DNA from: Bradyrhizobium sp. WBAH42
GTDB lineage: Bacteria; Pseudomonadota; Alphaproteobacteria; Rhizobiales; Xanthobacteraceae
DNA length: 64,000 nucleotides
Direction of reading: 5' to 3'
Assembly (NCBI RefSeq): GCF_024585265.1
Contig: NZ_CP036533.1
Coordinates: 7,263,001 to 7,327,000, forward strand
In this document: piece after piece, positions 1 to 64,000 of the stretch
Layout: the number at the start of each line of letters is the position of its first letter
Numbering within the stretch: position 1 is the stretch's first letter
Translations under genes and position numbers: made by a program
Notes under the pieces: model-generated
The model's input: only the letters and a program-made list of their open reading frames with translations
Database searches by the model: none
What the model was told of the DNA's origin: nothing

Positions 1-1088
1 ACGCCGGCGGCGGGCGCGGCGACGGCGGCGGCCCAGACCATGCGCAGCATCCGCGCGCGACGCATCGCGATGAGATCGCCGGCCGCGACGACCACGGCAA
101 GCCCCGACATGATCAGCACGACGCCGGGGCCGCCGACCACGGACTCGAGCCCCAGCAGGCCGGAGATCAGCACCGCACCGAGCGGCAGAGCGAACGCGAA
201 GAAATAGACGAAGTTGCGCGCGAGCGGCTCGACCGGCGGGCGGTAGATGATCGGCGGCTCCTCGCCCTTGCCGGCGACCACCCCGGTGTTGAGAAAGGTC
301 AGCGCCGGGATCGCTGCCGCCCCGAGCACCAGCCCGCCGAACAGCCAGGCCGCATGCAGCGCGCGCGCGTTGAGCTCGGCGACTTGCGGCAAGGCCGGCA
401 GCGTCAGCGTCTCCGCACGCATCAGCCAGACCGCATAGGGCAGCGCCAGCACGGCGACCACGATCAGCGCGAACAGCGGATCGAGCCCGCGCAGCGTCCG
501 ACGACCGCCGGCGGTCGAGACCGCGAAGACGACGATCAGCAGCAGCAGGAAGATCGCGGCGGGCGTCGTCAGCAGCAGCAGGCCGGCTTCGATCGACCAG
601 GCGAACCAGGCATTGCCGCGGCGCTGGCCGATGATCTGCCAGGAGTGCAGCAGCAAGAGCGCCCAGAGCGGCCGCGCCAGGATCAGCGGGCCGAAGTCCA
701 GCGCCGAGGAGGAGAACGCCAGCACCGTCATGGTCAGGAGCACGGCGAGCACCGCCTGCTGCGAGCCGACCACGGCGCGGGAGAGATGATAGAGCGCGAT
801 GAATGTCGCGATCTCGCAGAGCTCGGCGAGTACGTAAACACCGAACATGTGGCCGCCGGCGGCGCGATAGGCGATGTCGGCGAGCCAGATTGGCAGCGGC
901 GGGCCGAGATCAGTGCCGACCTGGTATTCCCTGCCGAAGGCCAAGAGGGCCGCGAGGGTGCCGGGCGGGCTGCGGTAGAACACCAGCGCCACGAACAGCC
1001 ACATGGCGGCCTGCAGCAGCACGGCGATCCACACGATCAGCCGCGGCCGGGCGCGAATGAGCTCGATGACCAGGGAGGTAAACCGCAT
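1..1088 (-). CDS. Glycosyltransferase family 39-like membrane protein (C-terminus cut by window edge)
   Basis: About 362 residues are visible, starting [17 protein letters not shown]; the frame stays open to the left edge. The protein is almost entirely hydrophobic helices separated by short loops: one near residues 17-38, then clusters around 85-130, 155-200, 230-265 and 290-345. The early loop with acidic and aromatic residues followed by many membrane spans fits the GT39/ArnT-like lipid-linked sugar transferases, which move a sugar from a polyprenyl-phosphate donor on the periplasmic face. I infer the family from topology and composition; the catalytic Asp pair is not certain. It lies 159 bp downstream of rnhB on the same strand. 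Confidence 0.6.
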
Positions 1089-1247
1089 ACAACGTCCGAA
1101 GGTGCAGCCAACCCGTCCAGCCGGCCCTATTCGCTCACCTCTGTTTTGATAATGGGCGTCACGGGTTGTGGCAACCGCCGCGGATCGTCATGCCCGGGCT
1201 TGTCCCGCCTGCGCGGCCATGACGCGCGGATGCCGTCGAAGGATCAG

Positions 1248-2123
1248 CTAGAGATTTACGGAGGCGTCGATCTCGACGCTCGCCTCGACGTGCACCTCGA
1301 CCTCGGTCACCGAGAACAGGTCCGGCACCGGCTCGACGGTCCAGGGCATGTGCTTGGCGCGGGCGGCGGCAACGGGGGCGAAGAAGCTGCGGTGGTGGAT
1401 GGAGGGGCCGAGGCGATCGAGCGCGTCGAGATGCTCGGGGACGGCGTAGCCCTTGTGCTGCTCGAAGCCGTAGCCGGGGCAGTCCTGCGCCAGCGCGCAC
1501 ATCAGCCGGTCACGGGTGACCTTGGCGACGATGGAGGCCGCGGCGATCGACAGCACGATACCGTCGCCGCCGATCACCGCCTCGCAATCGCATGCGGTAT
1601 CGAGCCGGTCGCGGCCGTCGACGAAGACGTGCCTGGGCGCCTCCGGCAGGGCCACCACGGCACGCTTCAGCGCCCACAGCGAGGCGCGCAGGATGTTGTC
1701 GCGGTCGATTCGCCCCCGCGACGCGACGGCGACCGAGACCTGCGCGGTGGCGCAGATCTTGTCGAACAGCTTTTCGCGCTCCTCGGCGGTCAGGCGCTTG
1801 GAATCGTCGATGCCGCGCGGAATGCGGTCGGGGTCGAGAATTACCGCGGCGGCCACCACGGGACCTGCCAGCGGGCCGCGGCCGGCCTCGTCGCAGCCCG
1901 CGACCGGCCAGACGCCGCGCTTGATCAGCGCGCGCTCGCGGCGGAAGCTGGGGGGAGCGACGGCGATGATGCCTTTCTTGCCGGCGGCGGCAACCTTCGC
2001 AGCATTGGCCGCAGACGTCTTGGCCACAGGCGCTTTAGCCGCCTTGTCAGGCGCAGTCTTGTTCGCGGCCTGCTTCTTGGGCGCGTCTTTGGCTGGGGTT
2101 TTGGCGGACTTGTCCCGAATCAT
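1248..2123 (-). CDS. rnhB: Ribonuclease HII
   Basis: RNase HII cuts the RNA strand of RNA-DNA hybrids and removes single ribonucleotides from DNA. The family core is clear: [18 protein letters not shown] around residues 77-94 carries the first Asp-Glu of the metal site, DSKRL follows near 107, and [17 protein letters not shown] plus [10 protein letters not shown] complete the active-site region. At 291 aa it is longer than usual because of an Ala/Lys/Pro-rich tail of about 55 residues at the N-terminus. It sits 93 bp downstream of the radical SAM gene and is probably cotranscribed with it. Confidence 0.95.
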
Positions 2124-2216
2124 GGCCGGGATCGTGCGCCAGGGGGCTTCGCCAGCGCAACCGGGAACCCAGGATATTCCCGTTATTCAGGCCGGGCGCC
2201 CTACGCCCACCGCCAA

Positions 2217-3380
2217 TCAGAACAGGCTGAGCTGATCGCCGTTCCGCTTCGGCCGCGCAAAGTGGTCCGTCGTCAGCTTGGAGCGCCGTTTGTTGAGGCC
2301 GAGCCTGTCGCAGGCGATCTCGAAGCGGCGGCCGACGGTCCAGGCCATCGGTCCCGTGCCCTTCATCCGTTCGCCCCATTTGGCGTCGTAGTCGCGCCCG
2401 CCCCGCATGTCGCGGATCAGGGTGAAGACGTGGCGGTAGCGGTCCGGATAGTTCGCCATCAGCCATTCGCGGAAGAGATCGCGCACCTCCAGCGGCAGCC
2501 GCAGCAGCACATAGGCGGCTTCCTTGACGCCGGCATGGGCGGCGGCATCGAGGATGCGCTCGATCTCGGAATCGTTCAGTGCGGGAATCACGGGCGCGAC
2601 CATCACCGTGGTGGGGATGCCGGCCTCCGAGAGCTGCTTGAGCGCCTCCAGCCGCTTCGGCGGAGTCGAGGCCCGCGGCTCCATGGTGCGCGCCAGCTTC
2701 GGGTCGAGCGAGGTGACCGAGATCGCGACCTTGGCGAGGTTGCGCTTGGCCATCCGCTGGAGAATGTCGATGTCGCGGAGCACCAGCGCCGACTTGGTGA
2801 CGATGCCGACGGGATGCCCAGCGCCCTCCAGCACTTCCAAAATGCCGCGCATGATTTTGCGCTCGCGCTCGATCGGCTGGTAGGGATCGGTGTTGGTGCC
2901 GATCGCGATCATCCGCGGCTCGTAACCGGGGGCCGCAAGCTCCTTCTCGAGCAGCAAAGGAGCATCGGGCTTGGCGAACAGCTTCGACTCGAAGTCGAGC
3001 CCGGGCGACAGGCCGAGATAGGCGTGGGTCGGCCGCGCGAAGCAATAGACGCAGCCGTGCTCGCAGCCGCGATACGGATTGATCGATCGGTCGAAGCCGA
3101 TGTCGGGGGAATCGTTACGGGTGATCACCTTGCGCGAGGTGTCGACGGCGACCGTGGTCTTGAACGGCGGCAGCTCGTCCAGGCTCTGCCAACCGTCATC
3201 GAAGGCGACGCGCGCCTCGGCCTCGAAGCGGCCGCTGGCGTTGGATTGTGCGCCCCGCCCCCGCCTTCGCGCGCGGTCGATGGCGACGCCGAGTTCAGGG
3301 AAATCCGAAGGCGCACCCGCCGGCTCGGAGGGCGCCGTGACCGGCGGGTGCTTGAGAGCATGAGAGGATGCTGGACTCAT
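2217..3380 (-). CDS. PA0069-family radical SAM protein
   Basis: This 387-aa protein has the radical SAM [4Fe-4S] motif [17 protein letters not shown] at about residues 103-119, with Cys spacing C-x3-C-x2-C (C106, C110, C113). The surrounding [13 protein letters not shown] and the later [12 protein letters not shown] resemble the spore-photoproduct-lyase-like PA0069 group, whose substrate is unknown. I chose the ATG giving MSPASSH; a GTG seven codons upstream (start 3401) is also possible. The first ~70 residues are polar and probably disordered. It is the first gene of a run with rnhB and is divergent from the phosphoketolase gene. Confidence 0.85.
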
Positions 3381-3420
3381 GCAGCCAAGATAGCACGACA
3401 CAGGAACAAATCAAGAACAC

Positions 3421-3456
3421 AAACAAAAATCGTGAAAACAACCCCATGCACAGTAG
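3421..3456. repeat. Short copy of a dispersed repeat (pairs with 46931-46966)
   Basis: These 36 bases match 46931-46966 at 33 positions, with differences only at positions 10, 11 and 13. The shared core includes CAACCCCATGCACAGTAG. It lies in the divergent region between the radical SAM and phosphoketolase genes. Confidence 0.7.
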
Positions 3457-3590
3457 AGCTGCCCAAACTTCGCGCGTCCGCCTTTGACCTCACGCAACAC
3501 GGCCGTCACGGCCATCCCGTTTCATGCCCGACGGATCGATCACCGCGGAACCGGGTTGGTGACGATCGCGAAGTGAAGGTCGGCAGGAAC

Positions 3591-6005
3591 ATGACAATCC
3601 AACAAAAAACGGCCGAAGCGAGCAGCGACCTCGATCTGCTCGATCGCTATTGGCGCGCCGCCAACTACCTCTCGGTCGGGCAAATCTACCTGCTCGACAA
3701 TCCGCTGCTGCGCGAGCCGCTGCGGCCCGAGCACATCAAGCCGCGTCTGCTCGGACATTGGGGCACGACGCCGGGCCTGAATTTCATCTATGCCCATCTC
3801 AACCGCGTCATCCGCGCGCTCGATGTCAGCGTGATCTATGTCTGCGGTCCCGGCCATGGCGGCCCCGGCATGGTCGCCAACACCTATCTCGAAGGCAGCT
3901 ACAGCGAGATCTATCCTGGCATCGCGCGCGATGCGGACGGATTGCGCAAGCTGTTCAGACAGTTCTCCTTCCCCGGCGGCATCCCGAGCCACGCCGCGCC
4001 GGAAACGCCGGGCTCCATCCACGAAGGCGGCGAGCTCGGCTACGCGCTTGTGCACGCCTATGGCGCGGCATTCGACAACCCGGACTTGATCGTCGCCTGC
4101 GTGGTCGGCGACGGCGAGGCCGAAACCGGGCCGCTCGCTGCGTCCTGGCACTCAAACAAGTTCCTGAACCCCGCCCATGACGGCGCAGTGCTGCCGATCC
4201 TGCATCTCAACGGCTACAAGATCGCCAACCCCACCGTGCTCGGACGCATGCAAGACGCGGAGATCCGCGACCTCTTCCGCGGGCTCGGCCACGAGCCGCT
4301 GTTCGTCAGCGGCGACGATCCCAAATTGATGCACCGGGCCATGGCCGATGCGCTGGACGTCGCATTCGCCAGCATCCGCTCGATCCAGCAACATGCCCGC
4401 GACGGCCGCACGCGCGTCGAGCGGCCGCGCTGGCCGATGATCGTGCTGCGCAGCCCGAAGGGCTGGACCGGCCCGAAGCAGGTCGACGGCAAGAAGGTCG
4501 AGGGATTTTGGCGCGCCCATCAGGTGCCTGTCGCAGGCTGCCGCGAGAACCCGGCGCATCTCAAGGTGCTCGAAGACTGGATGCGCAGCTACGAGCCGGA
4601 AAAACTGTTCGACGAAGGCGGCGCGCTCATTGCCGAGCTTCAGGCGCTCGCGCCGGAAGGCACCAGGCGGATGGGCGCCAATCCACACGCCAATGGCGGC
4701 GTGTTGAAGAAGGAGCTGAAGCTGCCGGACTTCCGCAGCTTCGCGATCGAGGTGCCGCAACCCGGCGAGGTCGTGGCGGAAGCGACGCGCGAGCTCGGCA
4801 AATTCCTGCGCGACGTCGTTCGCCTCAACGCCCAGCATCGAAACTTCCGCATCATGGGCCCGGACGAGACGGCATCGAACCGGCTCGACGCCGTGTTCGA
4901 AGCCACCGAACGCGTCTGGATGGAGCCGACCGAGCCTTACGACGTGCACCTCGCGCAGGACGGCCGCGTAATGGAGGTGCTGAGCGAGCATCTCTGCCAG
5001 GGCTGGCTGGAGGGCTACCTGCTCACGGGACGGCACGGCTTCTTCTCCTGTTACGAGGCCTTCATCCACATCGTGGATTCCATGTTCAACCAGCATGCCA
5101 AATGGCTGAAGGTGACGCGCGAGCTGCCGTGGCGGCGTCCGATCGCCTCGCTCAATTATCTCCTGACCTCGCATGTCTGGCGCCAGGACCATAACGGCTT
5201 CAGCCATCAGGACCCCGGTTTCGTCGATCTCGTCGCCAACAAGAAGGCGGACATCGTCCGCATCTACTTTCCGCCGGACGCCAATACGCTGTTGTGGATC
5301 GCCGATCATGCCTTGCGCACCTACAACCGCGTCAACGTGATTGTCGCCGGCAAGCAGCCGGCGCCGCAATGGCTCTCGATGCAGGACGCCGCGACGCATT
5401 GCGATGCCGGCATCGGCATCTGGACCTGGGCGGGAACGGAGGACGGCAAGGGCGAGCCCGACGTGGTGATGGCCTGCGCCGGCGACGTGCCGACGCTGGA
5501 GACGCTCGCCGCCGTCGACCTCCTGCGCAAGACGCTGCCGGATTTGAAGATCCGCGTTGTCAACGTCGTCGACCTCATGACGCTGCAGCCGCGCGAGCAG
5601 CATCCGCACGGCCTGTCCGACCGCGACTTCGACAGCCTGTTCACGCGCGACAAGCCTGTGATCTTTGCCTATCACGGCTATCCCTATCTCATTCACCGGC
5701 TGACCTATAACCGCACCAACCATGCCGGCATGCATGTGCGCGGCTTTGCCGAGGAGGGCACCACGACGACGCCCTTCGACATGGTCGTGCTCAACGAGCT
5801 CGACCGCTACCATCTCGCGATCGAGGCCATCGAACGCGTGCCGGGACTGGCGACCAAGGCCGCGCAGGTGAAGCAGCAATTCCGCGACAGACTGATCGAG
5901 CATTCCCGTTATGTCCGCGAGCATGGCGAGGACATGCCTGAGATCCGCGACTGGGTCTGGCAAAACAGCGCCGGCGGCAACACGCCGACCGAGGCCGGCG
6001 ACTAG
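3591..6005 (+). CDS. xfp: Phosphoketolase (xylulose-5-P/fructose-6-P)
   Basis: Phosphoketolase splits xylulose-5-phosphate or fructose-6-phosphate with inorganic phosphate to give acetyl-phosphate, using thiamine diphosphate. The 804-aa product has the usual length and motifs: YLSVGQIYL near the N-terminus, [47 protein letters not shown] and [20 protein letters not shown] (the TPP/Mg site, around residues 165-190). The start at ATG 3591 follows AGGAAC and gives [23 protein letters not shown]. The frame is open far upstream, but that part has no family similarity. The acetate kinase gene follows after 2 nt, so the pair forms an acetyl-phosphate-to-acetate/ATP shunt. Confidence 0.97.
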
Positions 6006-6007
6006 CG

Positions 6008-7189
6008 ATGACGGACGCGGTCCTCGTTCTCAACTCGGGATCGTCGAGCATCAAGTTCGGCCTGTTCGATGTCGCGGTGGCCGAGCCTGCCCTGCTTTGC
6101 AAGGGCCTGCTGGACGAGCACGAAGCCAAACCCCGGCTGGTGGTGAAGGGCCCCACGGGCGAAGACCTGTTCGAGACGAGGAAGGGGGCGCCGGAGGCAG
6201 CCGGCGGCCATCTGTTCGCCGACGTGCTCGCCTTCATCGAGGACCGGTTCGGTGGACGCAGCCTGCGGGCCGTCGGCCACCGCATCGTTCACGGCGGGCC
6301 GGATCATTCAGGCCCGGTGGTCCTGACCGACGACATCATAGCGAAGCTGGAGGCCTTGACGCCGCTCGCGCCGCTGCACCAGCCGCGCTGCCTCGCGCCG
6401 GTGCGCACGCTCGCGGCGATCAGGCCCGGGCTGACGCAGATCGCGTGTTTCGACACCGCCTTCCACCACGGCCTCGCACCGCCGGCGAACCGCTTCGCCA
6501 TTCCCCGGCGATTCGAGGCGCGTGGCGTCAGGCGCTACGGCTTTCACGGCCTCTCGTTCGAATATGTCGCGGGACGGCTTGCCGAGATCGCGCCGGAGCT
6601 CGTCGCAAAGCGCACAATCATCGCGCATCTCGGCAATGGCGCCAGCCTCTGCGCCTTGCGCGATGGCCGCAGCATCGACACCACGATGGGGCTCACGCCG
6701 CTCGACGGCCTCGTGATGGGCACGCGTTGCGGTGCGATCGATCCGGGCGTGCTGCTCTATCTGCAACAGCACGAGAACATGCCGGTCGCAGAGGTCCAGC
6801 ACCTGCTCTATCACGAGTCCGGGCTCATCGGCGTCTCCGGCATCTCTGCGGACATGCGCACGCTGCTGGCAAGCCACGAGGCTGCGGCGCATGAGGCCGT
6901 CGATCTCTTCACCTTCCGTGCCGCGCAGCAGGTCGCGATGATGGCGACCACGCTCGGCGGCCTGGACTGCCTGATCTTCACCGGCGGCATCGGCGAGCAT
7001 GCAAAGGAGATCCGCAGCGCGATCGGTGAGCGGCTTGGGTGGTTCGGCATACGAATCGACGCAGCGGCGAACGAAACAGCATGCGAGCAGATCAGCGGCG
7101 CCGATAGTACCGTCGACGTATTCCTCATTCCGACGAACGAGGAACTAATGATCGCTCGGCATTGCGCAGCGGTGCTGCGAGCGATGTGA
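6008..7189 (+). CDS. ackA: Acetate kinase
   Basis: This kinase interconverts acetyl-phosphate plus ADP and acetate plus ATP. The 393-aa protein has the ASKHA fold signatures: LNSGSSSIKFGLFD at the start, AVGHRIVHGG near 92, CFDTAFHH near 153, HLGNGASLCA near 206, TPLDGLVMGTRCGAIDPG near 230, and FTGGIGEHA near 325. It starts 2 nt after the phosphoketolase stop, so the two are almost certainly cotranslated and the kinase uses the acetyl-phosphate made by its neighbour. No phosphate acetyltransferase gene is nearby. Confidence 0.96.
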   Translation: MTDAVLVLNSGSSSIKFGLFDVAVAEPALLCKGLLDEHEAKPRLVVKGPTGEDLFETRKGAPEAAGGHLFADVLAFIEDRFGGRSLRAVGHRIVHGGPDHSGPVVLTDDIIAKLEALTPLAPLHQPRCLAPVRTLAAIRPGLTQIACFDTAFHHGLAPPANRFAIPRRFEARGVRRYGFHGLSFEYVAGRLAEIAPELVAKRTIIAHLGNGASLCALRDGRSIDTTMGLTPLDGLVMGTRCGAIDPGVLLYLQQHENMPVAEVQHLLYHESGLIGVSGISADMRTLLASHEAAAHEAVDLFTFRAAQQVAMMATTLGGLDCLIFTGGIGEHAKEIRSAIGERLGWFGIRIDAAANETACEQISGADSTVDVFLIPTNEELMIARHCAAVLRAM

Positions 7190-7211
7190 GCTCCAGCCGA
7201 AAAGGGAGTGT

Positions 7212-7283
7212 CGTAGGGTGGGCAAAGCGAAGCGTGCCCACGGCCGGTGGGCACGGCGCAAGTGCGCCTTTGCCCACCCTACG
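7212..7283. repeat. Palindromic repeat, family A, copy 1
   Basis: The element starts CGTAGGGTGGGCAAAG and ends with the complement CTTTGCCCACCCTACG after a short centre containing an inner GTGCCCAC/GTGGGCAC pair. It can fold into one long hairpin. Related copies lie at 18981-19071 and 45171-45258. It sits just after ackA and may also act as a transcript end. Confidence 0.85.
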
Positions 7284-7334
7284 ATTCTGCAGACGATGAT
7301 CGCTCATCCGGCTAGCGGATGATATCCGCCAAGC

Positions 7335-7414
7335 CGTCATTGCGAGCGAAGCGAAGCAATCCAGACTGGTTCTGCGGCGGGATTCTGGATTGCTTCGCTT
7401 CGCTCGCAATGACG
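7335..7414. repeat. Palindromic repeat, family B, copy 1
   Basis: The arms CGTCATTGCGAGCGAAGCG and CGCTTCGCTCGCAATGACG are exact complements and extend inward through GAAGCAATCCAGA. The centre is about 20 nt. A second, partly rearranged copy is at 36328-36442. It lies between the convergent ackA and RMD1-family genes. Confidence 0.85.
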
Positions 7415-7479
7415 AAGAATGCGGCGGCCGCGCAGATCAATCGTACTGTCCTGTCATGCCTGCAATAGGATTCCCGCTC

Positions 7480-8319
7480 TCAGTGCGTCCCCGACCAAAT
7501 CTGAAAACACCCGATCGCGACCTCGATCACGATCAGCACCACGACGGCAATCTCCAGGCGCAGCGAGCGCTGGGTATCGATGATGTCGGTCAATGCGTTG
7601 GCGGTCTCCGACACCGCGGCGAGCTTGCGCTCGAGCGTGTCGAGGCGCTCCTTCAATTCGTACTCGTCCTCGAGACGGGAATAGAGCCGGTCGAGCTCGG
7701 GCTTCTCCCAGAGCACGTCGGGCTTCTCCGCCACCGCGACGCGGCCGGCGACGCGCTGCTGCACCAGCAGCGCGTTGCCAATCAATTGCAGAATGCCCTT
7801 GCGTCGGCGCGGCGTGCGGCCGTGCTCGGCGAGCTCCCGTGCAAACGGCTCGATGACGTCGAACACCGCGGCGACGCGGCGCTCGTCGCGTGCCAGCGAC
7901 GTGCTCTTGGCAAGCGCATCCGCGACCAGCAGCAGCCGGTCGTCGGAGAATTTGGCGAGGCAGATCGGCCCGCCCGGCTGGATCGTCTCGGCGGCTTCCT
8001 CGTTGCAGAGCTGCGCCTGCGCGATCTCCTCCTCGTACGGGCTGAGCTCTCCGGTCACGCGGGATTTCAGGTTGTCGACGAGGACCTTCTCCTCCGACGG
8101 CAACAGCCCGATCAGCACGACGACGCCGTAGCGAAAGATCACGGCAAGGCCGGCATGGACGCGGAAGGCGGCCGGCGTCGAGGACACCAGCGTGCCGATT
8201 TCGAGGCTGGACGCATTGATGCGCTCGCCCAGCATCAGCGCCCGGATCCGCAAGGTCGGCGCGGCCTCCTGCTTCGGCGACGTCGGCGCCGCGTTAACGG
8301 CGAGTTGATCGGCGTTCAT
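7480..8319 (-). CDS. RMD1/DUF155 family protein
   Basis: The 279-aa product matches the RMD1 (DUF155) family: an N-terminal part with LMLGERINASSLEIG, a conserved core around RYGVVVLIGLLPSEEKVLVD, and a hydrophobic C-terminal helix (about residues 255-273, AVVVLIVIEVAIGCFQIW). A predicted coiled-coil stretch, LEDEYELKERLDTLERKLAAV, precedes the helix. Eukaryotic relatives are mitochondrial inner-membrane proteins linked to ribosome anchoring. The bacterial function is unknown, and a C-tail membrane anchor is inferred here. Confidence 0.8.
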   Translation of the reverse strand: MNADQLAVNAAPTSPKQEAAPTLRIRALMLGERINASSLEIGTLVSSTPAAFRVHAGLAVIFRYGVVVLIGLLPSEEKVLVDNLKSRVTGELSPYEEEIAQAQLCNEEAAETIQPGGPICLAKFSDDRLLLVADALAKSTSLARDERRVAAVFDVIEPFARELAEHGRTPRRRKGILQLIGNALLVQQRVAGRVAVAEKPDVLWEKPELDRLYSRLEDEYELKERLDTLERKLAAVSETANALTDIIDTQRSLRLEIAVVVLIVIEVAIGCFQIWSGTH

Positions 8320-8639
8320 ACAAGGTCTCTCCCGGCACCGAGATCACGCATTTCGTTCGACCTTCCCCCAAGCTGCCGCCTCGTCCGAGGAAACCGACGG
8401 CCCGCGCGGCGTATGCCGCCATGAAGCTCCGGGTTAATACCGTCAGGATCAGCTTGTGCCGAAACATTCGGCAATATTGCCAGCCCGCGCCGGACACATT
8501 TGACTGCTAGAACTGGCCGCAGTTTACCATCGCACGCCGAAGCGCCGTCCGAAAGTTGCACTCGGCAGCGCGACGGGTCTATGACAACATCATTGCAAAA
8601 CTACGCTTCTCCCGAAGTGCAGACACCGAAGCCTCAATC
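8320..8639. other. Intergenic region between divergent genes
   Basis: No coding frame here looks real. It should hold the promoters of both flanking genes. A short perfect palindrome, TGCCGAA-ACA-TTCGGCA, lies at 8457-8473. I see no clear promoter boxes. Confidence 0.5.
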
Positions 8640-9215
8640 ATGCTGAGCGTCATCATTCCGACCGAAGGCGTCGAGCAGACGGCGGTCGCAACCCTCGCCG
8701 CGCTGGTCCCCGGCGCGGCCGCCGGCGTGATCCGGGAAGTTCTTCTGGTCGACGGCACGCGCAACGGCGTCATCGAACGCGTTGCCGACGTCGCAGGTTG
8801 CCGTTTCATCGGTTTCGAGGGACATTCGCAAGGCGCTGCGCTCGCCGCCGGCGCGCTCCAGGCCCGGTCGCCATGGCTGATGTTCCTGCCTGCCGGTGCC
8901 GTGCTGGAAACCGGCTGGATCGAGGAGACCACCCAGTTCATCCAGGCCGTCGCCACCAGTGGCCGGGATCGTGCGGCGGTGTTCCGCTATGCGCGCTCGC
9001 CTTACGGAAATACCGCGTTGCGCGACGTCCTCTGGGCCGTGGCGCGAAAGCTCGTCGGTCCGCTGGGCGATCAGGGACTTTTGATTGCGCGTGATCATTA
9101 CGATCGGATCGGCGGCTACCCGCCCCACGCCCGTCATTCCGAGGCGCGGCTGCTCCGGCGGCTCGGCCGGTCGTCCCGGACCATGCTGCGCAGCCGGATC
9201 GTCATGGTCGGCTGA
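8640..9215 (+). CDS. Small glycosyltransferase family 2-like protein
   Basis: The 191-aa protein begins MLSVIIPTEG, the usual first strand of GT2 enzymes, followed by EVLLVDGTRNG (the position of the nucleotide-sugar Asp) and SPWLMFLPAGAVLETGWIEE, which takes the place of the DxD-containing loop. No DxD is visible, and the acceptor domain is shortened compared with the 250-300 aa of typical family members, so activity is uncertain. The start is the ATG at 8640, where similarity begins; an upstream ATG at 8556 would add 28 residues of unlike character. It is monocistronic, 63 bp before the MarR-GNAT gene. Confidence 0.65.
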   Translation: MLSVIIPTEGVEQTAVATLAALVPGAAAGVIREVLLVDGTRNGVIERVADVAGCRFIGFEGHSQGAALAAGALQARSPWLMFLPAGAVLETGWIEETTQFIQAVATSGRDRAAVFRYARSPYGNTALRDVLWAVARKLVGPLGDQGLLIARDHYDRIGGYPPHARHSEARLLRRLGRSSRTMLRSRIVMVG

Positions 9216-9228
9216 AGCGCCGAGATAC

Positions 9229-9262
9229 TTGCCAACGTCAAATAATTAATTGACAATGGCAA
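9229..9262. promoter_or_regulatory. 34-bp palindrome, probable operator of the MarR-GNAT gene
   Basis: The left half TTGCCAACGTCAAATAA and the right half TTAATTGACAATGGCAA are near-perfect complements, with arms TTGCCA..GTCAA and TTGAC..TGGCAA. The centre is AT-rich and contains possible -10 sequences. It ends 16 nt before the ATG at 9279. MarR-family regulators bind such dyads over their own promoters, so autoregulation is the likely role. Confidence 0.7.
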
Positions 9263-9278
9263 ATATCGAGGTGATCCC

Positions 9279-10238
9279 ATGCTATCGAAAGCTTCGCCGT
9301 CAAGCGCCGTGGCCGAACAGGTCACGGGCGACCATGTCGCGGCGGTCCGCGCCTTCAACCGCTTCTACACCCGCAAGCTCGGTGTGCTCGACCAGCACCT
9401 CGGCAAGAGCCCGTTCTCGCTCAGCGAGGCGCGGGTGCTCTACGAACTCGCCCATCGCGACGACCTTGCGGCAAAAGAGATCGGCAGCGAGCTCGGTCTC
9501 GATCCCGGCTATCTCAGCCGCATCGTCCAGAGCTTCGACGAAAAGGGGCTGATCACGCGAAAGCCCCTGCCCGCGGACCGCAGGCAATACCAGCTCAGCC
9601 TCACCGCCAAGGGCCGGCAGGCCTTCGCCAAGCTGAACCTGAGCTCGCAAAACGAGGTCGCCGCGATGCTGGCTCAGCTCTCGCCCGGCGATACCACGCG
9701 GCTCACACAGGCCATGGCGACCATCGAGGCCGTGCTGGAGCAACGCCGAAGCCAGCCCGCGTCCTTCATGCTGCGCAGCCATCGCGTCGGCGACATGGGC
9801 TGGGTCGTCTCCCGCCAGGCTGCCGCCTACGCCGCGGACTACAACTGGGACATCAGCTACGAGGCGCTCGTCGCCGAGATCTGCGCGCAGTTCATCAGGA
9901 ATTACGACGCCGCGCGCGAGCACTGCTGGATCGCGGAGGTCGGCGGCGAGCCGGTCGGCTCGGTGTTCCTGGTCAAGGCCACGGACGAGATCGCCAAGCT
10001 CCGCCTGTTGCAGGTGGAGAAGAAAGCACGGGGCCTCGGTGTCGGCCGCGCACTGGTCGAGCAATGCATCCAGGGCGCCCGCGAGCGCGGCTACAGCAAG
10101 ATGACGCTGTGGACGCAGAGCATCCTCGTTGCCGCACGCGGGATCTACAAGAGTACGGGATTCAAGCTGGTCGCGACCGAGCCGCATCGCAGCTTTGGTG
10201 CCGACCTGGTCGGAGAGACGTGGGAGCTGGATCTCTGA
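9279..10238 (+). CDS. MarR-type regulator fused to a GNAT N-acetyltransferase
   Basis: This is a two-domain 319-aa protein. Residues ~1-150 are a MarR winged helix (SLSEARVLYELAH, ELGLDPGYLSRIVQSFDEKGLI, PADRRQYQLSLTAKGR). Residues ~160-319 are a GNAT acyltransferase with an acetyl-CoA loop around EKKARGLGVGRALVEQCI and the late motif ARGIYKSTGFKLVATE. Such fusions are known in proteobacteria; their acetyl acceptor and effector are not. GAGGTG precedes the ATG by 5 nt. The 34-bp palindrome just upstream suggests that it controls its own transcription. Confidence 0.92.
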   Translation: MLSKASPSSAVAEQVTGDHVAAVRAFNRFYTRKLGVLDQHLGKSPFSLSEARVLYELAHRDDLAAKEIGSELGLDPGYLSRIVQSFDEKGLITRKPLPADRRQYQLSLTAKGRQAFAKLNLSSQNEVAAMLAQLSPGDTTRLTQAMATIEAVLEQRRSQPASFMLRSHRVGDMGWVVSRQAAAYAADYNWDISYEALVAEICAQFIRNYDAAREHCWIAEVGGEPVGSVFLVKATDEIAKLRLLQVEKKARGLGVGRALVEQCIQGARERGYSKMTLWTQSILVAARGIYKSTGFKLVATEPHRSFGADLVGETWELDL

Positions 10239-10268
10239 TCTCGGTGCGGGCGCGATGCGCATTGCTGC

Positions 10269-10415
10269 GCCCTCTCCCCTTGGGGGAGAGGGCATCTCCG
10301 GTGGCGGACACACACTCGCTTGGGTGAGGGGTATGTCTCCGCGAGCATCAGTGCAAGCGGATAGATACCCCTCATCCGGCGCTTCGCGCCACCTTCTCCC
10401 GCAAGGGGAGAAGGG
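10269..10415. repeat. Composite palindromic repeat, family C, copy 1
   Basis: The element opens with GCCCTCTCCCC and its complement GGGGAGAGGGC, and closes with CCTTCTCCCGCAAGGGGAGA, with ACCCCTCATCCGGCGCTTCG in between. A close copy is at 21151-21305. It fills the gap between the MarR-GNAT gene and moaB. Confidence 0.85.
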
Positions 10416-10437
10416 AAGAAAGCATCATCGTCCGCAA

Positions 10438-11001
10438 TCAAACCGTCGCGCCCTGCGCCTTCGGCCTGCGCAGATGCTCGTCCAGCCGCGGCATGATCTC
10501 GACGAAGTTGCAGGGGCGCGTGCGGTAGTCGAGCTGGGCCGCCAGGATGCCGTCCCAGCCGTCGCGGCAGGCGCCGGGCGAGCCGGGCAGGCAGAAGATG
10601 TAGGTCGCGCCGGCGACGCCCGCCGTGGCGCGGCTCTGGATCGTCGATGTCCCGATCTTGGCGTGGCTCAGCAGATGGAAGGCGATGGAGAAGCCGTCCA
10701 TGCGCTTCTCGAACAGCGGCTCGATCGCCTCCGGCGTGACGTCGCGTCCGGTAAAGCCGGTGCCGCCGGTGGTGATGACGATGTCGACGCCGCTATCGGC
10801 AATCCAGCGGCGTATCACGGCGCGGATCGCCTCGACATCGTCGGTAACGATCTCGCGCGCGGCGAGATGATGGCCCGCGGCGGTGAGACGGTCGGCGAGG
10901 GTCTGGCCGGACTTGTCATCCGCCAGCGCGCGCGTGTCGGACACCGTGAGCACCGCGATGTTGAGCGGGATGAATTGTTTGGATTCGTCGATGGAGGCCA
11001 T
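10438..11001 (-). CDS. moaB: Molybdenum cofactor biosynthesis protein B
   Basis: The 187-aa product is a MoaB/MogA-fold protein: AVLTVSDTRALADDKSGQ near the start, then DIVITTGGTGFTGRDVTPEA around residues 80-99, which forms the molybdopterin-binding loop, and IFCLPGSPGACRDGWDGIL near 134-152. These proteins adenylate molybdopterin or help insert molybdenum. The length is normal for MoaB. It lies downstream of the zinc-peptidase gene on the same strand, separated by a repeat, so a shared transcript is possible but not shown. Confidence 0.92.
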   Translation of the reverse strand: MASIDESKQFIPLNIAVLTVSDTRALADDKSGQTLADRLTAAGHHLAAREIVTDDVEAIRAVIRRWIADSGVDIVITTGGTGFTGRDVTPEAIEPLFEKRMDGFSIAFHLLSHAKIGTSTIQSRATAGVAGATYIFCLPGSPGACRDGWDGILAAQLDYRTRPCNFVEIMPRLDEHLRRPKAQGATV

Positions 11002-11018
11002 TTGCGCTTCTTTCGTGT

Positions 11019-11142
11019 CCCGGACGCGATGCAGCGCGTCAGCGGTGCGTCGCAGAGCCGGGACCCATTTCGGAGGCTTGGGAGACCGGCAATGTGGGCC
11101 CCGGCTCTGCAGCGCATCACTTCGTGCTACGCAGCGTCCGGG
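11019..11142. repeat. Palindromic intergenic repeat, family D
   Basis: The outer arms CCGGACGC and GCGTCCGG enclose inner arms GCAGAGCCGGG and CCCGGCTCTGC (with small mismatches). The whole can fold into a branched hairpin. It occupies nearly the whole gap between the zinc-peptidase gene and moaB. Confidence 0.75.
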
Positions 11143-11154
11143 GCAAGTCCTCGC

Positions 11155-12126
11155 CTACAACCCTCCGGCGCCGAACGTGTTGCAGGCCTGGACCGTGCCC
11201 TGCTGGTAGCCGGTCATGAACCATTGCTTGCGTTGCGCCGCCGAGCCGTGGGTGAAGGAGTCGGGCACGACGCGGCCGGTGGCCTGGCGCTGCAGCGTGT
11301 CGTCGCCGATCGCGCTCGCCGTGCTCAGCGCGGCCTCGATGTCGCCGGGCTCGAGGAAGTTCGGACGCTTCTTCGCCTCGCGGTTGACCCAGACGCCGGA
11401 CAGGCAGTCGGCCTGCAGCTCGACCTTCACCTGGAGCGCATTGGCCTCGGCCTTCGAGCCGACCTGCTGCTGCAGCCGCGTCACGCGTGGAATGATGCCG
11501 AGCAGGTTCTGGATGTGATGGCCGGCTTCATGCGCGATGATGTAGGCCGTGGTGAAATTGCACGCCGACTTGCCGGAGCAGCCGCGGAAGCGCGTCTCGA
11601 CCTCGCGGAAAAAGCCGGTGTCGAGGAAGATGGTCCGGTCCGGCGGACAATAGAACGGCCCCATCGCCGACTGCGCCATGCCGCAGCGCCCGCCGTTGGT
11701 GGCGTTGCGGAACAGCACGATCTTCGGACCGGTATAGGTCTGGCCGCTGGCCTGGAAGATCTCGGTCCAGCGATCGTCGATCTCGCCGAGGATGCCGGAG
11801 ATCATGCTGCCCATCTCGTCGGTCGGCGCGCCGCGCTTGCCGGAGGAGGCCTGGCGATCGGTCTGGTAGCTCGGCGCATGGCCGCCGCCGGTGAGGATCT
11901 CGGCGCCGCCGATCAGGATGCGGGGATCGATGCCGAAGGCGTAGCCGACCAGGCCGAGGATGATGATGGTGCCGCCGGCGCGGTGCACGTCCTCGACATG
12001 CACGTCGGCGACCGACGGGGCGACCTTGCAGAGCACGGGCACGCGGCGCGACAGCCGGTCGATGTCGCGCATGGTGAACTCGACCTGCCCTTCATGCCTC
12101 GATGTCGTCGCTGCGGCGGAAGTCAT
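11155..12126 (-). CDS. YpfJ-type neutral zinc metallopeptidase with an IlvD-derived N-terminal segment
   Basis: The 323-aa frame contains the zinc-peptidase family core: a membrane helix [16 protein letters not shown], the catalytic HEAGHH at about residues 199-204, and C-terminal [15 protein letters not shown]. Its first ~52 residues are abnormal. Family members start with [13 protein letters not shown]; here that sequence is encoded from 12136 in another frame and stops after 14 codons. The frame joined to the peptidase instead reads [27 protein letters not shown] and [11 protein letters not shown], which is dihydroxy-acid dehydratase sequence. The start at 12126 is the first ATG in this frame and lacks a well-spaced ribosome site. 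The gene may be a chimera or a decaying gene. Confidence 0.75.
11971..12096 (-). other. Segment resembling an internal fragment of ilvD inside the ypfJ-like gene
   Basis: These ~42 codons read [27 protein letters not shown] and [11 protein letters not shown], a well-known conserved stretch of IlvD/Edd dehydratases that precedes GIMGILGEL in that family. Here it is followed directly by TIIILGL, the membrane helix of the peptidase. YpfJ proteins normally have a Gly-rich linker at this place. Confidence 0.75.
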
Positions 12127-12136
12127 CGTAGCGCAT
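12127..12136 (-). other. Original ypfJ start codon and its short frame
   Basis: The ATG at 12136 follows AGAGGAAAGG and encodes [14 protein letters not shown] before a TGA. This matches the usual N-terminus of alphaproteobacterial YpfJ proteins, so it is probably the ancestral start, now out of frame with the enzyme. Confidence 0.65.
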
Positions 12137-12535
12137 GGCGGCCTTTCCTCTGGGGTCCCTGATTTAAGTTTCGACGGCGCACGGAAACGCGAAAGCTCAA
12201 CGCGCCACATACGTAAAATTTCCGTTGCTTTTATCAATATCGTGGCCGGCAAAAATTGCCTAGTGCGACAGCCTGTCGACGCCAGCAAATTTTTCCGAGG
12301 GCCGAGCAGTTTTTTCCGAGAGAAATTTACGGCCTTTTTGCCGCCACGATCGGTCCCGCGAGCCGCGCGAGCGCGAAATACACTGTAAAACAAGGCGAAC
12401 GCGCACGACAACTCATGCACGAAGGATGATGCGAGGACTGCTCACGAAAGCAGCGGATTAAGTCGATTTTTACTTTGCCCCTTCAATGTAACGGCCAGTC
12501 GGTTGTTTGGTCCCGCGTCGCCGACAGCGTCGCCT
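12137..12535. other. AT-richer intergenic region upstream of ccrM
   Basis: This stretch of about 400 bp between divergent genes has no believable coding frame and several A/T runs. TTAA at 12458-12461 followed 7 nt later by TTTA resembles the CtrA recognition pattern TTAA-N7-TTAA with one mismatch. CtrA control of ccrM is known in Caulobacter, so this is a candidate site only. Confidence 0.35.
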
Positions 12536-13685
<1,150 letters not shown>

Positions 13686-13786
13686 TTTTCCGCCGTCGCC
13701 CGCCCGGGAATGACGGAGTGTTGATCAACGACGTCCTCATTCGGGACTAGGATCACGCGTCAAACCGTCCTGACGGGCCGGCTCCC

Positions 13787-14113
13787 ATGCGACGACAGTC
13801 CGAGACATTGCTGCTGGTGCCACTGCTGCCGATCTTCCTGATCGGCATGTTTCCCATGTTCCTGATCGCGCTTCTCGGGTTTTTCGGCCTGGCGCTGTTC
13901 GGCGTGCTCGTGATCTGCGTCGGGCTCGCCAGCAGCAACGAGGCGCACGACAACTTCAACCAGGACGTCATCGTTCACGGCTATTCGCGCGGTTCGGAGC
14001 GCGCGGCGCGGGCGTCCGACATGCATCTCGCCGCCCGGCTCGGCCTGCGGCTGGAGGCCGTGGGTGCGGCCATGGTCATCGCGGCGGCAATCGGCCTCTG
14101 TTACGCCGCCTGA
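13787..14113 (+). CDS. Small membrane protein of unknown function
   Basis: I do not recognise this 108-aa protein. It has a long hydrophobic stretch at residues ~8-47 (probably two helices: LLLVPLLPIFLIGMFPMFLI and LLGFFGLALFGVLVICVGLA), a polar middle with DNFNQDVIVHGYSRGSERAARASDMH, and a third helix near the C-terminus (GAAMVIAAAIGLCYAA). It lies between ccrM and a GST gene on the same strand. Confidence 0.6.
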   Translation: MRRQSETLLLVPLLPIFLIGMFPMFLIALLGFFGLALFGVLVICVGLASSNEAHDNFNQDVIVHGYSRGSERAARASDMHLAARLGLRLEAVGAAMVIAAAIGLCYAA

Positions 14114-14239
14114 TCTGCGTACCGCGCAGACACCGCCCGGCAAACTCGCCGGTTGCTCTCTCCGACGAGGTTCAGGCAAGACAGGCTCGCCCAACGACGC
14201 CGCGTCCGCGCGCGGCCATAGACACCGGGGAGATGCTTG

Positions 14240-14920
14240 ATGCTCAAGTTCTATTTCAATGGATCACCTAACCCGACCAAGGTCGCGCTCTATCTCGAAG
14301 AATCCGGCCTGCCTTTCGAGCCGGTGAAGATCGACACCCGCAAGGGCGAGCAGTTCACGCCGGAATTCCTCAAGATCAATCCGAACGGCAAGGTGCCGGC
14401 GATCGACGATGGCGGCACCATCGTGTTCGATTCGAACGCCATCCTGCTCTATCTCGCCGAGAAGGCCGGCAAATTCCTGCCCTCCAACCGCGCCGAATTG
14501 CTGTCGTGGCTGATGTTCGTCGCGAGCGGCGTCGGGCCCTTTTCCGGTCAGGCCGTGCACTTCAAGCATTTTGCACCGAAGGACCAGAACCACGACTACG
14601 CCCACAACCGCTATCAGTACGAGACCGACCGCCACTACAAGGTTCTCGACAGCCACCTCGAAGGCCGCCGCTACATGGTCGGCGACAGCTATTCGATCGT
14701 CGACATGGCGCTGTGGGGCTGGGCGCGGATGGTGCCGTTCAAGCTCGGCGACGACGCCTTTGCGCGATACCCGAACGTGAAGCGGCTGTTCGACGAGATC
14801 TCGGCGCGCCCGGCGGCGGCGCGCGCCATCGCCCTGAAGGACAAGTTCACCTTCAAGGCCGAGATGGACGACGAAGCGCGCGCCAACATGTTCAGGCACA
14901 TGACGACCAAGGTGGCCTGA
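14240..14920 (+). CDS. Glutathione S-transferase family protein
   Basis: The 226-aa product has the N-terminal thioredoxin-like GST domain (MLKFYFNGSPNPTKVALYLE; NPNGKVPAI with the cis-Pro at residue ~54; DSNAILLYLAE, the glutathione-binding segment) and an all-helical C-terminal domain with DSYSIVDMALWGW near 155. It resembles the YfcG/YghU-like group. The start is the ATG at 14240, 7 nt after GGGGAG; a TTG just before it is in frame. A hairpin with a T-run follows the gene, so it is probably a single-gene transcript. Confidence 0.88.
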   Translation: MLKFYFNGSPNPTKVALYLEESGLPFEPVKIDTRKGEQFTPEFLKINPNGKVPAIDDGGTIVFDSNAILLYLAEKAGKFLPSNRAELLSWLMFVASGVGPFSGQAVHFKHFAPKDQNHDYAHNRYQYETDRHYKVLDSHLEGRRYMVGDSYSIVDMALWGWARMVPFKLGDDAFARYPNVKRLFDEISARPAAARAIALKDKFTFKAEMDDEARANMFRHMTTKVA

Positions 14921-14934
14921 TCGCGCCGCTTCGA

Positions 14935-14960
14935 GGCCACGCGCATGCGCGTGGCCTTTT
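14935..14960 (+). terminator. Rho-independent terminator after the GST gene
   Basis: GGCCACGCGCATGCGCGTGGCC is self-complementary at its ends (GGCCACGCGC with GCGCGTGGCC) and is followed by TTTT. It ends 12 bp before the convergent chemotaxis gene. Confidence 0.8.
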
Positions 14961-14972
14961 GCGTTCGAGACT

Positions 14973-16982
14973 TCAGGCGGCGTGGACCGAGCTCAGGAAC
15001 TTGGCGACTTCCTGCTTCAGCCGGTTGCTGTCGGCCGAGAGCGAACGCGCCGCCGACAGCACCTGCGAGGAGGCCGAGCCCGTCTCGGAGGCGCCGCGCT
15101 GCACGTCGCCGATATTGGACGAGACGAGCTGCGTGCCCTGGGCCGCCTGCTGGACGTTGCGGGAGATCTCCTGCGTCGCCGCGCCCTGCTGCTCCACGGC
15201 GGCGGCGACGGTCGACGAGATCTCCGACAGCCGCTCGATGGTGCCGCTGATCTCCCTGATCGAGCCGACCGACTCCTCGGTCGCGGCCTGGATGCCGGAG
15301 ACCTGCTGGGCGATCTCGCCGGTGGCCCTGGCCGTCTGCTCGGCGAGCGCCTTGACTTCGGTCGCGACCACCGCAAAGCCGCGGCCGGCTTCGCCCGCAC
15401 GCGCCGCCTCGATCGTGGCGTTCAGCGCCAAGAGGTTGGTCTGGCCGGCGATGGTGCTGATCAGCTCGACGACGTCACCGATCCGCGCGGCGGCCTTGGA
15501 GAGGGCGCCGACGCGCTCGTTGGTCCGGCTCGCCTGACCGACAGCCTCGGTGGCGATGCGGGCGGATTCCTGCACCTGGCGGGCGATCTCGGAGACCGAG
15601 GAGGAAAGCTCCTCGGTCGCCGAGGCGACCGCCTGCACATTGGCCGAGGCCTCCTGCGAGGCGCTGGCGACCCCCGTCGAGAGGTCCTGGGCCCGCGCGG
15701 CGGTCGTCGTCAACGTGCCCGCGGAGGCTTCGAGCTCGCTCGATGCCGACGACACCGTGTTGACGATCTCGCCCACCGCCTGCTCGAACTGATCGGCGAG
15801 CCTGGCCATGTCTTCCTTGCGGCTCTCGGCCTGCCGCGCCTCGAGCTCTGTCTGCTCGGCGCGCATGCGCTCGGTCTCGATCATGTTGTCCTTGAACACC
15901 TGGATCGCCTTGGCCATGTCGCCGATCTCGTCGGCCTTGCCGCGGCCGGGAATCTCGACCTCGAGATTGCCGCCGGCAAGCCGCCCCATCGCCTGCGTCA
16001 TTGAGGTCAGCGGACCGACGATGCTGCGTGCGATCAGGACGGCGACGATGCCGCCGAACAGGATGGCGAGGATGCCTGCGATCTCCTGAACGGTCGTCGT
16101 TCCCGCAAGCACGGCTTCGGCATTGTTCCGCGAGTCCCGATAGTCCTTCTTCAGCGTGGCTTCCGTGGTCTTGAGCTTGCCGATGCTGTCGACGATGAGG
16201 GGCGCGAGGTTCTTGTGGTAGATCTCGTCGGCCTGAAGCATCGCGGCCGACGTCGCCTCGAACGCCGACTTGTAGAGGGCGAGCGAAGTCTTCACCGGCG
16301 CGAGCGCAGCTCGCAGCTCCGCCGCCTGCGGGCTCTTCTCGAGCGCCGCGAGCCGTTGCGCGGCCCTGTCGACGCTCGCCCTGAAGGTCGCAGGTCCCTG
16401 GGTATCGCGCAGCGCCAGAAAACGCCAGTTTGCGATCCGCACGAGCAGGATTCGGGATTCGAGATCGGCGACGAGGGAAGCGGTATCCTCATCGACGGCG
16501 GCGCGCGCCACGTCGACGAGCTTGCCCGTCTTGGTGGCCAGCTCCTCGCCGCTCGGCAGCAGCGTCGCCTTGCCCGTTCTCGTCTCGTTGACGGCGTCGC
16601 CGAGATTGTCACGCAGGCGTCGCATTTTGGCGATGTCGTCGATCAGGCCGCTGTAGAGCGCGCGCCGCTCCTCCGACAGCGTCCCCTGCGCGCCGACCCG
16701 CAGCAGCTCGGTCGCGGCGGTTTCCCGCTCCTGCGCCTCCTTCATTGCGGATTCGTTGGCGTCGTAGACGTAGCGCAAATTGGCGCGCTGAATCGCCTGC
16801 AGATGGGCCGATATTTCCAGCACCCGCGCCGTGCTGTCCGAGAGGGCGGATTGTCTTGCGACCTGATCCTGCACGTCCCGCAAATTCCAGACGGCAACCA
16901 CCGCCATCACGAGACCGACCGCCACCAGGGCCATGAAGCCTGCGTACAGGCGTCCCCTGATCCGCAAACGAAATTTCGGCAT
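14973..16982 (-). CDS. Methyl-accepting chemotaxis protein
   Basis: This 669-aa receptor has a first membrane helix near residues 11-32 ([20 protein letters not shown]), a periplasmic helical sensor of about 260 residues, a second helix around [15 protein letters not shown], a HAMP domain ([20 protein letters not shown]) and a long cytoplasmic coiled coil. The signalling tip is [20 protein letters not shown], followed by [19 protein letters not shown]. It should report a ligand to CheA and CheW. No che genes are nearby. I chose [12 protein letters not shown] as the start; an upstream in-frame ATG would add 15 unlike residues. Confidence 0.93.
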
Positions 16983-17303
16983 TCCCACTGTCCACCCAGA
17001 TGCATGTGAATTCGAGGGACCGAACAACTCCGGCGATTGTCACGGCCACTCCGACAGCCGCACGCCGCGCCACTGGCGGCCTACGCTGCACCGCGACACA
17101 ATGGGGGACACTTCTTAATTGAACCTTCAAATTCCTCGCGCGCGCGGTCTCGGCCCGCAGCAAATCTGCTGATTTTGTCGGCAGCTATGCAAAGCCGCAT
17201 GCGAATGCGCCGGGCCATGCAGACCGATGCATGCCGTTCGTCAGAGATGCTTCCGGACCACCCGCACTGACGCCGGTGGTCCGAGGCTGCATCCTGTATT
17301 GCG
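16983..17303. other. Intergenic region between the chemotaxis and DUF1127 genes
   Basis: No convincing gene is present. A perfect 8-bp stem, GGACCACC/GGTGGTCC, at 17255-17282 lies just past the DUF1127 stop on the minus strand. It has no T-run, so it is only a possible transcript end. The rest should hold the promoter of the chemotaxis receptor. Confidence 0.45.
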
Positions 17304-17519
17304 CTATGTCCATCGGAGAGGCTTCTTCAGCTCGTACGAAATCTCCGACCGCGTCATTCCGAAGTCCAGAAGCTCCCGCTCGCTCATGGCGGCGAGCTGG
17401 CGATGAATCCGCGCGTGCTCTCGCCGGAGCCGCATGAACTCCGCCAGCTTGCGCCAGACCGATGCGACCCTCGCAGGCCGAAACGAAAGGCGCCAGCCGG
17501 CAGACCAGATCGTGCTCAA
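17304..17519 (-). CDS. DUF1127 small protein
   Basis: The 71-aa product ends in the DUF1127 motif: RKLAEFMRLRREHARIHRQL followed by MSERELLDFGMTRSEI. Members of this family are short basic proteins of alphaproteobacteria; some have been tied to RNA turnover and phosphate or stress responses. I placed the start at the TTG at 17519, giving MSTIWSAGW, because no ATG fits. The TTG lies 5 nt after the stop of the SnoaL-like gene, which implies cotranscription. Confidence 0.7.
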   Translation of the reverse strand: MSTIWSAGWRLSFRPARVASVWRKLAEFMRLRREHARIHRQLAAMSERELLDFGMTRSEISYELKKPLRWT

Positions 17520-17524
17520 GCCGT

Positions 17525-17968
17525 TCAGCTCGCTGCCCTCGCGGGAGCTTGCGGAAACGGGCCGAGCGCCTTCTCGGTCAGGACCGAGTCGCAGTACTCG
17601 CGGATCTCCCTGATCTTGCCGTCCTCCAGGCGAAACACCAGGCAATAGTCGTTGTCGTAGCGTGCACCCTCGGGCGTGACGTTGTCGCCCTTGGCTTCCA
17701 CGACGACGATGTCGCCATCGGCGATGAAGCGATGGGCGATGGTACGCGTGCGGTCGCGCAGGCGCGTGCGGACATAGCCGTGCAGATCTTTGAGGATCGC
17801 CTCCTTGCCGGCAAAGGTGCGCGACCAGGAATATTGCCCGGTCACGACCCATTTGGCGTCGTCGGCGAGACTTGCGGTGAACAGGGCGCGGTCGCGCGCG
17901 GCGGGATCGGGATTGGCGGCCGCGGCAAAGATATCCTGCAGCAGTTTCTTGTTGGCGCTCGCGTTCAT
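17525..17968 (-). CDS. SnoaL/NTF2-like protein
   Basis: The 147-aa protein has the cone-shaped alpha+beta barrel pattern of the SnoaL-like polyketide cyclase/ketosteroid isomerase superfamily: LLQDIFAAAANPDP helix, LADDAKWVVTGQYSWSRTFAGKEAILKDL, then strands IADGDIVVVEAKGDN and YCLVFRLEDGKIREIREYCDS. No function can be assigned. It is divergent from a LysR gene across a short region with a perfect palindrome, so it is the likely target of that regulator. Confidence 0.75.
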   Translation of the reverse strand: MNASANKKLLQDIFAAAANPDPAARDRALFTASLADDAKWVVTGQYSWSRTFAGKEAILKDLHGYVRTRLRDRTRTIAHRFIADGDIVVVEAKGDNVTPEGARYDNDYCLVFRLEDGKIREIREYCDSVLTEKALGPFPQAPARAAS

Positions 17969-18024
17969 GGCGGCATTCTCCTCGTGGTGACAACGCGGAG
18001 ATCATCGCCGGGCCGACGGCATTC

Positions 18025-18040
18025 TTCAAATCGATTTGAA
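18025..18040. promoter_or_regulatory. Perfect 16-bp palindrome between the SnoaL and LysR genes
   Basis: TTCAAATCGATTTGAA is its own complement and contains T-N11-A-like spacing expected for LysR-type regulators. It lies in the 92-bp gap between the divergent genes, 21 nt before the LysR ATG. Confidence 0.65.
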
Positions 18041-18060
18041 ATATGATATCTATTCACCTC

Positions 18061-18984
18061 ATGAATTTGCATTCGCTCGACCTCAACCTGTTGACCGCGC
18101 TCGACGCATTGCTGCGCGAGGCCAATGTCAGCCGCGCGGCCATGAGGATCGGCCTGTCCCAGCCGGCGACGAGCCACGCGTTGCAGCGCCTGCGCGACAT
18201 CTTCGGTGATCCGCTGCTGGTGCGCACGGGCGCACGAATGGAGCTGACGCTCCGGGCCCAGGCCCTGCGCGCACCGCTGGCGCAGGCGCTCGACCAGGTG
18301 CGCGGGCTGTTCGTGCCTGACGACTTCGATGCCGCGCGCAGCGAGCGGCAATTCCGTCTGATGATGCCGGATCTCGCGGTCGAGCTGTTGATGCCGAAGT
18401 TGATGGCGAAAGTCACGCGCCTTGCCCCCAACGTCCGCATCGACGTGGTGCCGTGGCGGGGACCGGCGATCTTCCACGCCGAGTTCGCCCGCACCATCGA
18501 CCTCGTGATCTCGATCGGCAATGCCTTCAAGGGCTTTCACCGGCAATTGCTCTATACCGACAGCGATGCGCTTGCGGTCCGGCGCGGCCACCCCCTGGCC
18601 GCGAAGCTGAAGCGGCGCGAGACCTTCCTCGCCGCGCGCCATGTCGGAGTCATCATCCGCGGCCAGCAGGAGGACCTGATCGACACTTGGCTGCGAGCCA
18701 AGGGCATCGAGCGGCACGTTTCGCTGGTGGTGTCAGGGTATCTCGAAGCGCTGCACGTCGCCGCGCGCACCGATCTCGTCGCCTTCGTGCCGCGCCGGCT
18801 GATCGCCGCGCTGTCGCAGCAGCTCGGCGTCGTCGCGGTGACGCCGCCGCTCGATCCTGGGATCGACGAGCAGTTCATGTTCCATCCGACGCGCGCGCAG
18901 ATGGATCCCGGCTCGATCTGGCTGCGGCGGCTGATGCTGGAGACCGGGCGGGAGCTGGAGCAAGCCAGGCGGAAGCTCCCGTAG
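18061..18984 (+). CDS. LysR-family transcriptional regulator
   Basis: The 307-aa protein has the LysR winged helix at residues 1-60 (LNLLTALDALLREANVSRAA, then LSQPATSHALQRLRDIFGDPLLVR) and a periplasmic-binding-type effector domain from about 90 to 300. It resembles the NodD/NahR-like subgroup in the DPLLVRTGARMELT segment. I chose MNLHSLDLNLL as the start; an ATG six codons upstream is in frame. The stop codon TAG is supplied by the left arm of a palindromic repeat that begins at 18981. Confidence 0.9.
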   Translation: MNLHSLDLNLLTALDALLREANVSRAAMRIGLSQPATSHALQRLRDIFGDPLLVRTGARMELTLRAQALRAPLAQALDQVRGLFVPDDFDAARSERQFRLMMPDLAVELLMPKLMAKVTRLAPNVRIDVVPWRGPAIFHAEFARTIDLVISIGNAFKGFHRQLLYTDSDALAVRRGHPLAAKLKRRETFLAARHVGVIIRGQQEDLIDTWLRAKGIERHVSLVVSGYLEALHVAARTDLVAFVPRRLIAALSQQLGVVAVTPPLDPGIDEQFMFHPTRAQMDPGSIWLRRLMLETGRELEQARRKLP

Positions 18985-19071
18985 GGTGGGCAAAGCGGAG
19001 CGTGCCCACCACTTCTATTGCAATCTTGGAAAGATGGTGGGCACGGCGCTCTGCGCCTTTGCCCACCCTAC
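18981..19071. repeat. Palindromic repeat, family A, copy 2
   Basis: The arms GTAGGGTGGGCAAAG and CTTTGCCCACCCTAC are complementary, with inner GTGCCCACCA and TGGTGGGCAC. The first bases provide the stop codon of the LysR gene. Confidence 0.85.
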
Positions 19072-19095
19072 AAGAGCTACGACAGCCGCGCGGCC

Positions 19096-19716
19096 TTACG
19101 CCTTCTGCGCCGCCATCACCTTGCTCACCGCGGGACGATCGGTCATGCGCTTGAAGTGATCGGCGATCCTCGGCGTCGCATTGATGTCGACGCTGTCGCC
19201 TTCGAGCCAGGTCGAGAGCGTGTAGAGATAGGGATCGCAGACCGTGTATTGATCGCCCATCACCCAGGGGCCTCGAAACATCTTCTGCTCGATCAGCTTG
19301 AAGCAGGCGGCCATGGTCTTCGGCACCATCGCCTTCATGTCGGCGAACGAGCTCTCCTCCGTCGCCCAGCGCGCGCCGCGCATCTTGTGGGCGTGGTTGA
19401 TGTGAACGGTCGAGCAGAGATAGGAGTTGAACGACTGCACCTGCGCGAAGTCGAAGGGATCGTCGAGCGGCGCGAGCTTCGCCTTGGGGAAGGTTTGCGC
19501 GAGATAGGCCAGCATCGCCGGCGTCTCGGTCAGCACGCCGCGGTCGGTGACCAGCGCCGGCACCCGGCCCTTCGGGTTGATCGCGAGATAGTCCGGGCTG
19601 TTCTGCTGGTTGTCCTTGAAGCTCAGCCGTTCGGCGGTGTAGTCGGCGCCGGCCTCTTCCAGGGTGATGTAGGTGGCGAGCGCGCAGGTGCCGGTGGCGT
19701 AGTAGAGCTTGAGCAT
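19096..19716 (-). CDS. Glutathione S-transferase (GstA-like)
   Basis: The 206-aa product starts MLKLYYATGTCALATYITLE, where the Cys near position 11 matches the catalytic Cys of bacterial beta-class GSTs. NPKGRVPAL carries the cis-Pro and LTETPAMLAYLA the glutathione contact. The C-terminal helical domain includes MGDQYTVCDPYLYTL. The start at 19716 has GAGG at proper spacing; an ATG four codons earlier is in frame. It is divergent from the FAD monooxygenase gene, which may share its substrate range, though that is a guess. Confidence 0.9.
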   Translation of the reverse strand: MLKLYYATGTCALATYITLEEAGADYTAERLSFKDNQQNSPDYLAINPKGRVPALVTDRGVLTETPAMLAYLAQTFPKAKLAPLDDPFDFAQVQSFNSYLCSTVHINHAHKMRGARWATEESSFADMKAMVPKTMAACFKLIEQKMFRGPWVMGDQYTVCDPYLYTLSTWLEGDSVDINATPRIADHFKRMTDRPAVSKVMAAQKA

Positions 19717-19842
19717 GTCGGACCTCATGGGGAAAACCGGAGGTTAACGGTCCACCGCCGCGCCGTCCATAGGCGGCCTGTTCGCAGTTGCCCACGGCCG
19801 CCCGGCTGTGCGAAGACGCCGTCAATCGGAGGGGGATTTGTC

Positions 19843-21120
19843 ATGACCGTACTCATCGCCGGTGGCGGCATCGGCGGGCTCACGCTTGCGCTCAGCCTAC
19901 ATCAAATCGGCGTTCCCGTGAAAGTGTTCGAGAGCGTCGCGGAACTGAAGCCGCTCGGCGTCGGCATCAATGTGCTGCCGCATGCGGTGCGCGAGCTGAT
20001 CGAGCTCGGCCTGCTGGACAAGCTGGACGCCAGCGGCGTGCGGACGCGCGAGCTCGCCTATTTCTCCAAGCACGGCAAGCCGATCTGGAGCGAGCCGCGC
20101 GGCCTCGAGGCCGGATACAAATGGCCGCAATTCTCGATCCATCGTGGCACGCTCCAGCAGATCCTGCTCGACACCGCGGTCGATCGGCTCGGCCGTGACA
20201 ACATCCTCACCAGCCATCATCTGACCGGCTGGACCGAGACGGCGGGCGGCGTGCGCGCCGACTTCGTCGACAGGGCGACTGGCAAGGCGACCGGCACTTA
20301 CGAAGGCGCAATCCTGATCGCCGCCGACGGCATCCATTCCGCCGCGCGCGAAAAGCTCTATCCGAACGAAGGCCCGCCGATCTGGAACGGCCGCATCCTC
20401 TGGCGCGGCGTCACGGCGGCAAAGGCCTTCCTGACGGGCCGCACCATGATCATGGCCGGCCACGAGATCCTGAAATTCGTCTGCTATCCGATCTCGAAAG
20501 AACCGGATGCGGCGGGCAACCACCTCATCAACTGGGTCGCCGAGCGGCACATGCCGCCGACCTATCAGTGGCGGCGCGAGGACTACAACCGCACCGCGCG
20601 GCTGGAAGAGTTCCTGCCCTGGTTCGAAAGCTGGACGTTCGACTGGCTCGACGTGCCCGCCCTGATCAGGAACTGCCCGCACGCCTATGAATATCCGCTG
20701 GTGGACCGCGATCCGGTGTCGCAATGGACCTTCGGCAAGGTCACGCTGATGGGCGATGCCGCGCATCCGATGTACCCGATCGGCTCGAACGGCGCCTCGC
20801 AAGCGATCCTCGACGCGCGCGTCATCACCCGCGAGATCCTGGCGCACGGCCCGACGCAGGCGGCACTGCTCGCCTATGAAGCCGAGCGGCGTCCCGCGAC
20901 GACTGACCTCGTCCTGCTCAACCGCAAGAACGGCCCCGAGCAGGTGATGCAGCTGGTCGAGGAGCGCGCGCCTGATGGCTACAACGTGGTCACCGACGTC
21001 TTGTCGCAGCAGGAGCTGGAAGACATCGCCGCCAACTACAAGCGCGTCGCAGGCTTCCAGGTCGAGGCGCTGAATGCGAAGCCGCCGATCGTGAGCAAGG
21101 ACGCACGCCTGAAGGCATGA
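19843..21120 (+). CDS. FAD-dependent monooxygenase
   Basis: This 425-aa flavoprotein hydroxylase starts with the Rossmann dinucleotide motif VLIAGGGIGGLTLAL, has an EGAILIAADGIHSAAREKL segment (the DG motif, near residue 165) and the second FAD motif LMGDAAHPMYPIGSNGASQA near 300. These define the class A flavin monooxygenases that use NAD(P)H and O2 on aromatic compounds. The substrate is not evident. GGAGGGGG precedes the ATG at good spacing. Length is typical. Confidence 0.92.
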   Translation: MTVLIAGGGIGGLTLALSLHQIGVPVKVFESVAELKPLGVGINVLPHAVRELIELGLLDKLDASGVRTRELAYFSKHGKPIWSEPRGLEAGYKWPQFSIHRGTLQQILLDTAVDRLGRDNILTSHHLTGWTETAGGVRADFVDRATGKATGTYEGAILIAADGIHSAAREKLYPNEGPPIWNGRILWRGVTAAKAFLTGRTMIMAGHEILKFVCYPISKEPDAAGNHLINWVAERHMPPTYQWRREDYNRTARLEEFLPWFESWTFDWLDVPALIRNCPHAYEYPLVDRDPVSQWTFGKVTLMGDAAHPMYPIGSNGASQAILDARVITREILAHGPTQAALLAYEAERRPATTDLVLLNRKNGPEQVMQLVEERAPDGYNVVTDVLSQQELEDIAANYKRVAGFQVEALNAKPPIVSKDARLKA

Positions 21121-21150
21121 TACTCCAAAGAGCGAGATGCACGTTGATGC

Positions 21151-21305
21151 GCCCTCTCCCCTTGCAGGAGAGGGCCGCGGCGCTGGTCAACGCAGACTCA
21201 CTCGGGTGAGGGGTTGTTTCCGCGAGTCCAACTCGCATTTGAATTCGCTGAGAGATACCCCTCATCCGGCGCTTCGCGCCACCTTCTCCCGCAAGGGGAG
21301 AAGGG
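21151..21305. repeat. Composite palindromic repeat, family C, copy 2
   Basis: This has the same architecture as 10269-10415, including GCCCTCTCCCC, TCGGGTGAGGGGT, ACCCCTCATCCGGCGCTTCG and TTCTCCCGCAAGGGGAGAAG. It lies between the convergent monooxygenase and thioesterase genes. Confidence 0.85.
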
Positions 21306-21325
21306 AAGAGGCTCCCGCGGAGAAT

Positions 21326-21748
21326 CTATTTACCGACCACCCTCGCCGCCTCCAGCAGGCGCTCGCTGGCGCTGGCCGTCGCCAGCACGGTGCCGTCCTC
21401 TGCCATCAGCTTGGCTTCGACGAAGGCGATGGTCTTGCCGAGCTGCGTCACCCTGGCTTCGCCGATGATCGGGCCGGGCTTTGCGGGGCTGAGAAAATTC
21501 ACGGTCATGCTGATGGTGGTGGTGTAGAGCCGGCCCTCGCTCATCACCAGCACCGCCGGACCCATGGTGTCGTCGAGCATGGCCGAGAGCATGCCGCCCT
21601 GGATGAAGCCCGCGGGGTTGCAGAATTCCGGCTTGCCCTCGAAGGCGAGCTTGATCCAGCCCTCCTCGGGACGCGCATCGAGCAGGCGCCAGCCGAGCAG
21701 CTCGGCACATGGGGGCCTACGTAAGTTATCGAGCGCGGTCTTGACCAT
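21326..21748 (-). CDS. PaaI-family hotdog thioesterase
   Basis: The 140-aa hotdog-fold protein contains FCNPAGFIQGGMLSAMLDDTMG, the helix carrying the PaaI-type catalytic region, and LYTTTISMTVNFLSPAKPG, which matches the T-x-x-x-x-V-x-F-L pattern of the family. These enzymes hydrolyse acyl- or aryl-CoA thioesters. The position that is often His in PaaI (HGG) is QGG here. It lies 63 bp downstream of mutY on the same strand. Confidence 0.85.
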   Translation of the reverse strand: MVKTALDNLRRPPCAELLGWRLLDARPEEGWIKLAFEGKPEFCNPAGFIQGGMLSAMLDDTMGPAVLVMSEGRLYTTTISMTVNFLSPAKPGPIIGEARVTQLGKTIAFVEAKLMAEDGTVLATASASERLLEAARVVGK

Positions 21749-21779
21749 GCGATATCTCCTGCCCCCTGTTAGCGCAAGG

Positions 21780-21803
21780 CTGCTGACAGCCTGCTGTCAG
21801 CAG
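21780..21803. repeat. Perfect short inverted repeat between mutY and the thioesterase gene
   Basis: CTGCTGACAGC and GCTGTCAGCAG form an 11-bp stem with a 2-nt spacer. It sits just past the mutY stop. There is no T-run, so its role as a terminator is uncertain. Confidence 0.5.
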
Positions 21804-21811
21804 GATGGATC

Positions 21812-22906
21812 CTAGAGACCCAAACCATGCGCGATGACCTTGCGCATCACGTTCGGCAGCGCTTCGCCCGCTAACGTTGCGATCGGCACCCAGCGCATGC
21901 CCTCAGGGGAGCGGGTGCGGGCTTCCGCCTTCGCGGTGTAGACCACCAACTCGAGCGGGAAATGCGTGAAGACATGGGTGACGACGCCCACCTTGCGCTG
22001 CCAGCGTGACAATCCCTTCAGCTCCGGCGCCTGCTGCTTCGCCATCGCATCGTCCTGGCCGGCGAGCCAGTCCGAGCCCGGCACCTCCGTCATGCCGCCG
22101 AGCAGGCCCTTTTCGGGCCGCGAGCGGACGAGCAACTCGTCGCCGCGCGTGACCACGAAAGCGGCGCCGCGCCTGAGCGTCCCGCTCTTCTTCGGCGCCT
22201 TGCGTGGGAACGTCTCCTGGGTGCCTTGCGCGCGCGCCGTGCAGTCCTCGTTCAACGGACACAGCGAGCAGGCCGGCTTCTTCGGCGTGCAGATCGAGGC
22301 GCCGAGATCCATCAGCGCCTGCGCACTGTCGCCGGCGCGAGAATCCGCCAGCAGCGTCGCGGCGAGTTGCTGGATGAGCGGCTTGGCTTGCGGCAGCTCC
22401 TCCTCGACGGCGAACAGACGCGACACCACGCGCTCGATATTGCCATCGACCGGCATGGTGCGGCGGTCGAACGCGATTGCCGCGATTGCCGCCGCCGTAT
22501 AGGGCCCGATCCCCGGCAGCGCGCGCAGCCCCTCCTCGGTATCCGGAAACACGCCGCCATGCTCGCGCGTCACAGCGATCGCGCAGGCATGGAGGTTGCG
22601 TGCGCGCGAATAATATCCGAGCCCGGCCCACATCCGCAGCACGTCGTCCTGCGAGGCGCGTCCCAGCGCGGTGACGTCTGGCCAGCGCGCGACGAACTTT
22701 TCGAAATAGGGGCCGACCGCCTTCACCGTGGTCTGCTGGAGCATGATCTCGGACAGCCACACGCGGTAGGGATCGGACGCCTCGCCCGGCGCGGCGCGCC
22801 AGGGCAGTCGGCGGCGATGGCGGTCGTACCATTGCAGGAGCGCGAGCGGGCGCGCCGACGATGACGCCGTATTCTGTTCCTTCTTGCGCGCAGTCGTGGA
22901 GAGCAT
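21812..22906 (-). CDS. mutY: Adenine DNA glycosylase
   Basis: MutY removes adenine paired with 8-oxoguanine. The 364-aa protein shows the helix-hairpin-helix LPGIGPYTAAAIAAIAF, the catalytic Glu in SEIMLQQTTV (residue ~53), the catalytic Asp region MPVDGNIERV, and the [4Fe-4S] cysteines CTPKKPACSLCPLNEDC (spacing 6-2-5). The C-terminal third is the NUDIX-like 8-oxoG recognition domain (FVVTRGDELLVRSRPEKGLL). An Ala/Ser-rich ~20-residue tail precedes the catalytic domain. It is divergent from the higBA pair. Confidence 0.96.
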   Translation of the reverse strand: MLSTTARKKEQNTASSSARPLALLQWYDRHRRRLPWRAAPGEASDPYRVWLSEIMLQQTTVKAVGPYFEKFVARWPDVTALGRASQDDVLRMWAGLGYYSRARNLHACAIAVTREHGGVFPDTEEGLRALPGIGPYTAAAIAAIAFDRRTMPVDGNIERVVSRLFAVEEELPQAKPLIQQLAATLLADSRAGDSAQALMDLGASICTPKKPACSLCPLNEDCTARAQGTQETFPRKAPKKSGTLRRGAAFVVTRGDELLVRSRPEKGLLGGMTEVPGSDWLAGQDDAMAKQQAPELKGLSRWQRKVGVVTHVFTHFPLELVVYTAKAEARTRSPEGMRWVPIATLAGEALPNVMRKVIAHGLGL

Positions 22907-22963
22907 ACACCTTTACTAGAGGAGGATTCCGCCTGTGGCCAGCGCGACCGGACCGTTGCACGC

Positions 22964-22982
22964 TATAACGCCTTGCGTTATA
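22964..22982. promoter_or_regulatory. Palindromic operator candidate upstream of higB
   Basis: TATAACGC-CTT-GCGTTATA is a perfect inverted repeat ending 7 nt before the higB ATG. Its TATAAC half could double as the -10 element. Type II antitoxins usually bind such sites to repress their own operon. Confidence 0.65.
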
Positions 22983-22989
22983 CACAGAC

Positions 22990-23271
22990 ATGATCCAGAG
23001 CTTCGCCAACTCCGAGACAGAGTTGATCTGGTCCGGTCGGCGAAGTCGAAAACTGCCGCCCGACATTCAGAATGTGGCTTTGCGAAAGCTGCGCTTGTTG
23101 AACCAGGCGCGGGTGTTGGCGGATCTTAGGGTTCCTCCGGGCAATCGGCTGGAAGCCCTGAAAGCCAACCGCGAAGGTCAGCACTCGGTCCGGATCAACG
23201 ATCAGTGGCGCATCTGTTTTGTTTGGGATGAAGGAGGACCGAGAGATGTCGAAATCGTCGACTACCACTAG
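22990..23271 (+). CDS. higB: HigB-type toxin (RelE superfamily)
   Basis: The 93-aa protein starts MIQSFANSETELIWSG and contains LRKLRLLNQARVLADLRVPPGNRLEAL, then HSVRINDQWRICFVW and DVEIVDYH, the standard pattern of the HigB/plasmid-maintenance killer family. These toxins cut ribosome-bound mRNA. The toxin-first order and a 26-nt overlap with the next gene are typical of higBA. Confidence 0.92.
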   Translation: MIQSFANSETELIWSGRRSRKLPPDIQNVALRKLRLLNQARVLADLRVPPGNRLEALKANREGQHSVRINDQWRICFVWDEGGPRDVEIVDYH

Positions 23272-23566
23272 GAACAGTTTCCTCCGCAATCCCCATCCCG
23301 GCGAGATCCTGCTAGAGGAGTTCTTGAAGCCGATGGAACTCAGCCAGAACGCGCTGGCGCGGGCCGTTCACGTCCCGCCGCGGCGGATCAACGAGATCGT
23401 CCTCGGCAAGCGCGACATCACTGCCGACACGGACCTGCGGCTCGCCCGCTATTTCGGTCTGTCGGAGGGCTTTTTTCTGGGTCTGCAGATGGACTATGAT
23501 CTGATGCAGCGGCGGCGCGAGATCGATCGCGATCTCAAGGCCATTCGGCCCCGAGCGGCCGCATAG
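23246..23566 (+). CDS. higA: HigA-type antitoxin (Xre helix-turn-helix)
   Basis: The 106-aa product has the HigA signature NPHPGEILLEEFLKPMELSQ followed by an Xre helix-turn-helix (ALARAVHVPPRRINEIVLGK) and RLARYFGLSEGFFLGLQMDYD. It should bind HigB and repress the operon at the upstream palindrome. The ATG at 23246 has AAGGAGGA at good distance, inside the higB frame; 26 nt overlap couples the two genes. Confidence 0.92.
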   Translation: MSKSSTTTRNSFLRNPHPGEILLEEFLKPMELSQNALARAVHVPPRRINEIVLGKRDITADTDLRLARYFGLSEGFFLGLQMDYDLMQRRREIDRDLKAIRPRAAA

Positions 23567-23578
23567 CGGACCCGCCCC

Positions 23579-24076
23579 ATGTCCAAATCCGGTCCCATCT
23601 TCAAGCCCGGCCCCATCAGCGCAAAACCGCTCGGGATCCTGCTCGACGACGTCTTCGCCGAGGCCTATGCCAAGCAGGGCTTTGCGGCGCGCGAGCTGGT
23701 GACGCGGTGGGCGCAGATTGCAGGTCCCGAGATCGCGGCCCATGCCGAGCCGCTCAAGATGCAATGGCCGCGGCCGGTGGAGGGGCAGCCGCAGGAGCCG
23801 GCAACGCTGGTGCTGCGGGTCGAGGGGCCGATGGCGCTGGAAATCCAGCACTCGGCCGACGTGATCCTGGAGCGGGTCAACCGCTTCTTCGGCTGGAGCG
23901 CGGTCGGCAAGCTCGCCTTCCGCCAGGCGCCGCTGTCGCGGCCGCAGGTCCGCAAGCGGCCCGGCCCGCCGGACCCCAAGGCCGTCGCCAAGGTGGCGGA
24001 GACCCTGACCGACATCGATGATGAAGAACTGAAGACGGCGCTGGCGCGCCTCGGGGCTGCCATCAAGCGAAATTGA
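23579..24076 (+). CDS. DciA/DUF721-family protein
   Basis: The 165-aa protein has the DUF721 domain: GILLDDVFAEAYAKQGFAARELVTRWAQIAGPEIAAH, then ATLVLRVEGPMALEIQHSADVILERVNRFFG. DciA proteins load the replicative helicase in bacteria that lack DnaC/DnaI, so a replication role is likely. The C-terminal ~50 residues are Pro/Lys-rich then helical. It begins 12 nt after higA, so some readthrough from the toxin-antitoxin promoter is possible. Confidence 0.82.
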   Translation: MSKSGPIFKPGPISAKPLGILLDDVFAEAYAKQGFAARELVTRWAQIAGPEIAAHAEPLKMQWPRPVEGQPQEPATLVLRVEGPMALEIQHSADVILERVNRFFGWSAVGKLAFRQAPLSRPQVRKRPGPPDPKAVAKVAETLTDIDDEELKTALARLGAAIKRN

Positions 24077-24203
24077 GCCTCATTCCGCGGCCAAACTGGA
24101 CCTGTCCGCAGCGCCCGCCATTGCCTCAAACGACGTTTCAAGCTAGCGACAGGCCGTCCGAAGGGGAACCTCGGGCGAACCTTGCCAATCCCGGGAGCCG
24201 ACC

Positions 24204-24860
24204 TTGATCATTACCCGCCGCGCCTTCACCACGATGCTGTCGCTGACCGGGCTTGCCGCGTTCGCCGGGCTCTCGCCGCTGCGGTTCATCTCCGACGCCA
24301 TGGCTCAGGCCGCCGCCGATGTGGCCAAGCCGGTGTCGCTGCCCGACATGGCGCTCGGCCCGAAGGACGCCGCCGTCACCATTACCGAATACGCCTCGAT
24401 GACCTGCCCGCACTGCGCCGCCTTTAACGAGCAGGTGTTCCCGAAGATCAAGAAGGAATACATCGACACCGGCAAGGTGCGTTACATCTTCCGCGAGTTC
24501 CCGCTCGACATCAAAGCCGCCGCCGGCTCGATGCTGTCGCGCTGCATCGCCAAGGACGACGCGCCTAAATACTTCGCGGTCACCGACATGCTGTTTCGCC
24601 AGCAGAACGACTGGGTGATGAAGAACACCACCGAGACCCTGACGCGGATCGGCAAGCAGGCCGGCCTCACCCAGCAGCAGGTCGAAGCCTGCCTGAAGGA
24701 CCAGGCGCTGCTCGACAAGATCGCCGCCGACCAGAAATACGCCAGCGACGTGCTCAAGGTGGATTCGACGCCGACCTTCTTCATCAACGGCGAGAAGATC
24801 AAGGGCGAAGCCTCGTTCGAGGAGTTCGCCAAGAAGATCAACCCGCTTCTGAAGAGCTGA
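24204..24860 (+). CDS. DsbA-family thiol:disulfide oxidoreductase
   Basis: The 218-aa protein has an N-terminal signal with a twin-arginine pattern (TRRAFTTML) and a cleavage region around AMAQA (residue ~35). The mature part is a thioredoxin fold with a helical insert: active site CPHC at residues 68-71 and the cis-Pro loop VDSTPTFFINGEK near 190. It belongs to the DsbA/DsbG/BdbD-like group, acting on periplasmic disulfides. Its start and the signal agree with the ATG at 24204. Confidence 0.9.
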   Translation: MIITRRAFTTMLSLTGLAAFAGLSPLRFISDAMAQAAADVAKPVSLPDMALGPKDAAVTITEYASMTCPHCAAFNEQVFPKIKKEYIDTGKVRYIFREFPLDIKAAAGSMLSRCIAKDDAPKYFAVTDMLFRQQNDWVMKNTTETLTRIGKQAGLTQQQVEACLKDQALLDKIAADQKYASDVLKVDSTPTFFINGEKIKGEASFEEFAKKINPLLKS

Positions 24861-24889
24861 TTCGCTCGTCAAGATCCTGATTCGCATCT

Positions 24890-24939
24890 CGAAAGCCGTA
24901 GCTTTCCCGGCATAAATCCCTTGGGAAAAGCGGCTTTCG
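24890..24939. repeat. Long imperfect hairpin between the DsbA-type gene and smc
   Basis: The outer arms CGAAAGCCG and CGGCTTTCG are perfect complements and enclose a second stem GCTTTCCC/GGGAAAAGC. It may end the upstream transcript or be part of the smc leader; there is no terminal T-run. Confidence 0.45.
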
Positions 24940-25077
24940 CCGGTTGCCCTCGCGGCGCACCGCGGCCATTGTCCAGCCGCATGAGGCGCCTGGCGCGACT
25001 CGCCCGGATAGCGACATTGCCTTCCATGGTATTGTCCCGGCAGGGGGATTCGCGCCTGCCAACAGAGATGCGTGCTT

Positions 25078-28000
25078 ATGAAAATCACCCGCCTGCGACT
25101 TCACGGCTTCAAGTCCTTCGTCGAGCCCACGGACTTCGTCATCGAGCCCGGCCTGACCGGCGTGGTCGGCCCCAACGGCTGCGGCAAGTCCAATCTCGTC
25201 GAAGCGCTGCGCTGGGCGATGGGCGAGACCTCCTACAAGTCGCTGCGCGCCGCCGACATGGACGCGGTGATCTTCGCCGGCTCCGGCAACCGTCCGGCGC
25301 GCAACCACGCCGAAGTGACGATGACGATCGACAATGCCGATCGCACCGCGCCGGCGGCGATGAACGACAGCCAGCTTCTGGAAATCTCCCGCCGCATCGA
25401 ACGCGAGGCCGGCTCGGTCTACCGCATCAACGGCCGCGACGTGCGCGCCCGCGACGTGCAGATCCTGTTTGCGGACGCCGCCACCGGCGCGCGCTCGCCC
25501 GCCCTCGTCCACCAGGGCAAGATCGGCGAGATCATCCAGGCCAAGCCCGAGCAGCGCCGCCGCGTGCTGGAAGACGCCGCCGGCGTCGCCGGCCTGCATG
25601 CCCGTCGCCACGAGGCCGAGCTGCGTCTGAAGGCCGCCGAAACCAATCTCACTCGCGTCGAGGACGTGATCGGCCAGCTCTCCGGCCAGATGGAAGGCCT
25701 GAAGAAGCAGGCCCGCCAGGCCGTGCGCTATCGCGAGGTCGCGGCCAAGGTCCGCAAGGCCGAGGCCACGCTGTTCCATCTGCGCTGGATCGGCGCCCAT
25801 GCGGACGTCAACGAATCCGGCCAGACCCACGACCTCGCCGTGCGCGAGATGGCCGAGCGCACCCAGCACCAGGCCGAGGCCGCGCGCATCCAGGCGATCC
25901 GCGCCGCCGAGATGCCGGCGCTGCGCGACGCCGAAGCGCGCGCCGCCGCCGGCCTGCAGCGCCTGACCAATGCCCGCGAGCAGCTCGACCGTGAGGAAGA
26001 GCGCGCCAAGGAGCGCGTCGCCGAGCTCGAGCGCCGCCTCGCCCAGTTCGAGGGCGACATCTCGCGCGCCCAGCAGCAGACCATGGATGCCGACGTCGCG
26101 CTGCAGCGGCTCGACGCGGAAGATGCGGAGCTGAAGGAAGAGATCAAGTCGCGCGTCGAGAAGCGCTCCGGCGTCGACGAGCGCGTCGCCGAAGCCGAGG
26201 CGGTGCTGACCGAGACCGAGCAGCGCTTCGCCGAGCTCACCACCGCGCTCGCCGACCTCACCGCCAAGCGCAACCAGCTCGAGGCCAACGTCCGCACCCA
26301 CCGCGACAAGCTCGCCCGGCTCGACCAGGAGATCGCCAACGTCACCGCGGAAGAGCAGAAGCTTGCCGCCGAGACCGGCGGCTTCGGCGATCTCGACGAG
26401 CTGACCGCGACGGTCGAGACCGCGGAGCAGACGCTGGCCGCGTCCGAAGCTGCGGCGCAGGCCAGCGAAGCTGCGCATGTCGCGGCACGCCAGACACTGG
26501 AATCATCGCGCTCGCCGCTGGTCGAAGCGGACAAGCGCGTGCAGCGGCTCGAGACCGAGGCCCGCACGATCTCGAAGATCGTCAACGGCGAAACCAAGAA
26601 TCTGTGGCCGCCGATCATCGACGGCATCACCGTCGACAAGGGCTTTGAAAAAGCGATCGGCGCGGCGCTCGGCGACGACCTCGATGCGCCGATCGACCCG
26701 TCGGCGCCGATGCGCTGGACCAATGTCGGACACTCCGAGGGCGATCCGGAGCTGCCCGAAGGCGCCGTTCCGCTCTCCAACCATGTGCAGGCGCCGGCCG
26801 AGCTGGCGCGCCGCCTGGCGCAGATCGGCGTCGTGCCGCGCGAGCGCGGTGCCGAGCTGGTGTCGCAGCTCAAGACCGGCCAGCGGCTGGTCTCGCCTGA
26901 GGGCGACGTCTGGCGCTGGGACGGCTTCGTCGCCGCCGCGCATGCGCCGACCGGCGCGGCACGGCGCCTTGCCGAGCGCGCCCGCCTCGTCGACATCGAG
27001 AACGAGCTGGAGCAGGCCCGCATCGACGCGCAGATCAAGCGCCAGGCGCTGGAGAACGCCGAGTCCGAGCTGCAGATGGCAGCCAGCACCGAAGGCGCCA
27101 GCCGCGAAGCCTGGCGTGCCGCCCAGCGCGAGCTGAACGTCGCGCGCGAGCGCCATGCCAATGCCGAACGCGAGATCAGCCGACATGCCGCGCGCAAGGC
27201 GACGCTGTCGGAAGCGCACAGCCGTCTCGCCGCCGACCGCGCCGAAGCCGAGGCCGCATACGAATATGCCGAGGCCGGCATCGGGGAGCTGCCGTCGAGC
27301 GAAGACACCGAGACCCAGCTCGCCGCGGTCCGCAGCGACATCGAAGGCCGCCGCCGCATGGCCGCCCAGGTCCGCGCCGAGGCGCAGGCGCTGGCACGCG
27401 AAGCCGAGCTCGCCGACCGCCGCGTGCAGGCGATCCTCGCCGAACGCACCGAGTGGCAGAACCGCAAGGAGAGCGCGGCCTCCCACATCGACACCATCCA
27501 GGCCCGTATCGCCGAGCTCACCATCGAGCGCAGCGAGCTCGAGAACGCCCCCGCCGTGTTCGCCGAGAAGCGCAGCGCGCTGATCACCGAGATCGAATAC
27601 GCCGAGAACGACCGCCGCATGGCCGCCGACGCGCTCGCCACCGCGGAAACCGCAATGGCCGAGACCGACCGTGTCGCCAAGCTGACGCTCGAAGCCTTGT
27701 CGAGTGCCCGCGAGGCCACCGCCCGCGCCGAGGAGCGCATGGAAGGCGCCCGCCGCCGGCTGGAGGACATCGAGCGCGAGATCCGCGATATGCTCGAGGT
27801 CGAGCCGCAGGCCGTCGCCGGCCTTGCCGAGATCGAGCCCGGCGCCGAGCTGCCGCCGCTGCACGAGATCGAGGAAGACCTCGAAAAGATGCGCCGCGAC
27901 CGCGAGCGGCTCGGTGCCGTCAACCTGCGCGCCGAGGAAGAGCTGCGCGAGGTCGAGACCCAGCACACCGGCCTCGTCACCGAGCGCGACGACCTGGTCG

Positions 28001-28542
28001 AAGCCATCAAGCGGCTGCGCCAGGGCATCCAGAGCCTCAACAAGGAAGCCCGCGAGCGGCTCCTGACCTCGTTCGACGTCGTCAACAACCACTTCAAGCG
28101 CCTGTTCGTCGAGCTGTTCGGCGGCGGCGAGGCCGCGCTGCACCTGATCGAGAGCGACGACCCGCTGGAAGCCGGCCTCGAAATCATCGCCAAGCCGCCG
28201 GGCAAGAAGCCGCAGACGCTGTCGCTGCTGTCGGGCGGCGAGCAGGCGCTGACCGCGATGGCGCTGATCTTCGCGGTGTTCTTGACCAACCCGTCCCCGA
28301 TCTGCGTGCTGGACGAAGTCGACGCGCCGCTCGACGACCACAACGTCGAACGCTACTGCAACCTTTTGCACGAGATGACCGGCTCGACCGACACCCGCTT
28401 CATCATCATCACGCACAACCCGATCACGATGGCGCGGATGAACCGGCTGTTCGGCGTCACCATGGCCGAGCGCGGCGTCTCGCAGTTGGTGTCGGTGAGC
28501 CTCGCCGAGGCGGTGGACATTCTCGACCAGAACGTGGCGTGA
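25078..28542 (+). CDS. smc: Chromosome segregation protein SMC
   Basis: SMC is the ATPase of the condensin-like complex that organises and separates chromosomes. The 1154-aa protein has the Walker A motif GPNGCGKS at residues 31-38, a long Ala/Glu/Arg coiled coil, a globular hinge around residues 500-640 (DGITVDKGFEKAIGAALGDDL and later VWRWDGFVAAA), a second coiled coil, and the C-terminal head with LSGGEQALTAMALIFA and PICVLDEVDAPLDDHNVERY (signature and Walker B). The ATG at 25078 gives the usual MKITRLRLHGFKSF. scpA and scpB are not in the window. Confidence 0.97.
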   Translation: MKITRLRLHGFKSFVEPTDFVIEPGLTGVVGPNGCGKSNLVEALRWAMGETSYKSLRAADMDAVIFAGSGNRPARNHAEVTMTIDNADRTAPAAMNDSQLLEISRRIEREAGSVYRINGRDVRARDVQILFADAATGARSPALVHQGKIGEIIQAKPEQRRRVLEDAAGVAGLHARRHEAELRLKAAETNLTRVEDVIGQLSGQMEGLKKQARQAVRYREVAAKVRKAEATLFHLRWIGAHADVNESGQTHDLAVREMAERTQHQAEAARIQAIRAAEMPALRDAEARAAAGLQRLTNAREQLDREEERAKERVAELERRLAQFEGDISRAQQQTMDADVALQRLDAEDAELKEEIKSRVEKRSGVDERVAEAEAVLTETEQRFAELTTALADLTAKRNQLEANVRTHRDKLARLDQEIANVTAEEQKLAAETGGFGDLDELTATVETAEQTLAASEAAAQASEAAHVAARQTLESSRSPLVEADKRVQRLETEARTISKIVNGETKNLWPPIIDGITVDKGFEKAIGAALGDDLDAPIDPSAPMRWTNVGHSEGDPELPEGAVPLSNHVQAPAELARRLAQIGVVPRERGAELVSQLKTGQRLVSPEGDVWRWDGFVAAAHAPTGAARRLAERARLVDIENELEQARIDAQIKRQALENAESELQMAASTEGASREAWRAAQRELNVARERHANAEREISRHAARKATLSEAHSRLAADRAEAEAAYEYAEAGIGELPSSEDTETQLAAVRSDIEGRRRMAAQVRAEAQALAREAELADRRVQAILAERTEWQNRKESAASHIDTIQARIAELTIERSELENAPAVFAEKRSALITEIEYAENDRRMAADALATAETAMAETDRVAKLTLEALSSAREATARAEERMEGARRRLEDIEREIRDMLEVEPQAVAGLAEIEPGAELPPLHEIEEDLEKMRRDRERLGAVNLRAEEELREVETQHTGLVTERDDLVEAIKRLRQGIQSLNKEARERLLTSFDVVNNHFKRLFVELFGGGEAALHLIESDDPLEAGLEIIAKPPGKKPQTLSLLSGGEQALTAMALIFAVFLTNPSPICVLDEVDAPLDDHNVERYCNLLHEMTGSTDTRFIIITHNPITMARMNRLFGVTMAERGVSQLVSVSLAEAVDILDQNVA

Positions 28543-28584
28543 GTCCGCAGTCGCGCCACACCCATTGACGTCATCATCCGCCTT

Positions 28585-28684
28585 GTGCGCAAATTGCGCA
28601 CTGGAGCGGACTGACCCAGTACGCCGCAGCTTCTCGGTTGACGGCACTGTCACGGAGTACTGGATGCCCCGCTTCGCGGGGCAT
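28585..28684. repeat. Group of short palindromes downstream of smc
   Basis: Three inverted repeats follow one another: GTGCGCAA-A-TTGCGCAC (28585-28601), CCAGTAC...GTACTGG (28616-28663) and ATGCCCCGC-TTC-GCGGGGCAT (28664-28684). The last ends 8 nt before the next ATG. They resemble fragments of bradyrhizobial intergenic repeats. Confidence 0.6.
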
Positions 28685-28692
28685 GACCGCGG

Positions 28693-29673
28693 ATGCAGAT
28701 CTCCCCCACCCTTCCCGCCGAACTGAAGGCCGCGCTCGACGGCAAGCTCCAGGGCTTCTCCCGCAGCGACGCGGCGCAGCGCTCGCAAAGAATCTCGACC
28801 GCCTATCGCGCCGGTGGCGGCTCCGGCACGATCAAGTCCGAAGCCGATGCGCTCGCTTATGCGCTGGCGCGCATGCCTGCGACCTACGCGGCGGTGGCGG
28901 CCAGCGTCAATGCGCTCACTGAGATCGCGCCTGATCTCGCCCCCGAGACATTGCTCGACGTCGGCGCCGGCCCGGGCACCGCCAGCTGGGCGGCCGCGGA
29001 AGCCTTTCCGTCGCTGCAGGATTTCACGCTGCTCGACGCCAATGCCACGCTGAGCCGGCTCGCGCTGGAACTGGCACGCGACAGCACGCGCCTCGCGGAC
29101 TGCCGCTATCTGCCCGGCGATGCCAGCGGCAATCTCGCTGAAGTCTCGCAAGCCGATCTCGTCATCGCCAGCTACGTCATCAATGAGCTCGGCGAGGCCG
29201 AACAGCGCAAGCTCGCGGAAGCGATGTGGGCCAAAGCGCGCCACGCGCTGGTGGTGATCGAGCCCGGCACGCCGGCCGGCTATGCGCGCATCCTTGCGCT
29301 GCGCAAGCAGCTGATCTCAGCTGGTGCCTTCGTCGCCGCGCCCTGCCCGCACGAAAGGCCCTGCCCGCTCATCGCCCCCGACTGGTGCCATTTCAGCCAG
29401 CGCCTGCCGCGGTCGCAGGCGCACCGCCAGATCAAGGGCGCCGAGGTGCCGTTCGAGGACGAGCGCTTCATCTACGTCGCGCTGACTCGCACGCCTCCGG
29501 CCATGCGCGCCGCGCGCGTGCTAGCGCCGCCGGACATCGGCAAGGCGGAGATCACGGCCAAGCTCTGCACGGAGGCTGGGGTTGCGCCGGCAAAAGTCCC
29601 GCGGCGCGACAAGGCGGCCTATGCCGACGCGCGGCGCTGGCGCTGGGGCGATGCCGTCATGTCCGAAAGTTAA
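28693..29673 (+). CDS. Rsm22-family (mitoribosomal small-subunit-like) methyltransferase
   Basis: The 326-aa protein has the PF09243 pattern: YALARMPATYAAVAASVNAL, the S-adenosylmethionine site LLDVGAGPGTASWAA near residue 95, ADLVIASYVINELGE near 155, and ALVVIEPGTPAGYARI. A later Cys-rich part, CPHERPCPL and DWCHFSQRLPR, may bind an iron-sulfur cluster as described for the mitochondrial relatives. It probably acts in small-subunit ribosome assembly; this is inferred from the family. Confidence 0.85.
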   Translation: MQISPTLPAELKAALDGKLQGFSRSDAAQRSQRISTAYRAGGGSGTIKSEADALAYALARMPATYAAVAASVNALTEIAPDLAPETLLDVGAGPGTASWAAAEAFPSLQDFTLLDANATLSRLALELARDSTRLADCRYLPGDASGNLAEVSQADLVIASYVINELGEAEQRKLAEAMWAKARHALVVIEPGTPAGYARILALRKQLISAGAFVAAPCPHERPCPLIAPDWCHFSQRLPRSQAHRQIKGAEVPFEDERFIYVALTRTPPAMRAARVLAPPDIGKAEITAKLCTEAGVAPAKVPRRDKAAYADARRWRWGDAVMSES

Positions 29674-29811
29674 TTTCGCCGGCCGGGCCTGCCTTGAACT
29701 CGGGCCGTTCCTGATCCGACCAAGTCCTACCTTCCCTCCGCGCCGGGCTCTCATCCCGCGTCAATTTGGTCTACCCTAGCGCCCGCCTTCTTCCCTCTTC
29801 AGGAGTTCTTC

Positions 29812-30372
29812 ATGTCGACCGGCTGGATCGTTCTCGGCGTCATCGTCGTCCTCGTGCTGTTCGCCTTCAGCGCCTACAACCGCCTGGTGGCGCTGAGCCA
29901 GCGCGTCGGCCAGGCCTTTGCCGACATCGACGTGCAGCTCAAGCAGCGCCACGACTTGGTCCCAAACCTGGTCGAGACCGTGAAGGGCTATGCCTCGCAT
30001 GAGCGCGGCACGCTCGACGACGTCATCAAGGCGCGCAACTCGGCGATGTCGGCGCAGGGCCCGGCGCAGGTGTCCGCGGCCGAAACCCAGCTCTCCGGTG
30101 CGCTCGGCCGGCTGATCGCGTTGTCGGAGGCCTATCCGGACCTCAAGGCCAACGCCAATTTCCAGCAGCTCGCATCCGAGCTCTCCGACCTCGAGAACAA
30201 GATCGCAGCCAGCCGCCGCTTCTTCAACAACGCAGTCCAGGAATACAACACCGGCATCCAGCAGATGCCCGCCGCTCTGTTCGCCGGCATGTTCGGCTTC
30301 ACCAGGAAGGAGTTCTTCGATCTCGGCGCCAGCCGCACCGAGGTCGAGGCGGCGCCGCAGGTGAAGTTCTGA
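29812..30372 (+). CDS. lemA: LemA family protein
   Basis: The 186-aa LemA protein has one N-terminal membrane helix (WIVLGVIVVLVLFAFSAYN, residues 5-23) followed by YNRLVALSQRVGQAFADIDV and the conserved LKQRHDLVPNLVETVKGYA. The rest is a helical bundle with ISRRFFNNAVQEYN-like sequence near 140-150. LemA proteins are often paired with an M48 or TPM-domain partner; here a membrane M48 protease gene follows after 32 bp. Confidence 0.95.
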   Translation: MSTGWIVLGVIVVLVLFAFSAYNRLVALSQRVGQAFADIDVQLKQRHDLVPNLVETVKGYASHERGTLDDVIKARNSAMSAQGPAQVSAAETQLSGALGRLIALSEAYPDLKANANFQQLASELSDLENKIAASRRFFNNAVQEYNTGIQQMPAALFAGMFGFTRKEFFDLGASRTEVEAAPQVKF

Positions 30373-30404
30373 TTTGAGCCGATAGGCCGGCAGGGCATCG
30401 CGTC

Positions 30405-31619
30405 ATGGCCGCGTATGGTCTCTACACGCACATCGCCTCGAACAAGTTTCGTTCGATGCTGCTGCTCGCCGGCCTGTTCGCGCTGGTCTACGTGCTGGTC
30501 TATGCCGGCGCGCTGGTGGCCGAGGTCGTCATCAACGGCAACGGCACGGTCGCCTATTATCTGACCCGGGCCTTCTCCGACCTGCTGAAGGCCGCGCCCT
30601 TCGCGACCGTTGCGGCGATCGCGTGGATCGCGATCGCCTATTTCTTCCACCAGTCGATGATCGACGCCGTGACCGGCGGCCACGCCGTCACCCGGCAGGA
30701 GGAGCCGCGGCTCTATAATCTGCTGGAAAACCTCTGCATCTCGCGCGGCATCACCATGCCGAAGCTGAAGATCATGGCGAGCCCGGCGCTGAACGCGTTC
30801 GCCACCGGTCTCAATCCGCGGCAATATTCCATCACGGTCACCACGGGTCTCCTCGATGCGCTCAACGACAAGGAGATCGAAGCGGTGCTGGGCCACGAGC
30901 TGACCCACATCAAAAACGGCGACGTGCAGCTCATGGTGGTCGCCGTCATCATCGCCGGCGTGGTCGGCTTCTTCGGCGAATTGTTCTTCCGCCTGTTCAC
31001 GAATCTGAACTGGAGCTCCGGTTCCGGCGGCTCCTGGTCCTCGGGCTCCTCCTCGTCCTCGCGGTCGTCCTCGTCCTCAAGCGACAGCAAGAGCTCCGGG
31101 GGCGGTGCGATCATCGTCATCATCATCGCAATCGTGCTGATCGTGCTGGCCTGGCTGCTGTCGCAGGTGGTGAAGCTCGCGCTGTCGCGGTCACGCGAAT
31201 ATCTCGCCGACGCCGGCTCGGTCGAGCTGACCAAAGATCCGGATGCCATGATCTCGGCGCTGCGCAAGATCGAGAATCGCGGCGAGCTGCCAGGCGCGAC
31301 CTCGGCGGTGATGGAGCTCTGCGTCGACAATCCGCGCGAGGGCTTTGCCGATCTGTTCGCGACCCACCCGTCCGTGCAGTCCCGGGTCGACGCCCTGGTC
31401 AAGTTCGCCGGCGGCCATGACCCCGGTCCGCTGCCGGACCCCACCGAAGAGACGGAACAGCCCGAGACCGAACAGGCCGAGGCGCAGGACGGTCCGCCGC
31501 CGCTCTCGCACGGGCCGTGGGGCGATGGCGCCGCTCCCGCCAATCCGCCGCCTGTTCCCGCGCCCAGCCCCTCGGGAGCCCCGGCAGCCAATCCGATGGG
31601 ACCGTGGGGCCGTCACTGA
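30405..31619 (+). CDS. M48-family membrane zinc metalloprotease
   Basis: The 404-aa protein has two N-terminal helices (residues ~17-42 and ~66-82), the zinc site HELTH at 164-168, a helix near 178-192, a Ser/Gly-rich low-complexity stretch of about 40 residues, another helix (IIVIIIAIVLIVLAWLLS), then SREYLADAGSVELT with the third zinc ligand. The C-terminus is Pro/Glu-rich. It is related to HtpX but the Ser-rich insertion and long tail are unusual. It follows lemA directly, a common pairing. A role in membrane protein quality control is inferred. Confidence 0.9.
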   Translation: MAAYGLYTHIASNKFRSMLLLAGLFALVYVLVYAGALVAEVVINGNGTVAYYLTRAFSDLLKAAPFATVAAIAWIAIAYFFHQSMIDAVTGGHAVTRQEEPRLYNLLENLCISRGITMPKLKIMASPALNAFATGLNPRQYSITVTTGLLDALNDKEIEAVLGHELTHIKNGDVQLMVVAVIIAGVVGFFGELFFRLFTNLNWSSGSGGSWSSGSSSSSRSSSSSSDSKSSGGGAIIVIIIAIVLIVLAWLLSQVVKLALSRSREYLADAGSVELTKDPDAMISALRKIENRGELPGATSAVMELCVDNPREGFADLFATHPSVQSRVDALVKFAGGHDPGPLPDPTEETEQPETEQAEAQDGPPPLSHGPWGDGAAPANPPPVPAPSPSGAPAANPMGPWGRH

Positions 31620-31827
31620 TGACGTGATTTGCCGCTTCATGCGGCAGGTTTCCCGGCAATCGGGAATATCCTCGGGAATTGCCGTGACTGGAGCGCAAGG
31701 AATTGAATTCTCCCTTGTTTCTGCCATGTTCGCGCCCAACAGCAGACTCGGGACGTCTTTTCGGACATCGATTTGGGGCCCGGCCGATTGCGACCTCGCG
31801 ATCGGGGGCGCGCGTTAGGGGACAGCA
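31620..31827. other. Intergenic region with hairpins after the M48 gene
   Basis: TGCCGC-TTCAT-GCGGCA (31630-31646) is a perfect stem, and CGGCAAT (31654-31660) pairs with ATTGCCG (31678-31684). They may end the lemA-M48 transcript. The remainder should contain a promoter for the NTPase genes; I see no clear boxes. Confidence 0.4.
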
Positions 31828-32580
31828 ATGGCAAAGCCGGCAGTGGTTGTGGTGGGCGCGGACAAGGGCGGGGTCGGCAAGACCACGGTATCGCGCACCC
31901 TGCTCGATTATTTCTCGGCCAACAACGTGCCGACGCGGGCGTTCGACACGGAGTCGCCGCGCGGAACCCTGAGGCGCTTCCACCCCGACATCACCGAGAT
32001 CGTCGACATGACGACGACGGCCGACCAGATGAAGATCTTCGACACGCTCAACGCTGTCAGCCCTTCGGTCACCGTCATCGACGTCCGCGCCGGCCTGCTC
32101 TCGCCGGCGCTGGCTTCGCTGCGCGACATCGGCTTCCTCGACGCCGCCAAGGCGGGCCAGATCACCTTCGCGGTGTTCCACATCCTCGGACCCTCGATCG
32201 CCTCGCTGGAGGAAATCGCGGAGACCGCGGGCTTCATGTCCGGCGCGAAATATTTCCTGGTGAAGAACTTCATCAACGACACCCAGTTCTTCCAATGGGA
32301 CCAGGCGACCTACAATTCCTACTTCCACCGCATCAAGGACGCGACCGAGCTGACCATCCCCAAGCTCAACGAAATGGCCTATGAGCAGGTCGAGGTGTCT
32401 TCCGTCCCGTTCCTGAAATTCGTCGCCAACAAGGGCATCAACGACGAGGCCGCGAACTATTCGTTCGTGCTGCGCGGCTATGTCCGGCACTGGCTGGCCA
32501 ACGTCTGGAGCGAGTTCGACCGCATCCGCCTGACCGACATCGTTGGTTCGAAATCCGTCACCCGCAACAGCGAAAAATAG
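31828..32580 (+). CDS. ParA/MinD-like P-loop NTPase, function unknown
   Basis: The 250-aa protein starts AVVVVGADKGGVGKTTVSRTLLDYF, with the deviant Walker A lysine of the ParA/MinD class (K13 in KGGVGKT). TRAFDTESPRGTLRRF matches the switch I position and VTVIDVRAG the Walker B-like strand. The second half has no obvious DNA-binding or membrane-targeting motif. There is no ParB partner. A related but shorter NTPase gene follows 62 bp downstream, and the two probably work together. The function is unknown. Confidence 0.8.
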   Translation: MAKPAVVVVGADKGGVGKTTVSRTLLDYFSANNVPTRAFDTESPRGTLRRFHPDITEIVDMTTTADQMKIFDTLNAVSPSVTVIDVRAGLLSPALASLRDIGFLDAAKAGQITFAVFHILGPSIASLEEIAETAGFMSGAKYFLVKNFINDTQFFQWDQATYNSYFHRIKDATELTIPKLNEMAYEQVEVSSVPFLKFVANKGINDEAANYSFVLRGYVRHWLANVWSEFDRIRLTDIVGSKSVTRNSEK

Positions 32581-32642
32581 TTGCGGACCCCGGGCGGATA
32601 CGGCTGGATTGGGCGGTGAGTTGGCCCAGATACTGGCTGTCG

Positions 32643-33311
32643 ATGCCCGCAACGCCCGTCTACATCATCTGCTCGCCTCGCCCGCAGGTCGGCAAGACCT
32701 TGCTGGCGCGGCTGCTGACAGAATTCCTGCTGCTTAAGAACGGCAACGTCGCGGCCTTCGACGTCAATCTGAAGGAGCCGTCGCTGCTCGATTACCTGCC
32801 GAAGGTGACCGAGACCGCCGACGTGATCGACACTTACGGCAAGATGCAGCTGATGGACCGCGTCATCGTCGATGACGGTGTTGCCAAGGTCATCGACCTC
32901 GGCTTCCACGCCTTCGACGAGTTCTTCAAGATGACCGACGAGATCGGCCTGTTGAAGGAGGCGGCGCGCCGGCATGTGGCACCACAGATCCTGTTCGTCG
33001 CCGACACCGACCGTGTCTCGGCCCGCGCCCACGAGACGTTGCGCGGGCAGATCCCGCGGATGAACCTGGTCACGGTGGACAACGAATATGTCGTCCGCGG
33101 CGAGCTGCCGCCGGCGATGGGAGGTGGCCGGCTGTTCCGCCTGCCGGCGCTGCCGGGTTTCCTGAAGACGTATATCGACCGGCTGAATTTCTCCTTCACC
33201 GGCTATCTGCGGCAGGAGAAGGACTCTTCCACCGAGCTGCATCAGTGGATCCGGCGCAACTACCTCGCCTTCCGCGAGCTTGAGCTCAGCCTGATCCTGC
33301 AACGGTCCTGA
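32643..33311 (+). CDS. P-loop NTPase related to the preceding gene
   Basis: The 222-aa protein has YIICSPRPQVGKTLLARLLTEF at residues 7-28, a P-loop in which the usual GGxGKT is replaced by RPQVGKT, so the deviant lysine of ParA proteins is missing. VAAFDVNLKEPSLLDYLP parallels the switch region of its neighbour and VAKVIDLGFHAFDEF the Walker B region. This looks like a diverged paralogue. I chose the ATG giving MPATPVYIIC. No partner or substrate is evident. Confidence 0.7.
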   Translation: MPATPVYIICSPRPQVGKTLLARLLTEFLLLKNGNVAAFDVNLKEPSLLDYLPKVTETADVIDTYGKMQLMDRVIVDDGVAKVIDLGFHAFDEFFKMTDEIGLLKEAARRHVAPQILFVADTDRVSARAHETLRGQIPRMNLVTVDNEYVVRGELPPAMGGGRLFRLPALPGFLKTYIDRLNFSFTGYLRQEKDSSTELHQWIRRNYLAFRELELSLILQRS

Positions 33312-33394
33312 TTTATTTTACCCGGGCAATATTGACCGACCGCCCGGCGGCTTGTATGACCTCGCGTGACACCCTTCCTCGCGAGACCAAGCCC

Positions 33395-33727
33395 ATGAGC
33401 ATCGACCGAAAGGCCGCGATTGCCGCCTACAAGGAGCGCAAGACCGCCGTCGGCATCTACGTCGTCCGCTGCGTGGCGACAGGCGAAGCCTGGGTCGGGC
33501 AGGCGTTTGATCTCGAGAAGGTCGCCAACCGGATCTGGTTCACGCTGCGCCAGGGCGGGCATCCCTGCCGCGCCCTTCAAGCGGCGTGGAACGCGCATGG
33601 CGCCGCTGGCCTGACATTCGCCGAGTGCGAGCGGCTGGACGAGGAGGAAACGAGCTACATCCGCGATGCACTCCTGAAGGACCGCATGCTGCATTGGCGG
33701 TCGGACCTCAACGCCGAAGCGATCTAG
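33395..33727 (+). CDS. GIY-YIG domain protein
   Basis: The 110-aa protein has GIYVVRCVATGEAWVGQAFDL at residues 20-40, a GIY-YIG motif in which the second part reads WVG, followed by the conserved Arg region NRIWFTLRQGGH and a distal Glu (SYIRDAL region). This single-domain type is common in alphaproteobacteria and is usually labelled a nuclease, though its target is unknown. I took MSIDRKAAIAAYKER as the start. Confidence 0.75.
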   Translation: MSIDRKAAIAAYKERKTAVGIYVVRCVATGEAWVGQAFDLEKVANRIWFTLRQGGHPCRALQAAWNAHGAAGLTFAECERLDEEETSYIRDALLKDRMLHWRSDLNAEAI

Positions 33728-33891
33728 TCGGCCACGTTCACTACCAGCCGCGCACCCTATCGGCGCTTTTCGCGGGCCGTGTCGATCGCCTGACATTTTC
33801 TTTGGCGCACCGATGATTTTGGCCCGCCTGCGCTGTCCTGATCCATAGGCGCGCCGGAATGATCCGGGTGGCCCGGACAGGGGGGTAATCC

Positions 33892-34638
33892 ATGGGATCG
33901 TTGCAAGATAAAAATGTCGTCGTCGTAGGAGGCAGCCGCGGCGTCGGCCGCGCAATCGCGGAAGCCGCCCTCGGCGAGGGAGCGACGGTCCTCGCCGTCG
34001 CCCGCGAAGCAGCAGCCCTGACTCAATTGGCGAACGAGACGCCGAGGTTGAGAACCCTTGCGGCCGACGCGACGCAGGATACAGCGCCGGGGCAGGTTTT
34101 CGCCGCGCTGGCGCCGGACGTCCTGGTGATCTGCGCGGGCTCACTTGCCCCCAGCGCGCCTATACAGGACCTGACCTGGGAGGCCTTCTCCGCCAACTGG
34201 GAAACGGACGTCAAGGCGTCGTTCCTGTTTTGCAGGGCGGCGCTGCGAGGTCCGCTCAAGCCGGGAACACGGATCGTCCAGATCTCCAGTGGCGCGGCCT
34301 TCAGCGGCGGACCGCCGTTTGCCGGCGGGTATGCGGGGGCAAAGCGCGCGCAGATCTTCCTGGCCGGTCATTGCCAGAAGGAGTCGGATCGGCTCGGACT
34401 GGGCCTGCGCTTCATGGACCTGGCCCCCATGCGTATCATGCCCGGCACCCGCGTGGGCAAGGGCGGCGTCGACGGCTATGCCGGCTATCTGGGCATCCAG
34501 CCCGCGGACGTTCTCGCGGGCATGACCGACATGCAAACGCCGGCCGATGTGGGAAGGGCGGTGGTTGCCCTGGCCACCGGGACATCGGAGGGCAGTTCCT
34601 TCATGGTGAGCGGGAGCGGACTTGCGCCGGCGGCCTGA
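33892..34638 (+). CDS. Short-chain dehydrogenase/reductase
   Basis: The 248-aa SDR has the cofactor loop VVVGGSRGVGRAIAEAAL (residues ~10-27), an NAG-like CAG at 81-83, the catalytic serine region ISSGAAF at 131-137, and the YAGAK Tyr147-Lys151 pair. VAREA after the second strand suggests NADP preference. Unlike most SDRs the C-terminal half has a DLAPMRIMPGTRVGKGG loop. It is followed 44 bp later by an ECF sigma factor gene; the two may form one transcript. Confidence 0.88.
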   Translation: MGSLQDKNVVVVGGSRGVGRAIAEAALGEGATVLAVAREAAALTQLANETPRLRTLAADATQDTAPGQVFAALAPDVLVICAGSLAPSAPIQDLTWEAFSANWETDVKASFLFCRAALRGPLKPGTRIVQISSGAAFSGGPPFAGGYAGAKRAQIFLAGHCQKESDRLGLGLRFMDLAPMRIMPGTRVGKGGVDGYAGYLGIQPADVLAGMTDMQTPADVGRAVVALATGTSEGSSFMVSGSGLAPAA

Positions 34639-34682
34639 GGCACACACAGAATGCAGATCGAATTCAGCACTGCAGGCCCGAC

Positions 34683-35411
34683 ATGACAGGCCCTCCTGGC
34701 CCTTTCGAGCCATTGGGCGAGCCAGGCCAGCCGTTCCTCGATCGGCTGGCCTTCGAGCATTTCACGGCGGCTCACCGTCGCGAGATCAAGCTCCACTGCT
34801 ACCGCATGATGGGCTCGCTGCACGAGGCGGACGACCTCGTACAGGAGACCTTTCTGCGAGCTTGGCGCGCGCGGTCGGAGTTCGACGGGCGAGGCTCGGT
34901 CCGCGGCTGGCTCTACACGATCGCCACCAACAGCTGCCTCAACGCTCTCAAGGCGAGGACCAAGACGCATCGCTTTCTCCAGCAGCCCGGACGGCCTCCC
35001 TCGCAGGGGCGGGCCACGGGCGGGCCCGCAGCCGAGCTTGCCTGGCTGGACCCTTACCCGGATGCGGAGCTTCCCGCCGTCGCCGACGACACGCCCGGTC
35101 CGGAAGCACGGTACGAGACCCGCGAAGCCGTGCAGCTCGCCTTCGTCGCGGCCATCCAGGATCTGCCGCCTAGGCAGCGGGCCGCGCTGCTGCTTTCCGA
35201 CGTCCTGGGATGGTCGGCTGTCGAAACGGCGCGATTGTTGGGCGGCTCGACGGCCTCGATCAACAGCGCATTGCAGCGGGCTCGCGCAACCCTCGCGGCG
35301 CGATATCCCGAGGGACGTCCCGCCGTCGATCGCAGACCAGCCGAGAGGAGGGACTGCTGCTCGAGCGCTACATGCAGACCTGGCAGGCCGCCAATCTCGA
35401 CGGCTTCATAG
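34683..35411 (+). CDS. ECF sigma factor (SigX5/SigJ-like), cut off from its C-terminal domain
   Basis: The 242-aa frame contains sigma region 2 (KLHCYRMMGSLHEADDLVQE, then WLYTIATNSCLNALKAR) and region 4 (LPPRQRAALLLSDVLGWSAV, then SINSALQRARATLAARY). After residue ~215 the sequence becomes unlike the family (RRDCCSSATCRPGRPP). The expected SnoaL-like tail is encoded in another frame from about 35340. No anti-sigma gene is nearby. ECF factors with such tails use the extra domain to tune activity, so this frameshift may alter control. Confidence 0.82.
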   Translation: MTGPPGPFEPLGEPGQPFLDRLAFEHFTAAHRREIKLHCYRMMGSLHEADDLVQETFLRAWRARSEFDGRGSVRGWLYTIATNSCLNALKARTKTHRFLQQPGRPPSQGRATGGPAAELAWLDPYPDAELPAVADDTPGPEARYETREAVQLAFVAAIQDLPPRQRAALLLSDVLGWSAVETARLLGGSTASINSALQRARATLAARYPEGRPAVDRRPAERRDCCSSATCRPGRPPISTAS

Positions 35412-35716
35412 AACTCTTGCGGGAGGACGCCACCTTTAGCATGCCGCCATGGCGGGAGTGGTATCAGGGGCGCGCGGCCATTCGGGCTTTCTTCGAGACC
35501 ATCTGGACCAGGTTTGCCGGCTTCCGAGCGGTCGCCATCGGCGCCAACGGCCAGCCGGCTGTCGGTGTCTACGCGCGCACCCATCAAGATCCGGCATGGC
35601 GCGCCCATTCGCTGCATGTCATCGAGCCTGCGGACGGCGGGATCGCCTCGCTGACGGTCTATCTGGGGCCGCTCGGGCCCGAGCTGTTTCCGGCCTTCGG
35701 CTTGCCGCCGCCCTAG
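35343..35716 (+). pseudogene. SnoaL-like C-terminal domain of the ECF sigma factor, in a shifted frame
   Basis: The frame reads SREEGLLLERYMQTWQAANL, then LREDATFSMPPWREWYQGRA and later HSLHVIEPADGGIASLTVYL, the usual tail of SigX5/SigJ-type sigma factors. It lies one frame away from the sigma gene; one inserted or two deleted bases would join them. The first ATG is at 35372 (114 aa) with no suitable ribosome site. A separate gene is possible but less likely. Confidence 0.7.
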
Positions 35717-35762
35717 CCAGGTCTGCGCTTGCCGCAGGCTCTCGCCGCAGCGGCGAGCACGC

Positions 35763-36302
35763 TCAATGCCCCTCGAACGTCATCAGCGTGCGCACCGGGA
35801 CGTCCATCGCACGCAGCTTGGCGGCGCCGCCGAGCTCGGGCAGGTCGATGATGAAGCAGACGGCGACGACGTTGGCGCCGATCTGGCGCAGCAGCTTCAC
35901 CGCGCCTTCCGCGGTGCCGCCGGTGGCGATGAGGTCGTCGACCAGGATGACGCGCTCGCCGGGCTGAATCGCGTCGACATGCATCTCCATCTCGTCGATG
36001 CCGTATTCGAGCGAGTAGGCGATGCGCACCGTGGTATGCGGCAGCTTGCCCTTCTTGCGGATCGGCACGAAGCCGGCCGAGAGCTGGTGCGCCACCGCGC
36101 CGCCGATGATGAAGCCGCGCGCCTCCATGCCGGCGACCTTGTCGATCTTGTTGCCGGCCCAGGGATTGACGAGCTCGTCCACGGCGCGGCGGAACGCGCG
36201 CGCATCCGCGAGCAGGGTTGTGATGTCGCGGAACATGATCCCGGGCTTGGGATAGTCCGGGATGGTGCGGACGCTCGCCTTCAGATCGTGGTCAAAGGTC
36301 AT
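35763..36302 (-). CDS. apt: Adenine phosphoribosyltransferase
   Basis: This salvage enzyme makes AMP from adenine and PRPP. The 179-aa protein has [20 protein letters not shown] at the start, [18 protein letters not shown] near 58, [18 protein letters not shown] near 99 and the PRPP-binding loop [18 protein letters not shown] at ~118-135. Length and motifs are standard. It lies 147 bp downstream of trpE(G) with a repeat in between. Confidence 0.96.
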
Positions 36303-36327
36303 GGTTATCTCACTCTGGCTTTTCCAC

Positions 36328-36442
36328 CGTCATTGCGAGCGAAGCGAAGCAATCCAGATCTTCTCCGCGGCAAGAGCCTGGATTGCTTCGTCGCCAGCGC
36401 AAAATTGCTTCGCAATTTTGTCGCGGGCTCCTCGCAATGACG
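36328..36442. repeat. Palindromic repeat, family B, copy 2 (interrupted)
   Basis: The left arm CGTCATTGCGAGCGAAGCG is identical to that at 7335. The right side is interrupted by AAAATTGC-TTC-GCAATTTT, a smaller perfect hairpin, before the terminal CTCGCAATGACG. It separates trpE(G) from apt. Confidence 0.8.
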
Positions 36443-36449
36443 GTCATAC

Positions 36450-38615
36450 TCAATTCGCCCCAGCATCCAGCCGGAACGCGTTTTCGACGATACGTAACCC
36501 CACCTCGCCGCCGAGCGACATCAGCGATTCCGGGTGGAATTGCACGCCGGCGACCGGCAGGGTCTTGTGCTCAAGCGCCATGGCGACGCCGTCCTCGGTG
36601 CTGGCGGTGACGCTCAGGACCTCCGGCATGCTGTCGCGCTCGACGAAGAGCGAGTGATAGCGGCCAATGACGATCTCGTTCGGCAGGTTGCGCATCAGCC
36701 GGCCGCCGCGCACCTGCACCCGTGAGGGCCGGCCATGGGCGGGATGGGTGAGCTGGCCGAGCTCGCCGCCGAAATATTCGCCGATCGCCTGGACGCCGAG
36801 GCAGACGCCGAACACCGGCAGCTTCTTCTCCAGCGCCGCGTCGATTGTTGTCTTGATCCCGAAATCCTCAGGGCGCCCGGGGCCGGGCGACAGCACCAGC
36901 AAATCCCACCTCTTCCGCTTGAGCATGTCGAGCGCATGCACATAGCGGACCACGGTGACGCTGGCGCCGACCTGACGGAAATAATCGGCGAGCATATGCA
37001 CGAAGCTGTCGTCGTGGTCGATCAGCAGCACCTGCTTGCCCGAGCCGGTGGCATCGGGCGCAAAGGTCGAGAGCGGCTTCGGCGGATCGCCGCGCAGCGC
37101 CTGGAACAGGGCGGCAGCCTTGACCTGGCATTCGCGATCTTCCGCGGCGGGATCGGAATCGAACAGGCAGGTGGCACCGACGCGCACTTCGGCGAGGCCA
37201 TCCTTCATGCGGATGGTGCGGATGGTGAGGCCGGTGTTGATGCTGCCGTCGAAATTCACCGCGCCGATCGCACCGGCATACCAGCGCCGCGGCGAGCGCT
37301 CGTGGTCCTCGACGAACTGCATCGCCCACAGCTTTGGCGCACCCGTGACGGTGACCGCCCAGGCATGGGTGAGGAAGGCATCGAGCGCGTCGAAGCCGGG
37401 GCGCAGCATGCCCTCGACGTGGTCGACGGTGTGGAACAGTTTTGAGTACGTCTCGATCTGCCGGCGCGCTAGAACCTTGATGGTGCCGGGCACACAGACG
37501 CGCGCCTTGTCGTTGCGGTCGACGTCGGTGCACATGTTGAGCTCGAACTCGTCCTTCTCCGAGTTCAAGAGCTGGCGGATCTGCTCGGCGTCGCCGATCG
37601 CATCAAGGCCGCGCGCAATCGTGCCGGAGATCGGGCAGGTCTCGACGCGGCGGCCGTCCGAGCGCACGAACATTTCGGGCGACGCCGAGACAAGAAACTC
37701 GCCCTCGCCGAGATTCATCAGCGCGCCGTAGGGCGACGGGTTGATGACGCAGAGGCGCTGGAACACTTCGGCCGGTGAGCGGTCGCAGGGCTCGGCGAAC
37801 AGTTGGCCGGGCACGGCCTCGAACAGATCGCCGCGCGCGAAGGCCGCGCGCGCGGTTTCGACCGTGGCCTGATATTCACCGGGCGCGTGATCGGCAAAAC
37901 CCTGGCGCGGCGTCTTCAGGTAGGGGCTGTCGGCGGTTTCGCGCGGCAGGCCCTCCGTCGATTTGCCCTTCCAGGCGAAATCGTAAGAGAGCACGACGCC
38001 GCGGCCGGTGGCGCGGTCATAGGCCAGCAGGCGATCGGGCACGTACAGCACGATGTCGCGCTGGTCTTGCTCGCGCGGACGCTTCTGAACGAGGTCCTCG
38101 ATCTGGAAGACGAGGTCGTAGGCGAAGGCGCCGAACAGGCCGAGCAGGCCATCATCATTGGCGGAGAAGGCGGCGACGAGGTCGCGCACCAGCGACATCA
38201 CGCTGGCCCGCCGCGTGCGCTGGTCTTCCTCGACCGGGGCATCGCCGCGGATGATGTGGCCGGCCAAGCGCGCTGCAGCCTTCTCGGAGATCACCACGCA
38301 GGGGTCGCGCAGGACGTCGCCGAGGAAGGCGATCAGCACCTCTCCGCGCGCGTTCAGCGCTTCCAGCTTGAAATTGACGCCGACTGTCTCGAGCTTGAGC
38401 GGCGGATCGGAGAAGCCGAGGTCGAAGCTCTCGTAGCGGCCGGGCACGGTCGTGCCCGAGGACAGCACCACGCCGCGGCGGCGGTCGAGCAGGCTGATGA
38501 GGTCGTCGAGCCTGCTGGCGCCGCCGGTAAATTGCTCCGCCACGCGCGTGATCGCAAGCCCCGCGCGGGTCGCGTACTCACTTCTGGCCGGGAGGGCAAA
38601 GACTGTCCTGTTCAT
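36450..38615 (-). CDS. trpE(G): Fused anthranilate synthase (TrpE-TrpG)
   Basis: This enzyme makes anthranilate from chorismate and glutamine, the first step of tryptophan synthesis. The 721-aa protein joins a TrpE part (about 1-510; VCVPGTIKVLARRQIETYSK, HAWAVTVTGAPKLWAMQFVE and YAGAIGAVNFDGSINTGLTI) to a TrpG amidotransferase (about 525-715) with nucleophile GVCLGVQAIG and FHPES near the end. The fusion is typical of rhizobia. A 15-codon leader peptide with two Trp codons lies 115 nt upstream, so expression is probably attenuated by charged tRNA-Trp. Confidence 0.96.
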   Translation of the reverse strand: MNRTVFALPARSEYATRAGLAITRVAEQFTGGASRLDDLISLLDRRRGVVLSSGTTVPGRYESFDLGFSDPPLKLETVGVNFKLEALNARGEVLIAFLGDVLRDPCVVISEKAAARLAGHIIRGDAPVEEDQRTRRASVMSLVRDLVAAFSANDDGLLGLFGAFAYDLVFQIEDLVQKRPREQDQRDIVLYVPDRLLAYDRATGRGVVLSYDFAWKGKSTEGLPRETADSPYLKTPRQGFADHAPGEYQATVETARAAFARGDLFEAVPGQLFAEPCDRSPAEVFQRLCVINPSPYGALMNLGEGEFLVSASPEMFVRSDGRRVETCPISGTIARGLDAIGDAEQIRQLLNSEKDEFELNMCTDVDRNDKARVCVPGTIKVLARRQIETYSKLFHTVDHVEGMLRPGFDALDAFLTHAWAVTVTGAPKLWAMQFVEDHERSPRRWYAGAIGAVNFDGSINTGLTIRTIRMKDGLAEVRVGATCLFDSDPAAEDRECQVKAAALFQALRGDPPKPLSTFAPDATGSGKQVLLIDHDDSFVHMLADYFRQVGASVTVVRYVHALDMLKRKRWDLLVLSPGPGRPEDFGIKTTIDAALEKKLPVFGVCLGVQAIGEYFGGELGQLTHPAHGRPSRVQVRGGRLMRNLPNEIVIGRYHSLFVERDSMPEVLSVTASTEDGVAMALEHKTLPVAGVQFHPESLMSLGGEVGLRIVENAFRLDAGAN

Positions 38616-38619
38616 GTCG

Positions 38620-38790
38620 TCCTCTTACGAAACTTGCCGAGGGAACGCCACACAGGACAAACGATCGGGCCGCCGCACTGCGTGGCGACCTCTAGCGATT
38701 TTGAGAAATGAAATCGCACCGGCCACCTCTTTAGGAGGTGCGCCACCAAAGACGGGCTGGGCGGACGGCGGTGCTCATGGGCGGATACTC
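38620..38790 (-). ncRNA. trp attenuator leader (rnTrpL-like)
   Basis: The leader between trpL and trpE(G) has mutually exclusive pairings. On the minus strand GGTG in the Trp codons can pair with the following CACC, CACCTC can pair with GAGGTG across CTAAA (38724-38740), and CGCACC with a later GGTGCG. A GC-rich stem around GCCACGCAGTGCGGCGGC could be the terminator. In Sinorhizobium the same arrangement attenuates trpE(G) and releases a small RNA. The exact ends here are not determined. Confidence 0.6.
38731..38778 (-). CDS. trpL: trp leader peptide with tandem Trp codons
   Basis: ATG to TAA encodes MSTAVRPARLWWRTS, 15 residues with adjacent TGG TGG codons. It lies 115 nt before trpE(G). 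The stop codon falls in the loop of the CACCTC/GAGGTG hairpin, as expected for ribosome-position-dependent attenuation. Trp codons at this place are very unlikely by chance. Confidence 0.85.
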   Translation of the reverse strand: MSTAVRPARLWWRTS

Positions 38791-38869
38791 ACCATGGCGC
38801 GAGGGCGGCGTCAAGGGTGGCTGGGGCGGCTTCAATCGCCAAAATGGCGACGGCCAGGTCTCAGCCGCT

Positions 38870-40084
38870 TCAAGCCCGCATCTGCAGGCTGTCGCGCCCT
38901 ATGGCCGCGTCCGAAGCATGACGCTCGATCTCGGCTCGCGTTACCGTGAGCAGAAGTTCGTCGTCGGGTTCGACGACATTGCTACGGTCAGCCAAGGTTT
39001 CAACCATAACACCTGTCTTTCCTGTGACCGCACACCATGTGGCATGATCGTCGCTCACGCGTAGCGCCGTGATCATCGCGGCCGGATCCAGATCCAACTT
39101 TCGCAACAGCAGGTCGATGGCCTCGGCCGCCAGATTTTGCTCGGCAACTCTCAAGAAATTCCGGATCGTGTCAGCGCCTACCGTCGACAACCGCGCGCCC
39201 ACCAGTGTGGGCGGAAAGCTCTTCAATACTTCATGCATGGCCGACGGCTTCGGGCTCTGGCTGCCTGGGCCGAATTCGTAAAGTTCTCCACCCGCCTCTT
39301 CGTAAACGCACAGGCGCGAACCCTTGTCAGTCTTGACGCCAATGGCAATGCCCTGCACCCCTTCAACATCCATATTGCTTCCCGCGAACGCCTGAACCTT
39401 GAGCTCCGGGTCAGGCCTCACCGCCCCGCACGCGGCGGCGATCGTGAGCTGCAGGCGGTCGGTGATCTGAGAGCTGATGTGGCGAACGCTCAGCCAGATC
39501 CGACGTTGCGACAGATGTGGGTTAAGTTGCGCAAGCCGTTCGATTTCGGAGGCATACTGTTCCTGCGCGACAGCATGCAATTCGGGCCAGCTTGCGATCC
39601 ATCGGGCTGCAAGTTGTTTCATTGGTTGCTGTCGTTCTGCTTCATAGAAGCGACGATCAAGCGCATCGAGCGCCGAGGCTCGGTTCTCGAAGCCATTCTG
39701 CTGCACGCTCTCTTGGGGATTATCCCCTACCCAGGCGATCATTTCCTGCAATATACGATGTTGCGCGCTCGCTCCCATCGCCTCGAGTCCGGCGAGCGCA
39801 TCGCCAGACGTCGTGGGAAGCATCGAAACGCCCGTGTTACCGATGAACTGGCTGTGACCGCCGTTGTTGACCTGAGCGAGATAGTAGTCTGCGTGATAGG
39901 CCTGCATGGCCACAGCGGGCAGTTCACGTCCGGAGTACACGCCGACGCGTTGCATTTGGTTGACGTAGTCGACCACCGCGTGGGTTAGATATTCGGCCTT
40001 CTCAGGGTCCTCGGGCGCCTCCAGCCGCTCGCGAGGCAAAACAACCGTCGTCAACCGACCATCCACAATCATCACCCCCTCCAC
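38870..40084 (-). CDS. DMP19-like protein of unknown function
   Basis: The 404-aa protein has AYHADYYLAQVNNGGHSQFIGNTG-type sequence at residues ~62-85, the core of the DMP19 (DUF4375) family, followed by LAGLEAMGASAQHRILQEMI. The remaining ~230 residues are not recognised and include a possible two-strand repeat (AITALRVSDDHATW, MVETLADRSNVVEPDDELLL). DMP19 proteins have been described as DNA mimics in Neisseria, but similarity here is limited to the motif. Its base use looks less GC-biased than the neighbours, so transfer is possible. An ATG four codons in is an alternative start. Confidence 0.6.
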   Translation of the reverse strand: MEGVMIVDGRLTTVVLPRERLEAPEDPEKAEYLTHAVVDYVNQMQRVGVYSGRELPAVAMQAYHADYYLAQVNNGGHSQFIGNTGVSMLPTTSGDALAGLEAMGASAQHRILQEMIAWVGDNPQESVQQNGFENRASALDALDRRFYEAERQQPMKQLAARWIASWPELHAVAQEQYASEIERLAQLNPHLSQRRIWLSVRHISSQITDRLQLTIAAACGAVRPDPELKVQAFAGSNMDVEGVQGIAIGVKTDKGSRLCVYEEAGGELYEFGPGSQSPKPSAMHEVLKSFPPTLVGARLSTVGADTIRNFLRVAEQNLAAEAIDLLLRKLDLDPAAMITALRVSDDHATWCAVTGKTGVMVETLADRSNVVEPDDELLLTVTRAEIERHASDAAIGRDSLQMRA

Positions 40085-40187
40085 AGTCGCGTAGCGAAGG
40101 GCTACACGGCTGCAGCCTATGATTGCAGCGAGCTGTTATCAATAGCGATGCAACACGTGCGCAGATCGACCCGCACCACTGCTGCTG

Positions 40188-40862
40188 CTACCCCAGATGC
40201 TTCCGGAAAAACTCCGTCGCCCGGCCCCAGGCGAGCTCGGCGGCTTCGCGGTCGTGCACGGCCTGGCGCTGCTCGTTGACGAAGGCGTGCTCGGCGTCAT
40301 AGCGGAACAGCTCCAGCGACTTGCCGGCGGCCTTCATGGCCTTCTCGAAACCATTGACCAGCTCCGGCGTGCACCAATCGTCCTTGTTGGCGAAATGGGC
40401 CTGGAGCGGGATCTTGACGTCGGCGGGCTTGGCCGCCTGCTCGGGCGGGATGCCGTAGAACACGACGCCGGCCGCGAGCTCCGGGATCTTGGTCGCGCCG
40501 ATGATGGTGACGGCGCCGCCGAGGCAGAAGCCGGTCAGCCCGACCTTGGCGCCGTTGCGCGACAGATATTGCGCGGCACCGCGCACGGTCTGCGCGGTGG
40601 CGTCCATGAAGTCGAGCGAATTCATCTCCTTGTTGGCGCTGTCCGTGTCGTGATACGGCACCACCTTGCCCTTGTAGAGATCGGGCGCCAGCGCGTCGAA
40701 ACCGGCCAGCGCGAAGCGGTCGCACAGGCCCTTGATCTGGTCGGACAGGCCCCACCATTCCTGGATCACGACCACGCCCGGCGCATTGCCGCGCGCGGCG
40801 TTGGCGAGATAGCCCGAGGCGTCCTTGCCGTCCGGGCGCTTGAAGGTGATGCTGGTTCCCAT
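40188..40862 (-). CDS. Dienelactone hydrolase family protein
   Basis: The 224-aa alpha/beta hydrolase has the dienelactone hydrolase nucleophile GFCLGGA (Cys at about residue 122), GVVVIQEWWGLSDQIKGLCDR near the start, and an EHAFVNE segment near 195 carrying the catalytic His. These enzymes open lactones or cleave esters in aromatic degradation. The start MGTSITFKRPDGKDA at 40862 fits the family; the frame is open further upstream into repeat DNA. Confidence 0.92.
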   Translation of the reverse strand: MGTSITFKRPDGKDASGYLANAARGNAPGVVVIQEWWGLSDQIKGLCDRFALAGFDALAPDLYKGKVVPYHDTDSANKEMNSLDFMDATAQTVRGAAQYLSRNGAKVGLTGFCLGGAVTIIGATKIPELAAGVVFYGIPPEQAAKPADVKIPLQAHFANKDDWCTPELVNGFEKAMKAAGKSLELFRYDAEHAFVNEQRQAVHDREAAELAWGRATEFFRKHLG

Positions 40863-40940
40863 GGTGTCCTCCGGTGAGTTTCTGGGGGATCGGTTGGCGG
40901 TATTTTGGCGGGTGCGGGGGTGTGACGCAATCCACACTCT

Positions 40941-41046
40941 CGTCATTCCGGGGCGCGCGATAGCGCGAGCCCGGAATCCATTGGGCCGCGGAGGTGGTGG
41001 ATGAATGGATTCCGGGTTCGATGCTACGCATCGCCCCGGAATGACG
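40941..41046. repeat. Palindromic intergenic repeat, family E
   Basis: The arms CGTCATTCCGGGGCG and CGCCCCGGAATGACG are complementary, with inner AGCCCGGAATCCAT and ATGGATTCCGGGTT. It lies between the hydrolase gene and the cytochrome bc1 genes. Confidence 0.85.
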
Positions 41047-41053
41047 GCTCAAC

Positions 41054-41077
41054 AAAAAAGCCCCCTTGCGGGGGCTT
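41054..41077 (-). terminator. Terminator of the cytochrome bc1 operon
   Basis: On the minus strand AAGCCCCC-GCAA-GGGGGCTT is followed by TTTTTT. It begins 28 nt after the stop of the fused cytochrome b/c1 gene. Confidence 0.9.
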
Positions 41078-41104
41078 CTTCATTCTCGTTTCGCGCCAAG
41101 CCGC

Positions 41105-43177
41105 TCAGTGCGAGTCGGCCCAGACCTTCTTCTTGGTGAAGTACATTAGGCCCGCGAAGATGATCAGGAACACGAAGACCTGGAAGCCGAGGCGCTTGCG
41201 CGCTTCCATGTGCGGCTCGGCGGTCCACATCAGGAAGGTGGTGACGTCCTTGGCGTACTGCGCGACCGTGGTCGGCGCGCCGTCGTCAAAGGTCACCTGG
41301 CCGTCGCTGAGCGGCTTCGGCATCTTGATGGCGTGACCGGGGAAGTACTTGTTGTAGTACGAGCCCTCCGGGATGGTGACGCCCTCCGGCACCTTCTCCT
41401 CATAGCCCTGGAGCACCGCGGCGACATAGTCGGGCCCCTGCTCCTGGTACTGGGTGAAGACGTCGAAGATGAACCAGGGGAAGCCGCGCTTATAGGAGCG
41501 CGCCTTGGTAATCAGGGACAGGTCGGGCGGCGCCGCGCCGCCGTTCGCCGCACGCGCGGCCTGCTCGTTCGGGAACGGCGAGGGGAAATAGTCCGCCGGC
41601 CGGCCCGGCCGCTCGAACATGTCGCCGGCATCGTTCGGACCGTCCTTGACCTTATACTCGGAGGCGAAGGCCGCCGCCTGCGCCACGGAATAGCTGGGCC
41701 CGCCGGGCTCGGCGAGGTTGCGGAAGGCGATGTAGGACAGGCCGTGGCAGCTGGCGCAGACCTCCTTGTAGACCTTCAGGCCGCGCTGCAGCGCGCCGCG
41801 ATCGAACTTACCGAAAGGGCCCGAGAACGACCATTTGTTGCCGGGGGGCGTGTCGCTGCCTTCGGACGCCTTCGCGCTGTCGATCGAGCCCGCGAACAGC
41901 GAACCGGCGAGCGCCAGCACGATCGCGGTCGAGACCATCGGCGTCGACCGGCTGCCGGTCTTGGCCAGCACGGCATCCGAGATCGAGTTCGGCACCGGCC
42001 GCGGCTTCTCGATGCGCGAGAGCAGCGGCAGCACGATCAGGAAGTAGGCGAAGTAGCAGACCGTCAGGACGCGGCCGGCGACCACGTAGATGCCCTCCGG
42101 CGGCTGCGCACCGAGATAGCCGAGCAGAATGCAGACCACGACGAAGATCCAGAAGAACTGCTTGGCGAGCGGACGGTACTTCGACGACTTCGTCTTGGCG
42201 GCATCGAGCCAGGGCAGGAAGCACAGGATGATGATCGCTCCGAACATCGCGATGACGCCCGCGAGCTTGTTCGGAATCGAGCGCAGGATCGCGTAGAACG
42301 GCAGGTAATACCATTCCGGCACGATGTGCGGCGGCGTCACGCCCGGGTTCGCCGGAATGTAGTTGTCGGCGTCGCCGAGATAGTTCGGCATGTAGAAGAT
42401 GAACCAGGCGTACAGCAGCATGAAGCAGGTGACGCCGAACATGTCCTTGATGGTGGCATGCGGCGTGAACGGCACCGTGTCCTTTTCCGTCTTCGGCTCG
42501 ACGCCATCAGGGTTGTTCTGGCCGGCGACGTGCAGCGCCCAGACGTGCAGCACGACGACGCCCGCGATCACGAACGGCAAGAGATAGTGCAGCGAGAAGA
42601 AGCGGTTCAGCGTCGGGTTGCCGACCGCATAGCCGCCCCACAGCAGCGTCACGATGCTCTCGCCGACATAGGGAATGGCGGAGAACAGGTTGGTGATGAC
42701 GGTGGCGCCCCAGAAGCTCATCTGGCCCCACGGCAGCACGTAGCCCATGAAGCCGGTCGCCATCATCAGGAGGTAGATGATGACGCCGAGGATCCACAGC
42801 ACCTCGCGCGGCTCCTTGTACGACCCGTAGTACAGGCCGCGGAACATGTGGACGTAGACGGCGACGAAGAACATCGAGGCGCCGACCGCGTGCATGTTGC
42901 GCAGCAGCCAGCCGTAGTTCACGTCACGGACGATCAGCTCGACCGACTTGAAGGCGAGATCGGCGTTCGGCGTGTAGTGCATCGCCAGGATCACGCCGGT
43001 CAGGATCTGCATCCCGAGCATGAAGGAGAGGATGGCGCCGAAGGTCCACCAATAGTTCAGGTTGCGCGGGGTGGGATAGGCGACGAAGGAGGAGTGGATG
43101 AGACCAAAGATCGGCAGACGCCGCTCGATCCATTGCAGGGCCGGATTGCTCGGCTGGTAGTCGGATGGTCCGCTCAT
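41105..43177 (-). CDS. fbcH: Cytochrome b/c1 fusion of the bc1 complex
   Basis: This 690-aa polyprotein carries cytochrome b (about 1-410, with [20 protein letters not shown], the Qo motif [10 protein letters not shown], and heme His pairs in its helices) joined to cytochrome c1 (about 430-690). The c1 part has an internal signal-like helix ([16 protein letters not shown]), heme-binding CASCH at ~474-478, AIKMPKPL with the axial Met at ~619, and a C-terminal anchor [17 protein letters not shown]. In Bradyrhizobium the fbcH product is cleaved into the two cytochromes. The Rieske gene is 62 bp upstream. Confidence 0.97.
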
Positions 43178-43239
43178 GATGCGATCCTGAGGAAATAGTA
43201 CGACGAGACGGCGCGAAGCTTCGGACGAAGATCCGAAGC

Positions 43240-43770
43240 TCAGCCGATCTGGATTTTGGTGTCGGAAACGAACTGGTACGGCGGCACCGGCAGATTCGAG
43301 GGCGCAGGCCCCTGGCGGATGCGGCCGGACGAATCGTACTGCGAACCATGGCAGGGGCAGAAGAACCCGTCGTAGCTGCCTTCATGAGCGATCGGGATAC
43401 AGCCGAGGTGGGTGCAGATGCCGATCACGACCAGCCACTGCTCGTGACCAGACTTGACGCGGGCCTCGTCGGACTGCGGATCGGGCAGGCTCGCCACGTT
43501 GACGGCGCGCGCTTCGTCGATCTGCTTCTTGGTGCGGTGGCTGATGTAGATCGGCTTGCCGCGCCAGAACACCTTGATGTCCTGACCTTCCGCGATCGGG
43601 CTGAGATCGACCTCGATCGGCGCACCGGCGGCGATGGTCGAGGCATCCGGATTCATTTGGGAGATGAAGGGCCAGAGCGCGGCCGCGCCCCCTACTGCTG
43701 CAGCTGCCCCCGTTGCAACGAATAAGAAATCACGGCGTGTCGGATGGTCCGCCGAAGACGCTGTCGTCAC
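43240..43770 (-). CDS. petA: Rieske iron-sulfur subunit of the bc1 complex
   Basis: The 176-aa protein has an N-terminal twin-arginine-like pattern ([10 protein letters not shown]) and a membrane helix ([14 protein letters not shown]), then the Rieske cluster motifs CTHLGCIPI and CPCHGSQYD that bind the [2Fe-2S] centre with two Cys and two His. It passes electrons from quinol to cytochrome c1. It is the first gene of the operon with the fused b/c1 gene (fbcF in Bradyrhizobium usage). Confidence 0.97.
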
Positions 43771-44049
43771 GATTCCAACCCTTTCTTCTTGTGCTACCGG
43801 TGGAACCGCTCCGAGGGGCGCCCAAGAGGTCCCCGGAAAGGCTGCCGGCGCCCGCGGCCCCCCGCGGCGGCAGAACTTGGCTTGTTCACCTCTAAACGGG
43901 TGAAACAGCAGTCCAGAATCGTTCTATTGGCACCCTTGCCGGGCGAGCGCAAGCCCGCTAACGGCGTGGGAGCGTGCAATGCACGAATTCCCGGGCGGGC
44001 GATGTTTTATTGAGACATTTTGCGCCCGCAAGCCAACTCGCCGCCGCCC
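43771..44049. other. Divergent promoter region between petA and trmL
   Basis: No coding frame is supported. It should hold the bc1 operon promoter on one side and that of trmL-queE on the other. Small inverted pieces occur (for example GTGCAATGCAC near 43974) but I cannot assign boxes. Confidence 0.4.
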
Positions 44050-44508
44050 ATGCAGATCGCGCTTTTCCAGCCTGACATCCCCCAGAACACCGGCACGATT
44101 CTTCGCCTCTGTGCCTGCTTGGGGCTGGATGCCCATATCATCGAACCCGCGGGCTTCCCCGTGTCCGACCGTCTGTTCCGCCGAGCGGGAATGGACTACC
44201 TCGACCATGTCAGGCTGACCCGTCACGTCTCCTGGGCGACATTCGAGGACTGGCGCGCAGGCCAGGGCCAGCGGCTGCTGCTGTTCACCACCAAGGCTGC
44301 CACCGATTACCGCGATTTTCATTACCAGAGCTCGGACATCCTGCTATTCGGGCGCGAGAGCGCCGGCGTCACCGACGCGGTCGTCGAGGCCGCCGATGCG
44401 CGCCTGGTGATCCCGATCAACGCGGGGCTGCGGTCGCTCAATGTGGCCATGAGCGTGGCCATGGCCGCCGGCGAGGCGCTGCGGCAAACCCGGAACCCGC
44501 AAGTTTGA
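44050..44508 (+). CDS. trmL: tRNA (cytidine/uridine-2'-O-)-methyltransferase TrmL
   Basis: TrmL methylates the ribose of nucleotide 34 in certain leucine tRNAs. The 152-aa SPOUT protein starts MQIALFQPDIPQNTGTILRL, has LLFGRESAGVTDAVVEAAD near 100 and IPINAGLRSLNVAMSVAMA near 122, the knot-forming cofactor loop. It is followed by queE after 18 nt; both act on tRNA wobble bases, so the pairing makes sense as a tRNA modification operon. Confidence 0.94.
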   Translation: MQIALFQPDIPQNTGTILRLCACLGLDAHIIEPAGFPVSDRLFRRAGMDYLDHVRLTRHVSWATFEDWRAGQGQRLLLFTTKAATDYRDFHYQSSDILLFGRESAGVTDAVVEAADARLVIPINAGLRSLNVAMSVAMAAGEALRQTRNPQV

Positions 44509-44526
44509 GAGATTGAGGAGAGAGGC

Positions 44527-45159
44527 TTGAGTTACGCGGTCAAGGAAATCTTCCTGACCCTGCAAGGCGAAGGCGCCCATGCCGGACGCGCGTCGGTGTT
44601 CTGCCGCTTTGCCGGCTGCAACCTCTGGAGCGGCCGCGAGGCCGACCGCAGCGAGGCAACTTGCAAGTTCTGCGACACCGATTTCGTCGGCACCGACGGC
44701 ACGCTCGGCGGGCGCTACGGCTCGGCCGCGGAACTCGCCGATACCATCGCCGCGCAATGGACAGCGGCTGCCGCCAACCGCTACGTGGTGCTGACCGGCG
44801 GCGAGCCGCTGCTCCAGGTCGACGCTGCGCTGATCGACGCGCTGCACGCAAGAGGCTTCGAGATCGGCGTCGAGACCAACGGCACGATCGCAGCCCCTGA
44901 TGGGCTCGACTGGATCTGTGTCAGCCCCAAGGGCGGCAGCGAGCTGGTGCTGCGGCGCGGCCACGAGCTGAAGCTGGTCTATCCGCAGGCGCTGGCGATG
45001 CCCGAAGCATTCGAGGATCTCGCCTTCGAACGCTTCTCGCTGCAGCCGATGGACGGGCCCGAAGTCATCGAGAACACCGCGCGCGCGATCGACTATTGCC
45101 TGCACCATCCGCAATGGCGGCTCAGCGTGCAGACGCACAAATCGCTCGGCATCAGATAG
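44527..45159 (+). CDS. queE: 7-carboxy-7-deazaguanine synthase
   Basis: QueE is a radical SAM enzyme of queuosine synthesis. The 210-aa protein has its cluster cysteines as C31-x14-C46-x2-C49 (CNLW...CKFC), the long spacing typical of this family, plus [19 protein letters not shown] and the cofactor motif [11 protein letters not shown]. The start is a TTG at 44527, with GAGAGG upstream; no ATG is suitably placed. It is coupled to trmL. Other queuosine genes are not in the window. Confidence 0.93.
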
Positions 45160-45170
45160 GAAATGATTTT

Positions 45171-45258
45171 GTAGGGTGGGCAAAGCGGAGCGTGCCCACG
45201 ATTCAAGATGACGGTAAGAGACGTGGGCACGGCGCAAGGGCGCCTTTGCCCACCCTAC
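45171..45258. repeat. Palindromic repeat, family A, copy 3
   Basis: GTAGGGTGGGCAAAG and CTTTGCCCACCCTAC flank inner arms GCGTGCCCACG and CGTGGGCACGGC. It lies between queE and hemF and ends 29 nt before the hemF ATG. Confidence 0.85.
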
Positions 45259-45287
45259 GGCACACTCCACGTGGTAAGCGACCGGGA

Positions 45288-46181
45288 ATGCAGATGGACG
45301 ACACGACGATCGAAGACCGCAAGGCCCGCGCCCGCGGCTGGTTCGAAGCCCTGCGCGACGACATCTGCGCGAGCTTCGAGCGGCTCGAGGACGAAGCGCC
45401 GCAAAGCCTCCATCCGGGCGAAGCCGGCCGCTTCAAGCGCACGCCCTGGCAGCGCACCGACCACTCTGGCGCGGCCGGCGGCGGCGGCGTGATGTCGATG
45501 ATGCACGGCCGGCTGTTCGAGAAGGTCGGCGTGCATTGCTCGACGGTGCACGGCGAGTTCGCACCCGAATTCCGGGCCCAGATCCCCGGCGCTGCGGAGG
45601 ATCCAAAATTCTGGGCTTCCGGCATCTCGCTGATCGCGCACATGCGCAATCCGAACGTTCCCGCCGTGCACATGAACACGCGCTTCGTCGTCACCACGAA
45701 GGCCTGGTTCGGCGGCGGCGCCGACCTGACGCCGGTGCTGGAGCGAAGGCGGACGCAGGACGATCCCGACAGCATCGCCTTCCACGCCGCGATGAAAGAG
45801 GCCTGCGCGCAGCCGAGCGGCGTTGCCGATTACGACAAGTACAAGAAGTGGTGCGACGAGTATTTCTACCTGCCGCACCGAAAAGAGGCGCGCGGCATCG
45901 GCGGCATCTTCTACGACTGGCACGACAGCGGCGACTGGGACGCCGACCTCGCCTTCACCCAGGATGTCGGCCGCGCCTTCCTGAAGATCTATCCCGAGAT
46001 CGTGCGGCGCAATTTCGCGAGCGCCTGGACGGCTGCGGACCGCGAGGAGCAACTGATCCGCCGCGGCCGCTATGTCGAGTTCAACCTGCTCTACGACCGC
46101 GGCACCATCTTCGGACTGAAGACCGGCGGCAATGTGGACTCGATCCTGTCGTCGCTGCCGCCGGAGGTGAAGTGGCCATGA
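45288..46181 (+). CDS. hemF: Oxygen-dependent coproporphyrinogen III oxidase
   Basis: HemF converts coproporphyrinogen III to protoporphyrinogen IX with O2 in heme synthesis. The 297-aa protein has [40 protein letters not shown] (substrate-binding region, near 120), [20 protein letters not shown] and [19 protein letters not shown] near the end. An ATG two codons downstream is an alternative. Its TGA overlaps the ATG of the HAD gene (ATGA), so the two are translationally coupled. Confidence 0.96.
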
Positions 46182-46921
46182 ACGCCGTGCTGCCGCCGCT
46201 TCCGCGCGCGATGCTGATCGACATGGACGACACCATCCTGTCGGCCTATGGCCGGCCCGAGATCGCCTGGAACACGATCACCGCCGAATTCGCCGAAGAA
46301 CTCGCCCCGCTGCCGCCGCCGATGGTCGCAACCGCGGTGCTGGCCTTCGCGCGAAACTTCTGGGCCAATGCGGAAGCAGCGTGGCGGATGAAGCTCGCCG
46401 AGGCGCGGCACCTGACGGTGAAGGGCGGCTTCGCCGCGCTCGCGGCCGCAGGCCACCGCGCCCTGCCCGACGACCTCGCCATTCGCCTCGCCGACCGCTT
46501 CACCGCCTACCGCGAGGAGGAGATGTTCGTCTTTCCCGGCGCGCATGAGGCGATCGACCGGTTCAAGGCGCTCGGCATCAAGCTCGCGCTGGTCACCAAC
46601 GGCGCCGCCGACATGCAGCGCGCCAAGGTCGAGCGCTTCGAGCTGGCGCATCGCTTCGACCACATCCAGATCGAAGGCGAGCACGGCTTCGGCAAGCCCG
46701 AGGAGCGCGCCTATCTGCACGCGATGCAGGCGCTCGGCGTCACCGCCGGAGATACCTGGATGATCGGCGACAATCTGGAATGGGAGGTCGTGACGCCGCA
46801 GCGTCTCGGCATCTATGCGATCTGGATGGACGTGCATGGCGAGGGTCTGCCGGAGGGCTCGACGGTCAAGCCCGACCGCATCATCCGCTCGCTCGGTGAG
46901 CTGCTTCCCGACCGGGCATGA
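46178..46921 (+). CDS. HAD-family hydrolase
   Basis: The 247-aa protein has the HAD motifs: [11 protein letters not shown] (nucleophile Asp, motif I), [10 protein letters not shown] (motif II), the conserved Lys in [11 protein letters not shown] (motif III), and [13 protein letters not shown] (motif IV). A helical cap of about 70 residues lies between motifs I and II, as in the YjjG/phosphoglycolate phosphatase-like group. Its start overlaps the hemF stop by 4 nt. The substrate is unknown. Confidence 0.88.
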
Positions 46922-47045
46922 TCCGGACCCAAACAAAAACTGCGAAAACAACCCCATGCACAGTAGCCGGCCGCTGCAAAATCAAGGGCTTACGGATTTT
47001 ACGAAATCTGTTTGATCCGTCGGGCAAAACAGGGGTATTATGTCA
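46922..47045. repeat. Dispersed repeat element, longer copy
   Basis: The stretch contains the CAACCCCATGCACAGTAG core shared with 3421-3456 (33 of 36 bases match in the aligned part). It continues with CGGATTTTACGAAATCTG and AAAACAGGGGTATTATG, which contain small inverted pieces. I recognise the sequence style from bradyrhizobial intergenic DNA, but its function is unknown. It follows the HAD gene directly and holds no convincing gene. Confidence 0.6.
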
Positions 47046-47194
47046 TCGTCGCTATCTCTGCGGCGGTGTGCCTGCAGGCGGCCTTCCGGGCCGCTCACGG
47101 TTGTGCGGGCGGAAGCGGAGGCGCCGCTCTGCCTCTCGATGGGCATAGACGACGATCCGTTCCGCCGCCGCCCGGCTCGTCCAAAACGTGCCAA

Positions 47195-47566
47195 TCATTG
47201 CGCAGCGTATCTCGCGGTCAGCGAATGACCGTGCAAGCTGCCGGAGAACACCACGATCGCCTTCGGCGACAACTCGGCCTGCAGCCTTCCCGTCATCATG
47301 TTGGGATTGGCCGGCGCAAGCGAAACGGTGACCGTCTTGCCGCCATCCTGAATCGTTGCGCGTCCGCGCATATCCTTCGTCGAAAGCGGCGATCCATCGT
47401 CGTCGCCGACGTAAAAGACGATGTCCGTCCCCTTGCTGACGAATTCGATCGGATGCCCTTGCGATTTGACGACGGGGCCGCCGTTGCTGCCCTTGGTCTG
47501 CGCCGCGGCAACATCCAGCGTCGCGATCATCACAGCGGTCATGGCGAGGCCGATATATGTTCTCAT
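47195..47566 (-). CDS. Small secreted protein of unknown function
   Basis: The 123-aa product has a signal peptide (MRTYIGLAMTAVMIATLDVAAA, cleavage near residue 22). The mature ~100 residues form a mostly beta pattern: IEFVSKGTDIVFYVGDDDG, RATIQDGGKTVTVSLAPANP and ELSPKAIVVFSGSLHGHSLT. It lies 30 bp downstream of the RND pump gene on the same strand and so is probably part of the metal-efflux operon; a periplasmic accessory role is a guess. Confidence 0.65.
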   Translation of the reverse strand: MRTYIGLAMTAVMIATLDVAAAQTKGSNGGPVVKSQGHPIEFVSKGTDIVFYVGDDDGSPLSTKDMRGRATIQDGGKTVTVSLAPANPNMMTGRLQAELSPKAIVVFSGSLHGHSLTARYAAQ

Positions 47567-47596
47567 TGCGGGCTCCTCTTTGGTTTTCCGCGCGTA

Positions 47597-50500
47597 TCAA
47601 TAGGCTTCCGCGGGGGTGAACGTTGCAGCGTGTCCGGCCACCAGCCGCTGCAGCGGCTGCTGGCCGAACATCAGAAACAGAAGCGGGGTCACGATTGTGT
47701 CGAGGACCGTGGCGCTGAGCAGGCCGCCGAAGATCGTCACGGCCACGGGGTGCAGGATTTCCCGGCCCGGCTCGTCCGCGCCGATCAAGAGCGGCGTGAG
47801 CGCCAATCCGGCGCAAAGCGCCGTCATCAGAACCGGACTGAGGCGCTCCATGCTGCCTCGAATGACCAGCCCGGCCCCGAAACGCTCGCCTTCGTGGATG
47901 GCGAGATTGACGTAGTGCGAGATCTTCAAGATGCCGTTGCGCGCCGAGATGCCGGCCAGGGTGATGAAGCCGATCATCGAGGCCACCGACAAGGGCTGCC
48001 CGGAGATCTCTAGCGCGGCGACGCTGCCGATCAGGGCGAGCGGAATACCGCCCATGATGATCAGCGCCAGTGCGATCGACCGGTAGCGGCTGTAGAGGAC
48101 GACTAAGATCATCGCCATCGACGCCAGCGACAGAATGCCGACGCGCCAGGACGCCTCCTGCTGGGCCTGGAACGCGCCTTCGAGGCTGGTCGTGTAGCCT
48201 TGCGGAAAATCGAGGTCGCGAACCGACCTCTGAATGTCGGCAGCGATATCGGCGATGTCGCGGCGTCCGTCCCCGTTGCCGTAGACGACGATCCTGCGCT
48301 GGGTCCCCTCACGCTGAATCTGGTTCGGCCCGTCTGTCTCGACGATGTCGGCCAAAGCGCTCAGCGGGACGAACTCCGAGCCGGTCGGGATGAGCAAATT
48401 GTGCAGTCCCGTTGTCGAACGGTCTTGCTCCGACAGGCGCATCACGACGTCGAAACGGCGATTGCCGTCGACGATCTGGGAGACCTTCCGGCCATTGGAC
48501 AGCGCGTCGAGTGCCTGGGTGACCGCAGCCGGCGTCAGGCCGTGAAGAGCGGCGCGGGCATGATCGATTTGGACCCGCACTTGCGGGATCAGCACCTGCT
48601 TCTCGACCTGGAGATCGACCAGACCCGGGATCGTCGACAGACGCTGGCGCACCGTTTCGGACAGCCGCCGCAACATCTCGATGTCCTGCCCGAAGATCTT
48701 GAGCACGATCTGGGCACGAATACCCGACTGGAGATGATCGAGGCGATGGCTGATCGGCTGTCCGATGGCCACCGACGCCGGCAGCGCGGACAGCACTTCC
48801 CGGATGCTCGCATAGATGTCCGCCTTCAGGCGCTTGGACGGTGTGAGATCGACATCGATCTCGCTGTAGTGCACGCCTTCGGCGTGCTCATCGAGCTCGG
48901 CGCGGCCGGTGCGGCGCCCGACCGATTTCACCTCGGGCACCTTTGCGAGCAACTGTTCCGCCAATAGGCCAAGACGGTTCGATTCCGCGAGCGAAATGCC
49001 TGGATTGTACTGCAGCGACAGGACCAGCGTCCCCTCGTTGAAGGGAGGAAGAAAGCTGCGCGGCATCTGGCTCGCCGCATAGCCCGCCACCGCGACCGCA
49101 GCGGCGACGAAGACCAGCACCAGGCCCTTCCGCTCGAAGGCCCAGCCGAGCACCCGCCGATTGGCCTGCTTCAGCTTCGTGACGACAAAGCTCTCGCGGT
49201 CACCTGAATGAGCTCGTCCCGAAAGCAGATAGTAGGACAGCACCGGCGTCACCGTGATCGAGGTCAGCAGCGAGGCGATGATCGAGACCACATAGGCCAC
49301 GCCAAGCGGCGTGAACAGCCGCCCTTCGATTCCCGGAAGGGCGAACAGCGGCACGAAGACGAGAACGATGATCATCGTTGCATAGACGATACTGGAACGA
49401 ACCTCCTGGCTCGCGCCGGAGATCACGTCGAGGACAGGACGCGGCGTGCTCGACGCAGCGTTCTCGCGCAAGCGCCGCAGGATGTTTTCGACGTCCACCA
49501 CGGCATCGTCGACCAGCTCGCCGATCGCGATGGCGAGGCCGCCCAGCGTCATGGTGTTGATCGTGAGGCCGAAGGCGCGAAACACCAGGACCGTCACCAG
49601 GATCGATATTGGAATGGCGGTCAGCGAGACGAACGCGGCGCGACCGTTCATCAGGAAGACGAACAGGACCATTGCGACGACGATTGCGGCCTCGGCCAGG
49701 ACGCGCTCGACATTGCCGATCGACGTCTCGATGAAGGTGGCCTGCCGGAACTGCACGTTGGTGACGTTGATCCCGCCGCGCATGGTGCGTTGCAGGTCCT
49801 TCAGCGTGGACTCGACATTGCGCGTCAACGCCACAGTATCCGCAGCCGGCTGCTTCATGACGCTGACGATGACGGCGGGCTTGCCGTCATATCCGGCGTC
49901 ACCGCGCTTGGTCCGCGCGGCAAAATCGACCGAGGCAACCTGCTTCAGCAGGATCGGCTGCTCTCCGCGGGTGACGACGACGGTGTTGCGGAGGTCCTCG
50001 ATACGCCTGGTGAGACCGACATTGCGGATCAGATATTCGCGGCCATGCTGGTCGACGAAGCCGCCGCCGCTATTGGTGCCGAACCTTGCGACCGCCTGCT
50101 CGATCTGATCGTGGGTGACCCCGAGCGCCTGCATGGTGGCGACGTTCGGCGTCACGCGGTATTGGCGGACCTCGCCGCCGATGGGTATCACCTGGGCGAC
50201 GCCGGGAATGGCGAGGAGTTGCGGCCGGACGACGAAGTCAGCGATCTCGCGCACATCCATGGGTGAAGCCGTGCCATCGCTCGTCAGCGCGATCAGCATG
50301 ATCTCGCCCATGATCGAGGTCACCGGGCCCATCTGGGGATTGGCCGAAGCCGGCAATTGCTCGCGGATCAGCGCCAGCCGCTCCGAGACGAATTGCCGGG
50401 CGCGGTAGATTTCGACGCCCCAGTCGAACTCGACATAGACGACCGACAGACCAACGCCCGAGACCGAGCGCACGCGGATGACGCCGGGCATGCCGTTCAT

Positions 50501-50716
50501 CGACGTCTCGATCGGGAACGTCACCAGCTGCTCGACCTCCTGGGGCGCCAATCCCTCTGCCTCGGTCAAGATGTTGACGGTCGGACGGTTGATGTCCGGC
50601 AGGACGTCGACCGAAACGCTCGGCAGGACGACCAGGCCGTAGCCGACCAGCGCGGCGGCGACCGCCAGCACGAACAGGCGATTGCGCAAGCTTGTCTGGA
50701 CGATGAGCTTGAACAT
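47597..50716 (-). CDS. Heavy-metal efflux RND pump (CusA/CzcA family)
   Basis: The 1039-aa inner-membrane pump starts [20 protein letters not shown] and has [20 protein letters not shown], the RND layout of 12 helices with two large periplasmic loops, and the family-typical fourth helix reading [15 protein letters not shown]. In CzcA this helix has DFG-x3-DGA; here Ala and a Glu/Asp-Asp pattern replace those, so the metal cannot be inferred by direct comparison. It starts 6 nt after the adaptor gene stop. No outer-membrane factor gene is in the cluster. Confidence 0.9.
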
Positions 50717-50722
50717 GGTCGG

Positions 50723-52423
50723 CTACCGGATCTGGTTGACGAGGTCGGTGCCGCGAACGACGATGTGTTCGCCTTCGTTGACACCGGCGGCCACGATGAC
50801 GCGGGCTGCGTCCACCGGCACCACGCGAACCGGCCGGGGCTCGAAGCGCTCGGGCCCGGTGTGCAGCCAGACGATATTCTCGCCGTTGCCGCTTCGAACG
50901 ACGGCATTGCGCGGCACGATCAGGCCGGACGCGGGCGCTCCGGTCTGGACCATCACATTCAACGGCTGACCGATGTTGAGACCTGCTGGTGGCTCCGGAA
51001 TGGCGAACTGAACCACGGACGCATGCTGGCGCAGCGCCCGGCTCGTTCCGACGAAGCTCAGCGCGATCTGCTGCCCATTTGCGGCCATTGCCGTTGCGGC
51101 TTCGGGCTGCTTCAAGCCTATTTCGTCATAGGCGAGTGCCTCGACCCAAAGGCTGCGAGGGTCTGCGATCTGAAACAGGACGTCTTGCGGCTGTATGACC
51201 TGGCCCGGCGCGACCCTGGATGACGTGATGATGCCGTCGGTCGATGCCCGCAGCTCCTCGAACCCGGTGCGCGAATTGCGAACGGCTTCGCGGCGCGCCC
51301 GCAGGCCCTCTAATTCGCTTTCGAGGTCATTCACCTGGCCTTGCGGCACCGCGCCGCGTTCGGCCAGCGGCCGGAGACGCCGCAGCTTGTTCTCCGTGAT
51401 TGCCATCAGCTGCTCGATTTCGCCGACCTTCTCGAGGATCGTCGTGCGATCGGCGATTGGCAGATGCGGCTCGATCCGAATGAGCAGATCGCCCTTGCGG
51501 ACGGTTTGCCCGATGCGAGGGATGCCGTCATCGCCCGGAACCACGCGGCCCCCGTAGATGCTCTGCACGATGCTGCTGCGGTTGGGGTCGGCCATGACAC
51601 GGCCGATCAGGGTGACGGCGGGATGAATCGTCTGCGGCTCGGCTGCAGCGGTCCGTACCTCGAGCAGACGCTGCGTCGGCTTGGCCGCGAAGACGGTGCC
51701 GTCTTGCAGGCGCCGCGGGGCATCGCTCAATGCGGGAGCATCCGGCGGATTTGGTTGCGTTGCATTCGTCCGGCCCTCGCCGAACATGATGGCCGCGAGA
51801 ATGACGAAGGCCCCTGCCATCACGGCGGACATGGAGGCGGCCATGCCGCGGCCACGCCGCTTCCAATAGGCGAAGAGAAGGCCGAACCCCAAGGCGGCGA
51901 GCATGGAGGCCGCGATGGCCGCTCGGTTCGAGAGCAGCCAGCCGTGCTCGTGCTTCTGCGCCGCGGGCCGAACCTCTGCACGCGGCGTGAACGAGTCGAC
52001 TAGCAGATCATTTCCCCTGCCGGCGCTGATCGAGAAGATCACCTCGACCGATCCGGGCGGTATGCCGTTCGGAATCGGGGCGGTGTAAACGCCATCCTCC
52101 CGGCTTGATGCGTCGATCGGGTCGGAATCGCCGATCGTGACTTGCAAGGCGGCGTCCGAAACCGGCTCGTTCGTCACTGCATCATCAACGAAGATCGACA
52201 GCTTGCCGTCTTTCAGGATGCCGACGACTTCGTAGAGCTCGGAGCGCGCGGCAATTCTTGGATATGCCGAGGACACGACCGGCGTCTTCTCGGCGTCGCC
52301 GTGATCGTGCCCTTCATGGGCAAAGGCCCCCGAGACACCCAAGAACAGGCTTGCCAACCAGACAGCGCCGGCCAGCCCAAGACTTGTGAGCCGCCCTTTC
52401 GGGCAGCGCTGATTCATGAACAT
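50723..52423 (-). CDS. Periplasmic adaptor of the RND pump with an extended N-terminus
   Basis: The 566-aa protein is longer than normal adaptors (about 350-420 aa). It has a signal or anchor (residues ~12-35), a His/Asp-rich HEGHDHGDAEK, a beta-sandwich-like domain (residues ~50-150) and two hydrophobic helices (~170-215). The membrane-fusion core follows: hairpin region EIEQLMAITENKLRRLRPLA and lipoyl/barrel parts such as ISSRVAPGQVIQPQDVLFQI. It links the pump to the outer membrane. The upstream ATG with AAGGAT spacing is the chosen start. Confidence 0.85.
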   Translation of the reverse strand: MFMNQRCPKGRLTSLGLAGAVWLASLFLGVSGAFAHEGHDHGDAEKTPVVSSAYPRIAARSELYEVVGILKDGKLSIFVDDAVTNEPVSDAALQVTIGDSDPIDASSREDGVYTAPIPNGIPPGSVEVIFSISAGRGNDLLVDSFTPRAEVRPAAQKHEHGWLLSNRAAIAASMLAALGFGLLFAYWKRRGRGMAASMSAVMAGAFVILAAIMFGEGRTNATQPNPPDAPALSDAPRRLQDGTVFAAKPTQRLLEVRTAAAEPQTIHPAVTLIGRVMADPNRSSIVQSIYGGRVVPGDDGIPRIGQTVRKGDLLIRIEPHLPIADRTTILEKVGEIEQLMAITENKLRRLRPLAERGAVPQGQVNDLESELEGLRARREAVRNSRTGFEELRASTDGIITSSRVAPGQVIQPQDVLFQIADPRSLWVEALAYDEIGLKQPEAATAMAANGQQIALSFVGTSRALRQHASVVQFAIPEPPAGLNIGQPLNVMVQTGAPASGLIVPRNAVVRSGNGENIVWLHTGPERFEPRPVRVVPVDAARVIVAAGVNEGEHIVVRGTDLVNQIR

Positions 52424-52474
52424 CGAAAGATCCTTCAGACATGCGAAAAGGCGGCGGCCGAAACGCCGCCGGGA

Positions 52475-52906
52475 CTACGCGATGCTGAAAGTACTTGGTG
52501 GCCGGACGAGTCCCTCGGGGCGCACCCCGACAATGGCCCGCGCGAGCGGCAGGTCCATGGCGCCGAGCACTTCGAAGGCGCTGGGCAGGTGAACGACCTG
52601 CGCTGAGGCGATCGAGGTGCCAAACATGTCCCAGGCCACGCCTGGAGCGCCGTCGTCGTCGTGATCCGGCCCGTCATGGACGTGGCCTTCGGCGTCGTCA
52701 CCGGCGTGGGAATGCACGTGGCCTGCAAGCTGATCGTGGAAATGCAGGGAACCGCTGAGCATGACGGACGGCATCGGCATGTCGCCGACAGCCGCCTTCA
52801 CCTGCGAGACCGAAATCAGAGAGACCTGAAGCACGAACGCAGATATCGCCACGAACATGGCCGTTCTGGCGAGTTGACGAAGATGGTGGAGGACACCGTG
52901 CAGCAC
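52475..52906 (-). CDS. Small His-rich secreted or membrane protein of the efflux cluster
   Basis: The 143-aa protein has a hydrophobic N-terminal segment (residues ~16-35, AMFVAISAFVLQVSLISVSQ) followed by a His/Asp-rich middle: SLHFHDQLAGHVHSHAGDDA and EGHVHDGPDHDDDG. Such stretches bind divalent metals. It is the first gene of the efflux operon, 51 bp before the adaptor gene, and may act as a periplasmic metal buffer or sensor. An internal ATG (MFVAIS) is an alternative start. Confidence 0.65.
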   Translation of the reverse strand: MLHGVLHHLRQLARTAMFVAISAFVLQVSLISVSQVKAAVGDMPMPSVMLSGSLHFHDQLAGHVHSHAGDDAEGHVHDGPDHDDDGAPGVAWDMFGTSIASAQVVHLPSAFEVLGAMDLPLARAIVGVRPEGLVRPPSTFSIA

Positions 52907-53126
52907 GTCGAAAAACTAGGTCATGCCGACCGCGAATTCAAGGCGACGTTCCGCGCGGACGCATCGCGTGGGAGGTGGTCCAGACACCCTCCTCGCCCGC
53001 TCGACGAGCTGCCGACGCCCGACATCCGGCAGCCCGCCTGCCTCACTTGAAGTGAAATGCTTCACAAGCCGCAATCCGGGATTGCGGTAGCCTCGTGCCA
53101 CGGGGCGTGGTGAGTTGGAGGCGACA

Positions 53127-54173
53127 ATGAAGCAGGACCTTCCGGACCAAGCAGCGCGCACGCAGGCCGCAAGCGAGCCGGGCTTTTGGCAGAGAATTCA
53201 ATCCTGGGACAGCCGCCTCTCGGTCACCAAGGGACTGACGGCCGTGACCCTGCTGACCGGCTTCCTGGGCGGATATTTCCAGTATCTGAATTCCTATGAG
53301 CAGAAGGTCGGCGAGCAGGCCAAGGCGGATATGCAGAAGGCGACAGACACCTTCCTCGAGATCTCCAATGCCTTCGCCGACGTGCAGATCCAGCAGGAGA
53401 CCATGCTGCGCGAGCAGTTCGGCTCGCTGAAGGCGCAGGCAACCCCCGCTTTCATCCCGGTGGACTCCAAAACATTCGACTCGTTCTCGGACTATTGGAA
53501 GGCGCGCACGTCGCTGCGGCGGAACGGCGCCATCTTCGCGCGCAAGGCGGAGATCTACATCGACTGGCCCAGCGATCTCGGGCGCGATCCGGCCGCGGAG
53601 CACACGCTGGACCAGGATCCCCTGACGGCAACGCTGCTCACCAAGTATAATTTCGATTGCGATTCAGAAGCCAATCTCCCCCAATTCAGAGGCGCGATCT
53701 ACAATGGCGCCGATCCCGGACGCCCCAGCGACGAATTGTGCAACGACCCGACGGCCAATGGGCTGAAGTCCTACGTCAACCTCTGTGCCAGGCGGGCGGA
53801 TGGCGAGATCGATGCGTTGCAGAAGGTCGTGACCATCAACTGGTGGAGCGCCAAGCACCACGTCTTGGTGATGCACCATTGCTTCGAGGTGCTCCGCGGC
53901 GGGCCGAATGCGTTGCAAGCTCCGGCCTCCGGCAACGACGGCCCCAATGATCGCAAGCTCGATAAGCCGCGCGACAGCAACGAGCACAGGCTGCAGCTTC
54001 AGGCCCGCCGGCTGGACGCGTTCATGACGCTGACCATGGCGCAGCTGGACCGCATCAGGGTGCGATACCGTCCCACCGGCTTCTTCTGCCATGTTCCTTT
54101 CGCGCGCGATGCCATCGGCTATTTCAGCAACCAGTGCCTGCCGAACCAGCCGGCTACGAGCGAGCGCAGCTGA
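53127..54173 (+). CDS. Membrane-anchored protein of unknown function
   Basis: I do not recognise this 348-aa protein. It has one helix near residues 36-54 (GLTAVTLLTGFLGGYFQYL), so most of it is probably outside the cytoplasm. A helical stretch follows (KVGEQAKADMQKATDTFLEI), then a soluble domain with seven or so cysteines, including NFDCDSEANL, DELCNDP, VNLCARRADG, MHHCFEVL, FFCHVPFA and SNQCLPNQ. GGAGG precedes the ATG. It stands alone between divergent neighbours. Confidence 0.6.
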   Translation: MKQDLPDQAARTQAASEPGFWQRIQSWDSRLSVTKGLTAVTLLTGFLGGYFQYLNSYEQKVGEQAKADMQKATDTFLEISNAFADVQIQQETMLREQFGSLKAQATPAFIPVDSKTFDSFSDYWKARTSLRRNGAIFARKAEIYIDWPSDLGRDPAAEHTLDQDPLTATLLTKYNFDCDSEANLPQFRGAIYNGADPGRPSDELCNDPTANGLKSYVNLCARRADGEIDALQKVVTINWWSAKHHVLVMHHCFEVLRGGPNALQAPASGNDGPNDRKLDKPRDSNEHRLQLQARRLDAFMTLTMAQLDRIRVRYRPTGFFCHVPFARDAIGYFSNQCLPNQPATSERS

Positions 54174-54286
54174 GGCGTACCGCGAGGACACCGGCGGATA
54201 CTTTTCGGCACCGGCAGCCGGCGTGATCGGCCTGTCATGACGGCCTGTTAGCGTCGGCCCTGTCGATCAACCCGAAAGGACAATCC

Positions 54287-54490
54287 ATGGATCTGAAGGC
54301 CGGCGATGTCGTGATGCTGAAATCCGGCGGTCAGCCGCTGACCGTCGCGGAGGTGAAGGACAACGAGGTGCTGTGCCTGTGGATGGGCATGGAAGGCGAC
54401 CTGTTCCGCGAGACGCTGCCGCTCGCCGTGCTCGTGCAGGTGGAAGAGGACGACGAGGACGACGAAGACGAAGATGATGACGAGGAGTAG
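54287..54490 (+). CDS. DUF2158 (YodC-like) small protein
   Basis: The 67-aa protein starts LKAGDVVMLKSGGQPLTVAE and has VLCLWMGMEGDLFRETLP, the DUF2158 pattern, then an extremely acidic tail of Asp and Glu (about 15 of the last 17 residues). Members of this family are small beta proteins of unknown role. GAAAGGA lies at good distance from the ATG. Confidence 0.8.
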   Translation: MDLKAGDVVMLKSGGQPLTVAEVKDNEVLCLWMGMEGDLFRETLPLAVLVQVEEDDEDDEDEDDDEE

Positions 54491-54553
54491 GCACTTCTCG
54501 GACCGCATTCTCGTGAGAGCCGCGCTCTTGCCCTGATGAGGGGCGCGGGTTGA

Positions 54554-54907
54554 TCAGACGAGGATACGAGGCGCCGCCGTGGCTTTGTCTCCCGAATTCG
54601 GTGTCCCCGTCGGTTCGATCAAGAGGATGTGCACTTCCCCATGCGCCACCGGCCGGTGCTCGACGCCCTTCGGCACGACAAAGACCTCCCCGGGGTTGAG
54701 GGTGACCGTGCGATCCCGCAGCTCGATGTCGAGCGTCCCGCTGAGCACGAGAAAGAAGTCGTCCGTGTCCTCGTGCTTGTGCCAATGAAATGACCCCTCG
54801 AGCTTGGCCACCATGATGTCGTTGTCGTTATAGGTCGCGACGGTGCGCGGGGAGAAGCGATCAGTGAACGTTGCGAGCTTCTCGGCGAGATTTGCGGGGG
54901 CTTTCAT
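54554..54907 (-). CDS. Cupin-domain protein
   Basis: The 117-aa protein is a single cupin barrel. Motif 1 is FHWHKHEDTDDFFLVLSGTL (His-x-His...Glu-like ligands) and motif 2 is NPGEVFVVPKGVEHRPVA with the last His ligand. Small cupins of this kind bind a metal and may act as isomerases or sensors; the substrate is unknown. The start MKAPANLAEKLA fits the family. Confidence 0.85.
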   Translation of the reverse strand: MKAPANLAEKLATFTDRFSPRTVATYNDNDIMVAKLEGSFHWHKHEDTDDFFLVLSGTLDIELRDRTVTLNPGEVFVVPKGVEHRPVAHGEVHILLIEPTGTPNSGDKATAAPRILV

Positions 54908-55167
54908 CGCGTTTCCTCAGGTGACTTCCAGCCCGAATATGGTGACCGGCTACCCTCCTGGAAGCGATAGCACGACCCTATTTGGGAACACGAGACTGCG
55001 ACGTGGCGGAATGTGGTTCTACGCGACCCGCGCGTAGAATGGGAGAGCCCTTACGAAACTCATCAGGGATGCTGCTCGCCGCACCGGCGGTGCGTGAATG
55101 ATGACCAGGATCGAGGCGATGGGTTTCGCAAGGGCGAAACCCATCCTCCGAGCTGATGTCGGTCGGA
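54908..55167. other. Intergenic region between cupin and porin-like genes
   Basis: Apart from the hairpin repeat at 55118-55145, nothing is recognisable. It should contain the cupin promoter. Confidence 0.4.
55118..55145 (-). terminator. Perfect 12-bp hairpin (repeat-like) after the porin-like gene
   Basis: GATGGGTTTCGC-AAGG-GCGAAACCCATC is a perfect stem with a 4-nt loop, 23 nt past the stop of the outer-membrane protein gene on the minus strand. It resembles short bradyrhizobial repeats and could serve as a terminator; a T-run is absent. Confidence 0.5.
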
Positions 55168-55998
55168 TCAGAACCGATAGTTGATGCCGGCCTTGGCTGT
55201 ATGAAGCTCAACCTCGGTGTCCGTGAAGGACGCCCCGGGGAACGCAAGAGCATTGCCGTTCGACTTTCCGAGATTGATGTAGATGTACTCGGCCTTGAGC
55301 GTCCAGCGCGGGTCGAAAGCCCATTCAAGGCCGCCACCCGCGGAGAAACCCACCTGGACTTCCGACGAGGACGCGCTTCGCGTCAGGGCCGGGAAGAAGC
55401 CGTTGAAATTGGCAATATTCGGCGTGGCGAGATTGGAGGTGAAGATGCTGTTCTTGACGTGGCCCCAGGCGAAGCCACCGGTACCGTAGATCAAGAGATT
55501 GTTCGCCGCGAATCCGAGACGTCCGCGGACCGTGCCGAAGACATCGATTTCCTGCCTGAGATTGAATACGCCGGTGAAGGCGCCATTGTCGCCGCCGATC
55601 GTTCCAGTGACGCTGAAGGGGCGGCTCGCCGTCTCCTTGATGGCTGCGCCGCTGACGTCCGCCTCCAGACCGTACACAAACGTGCCGGACTGCCAGTTAT
55701 AGCCGATTTGGCCGCCGCCGAATCCACCCTTGGGACCCACATCCAGGGAGAACGGCCCAGTGCCACCCGTGACGACATAGCCGGGGACCGTCCCGGTTGC
55801 GAGCGCGCCCGGATCGAAGGTCGCGGTCGGATCGCTCCAGCCATAACCGCCATGCACGCCGGCATAAAAACCGGTCCAGCTGAATGCGACCGGCGCGGGC
55901 GGCGCCTTGGTGTAAGCCCTGCCGAGATCGGCCGCGACGGCGCCCTGGGACAGACACAGAGCCGAGACCAGAAGGGCAGCAGAGACGATGGACTTCAT
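55168..55998 (-). CDS. Outer-membrane beta-barrel protein (Omp25/31-like)
   Basis: The 276-aa protein has a signal peptide (MKSIVSAALLVSALCLSQGA, cut before ADLGRAY), then WTGFYAGVHGGYGWSD, GGQIGYNWQSGTFVYGLEAD, GRLGFAANNLLIYGTGGFAW and the C-terminal KAGINYRF with terminal Phe, the usual barrel pattern of the rhizobial Omp25/Omp31/RopB-like group. It should be an outer-membrane structural protein. The ATG at 55998 begins the signal peptide; the frame is open further up without similarity. Confidence 0.92.
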   Translation of the reverse strand: MKSIVSAALLVSALCLSQGAVAADLGRAYTKAPPAPVAFSWTGFYAGVHGGYGWSDPTATFDPGALATGTVPGYVVTGGTGPFSLDVGPKGGFGGGQIGYNWQSGTFVYGLEADVSGAAIKETASRPFSVTGTIGGDNGAFTGVFNLRQEIDVFGTVRGRLGFAANNLLIYGTGGFAWGHVKNSIFTSNLATPNIANFNGFFPALTRSASSSEVQVGFSAGGGLEWAFDPRWTLKAEYIYINLGKSNGNALAFPGASFTDTEVELHTAKAGINYRF

Positions 55999-56196
55999 AA
56001 CTTCCCTCAACGTTGTGCGCGTGACAAGGCGGCGCCTTGCCGCGTGAGCACTCGTCAAACCGCCGATGACCGGCCGTCCGCTTGAGCCGAGTTATAGAGG
56101 TGATCTTGCATTGCGGCTGTAGCATCGGGAACACAGCGTAGCGCGCGAAGTTCGCCTGACGCGACGCAGCTGAGATTGTCGCGTCGTCAATTGCTC

Positions 56197-57003
56197 CTAA
56201 GACGCCAAGAACGCCATTTCAGCCGGCGTCGTCCAGGCCATGAGCTGCCTCGCCGCCGCCGCGATCATCACCAGTCCCCCGGTGATCACGGCGGCATCGA
56301 GGATCGCCGTGTGAATCTGCACCGGCATCCGTTCGACGAAGGCCTTTGCGAGGAACGCGCCGGGCACGGCCATGCCGCCGATCAGCAGCGCCAAGGCGAG
56401 CACCTGCGCGGTGACGGCGCCGGCGAGGCCGAACACCGAGATCTTGATGAGGCCGGTGCCGAGCGAGATCATCGCATCGGTCGCGATCACGGCGGCGCCT
56501 TCGAGCCCTGCGGCCATCAACAGCGAGAGCAGGATCACGCCGGAGCCCGAGGTGCCGCCGACCAGGACGCCGTAACCGACCGAGCCGGCGGCAAGGCCGG
56601 CGTCGCCGATCTTCACTGCGCGGCGGCGGAGCACGCGGCGCAGCGGCACGCTCAGGATCAGCATGGTGCCGATCACGAGCGCGGCGCCGGCATTGGTGAG
56701 GCGGGTGTAGCCATAGGCGCCGACTGCGGTGGTCAGCGCGGCGCAGGCCAGCACGATCAGCACGCGGCGGCGGTCGGCATAGCGGACATAGGCAAGTGCG
56801 CGGCTCGCATTGGTCAGCATCGCGGAGATCGCGATGATCGGCACGACGGGCTCGGCACCGACCATCGGCACCAGCACCAAGGGCATCAGCGCGCCGGTGC
56901 CGTAGCCGGCGAGACCGCCGATGATGGAAGCAAACAACGCCATCGCTGCGACCAGCAGAAGCTGCAGAAGCGAGATATCGGTGAAGCCTGAGACGATGGT
57001 CAA
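56197..57003 (-). CDS. TauE/SafE-family sulfite exporter-like permease
   Basis: The 268-aa protein has about eight helices and the family signature in its halves: LFASIIGGLAGYGTGALMPLV near residue 20 and GYGVLVGGTSGSGVILLSLL near 145. TauE/SafE proteins are thought to move small organosulfur or sulfite anions. The start is probably the TTG at 57003, which overlaps the stop of cca (TTGA) and thus couples the genes, at the end of a five-gene operon. Confidence 0.85.
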   Translation of the reverse strand: MTIVSGFTDISLLQLLLVAAMALFASIIGGLAGYGTGALMPLVLVPMVGAEPVVPIIAISAMLTNASRALAYVRYADRRRVLIVLACAALTTAVGAYGYTRLTNAGAALVIGTMLILSVPLRRVLRRRAVKIGDAGLAAGSVGYGVLVGGTSGSGVILLSLLMAAGLEGAAVIATDAMISLGTGLIKISVFGLAGAVTAQVLALALLIGGMAVPGAFLAKAFVERMPVQIHTAILDAAVITGGLVMIAAAARQLMAWTTPAEMAFLAS

Positions 57004-58256
57004 TCTTTCTGGTCGCGCGTGACGCGGGCGACAGCTTGATCGGCGATGGCAGCGAGTGCGGCTTGCTCTAATGGGAAATCCGCCGCGAGCCAAGCGTCCT
57101 CGGCGAGCGTCAACACATGTCCGAGCGCGGGTCCTTCGGCGAGACCGCGCGCAATGAAGTCGGCGGCCTTCAGCGGAAATTTCGGCGCGCTCCAGCGCTG
57201 CGGCAACTCGGCGAGCGCGCGCCAGCGCGGCGACTGCACGTCAGCGGCAGCGCGGGCCCAGCCCAGCAATACGCGATCGTGATAGCGCTCGGGCCCGAGC
57301 CGGTACAGCAAGCGCCGTGCCTTGGCTTCGTCCTTGGTGGCGAAGCGCCACCAGCGGTGCCCCATCGAATCCAGCGCCTTGGCCTCGGCATTGGAGAGCC
57401 GCAGGCGCAAGGCGAGGCGCTTGGCGTCTTCGGTGACGGCGACCGAGAGCGCGGCGAGGCGCCGCGTGCTGCTGGGGCTGAGGCCGAGCTCGCGCTCGAT
57501 CGCGATCATCGCCTCCAGGGGGCCCGTATAGACGACGCCGCCGATCAGCGTTTGGAGCAATCCGCCCTCGGCCATGGCGAGCGCTGCCGCGGAGGCGCCG
57601 CCGGCCAGCAGCAGCTTGAGCATCTCCATGCGCACCCGCTCGGCCGACAGGTTCGCCAGGCCCGCGCGTCCCCGGATGCAGGCGAGATAGCCGTCGCGGT
57701 CGGGCTCGCCGGCGCCGAAGGCGGCGTGGATGCGGAAGAAGCGCAGAATGCGCAGATAATCCTCGGCGATGCGCTGGTCGGGATCGCCGATGAAGCGCAC
57801 GCGCCGCGCTTTGGCGTCGTTGATGCCGCCGACATAATCGTAGACGACGCCGCGCGCATCGACCGACAGGCCGTTCATGGTGAAGTCGCGCCGCTCGGCA
57901 TCCTTCACCCAGTCGCGGCCGAACGCGACCTTGGCCTTGCGGCCGAAGGTCTCGGTGTCCTCGCGCAGCGTCGTGACTTCATAGGGGTGGGCGTCGATCA
58001 CCAGCGTGATGGTGCCGTGGTCGATGCCGGTCGGCACGCTCTTGATGCCGGCAGCCTTGGCACGCCGTAGCACCTCGTCCGGCAGCGCCGTGGTCGCGAT
58101 GTCGATGTCTCCAGGCGCAAGACCGAGCAGCGCGTTGCGCACGGCGCCGCCGACCACCCGCGCCTCCTCGCCATCGGTGCCGAGCAGCGCCAGGACGCGC
58201 GCGGTCCCGCCTGCGGTCAGCCAGGGCGCATCGGCGAGTAAAGGCTCCGCGCTCAT
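57000..58256 (-). CDS. cca: CCA-adding/poly(A) polymerase family nucleotidyltransferase
   Basis: The 418-aa protein is a class II tRNA nucleotidyltransferase: VVGGAVRNALLGLAPGDIDIATTALPDE around residues 37-64 has the G[GS]-x9-D-x-D catalytic pattern. FGRDWVKDAERRDFTMNGLS follows, then the RNA-binding head YVGGINDAKARRVRFIGDP and RIAEDYLRILRFFRIHA. It adds or repairs the tRNA CCA end. It is preceded by DUF6111 after 10 nt. Confidence 0.93.
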   Translation of the reverse strand: MSAEPLLADAPWLTAGGTARVLALLGTDGEEARVVGGAVRNALLGLAPGDIDIATTALPDEVLRRAKAAGIKSVPTGIDHGTITLVIDAHPYEVTTLREDTETFGRKAKVAFGRDWVKDAERRDFTMNGLSVDARGVVYDYVGGINDAKARRVRFIGDPDQRIAEDYLRILRFFRIHAAFGAGEPDRDGYLACIRGRAGLANLSAERVRMEMLKLLLAGGASAAALAMAEGGLLQTLIGGVVYTGPLEAMIAIERELGLSPSSTRRLAALSVAVTEDAKRLALRLRLSNAEAKALDSMGHRWWRFATKDEAKARRLLYRLGPERYHDRVLLGWARAAADVQSPRWRALAELPQRWSAPKFPLKAADFIARGLAEGPALGHVLTLAEDAWLAADFPLEQAALAAIADQAVARVTRDQKD

Positions 58257-58266
58257 GGGCCGGCCC

Positions 58267-58530
58267 CTATTTTTCCACGCCCGGCACGAGCTTGCCGTTC
58301 TCGATATGAGCGGGGACGTAGGTCGAATCCGGCGGCGCGCCGGAGAAATGCGCAAGCCCGATCAGGCCGGCGATGACCAGCACGATCGCCGCCAGCGCAA
58401 GGCGCGCGACGATCGCGACCGGCCAGGACGAGCGCGCGAACAGGCCGGAGCGCGTGGCGGCGAGGAACAGCGCATAGACGGCAAACGGGATGAGGAAGAT
58501 TCCGATCTCGGTCAGAACCGTCCGGATCAT
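58267..58530 (-). CDS. DUF6111 small membrane protein
   Basis: The 87-aa protein has two helices (residues ~6-25, LTEIGIFLIPFAVYALFLAA, and ~42-62, ARLALAAIVLVIAGLIGLAH) and a short C-tail with GAPPDSTYVPAHIENGKLVPG. This matches the DUF6111 family found next to NUDIX and cca genes in rhizobia. Its ATG overlaps the NUDIX stop by 4 nt, so it is translated with that gene. The function is unknown. Confidence 0.8.
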   Translation of the reverse strand: MIRTVLTEIGIFLIPFAVYALFLAATRSGLFARSSWPVAIVARLALAAIVLVIAGLIGLAHFSGAPPDSTYVPAHIENGKLVPGVEK

Positions 58531-59204
58531 GATGAATAGATCCGCTCATACAGCACACGCAGCATTCCGGCCGTCGCACCCCAGATGTAGCGTTCCGCGA
58601 ACGGCATCGCGTAATAGGATCGCGGCGTGCCGCGGAATTCCTTGCTGTGCACCTGGTGGTTCACCGGATCCATCAGGAAGGATAGCGGCACCTCGAACGC
58701 ATCATCAACCTCGGAATGGTTGATGCTGAGCGAAAAGCCCGGCCTGACCTTCGCGACCGTCGGCAGGATGCGGAAGCCGAAGGCGGTGCCGTAGAGATCG
58801 AGATAGCCGAGCGGCTCGACGAAGTCGCGTGACAGCCCGACCTCCTCTTCGGCCTCGCGCAGCGCCGCATCCAGCGGCGAGGCATCGGTGGCGTCGATCT
58901 TGCCGCCGGGAAACGCGATCTGGCCGGCATGGTCGTTGAGATGCGCCGAGCGCTGCGTCAGCAGGATGGTCGGCTCGGGATGGTCGACCACCGCGATCAG
59001 GACCGCTGCCGGGCGCACCGGCTGCTCGCGCGCGATGATCTCGAGCATCTTGTCGGTGCCGGGATCGCCCGAGGCGGGGATGATGTTGGGATCGTAGAGG
59101 CCGGGCGGCACGTCGAAGCCGAGCCTCGCCCGGGAGCGGGCGAAGAAATCCGCAGCGCCAAGCGCGACGGGCTCGTACGTCAGGATAGGGTTGTTCAAGT
59201 TCAA
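58527..59204 (-). CDS. CoA pyrophosphatase-type NUDIX hydrolase
   Basis: The 225-aa protein has the NUDIX box GGKIDATDASPLDAALREAE continuing EEVGL, with the first box Glu replaced by Asp as in the CoA/NADH pyrophosphatase subgroup. ILLTQRSAHLNDHAGQIAFPGGK precedes it, the LLTxR signature of CoA pyrophosphatases. It should hydrolyse coenzyme A or its derivatives. Its ATG overlaps the DUF1285 stop by 4 nt. Confidence 0.92.
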   Translation of the reverse strand: MNLNNPILTYEPVALGAADFFARSRARLGFDVPPGLYDPNIIPASGDPGTDKMLEIIAREQPVRPAAVLIAVVDHPEPTILLTQRSAHLNDHAGQIAFPGGKIDATDASPLDAALREAEEEVGLSRDFVEPLGYLDLYGTAFGFRILPTVAKVRPGFSLSINHSEVDDAFEVPLSFLMDPVNHQVHSKEFRGTPRSYYAMPFAERYIWGATAGMLRVLYERIYSS

Positions 59205-59812
59205 AGCGCCGCCCTCACCTGCTCTGCGTCGGCCATGGCGAAGAATTCGCCGGCCGACTCGACACCGAACATCGGCTGGCCATCGACCATCCGCTCCTCG
59301 CCCATGTCAACCAGATCGTAATAGAGCGCGCGCGTGACCTTGGCCCAGAGGTCGGCGCGAACATGCAAGTACGGCGTCAGTCCGCCGTCCGCCGCCTGCT
59401 CGAAGCGCAGCCTGTGCGCGGCATCGCAGGTGACCCAGTCGTCGACATTGGTGCGGAAGCGCAGCACGCGATGGCTGTCCTCGCCGTCCTTCTGCATCTC
59501 GACCGCCATGAATGGCGCATCATCGACGCGGATGCCGACCTTCTCCACTGGCGTGACCAGGAAATGCTTGTCGCCCTCGCGCTTGAGAATGGTCGAGAAC
59601 AGCCGCACCAAGGCAAGACGCCCGATGGGCGTCCCCAGATAGAACCAAGTACCATCGGAGGCGATTCGGATGTCGAGATCGCCGCAAAACGGCGGATTCC
59701 ACAGATGCACCGGAGGGAGGCCCTTTTTGGCGCCTTCGGCATTGGCAGCACTTTTGGCGGCGGCAGTCAGCCCTTCAAGACCGCGATCGGCGCTCTGCCC
59801 TTGGTTCGCCAT
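59201..59812 (-). CDS. DUF1285 domain protein
   Basis: The 203-aa product has the DUF1285 pattern: PPVHLWNPPFCGDLDIRIASDGTWFYLGTPIGR near residue 40, then LVRLFSTILKREGDKHFLVTPVEKVGIRVDDAPFMAVEM. The first ~30 residues are polar. It is the first gene of the DUF1285-NUDIX-DUF6111-cca-TauE operon. I chose the start MANQGQSADRG; an ATG seven codons earlier is also in frame. Its function is unknown. Confidence 0.85.
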   Translation of the reverse strand: MANQGQSADRGLEGLTAAAKSAANAEGAKKGLPPVHLWNPPFCGDLDIRIASDGTWFYLGTPIGRLALVRLFSTILKREGDKHFLVTPVEKVGIRVDDAPFMAVEMQKDGEDSHRVLRFRTNVDDWVTCDAAHRLRFEQAADGGLTPYLHVRADLWAKVTRALYYDLVDMGEERMVDGQPMFGVESAGEFFAMADAEQVRAAL

Positions 59813-60004
59813 GGTTTGCCCTGACTTTGTCATTTGGCACGATTGGTGCAGGTCTACGTTGTCGATTGGCGCTCGGTTCCACCCGGATTAGTCCGGTGTG
59901 GAGGTCGCCACTTCGTGATGCCGTACATACCCCGAAGCCGATAAGGTGGGGATAGGTTAATTCAACGAATACATGGCCTTCCTGCAAGTCTAGCATGGGG
60001 CCCA

Positions 60005-60043
60005 TGATCTGGCGTGATGATCTGGCGTGATGACCTGACGCGA
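60005..60043. repeat. Three tandem 13-bp repeats before moxR
   Basis: TGATCTGGCGTGA occurs twice back to back, followed by the variant TGACCTGACGCGA. The array ends 49 nt before the moxR ATG, in the divergent region between the DUF1285 operon and the moxR operon. It could be a regulator site or a slippage product. Confidence 0.6.
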
Positions 60044-60092
60044 CAGGCTCACGATGCAAGCAAGCCGCGCGGCAGGCTGAAGGAGCAAGCGA

Positions 60093-61091
60093 ATGGCGGA
60101 GAGTGTCGAGAAACTCGAGGACGGGATCGTCCGTTCGGCCGAGCAGGTGTCGAGCCAGGTTCGCGCGGCCAAGGACGCGATCGCCTCCGTCATCTTCGGT
60201 CAGGATCGCGTGATCGAGAACACGCTGGTCACCATCCTCTCCGGTGGCCATGCGCTCCTGATCGGCGTGCCGGGCCTTGCCAAGACCAAGCTGGTGGAGA
60301 CGCTCGGCGTCACGCTCGGTCTCGACGCCAAGCGCATCCAGTTCACGCCCGATCTGATGCCCTCGGACATTCTCGGCGCCGAAGTGCTGGACGAGAGCAC
60401 CGCGGGAAGGCGCGCCTTCCGCTTCATTGCCGGTCCCGTGTTCGCGCAGCTCCTGATGGCCGACGAGATCAACCGCGCGAGCCCGCGCACGCAATCGGCG
60501 CTGTTGCAGGCGATGCAGGAGCAGCACATCACCGTTGCCGGCGCGCGTCATGATCTGCCGAAACCCTTCCACGTGCTCGCCACGCAAAACCCGCTGGAGC
60601 AGGAAGGCACCTATCCGCTGCCCGAAGCGCAGCTCGACCGCTTCCTGATGGAGATCGACGTCGATTATCCCGACCGCGATGCCGAGCGCCGCATCCTGTT
60701 CGAAACCACGGGCGCGGAGGAGACGCTGGCCAGGGGCGCGATGACGCCCGATGCGCTGATCACCGCGCAGCGCCTGATCCGGCGCCTGCCGGTCGGCGAT
60801 TCCGTGGTGGAGGCGATCCTGTCGCTGGTGCGCTCGGCCCGCCCGGGTCCGGACGCCGGCGAAGCCGGCAAGTTCATTGCCTGGGGCCCCGGCCCGCGCG
60901 CCAGCCAATCGCTGATGCTGGCGGTGCGCGCGCGTGCGCTGATCGACGGGCGCCTCGCGCCCTCGATCGACGACGTGCTCGACCTTGCCGAGCCCGTGCT
61001 GAAGCACCGCATGGCGCTGACGTTCCAGGCGCGCGCCGAAGGCCGCACGATTCCGGACGTGATCCGGCAATTGAAGACACGGATCGGTTGA
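60093..61091 (+). CDS. MoxR-family AAA+ ATPase
   Basis: The 332-aa protein has the MoxR Walker A GVPGLAKTKL near residue 60, the Walker B LMADEINRASPRTQSALLQAMQE near 122 and sensor motif VLATQNPLEQEGTYPLPEAQ near 162. MoxR ATPases act as chaperones for metal centres or cell-envelope complexes. It starts a tightly packed operon with DUF58 and a BatA-like membrane protein; its stop overlaps the next ATG by one base. Confidence 0.95.
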   Translation: MAESVEKLEDGIVRSAEQVSSQVRAAKDAIASVIFGQDRVIENTLVTILSGGHALLIGVPGLAKTKLVETLGVTLGLDAKRIQFTPDLMPSDILGAEVLDESTAGRRAFRFIAGPVFAQLLMADEINRASPRTQSALLQAMQEQHITVAGARHDLPKPFHVLATQNPLEQEGTYPLPEAQLDRFLMEIDVDYPDRDAERRILFETTGAEETLARGAMTPDALITAQRLIRRLPVGDSVVEAILSLVRSARPGPDAGEAGKFIAWGPGPRASQSLMLAVRARALIDGRLAPSIDDVLDLAEPVLKHRMALTFQARAEGRTIPDVIRQLKTRIG

Positions 61092-62035
61092 TGGCAGCAG
61101 AGAACGGGCGGGCAGCGAAGGAGATACTGGCGATCCGACGTGCCGATGGCGAAAGCCGCACGCTCGCCGCTTCGTTACCGCGCCTGGTGCTCGAGGCCCG
61201 CCGTATCGCCGCCAACGTCATCCACGGCCTGCATGGACGGCGCCGCGCCGGCTCCGGCGAAAATTTCTGGCAGTACCGCCGCTTCGTCTCGGGCGAACCG
61301 GCACAGAACGTCGACTGGCGCCGCTCGGCGCGCGACGACCATCTCTACGTGCGCGAGCTGGAATGGGAAGCCTCGCACACGGTCTGGATCTGGCCGGACC
61401 GCTCGCCCTCGATGGCGTTCGCCTCCAAGACCGCGCGCGAGTCCAAGCTGGAGCGGACGCTGATCGTCGCCTTCGCGCTGGCCGAGCTGCTCGTCGCCGG
61501 CGGCGAGCGCGTCGGCATTCCCGGACTGATGGCACCGACCGCAAGCCGCAGTGTCATCGACAAGATGGCGCAGGCGATGCTGCATGACGATGCCGACCGC
61601 CTCAGCCTGCCGCCGTCCTTCGTTCCGGCCGCGCTGGCCGAGATCATCGTGCTGTCGGATTTCTGGTCGCCGATCTCCGAGATCAGGACGACGCTCGCCG
61701 GCCTCTCCGGCTCGGGCGCCCACGGCACGATGGTGCAGGTGGTCGATCCCGCCGAGGAATCGTTTCCCTATTCCGGCCGCGTCGAGTTCGTCGAGCCGGA
61801 AGGCTTTGGCGTGATCACCGCCGGCCGCGCCGAGAGCTGGGCGCAGGACTATACCGCGCGCCTCGCGCTGCACCGCGACCAGATCCGCGCCGAGACGGGC
61901 AAGCTCGACTGGCTGTTCACGACGCACGCCACCGACCGCTCCGCCGCCGAGCTCTTGCTGTTCCTGCATGCCGGCATGCAGGTGAGCAAGTCGGGCGCAC
62001 GCACCACGACGATCAAGGCGGGGCCGGCCGCATGA
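61091..62035 (+). CDS. DUF58 domain protein
   Basis: The 314-aa protein has the DUF58 signature RRRAGSGENFWQYRRFVSGEPA near residue 50, with VDWRRSARDDHLYVRELEWE following; the C-terminal half has the pattern of a von Willebrand A-like fold (WIWPDRSPSMAFAS, VLSDFWSPISEI). It pairs with MoxR in a great many bacteria. The start at 61091 overlaps the moxR stop as TGATG. A TTG one codon upstream is the only alternative. Confidence 0.93.
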   Translation: MAAENGRAAKEILAIRRADGESRTLAASLPRLVLEARRIAANVIHGLHGRRRAGSGENFWQYRRFVSGEPAQNVDWRRSARDDHLYVRELEWEASHTVWIWPDRSPSMAFASKTARESKLERTLIVAFALAELLVAGGERVGIPGLMAPTASRSVIDKMAQAMLHDDADRLSLPPSFVPAALAEIIVLSDFWSPISEIRTTLAGLSGSGAHGTMVQVVDPAEESFPYSGRVEFVEPEGFGVITAGRAESWAQDYTARLALHRDQIRAETGKLDWLFTTHATDRSAAELLLFLHAGMQVSKSGARTTTIKAGPAA

Positions 62036-64000
62036 TGGGATTGCCGCTCGCCTTCACGCAACCGCTGCTCCTGATCGGCCTGATCAGCCTGCCCGTGCTG
62101 TGGTGGCTGCTGCGCGTGATGCCGCCGCGGCCGCGCCGCATCGAGTTTCCACCGACGCGGCTGTTGTTCGACATCACGCCGCGGGAAGAGACGCCCTCGC
62201 GGACGCCGTGGTGGCTGACCGCGCTCCGCCTGCTCGCCGCCGCGCTGGTGATCTTCGCCGCCGCCGGCCCGATCTGGAATCCGCAAACGGGCCTCGCCGG
62301 CAGCAAGGCGCCGCTGATGATCATGTTCGACGACGGCTGGAGCGCCGCATCGCACTGGGACGTCAGGATCAGGACCGCGGACGAGCTGATCGCCAATGCC
62401 GACAATGACGGCCGTGGCATCGCGCTGGTGCCGCTCTCGGAGCCGAACCGCGACATCACCCTGATGCCGGCGGGGGCGGCGCGCGTCGCGTTGCGGCAGC
62501 TCGCGCCAAAGCCCTATTCGATCGACCGCGTCGAGACGCTGGCCGCGGTCGACCGTTTCCTCAAGGTCACCGGCGACTGCGAGATCGCCTGGCTCTCCGA
62601 CGGCGTCGACACCGGCCGCGGCGAGGACTTCGTGGCCGGCCTCGGCAAGACCATCGGCGACCGCAGCCTGACCGTGTTCGAAGGCGGCGCCTCCTCGCCG
62701 CTGGCCCTGGTCGCCGCGGAGAACGCCGCGGCGAAGATGACGGTGAAGGTGCTGCGCACCGATGGCGGGATTGCGGTCGGCACGGTGCGCGCGCTGGACC
62801 AGAAGGCATCCCCGATCGGCGAAGCGCGCTATTCGTTCGGTCCGCAGGACAAGGAAACCGAAGCGGCGTTCGACCTGCCGGTCGAGCTGCGCAACGACAT
62901 CACGCGGCTCGAGATCTCCGGCGAACGCTCGGCCGGCGCGGTGCAGCTGCTCGACAAGCGCTGGCGCCGCCGCGCCATCGGCATCGTCTCGGGCGCGACC
63001 AGCGAGACCGCGCAGCCGCTGCTGGCGCCGACCTTCTATCTCACCCGCGCGCTGGCCCCGTTCGCCGACGTCAGGCTCGCCGACAAGGGCTCGCCGCAGC
63101 AGGGCATCACGCAGTTTCTGGACCAGAAGCTGCCGATGATCATCCTCGCCGATGTCGGCACCATCGCCCCCGAGCTGCGCGAACGCCTCAATGCCTGGGT
63201 CGACCAGGGCGGCGTGCTGGTGCGGTTCGCTGGGCCCCGGCTGGCACAGGCGGAGGACGACCTCGTGCCGGTCAAGCTGCGCAAGGGCGGCCGCACGCTC
63301 GGCGGCAGCCTGACCTGGGAGAAGCCGCAGCATCTCGCCTCTTTCGCGGGCGACGGCCCGTTTGCCGGCGTCGCGGTCCCCAAGGACGTCACCGTGAGCC
63401 GCCAGGTGCTGGCCGAGCCCGACGCCGTGCTCGCCACCAAGAGCTGGGCCTCGCTGGAAGACGGCACGCCGCTCGTCACCGGCGAGCATCGCGGCAAGGG
63501 CCTCGTCAGCCTGTTCCACGTCAGCGCCGACATGCGCTGGTCGGATCTGCCGATGTCGGGCACCTTCGTCGAAATGCTGCGGCGGGTCGTCGACATGTCC
63601 GGCTATACGGCGAAGCCCGGCGCCGGCGTTGCCAGCGAAGCGACCACTGAGACGGTGGCGCCGCTGCACATCCTCGACGGATTTGGCGCGTTCGGTCCGC
63701 CGCCCGCGACTGCCAAGCCGCTGCCTGCGGACTATCGCGACCGCGCCACATCAGATCATCCGCCCGGCTTCTACGGTCCGGCAGAAGGACCGCTCGCCGT
63801 GAACACGCTTGCCAGCGCCGACCGCATCGCCGCACTGAACACCGCGAGCCTGCGCGCCCGGCACGCCACCTACACCAATGCCGAGCCGCGCGACCTGCGC
63901 GGCTGGCTGCTGTCGACGGCGCTCGCGCTGTTCCTGATCGACGCCATCATCGTCGCGGTGCTCGGCGGCGGGATTGCCGCGCTGCTGCGCCGTCGCGCCG
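62032..64000 (+). CDS. BatA/DUF4159-type membrane protein (C-terminus cut by window edge)
   Basis: At least 656 residues are visible. Two N-terminal helices (LLLIGLISLPVLWWLLRVMP and ALRLLAAALVIFAAAGPIW) define the BatA N-terminal domain, followed by a vWA-like segment (KAPLMIMFDDGWSAAS). A glutamine-amidotransferase-like fold lies further on (MIILADVGTIAPELRERLNAWVDQGG), and another helix near residue 630 (GWLLSTALALFLIDAIIVAVLG). In related genomes a DUF4159 domain follows. The ATG overlaps the DUF58 stop by 4 nt. It is probably the membrane scaffold of the MoxR complex. Confidence 0.88.
   Translation, partial: MMGLPLAFTQPLLLIGLISLPVLWWLLRVMPPRPRRIEFPPTRLLFDITPREETPSRTPWWLTALRLLAAALVIFAAAGPIWNPQTGLAGSKAPLMIMFDDGWSAASHWDVRIRTADELIANADNDGRGIALVPLSEPNRDITLMPAGAARVALRQLAPKPYSIDRVETLAAVDRFLKVTGDCEIAWLSDGVDTGRGEDFVAGLGKTIGDRSLTVFEGGASSPLALVAAENAAAKMTVKVLRTDGGIAVGTVRALDQKASPIGEARYSFGPQDKETEAAFDLPVELRNDITRLEISGERSAGAVQLLDKRWRRRAIGIVSGATSETAQPLLAPTFYLTRALAPFADVRLADKGSPQQGITQFLDQKLPMIILADVGTIAPELRERLNAWVDQGGVLVRFAGPRLAQAEDDLVPVKLRKGGRTLGGSLTWEKPQHLASFAGDGPFAGVAVPKDVTVSRQVLAEPDAVLATKSWASLEDGTPLVTGEHRGKGLVSLFHVSADMRWSDLPMSGTFVEMLRRVVDMSGYTAKPGAGVASEATTETVAPLHILDGFGAFGPPPATAKPLPADYRDRATSDHPPGFYGPAEGPLAVNTLASADRIAALNTASLRARHATYTNAEPRDLRGWLLSTALALFLIDAIIVAVLGGGIAALLRRRA

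Follow-up and report, generated by a model that had tools for sequence, protein, structure and literature searches.

The start region of a Bradyrhizobium ypfJ gene is overwritten by a short copy of ilvD from the same chromosome

The ypfJ locus

The window analysed here is a 64,000-nt stretch of the Bradyrhizobium sp. WBAH42 chromosome (contig NZ_CP036533.1, positions 7,263,001 to 7,327,000); coordinates are window positions unless a contig is named. On its reverse strand lies a ypfJ gene, for a zinc metallopeptidase, whose start region has been overwritten with 127 bases copied from ilvD, a gene for an unrelated enzyme elsewhere on the same chromosome. The features of the locus are as follows.

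12092 to 12136, reverse strand: native ypfJ start and first 14 codons, closed by TGA at 12094-12092 (reading of the frame; the start is also used in relatives)
11970 to 12096, reverse strand: ilvD copy of 127 nt in place of the Gly-rich linker (identity to the genome's own ilvD; PF00920 match)
11970 to 11974, reverse strand: right joint, CGGCA, 5 nt common to donor and recipient
12089 to 12097, reverse strand: left joint, last recipient base 12097 and first donor base 12096 (comparison with donor and relatives)
12070 to 12072, reverse strand: ATG within the ilvD copy, in the peptidase frame, candidate new start for 305 aa (reading of the open frame)
12081 to 12091, reverse strand: Shine-Dalgarno-like stretch, -19 to -9 from the 12072 ATG, -8.7 kcal/mol (duplex energy with the presumed anti-Shine-Dalgarno sequence)
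12124 to 12126, reverse strand: second candidate ATG for the peptidase frame, 10 nt downstream of the native one, for 323 aa, with a weak Shine-Dalgarno pairing (-3.2; open frame and duplex energy)
11155 to 11969, reverse strand: YpfJ-type zinc metallopeptidase body including the membrane helix, open to the stop at 11155-11157 (PF04228, NF050010)

The peptidase frame reads HEGQVEF...VHRAGG and continues without a gap into TIIILGL. An earlier note, made from the DNA letters, had proposed that the native start at 12136 stops after 14 codons, that the frame changes at the left joint, and that conserved IlvD sequence stands in the peptidase frame directly before TIIILGL. The TGA was found, the frame change is present, and the profile searches identify the IlvD residues. 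In Pfam, PF00920 (ILVD_EDD_N) matches the patch stretch (E 2.3e-9, 37.3 bits against a cut-off of 27) beside PF04228, which matches the peptidase body from profile position 36 on (E 3e-92). Among the NCBIfam models, the 323-aa reading passes NF050010 (YpfJ; E 1.2e-93, 313.9 bits against a cut-off of 250) and gives a partial match to NF009103 (dihydroxy-acid dehydratase; E 4.2e-17, 61.6 bits against a cut-off of 710). A search for PDB relatives returned none at E 0.1.

The chimera scores over both cut-offs (PF04228, NF050010) of the YpfJ / KPN_02809 neutral zinc metallopeptidases and keeps their whole peptidase body, with the HEAGHH motif, in an open frame. What precedes the membrane helix in this family, the conserved N-terminal motif MRxxxxRxSDN/D-I/V-EDRR and the Gly-rich linker, is replaced. 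Because the chimeric frame has lost the N-terminal motif, peptidase function is likely to be impaired, and the locus holds the only PF04228 match in the genome. The IlvD part (PF00920, NF009103) is a fragment of about 42-49 residues of the N-terminal domain, identical to the genome's own IlvD; it lacks the active-site context of the dehydratase and makes no enzyme.

Origin of the patch

The patch is identical at 127 of 127 positions to the genome's own ilvD (G000:C1 5223788-5223914), which lies about 2.05 Mb away on the same strand. The blastn match between the two extends over 144 bases with an E value of 4e-65, so chance resemblance is out of the question. The earlier note had called for this nucleotide alignment and had put the ilvD-like DNA at about 126 bp (11971-12096); its ilvD origin stands, and the extent is corrected to the 127 bases given above. 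It had also described the piece as transplanted, which does not hold: the donor ilvD is an open frame, read through with the piece still in place, so the piece is a copy. The genome has seven PF00920 matches, namely six full dehydratases and the patch.

The corresponding 127 bases of ilvD in four relatives show 3, 3, 4 and 5 differences, so the source was this genome or a near-identical strain. That ilvD DNA released by a sibling cell, or by one of a nearly identical strain, was taken in by the same short-patch route is very unlikely in our estimation. The full identity cannot separate own from sibling DNA, but nothing points to an outside source, the closest other species already show 3-5 differences, and the genome's own gene suffices.

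Distribution among relatives

Loci from relatives were compared in two sets (80 + 4, 84 in all, with some strains common to both). An ordinary linker is present at 81 of the 84, including the four close relatives, and the other three (L046, L070 and L107) are sequences that start inside the linker at a contig end. The N-terminal DNA motif followed by an ordinary in-frame linker was found at 78 loci; L074, L092 and L111 have the ordinary linker with what by eye are silent changes in the motif. The proposal that ilvD DNA replaces the Gly-rich linker is sustained by this comparison, and two outcomes named as refuting the earlier reading did not occur: the relatives lack this N-terminus, and the IlvD match of its residues is significant. 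Sustained, too, is the view of a recent event in a single genome, given the full identity to the donor and the relatives without the patch. An old family feature is rejected, the patch being absent from all readable relatives. L046, L070 and L107 are the same sequences as L157, L158 and L160, from genomes G040, G179 and G118.

Across the genus, 193 of 195 genomes have a PF04228 match, spanning profile positions 1-290 in all matches listed. Twelve genomes, picked for a low PF04228 score or for closeness, were followed up: in seven the match spans 1-290, and in four (G040, G179, G118 and G159) it starts at a contig end. G144 (L159), a genus genome in two contigs, has a ypfJ whose Gly-rich linker is frameshifted and free of ilvD DNA; this stretch may change easily or attract sequencing errors.

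A 205-base query across the joints was matched in 263 of 265 genus genomes. Besides the window itself, the matches listed cover only query positions 49-193 or less, which is the ilvD part, and lie in relatives and in the genome's own donor gene; no other match listed from the 265 genomes spans a joint. The patch therefore looks private to this genome, as far as the genus sequences go. Among about 5.8 billion proteins, the best 120 of 1407 matches all carry PF00920 and none carries PF04228, so no chimera of the two occurs among them. This supports rarity, with the reservation that the window's own product is absent there too. A domain fusion kept in other genomes is rejected, none being found among the joint matches listed or these 120 proteins. 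One of the proteins, P0016 (470 residues, from a metagenome), has precomputed PF00491 and PF00920 matches and may be another mosaic or a gene-calling fault on a short contig.

Outside the genus, a draw of 80 genomes from the phylum contained the family in 22. A regular expression for the N-terminal motif fits 16 of 19 loci from this draw (own, same-genus and split G337 matches left out); L253, L259 and L261 fail it and look by eye like weaker versions of the motif. In G337 the PF04228 match falls into two parts (L263 and L264) within one open frame.

The joints

By local DNA identity the nearest relatives are L151 (94.1%) and L042 (94.0%). In these, GACATCGAGG is followed by a linker of 83 nt, after which comes ACCATC or ACGATC. 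The chimera keeps recipient sequence up to the end of GACATCGAGG, where the donor takes over with CATGAAGG. At the right joint, the CGGCA of the donor coincides with CGGCA of the recipient; sharing of these 5 nt has a chance of about 0.004. Guidance by similar GG-x3-ILG codons in both genes, as had been suggested, can at most have helped: such codons exist, just downstream of the right joint, and the joint itself is the 5-base CGGCA.

The left joint is blunt, with no base common at the break. One base inside it stands ATGAAGG (12095-12089), the base before it being the donor's C, and the lost recipient stretch has these 7 nt too, displaced inward by 9 nt with the codon phase kept (a coincidence with a chance of about 0.005, assessed post hoc). 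An exchange at ATGAAGG would have given 8 more nt and an in-frame fusion. With its blunt left joint and the loss of 8 recipient nt, the locus is not fully explained by a simple event with microhomology at both ends.

Ordinary homologous recombination or gene conversion of the RecA type between ilvD and ypfJ is, on these joints, extremely improbable. The two genes do resemble each other just right of the joint, where the final 22 columns of the 144-base alignment contain 17 matches, but the ends offer no homology besides the 5 and 7 nt, a 501-base blastn query found nothing above noise on the donor beyond the 144 bases, and the relatives' linkers show no longer homology.

Proposed mechanism

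The evidence is best accounted for, we believe with good probability, by a one-off, microhomology-aided short-patch copy of genomic DNA, of the template-switch type or by short-patch double illegitimate recombination (SPDIR), which has left a chimera that is silent or poorly expressed. On this view a short single-stranded piece, or a nascent-strand copy, of chromosomal ilvD would have been written into ypfJ by illegitimate recombination helped by very short homologies, either as in SPDIR or by a double template switch at a stalled fork. In this step 79-83 nt of G-rich linker would have been exchanged for 122-127 nt of ilvD, leaving the donor unchanged. At the left end, the 8 nt lost beyond what the 7-nt homology predicts may have gone together with the exchange or in a small deletion afterwards; this extra loss puts the native start out of frame.

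The linker itself may have favoured stalling. Its sense strand has 16 GG runs, and quadruplex-like stacks are predicted with RNA energies as a proxy. It is hard to copy at least in vitro, since draft contigs of three genomes end inside it. RecJ is a suppressor of SPDIR-type events, and the presence here of a recJ that is intact in sequence speaks against the proposed route; that the strain might lack RecJ is accordingly rejected.

Patches of this kind did not prove common in the part of the genome sampled; the whole is a single contig of 8.29 Mb, 99.98% complete. In a sample of 1.6 of the 8.29 Mb, 3 of 728 repeat pairs passed a filter of 40-600 nt, at least 96% identity and no more than one partner per side, which discarded pairs with further partners, and a genome full of such patches is rejected. 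The three are the ilvD patch pair, one of 110 nt separated by 1.4 kb and one of 50 nt separated by 27 kb; in this sample only the patch pair is both longer than 100 nt and more than 30 kb apart. The 110-nt pair (G000:C1 6258108-6258216 and 6259476-6259585) is 98% identical.

These figures bear on a fault of assembly or library preparation, in which a poorly covered G-rich linker let chimeric reads become the consensus. The contig ends inside the linker in G040, G179 and G118 fit such a fault, as does the lack of a like chimera among the 120 best protein matches, and PCR chimeras also arise at short homologies. We nevertheless consider it unlikely: the genome assembles into one contig, the 1.6-Mb sample was not rich in similar patches, and two joints with at most 5 common bases, on one molecule with correct flanks, are hard to obtain through k-mer overlaps or single PCR switches.

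Age

In the peptidase part, this genome and L151 differ at 12 of 144 fourfold sites. Were the patch neutral and as old as the L151 split, about 7 differences from the donor would be expected; none is seen, so by this rough arithmetic its age is below roughly 0.4 of that split. The species is known here from one strain, so the patch may have arisen after isolation or through faulty assembly.

Reading frame and possible product

The net length change is +43 nt, so the native start is out of frame and its reading stops after 14 codons. Upstream, no stop interrupts the peptidase frame as far as 12444, and GTG 12420 is the first of its possible starts. As the patch brings an in-frame ATG and a Shine-Dalgarno-like stretch, a 305-residue chimera could still be made. 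The duplex at the 12072 ATG (-8.7 kcal/mol, against -6.8 at the native start) is equalled by 2.8% of the 1788 ATGs in the window, and its pairing at -19 to -9 is somewhat distant from the start. Mean unpaired probability is 0.47 at the 12072 ATG versus 0.42 at the native start, but the flanking sequence is predicted to fold more stably (-35.8 versus -25.1).

On these figures re-initiation at the 12072 ATG is plausible. This ATG lies 19 nt downstream of the stop that closes the residual 14-codon frame. In our reading the gene is probably silenced or expressed weakly; any product would presumably arise mainly by re-initiation at 12072 and would lack the conserved N-terminal motif. A bolder reading, which we put forward tentatively and rather doubt, is that one short-patch event both broke the old start and supplied a new one, and that the peptidase is now produced with a cytoplasmic tail derived from IlvD. 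If true, the locus would record, in nature, the origin of a chimeric protein through one copying accident.

Relation to known systems

Short-patch replacement of gene DNA by that of another gene is known from selection experiments, and the ypfJ/ilvD patch is a new example of this known kind of event. SPDIR is RecA-independent, proceeds through a single-strand intermediate, is raised on loss of RecJ or similar functions, and is recognised by short shared bases at both ends. The ypfJ case has 5 nt at the right end and, at the left, none at the break and 7 nt one base inside. As SPDIR is generally understood, it differs in its setting in a natural Bradyrhizobium genome, in its 127-nt length and in having one joint without a common base. 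It is alike in that the patch matches DNA elsewhere in the genome, with the donor unchanged. SPDIR is reported to substitute into a gene a short heterologous segment from inside or outside the genome (Harms et al. 2016, PNAS 113:15066, as listed in PMC6321871), with relaxed identity requirements (PMC7192050); at ypfJ, too, a short patch was swapped for unrelated DNA. Microhomology-mediated template switching (MMBIR/FoSTeS type) likewise copies a distant segment into a deletion with few-base joints, but most descriptions of such templated insertions concern eukaryotes, whereas this case is bacterial.

Natural cases in which donor, recipient ancestor and both joints can be read are useful. Here all can be made out, since the patch carries no substitutions and the ancestral linker persists in close relatives, and this makes the locus a clean example of how a chimeric or broken gene forms by accident in bacteria. 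One copy event can alter a protein end, shift the frame and add a start codon together, and for annotators a profile match to two unrelated families can mean a true mosaic.

Other matches between the window and its own genome, from 60 of the 64 kb (40 first-look candidates scored per search), are paralogues or dispersed repeats. Dispersed many-copy families lie at window positions 7334-7415, 10246-10423, 18977-19078, 21132-21318, 36323-36445 and 45164-45280; the first of these matches both strands and is hence palindromic.
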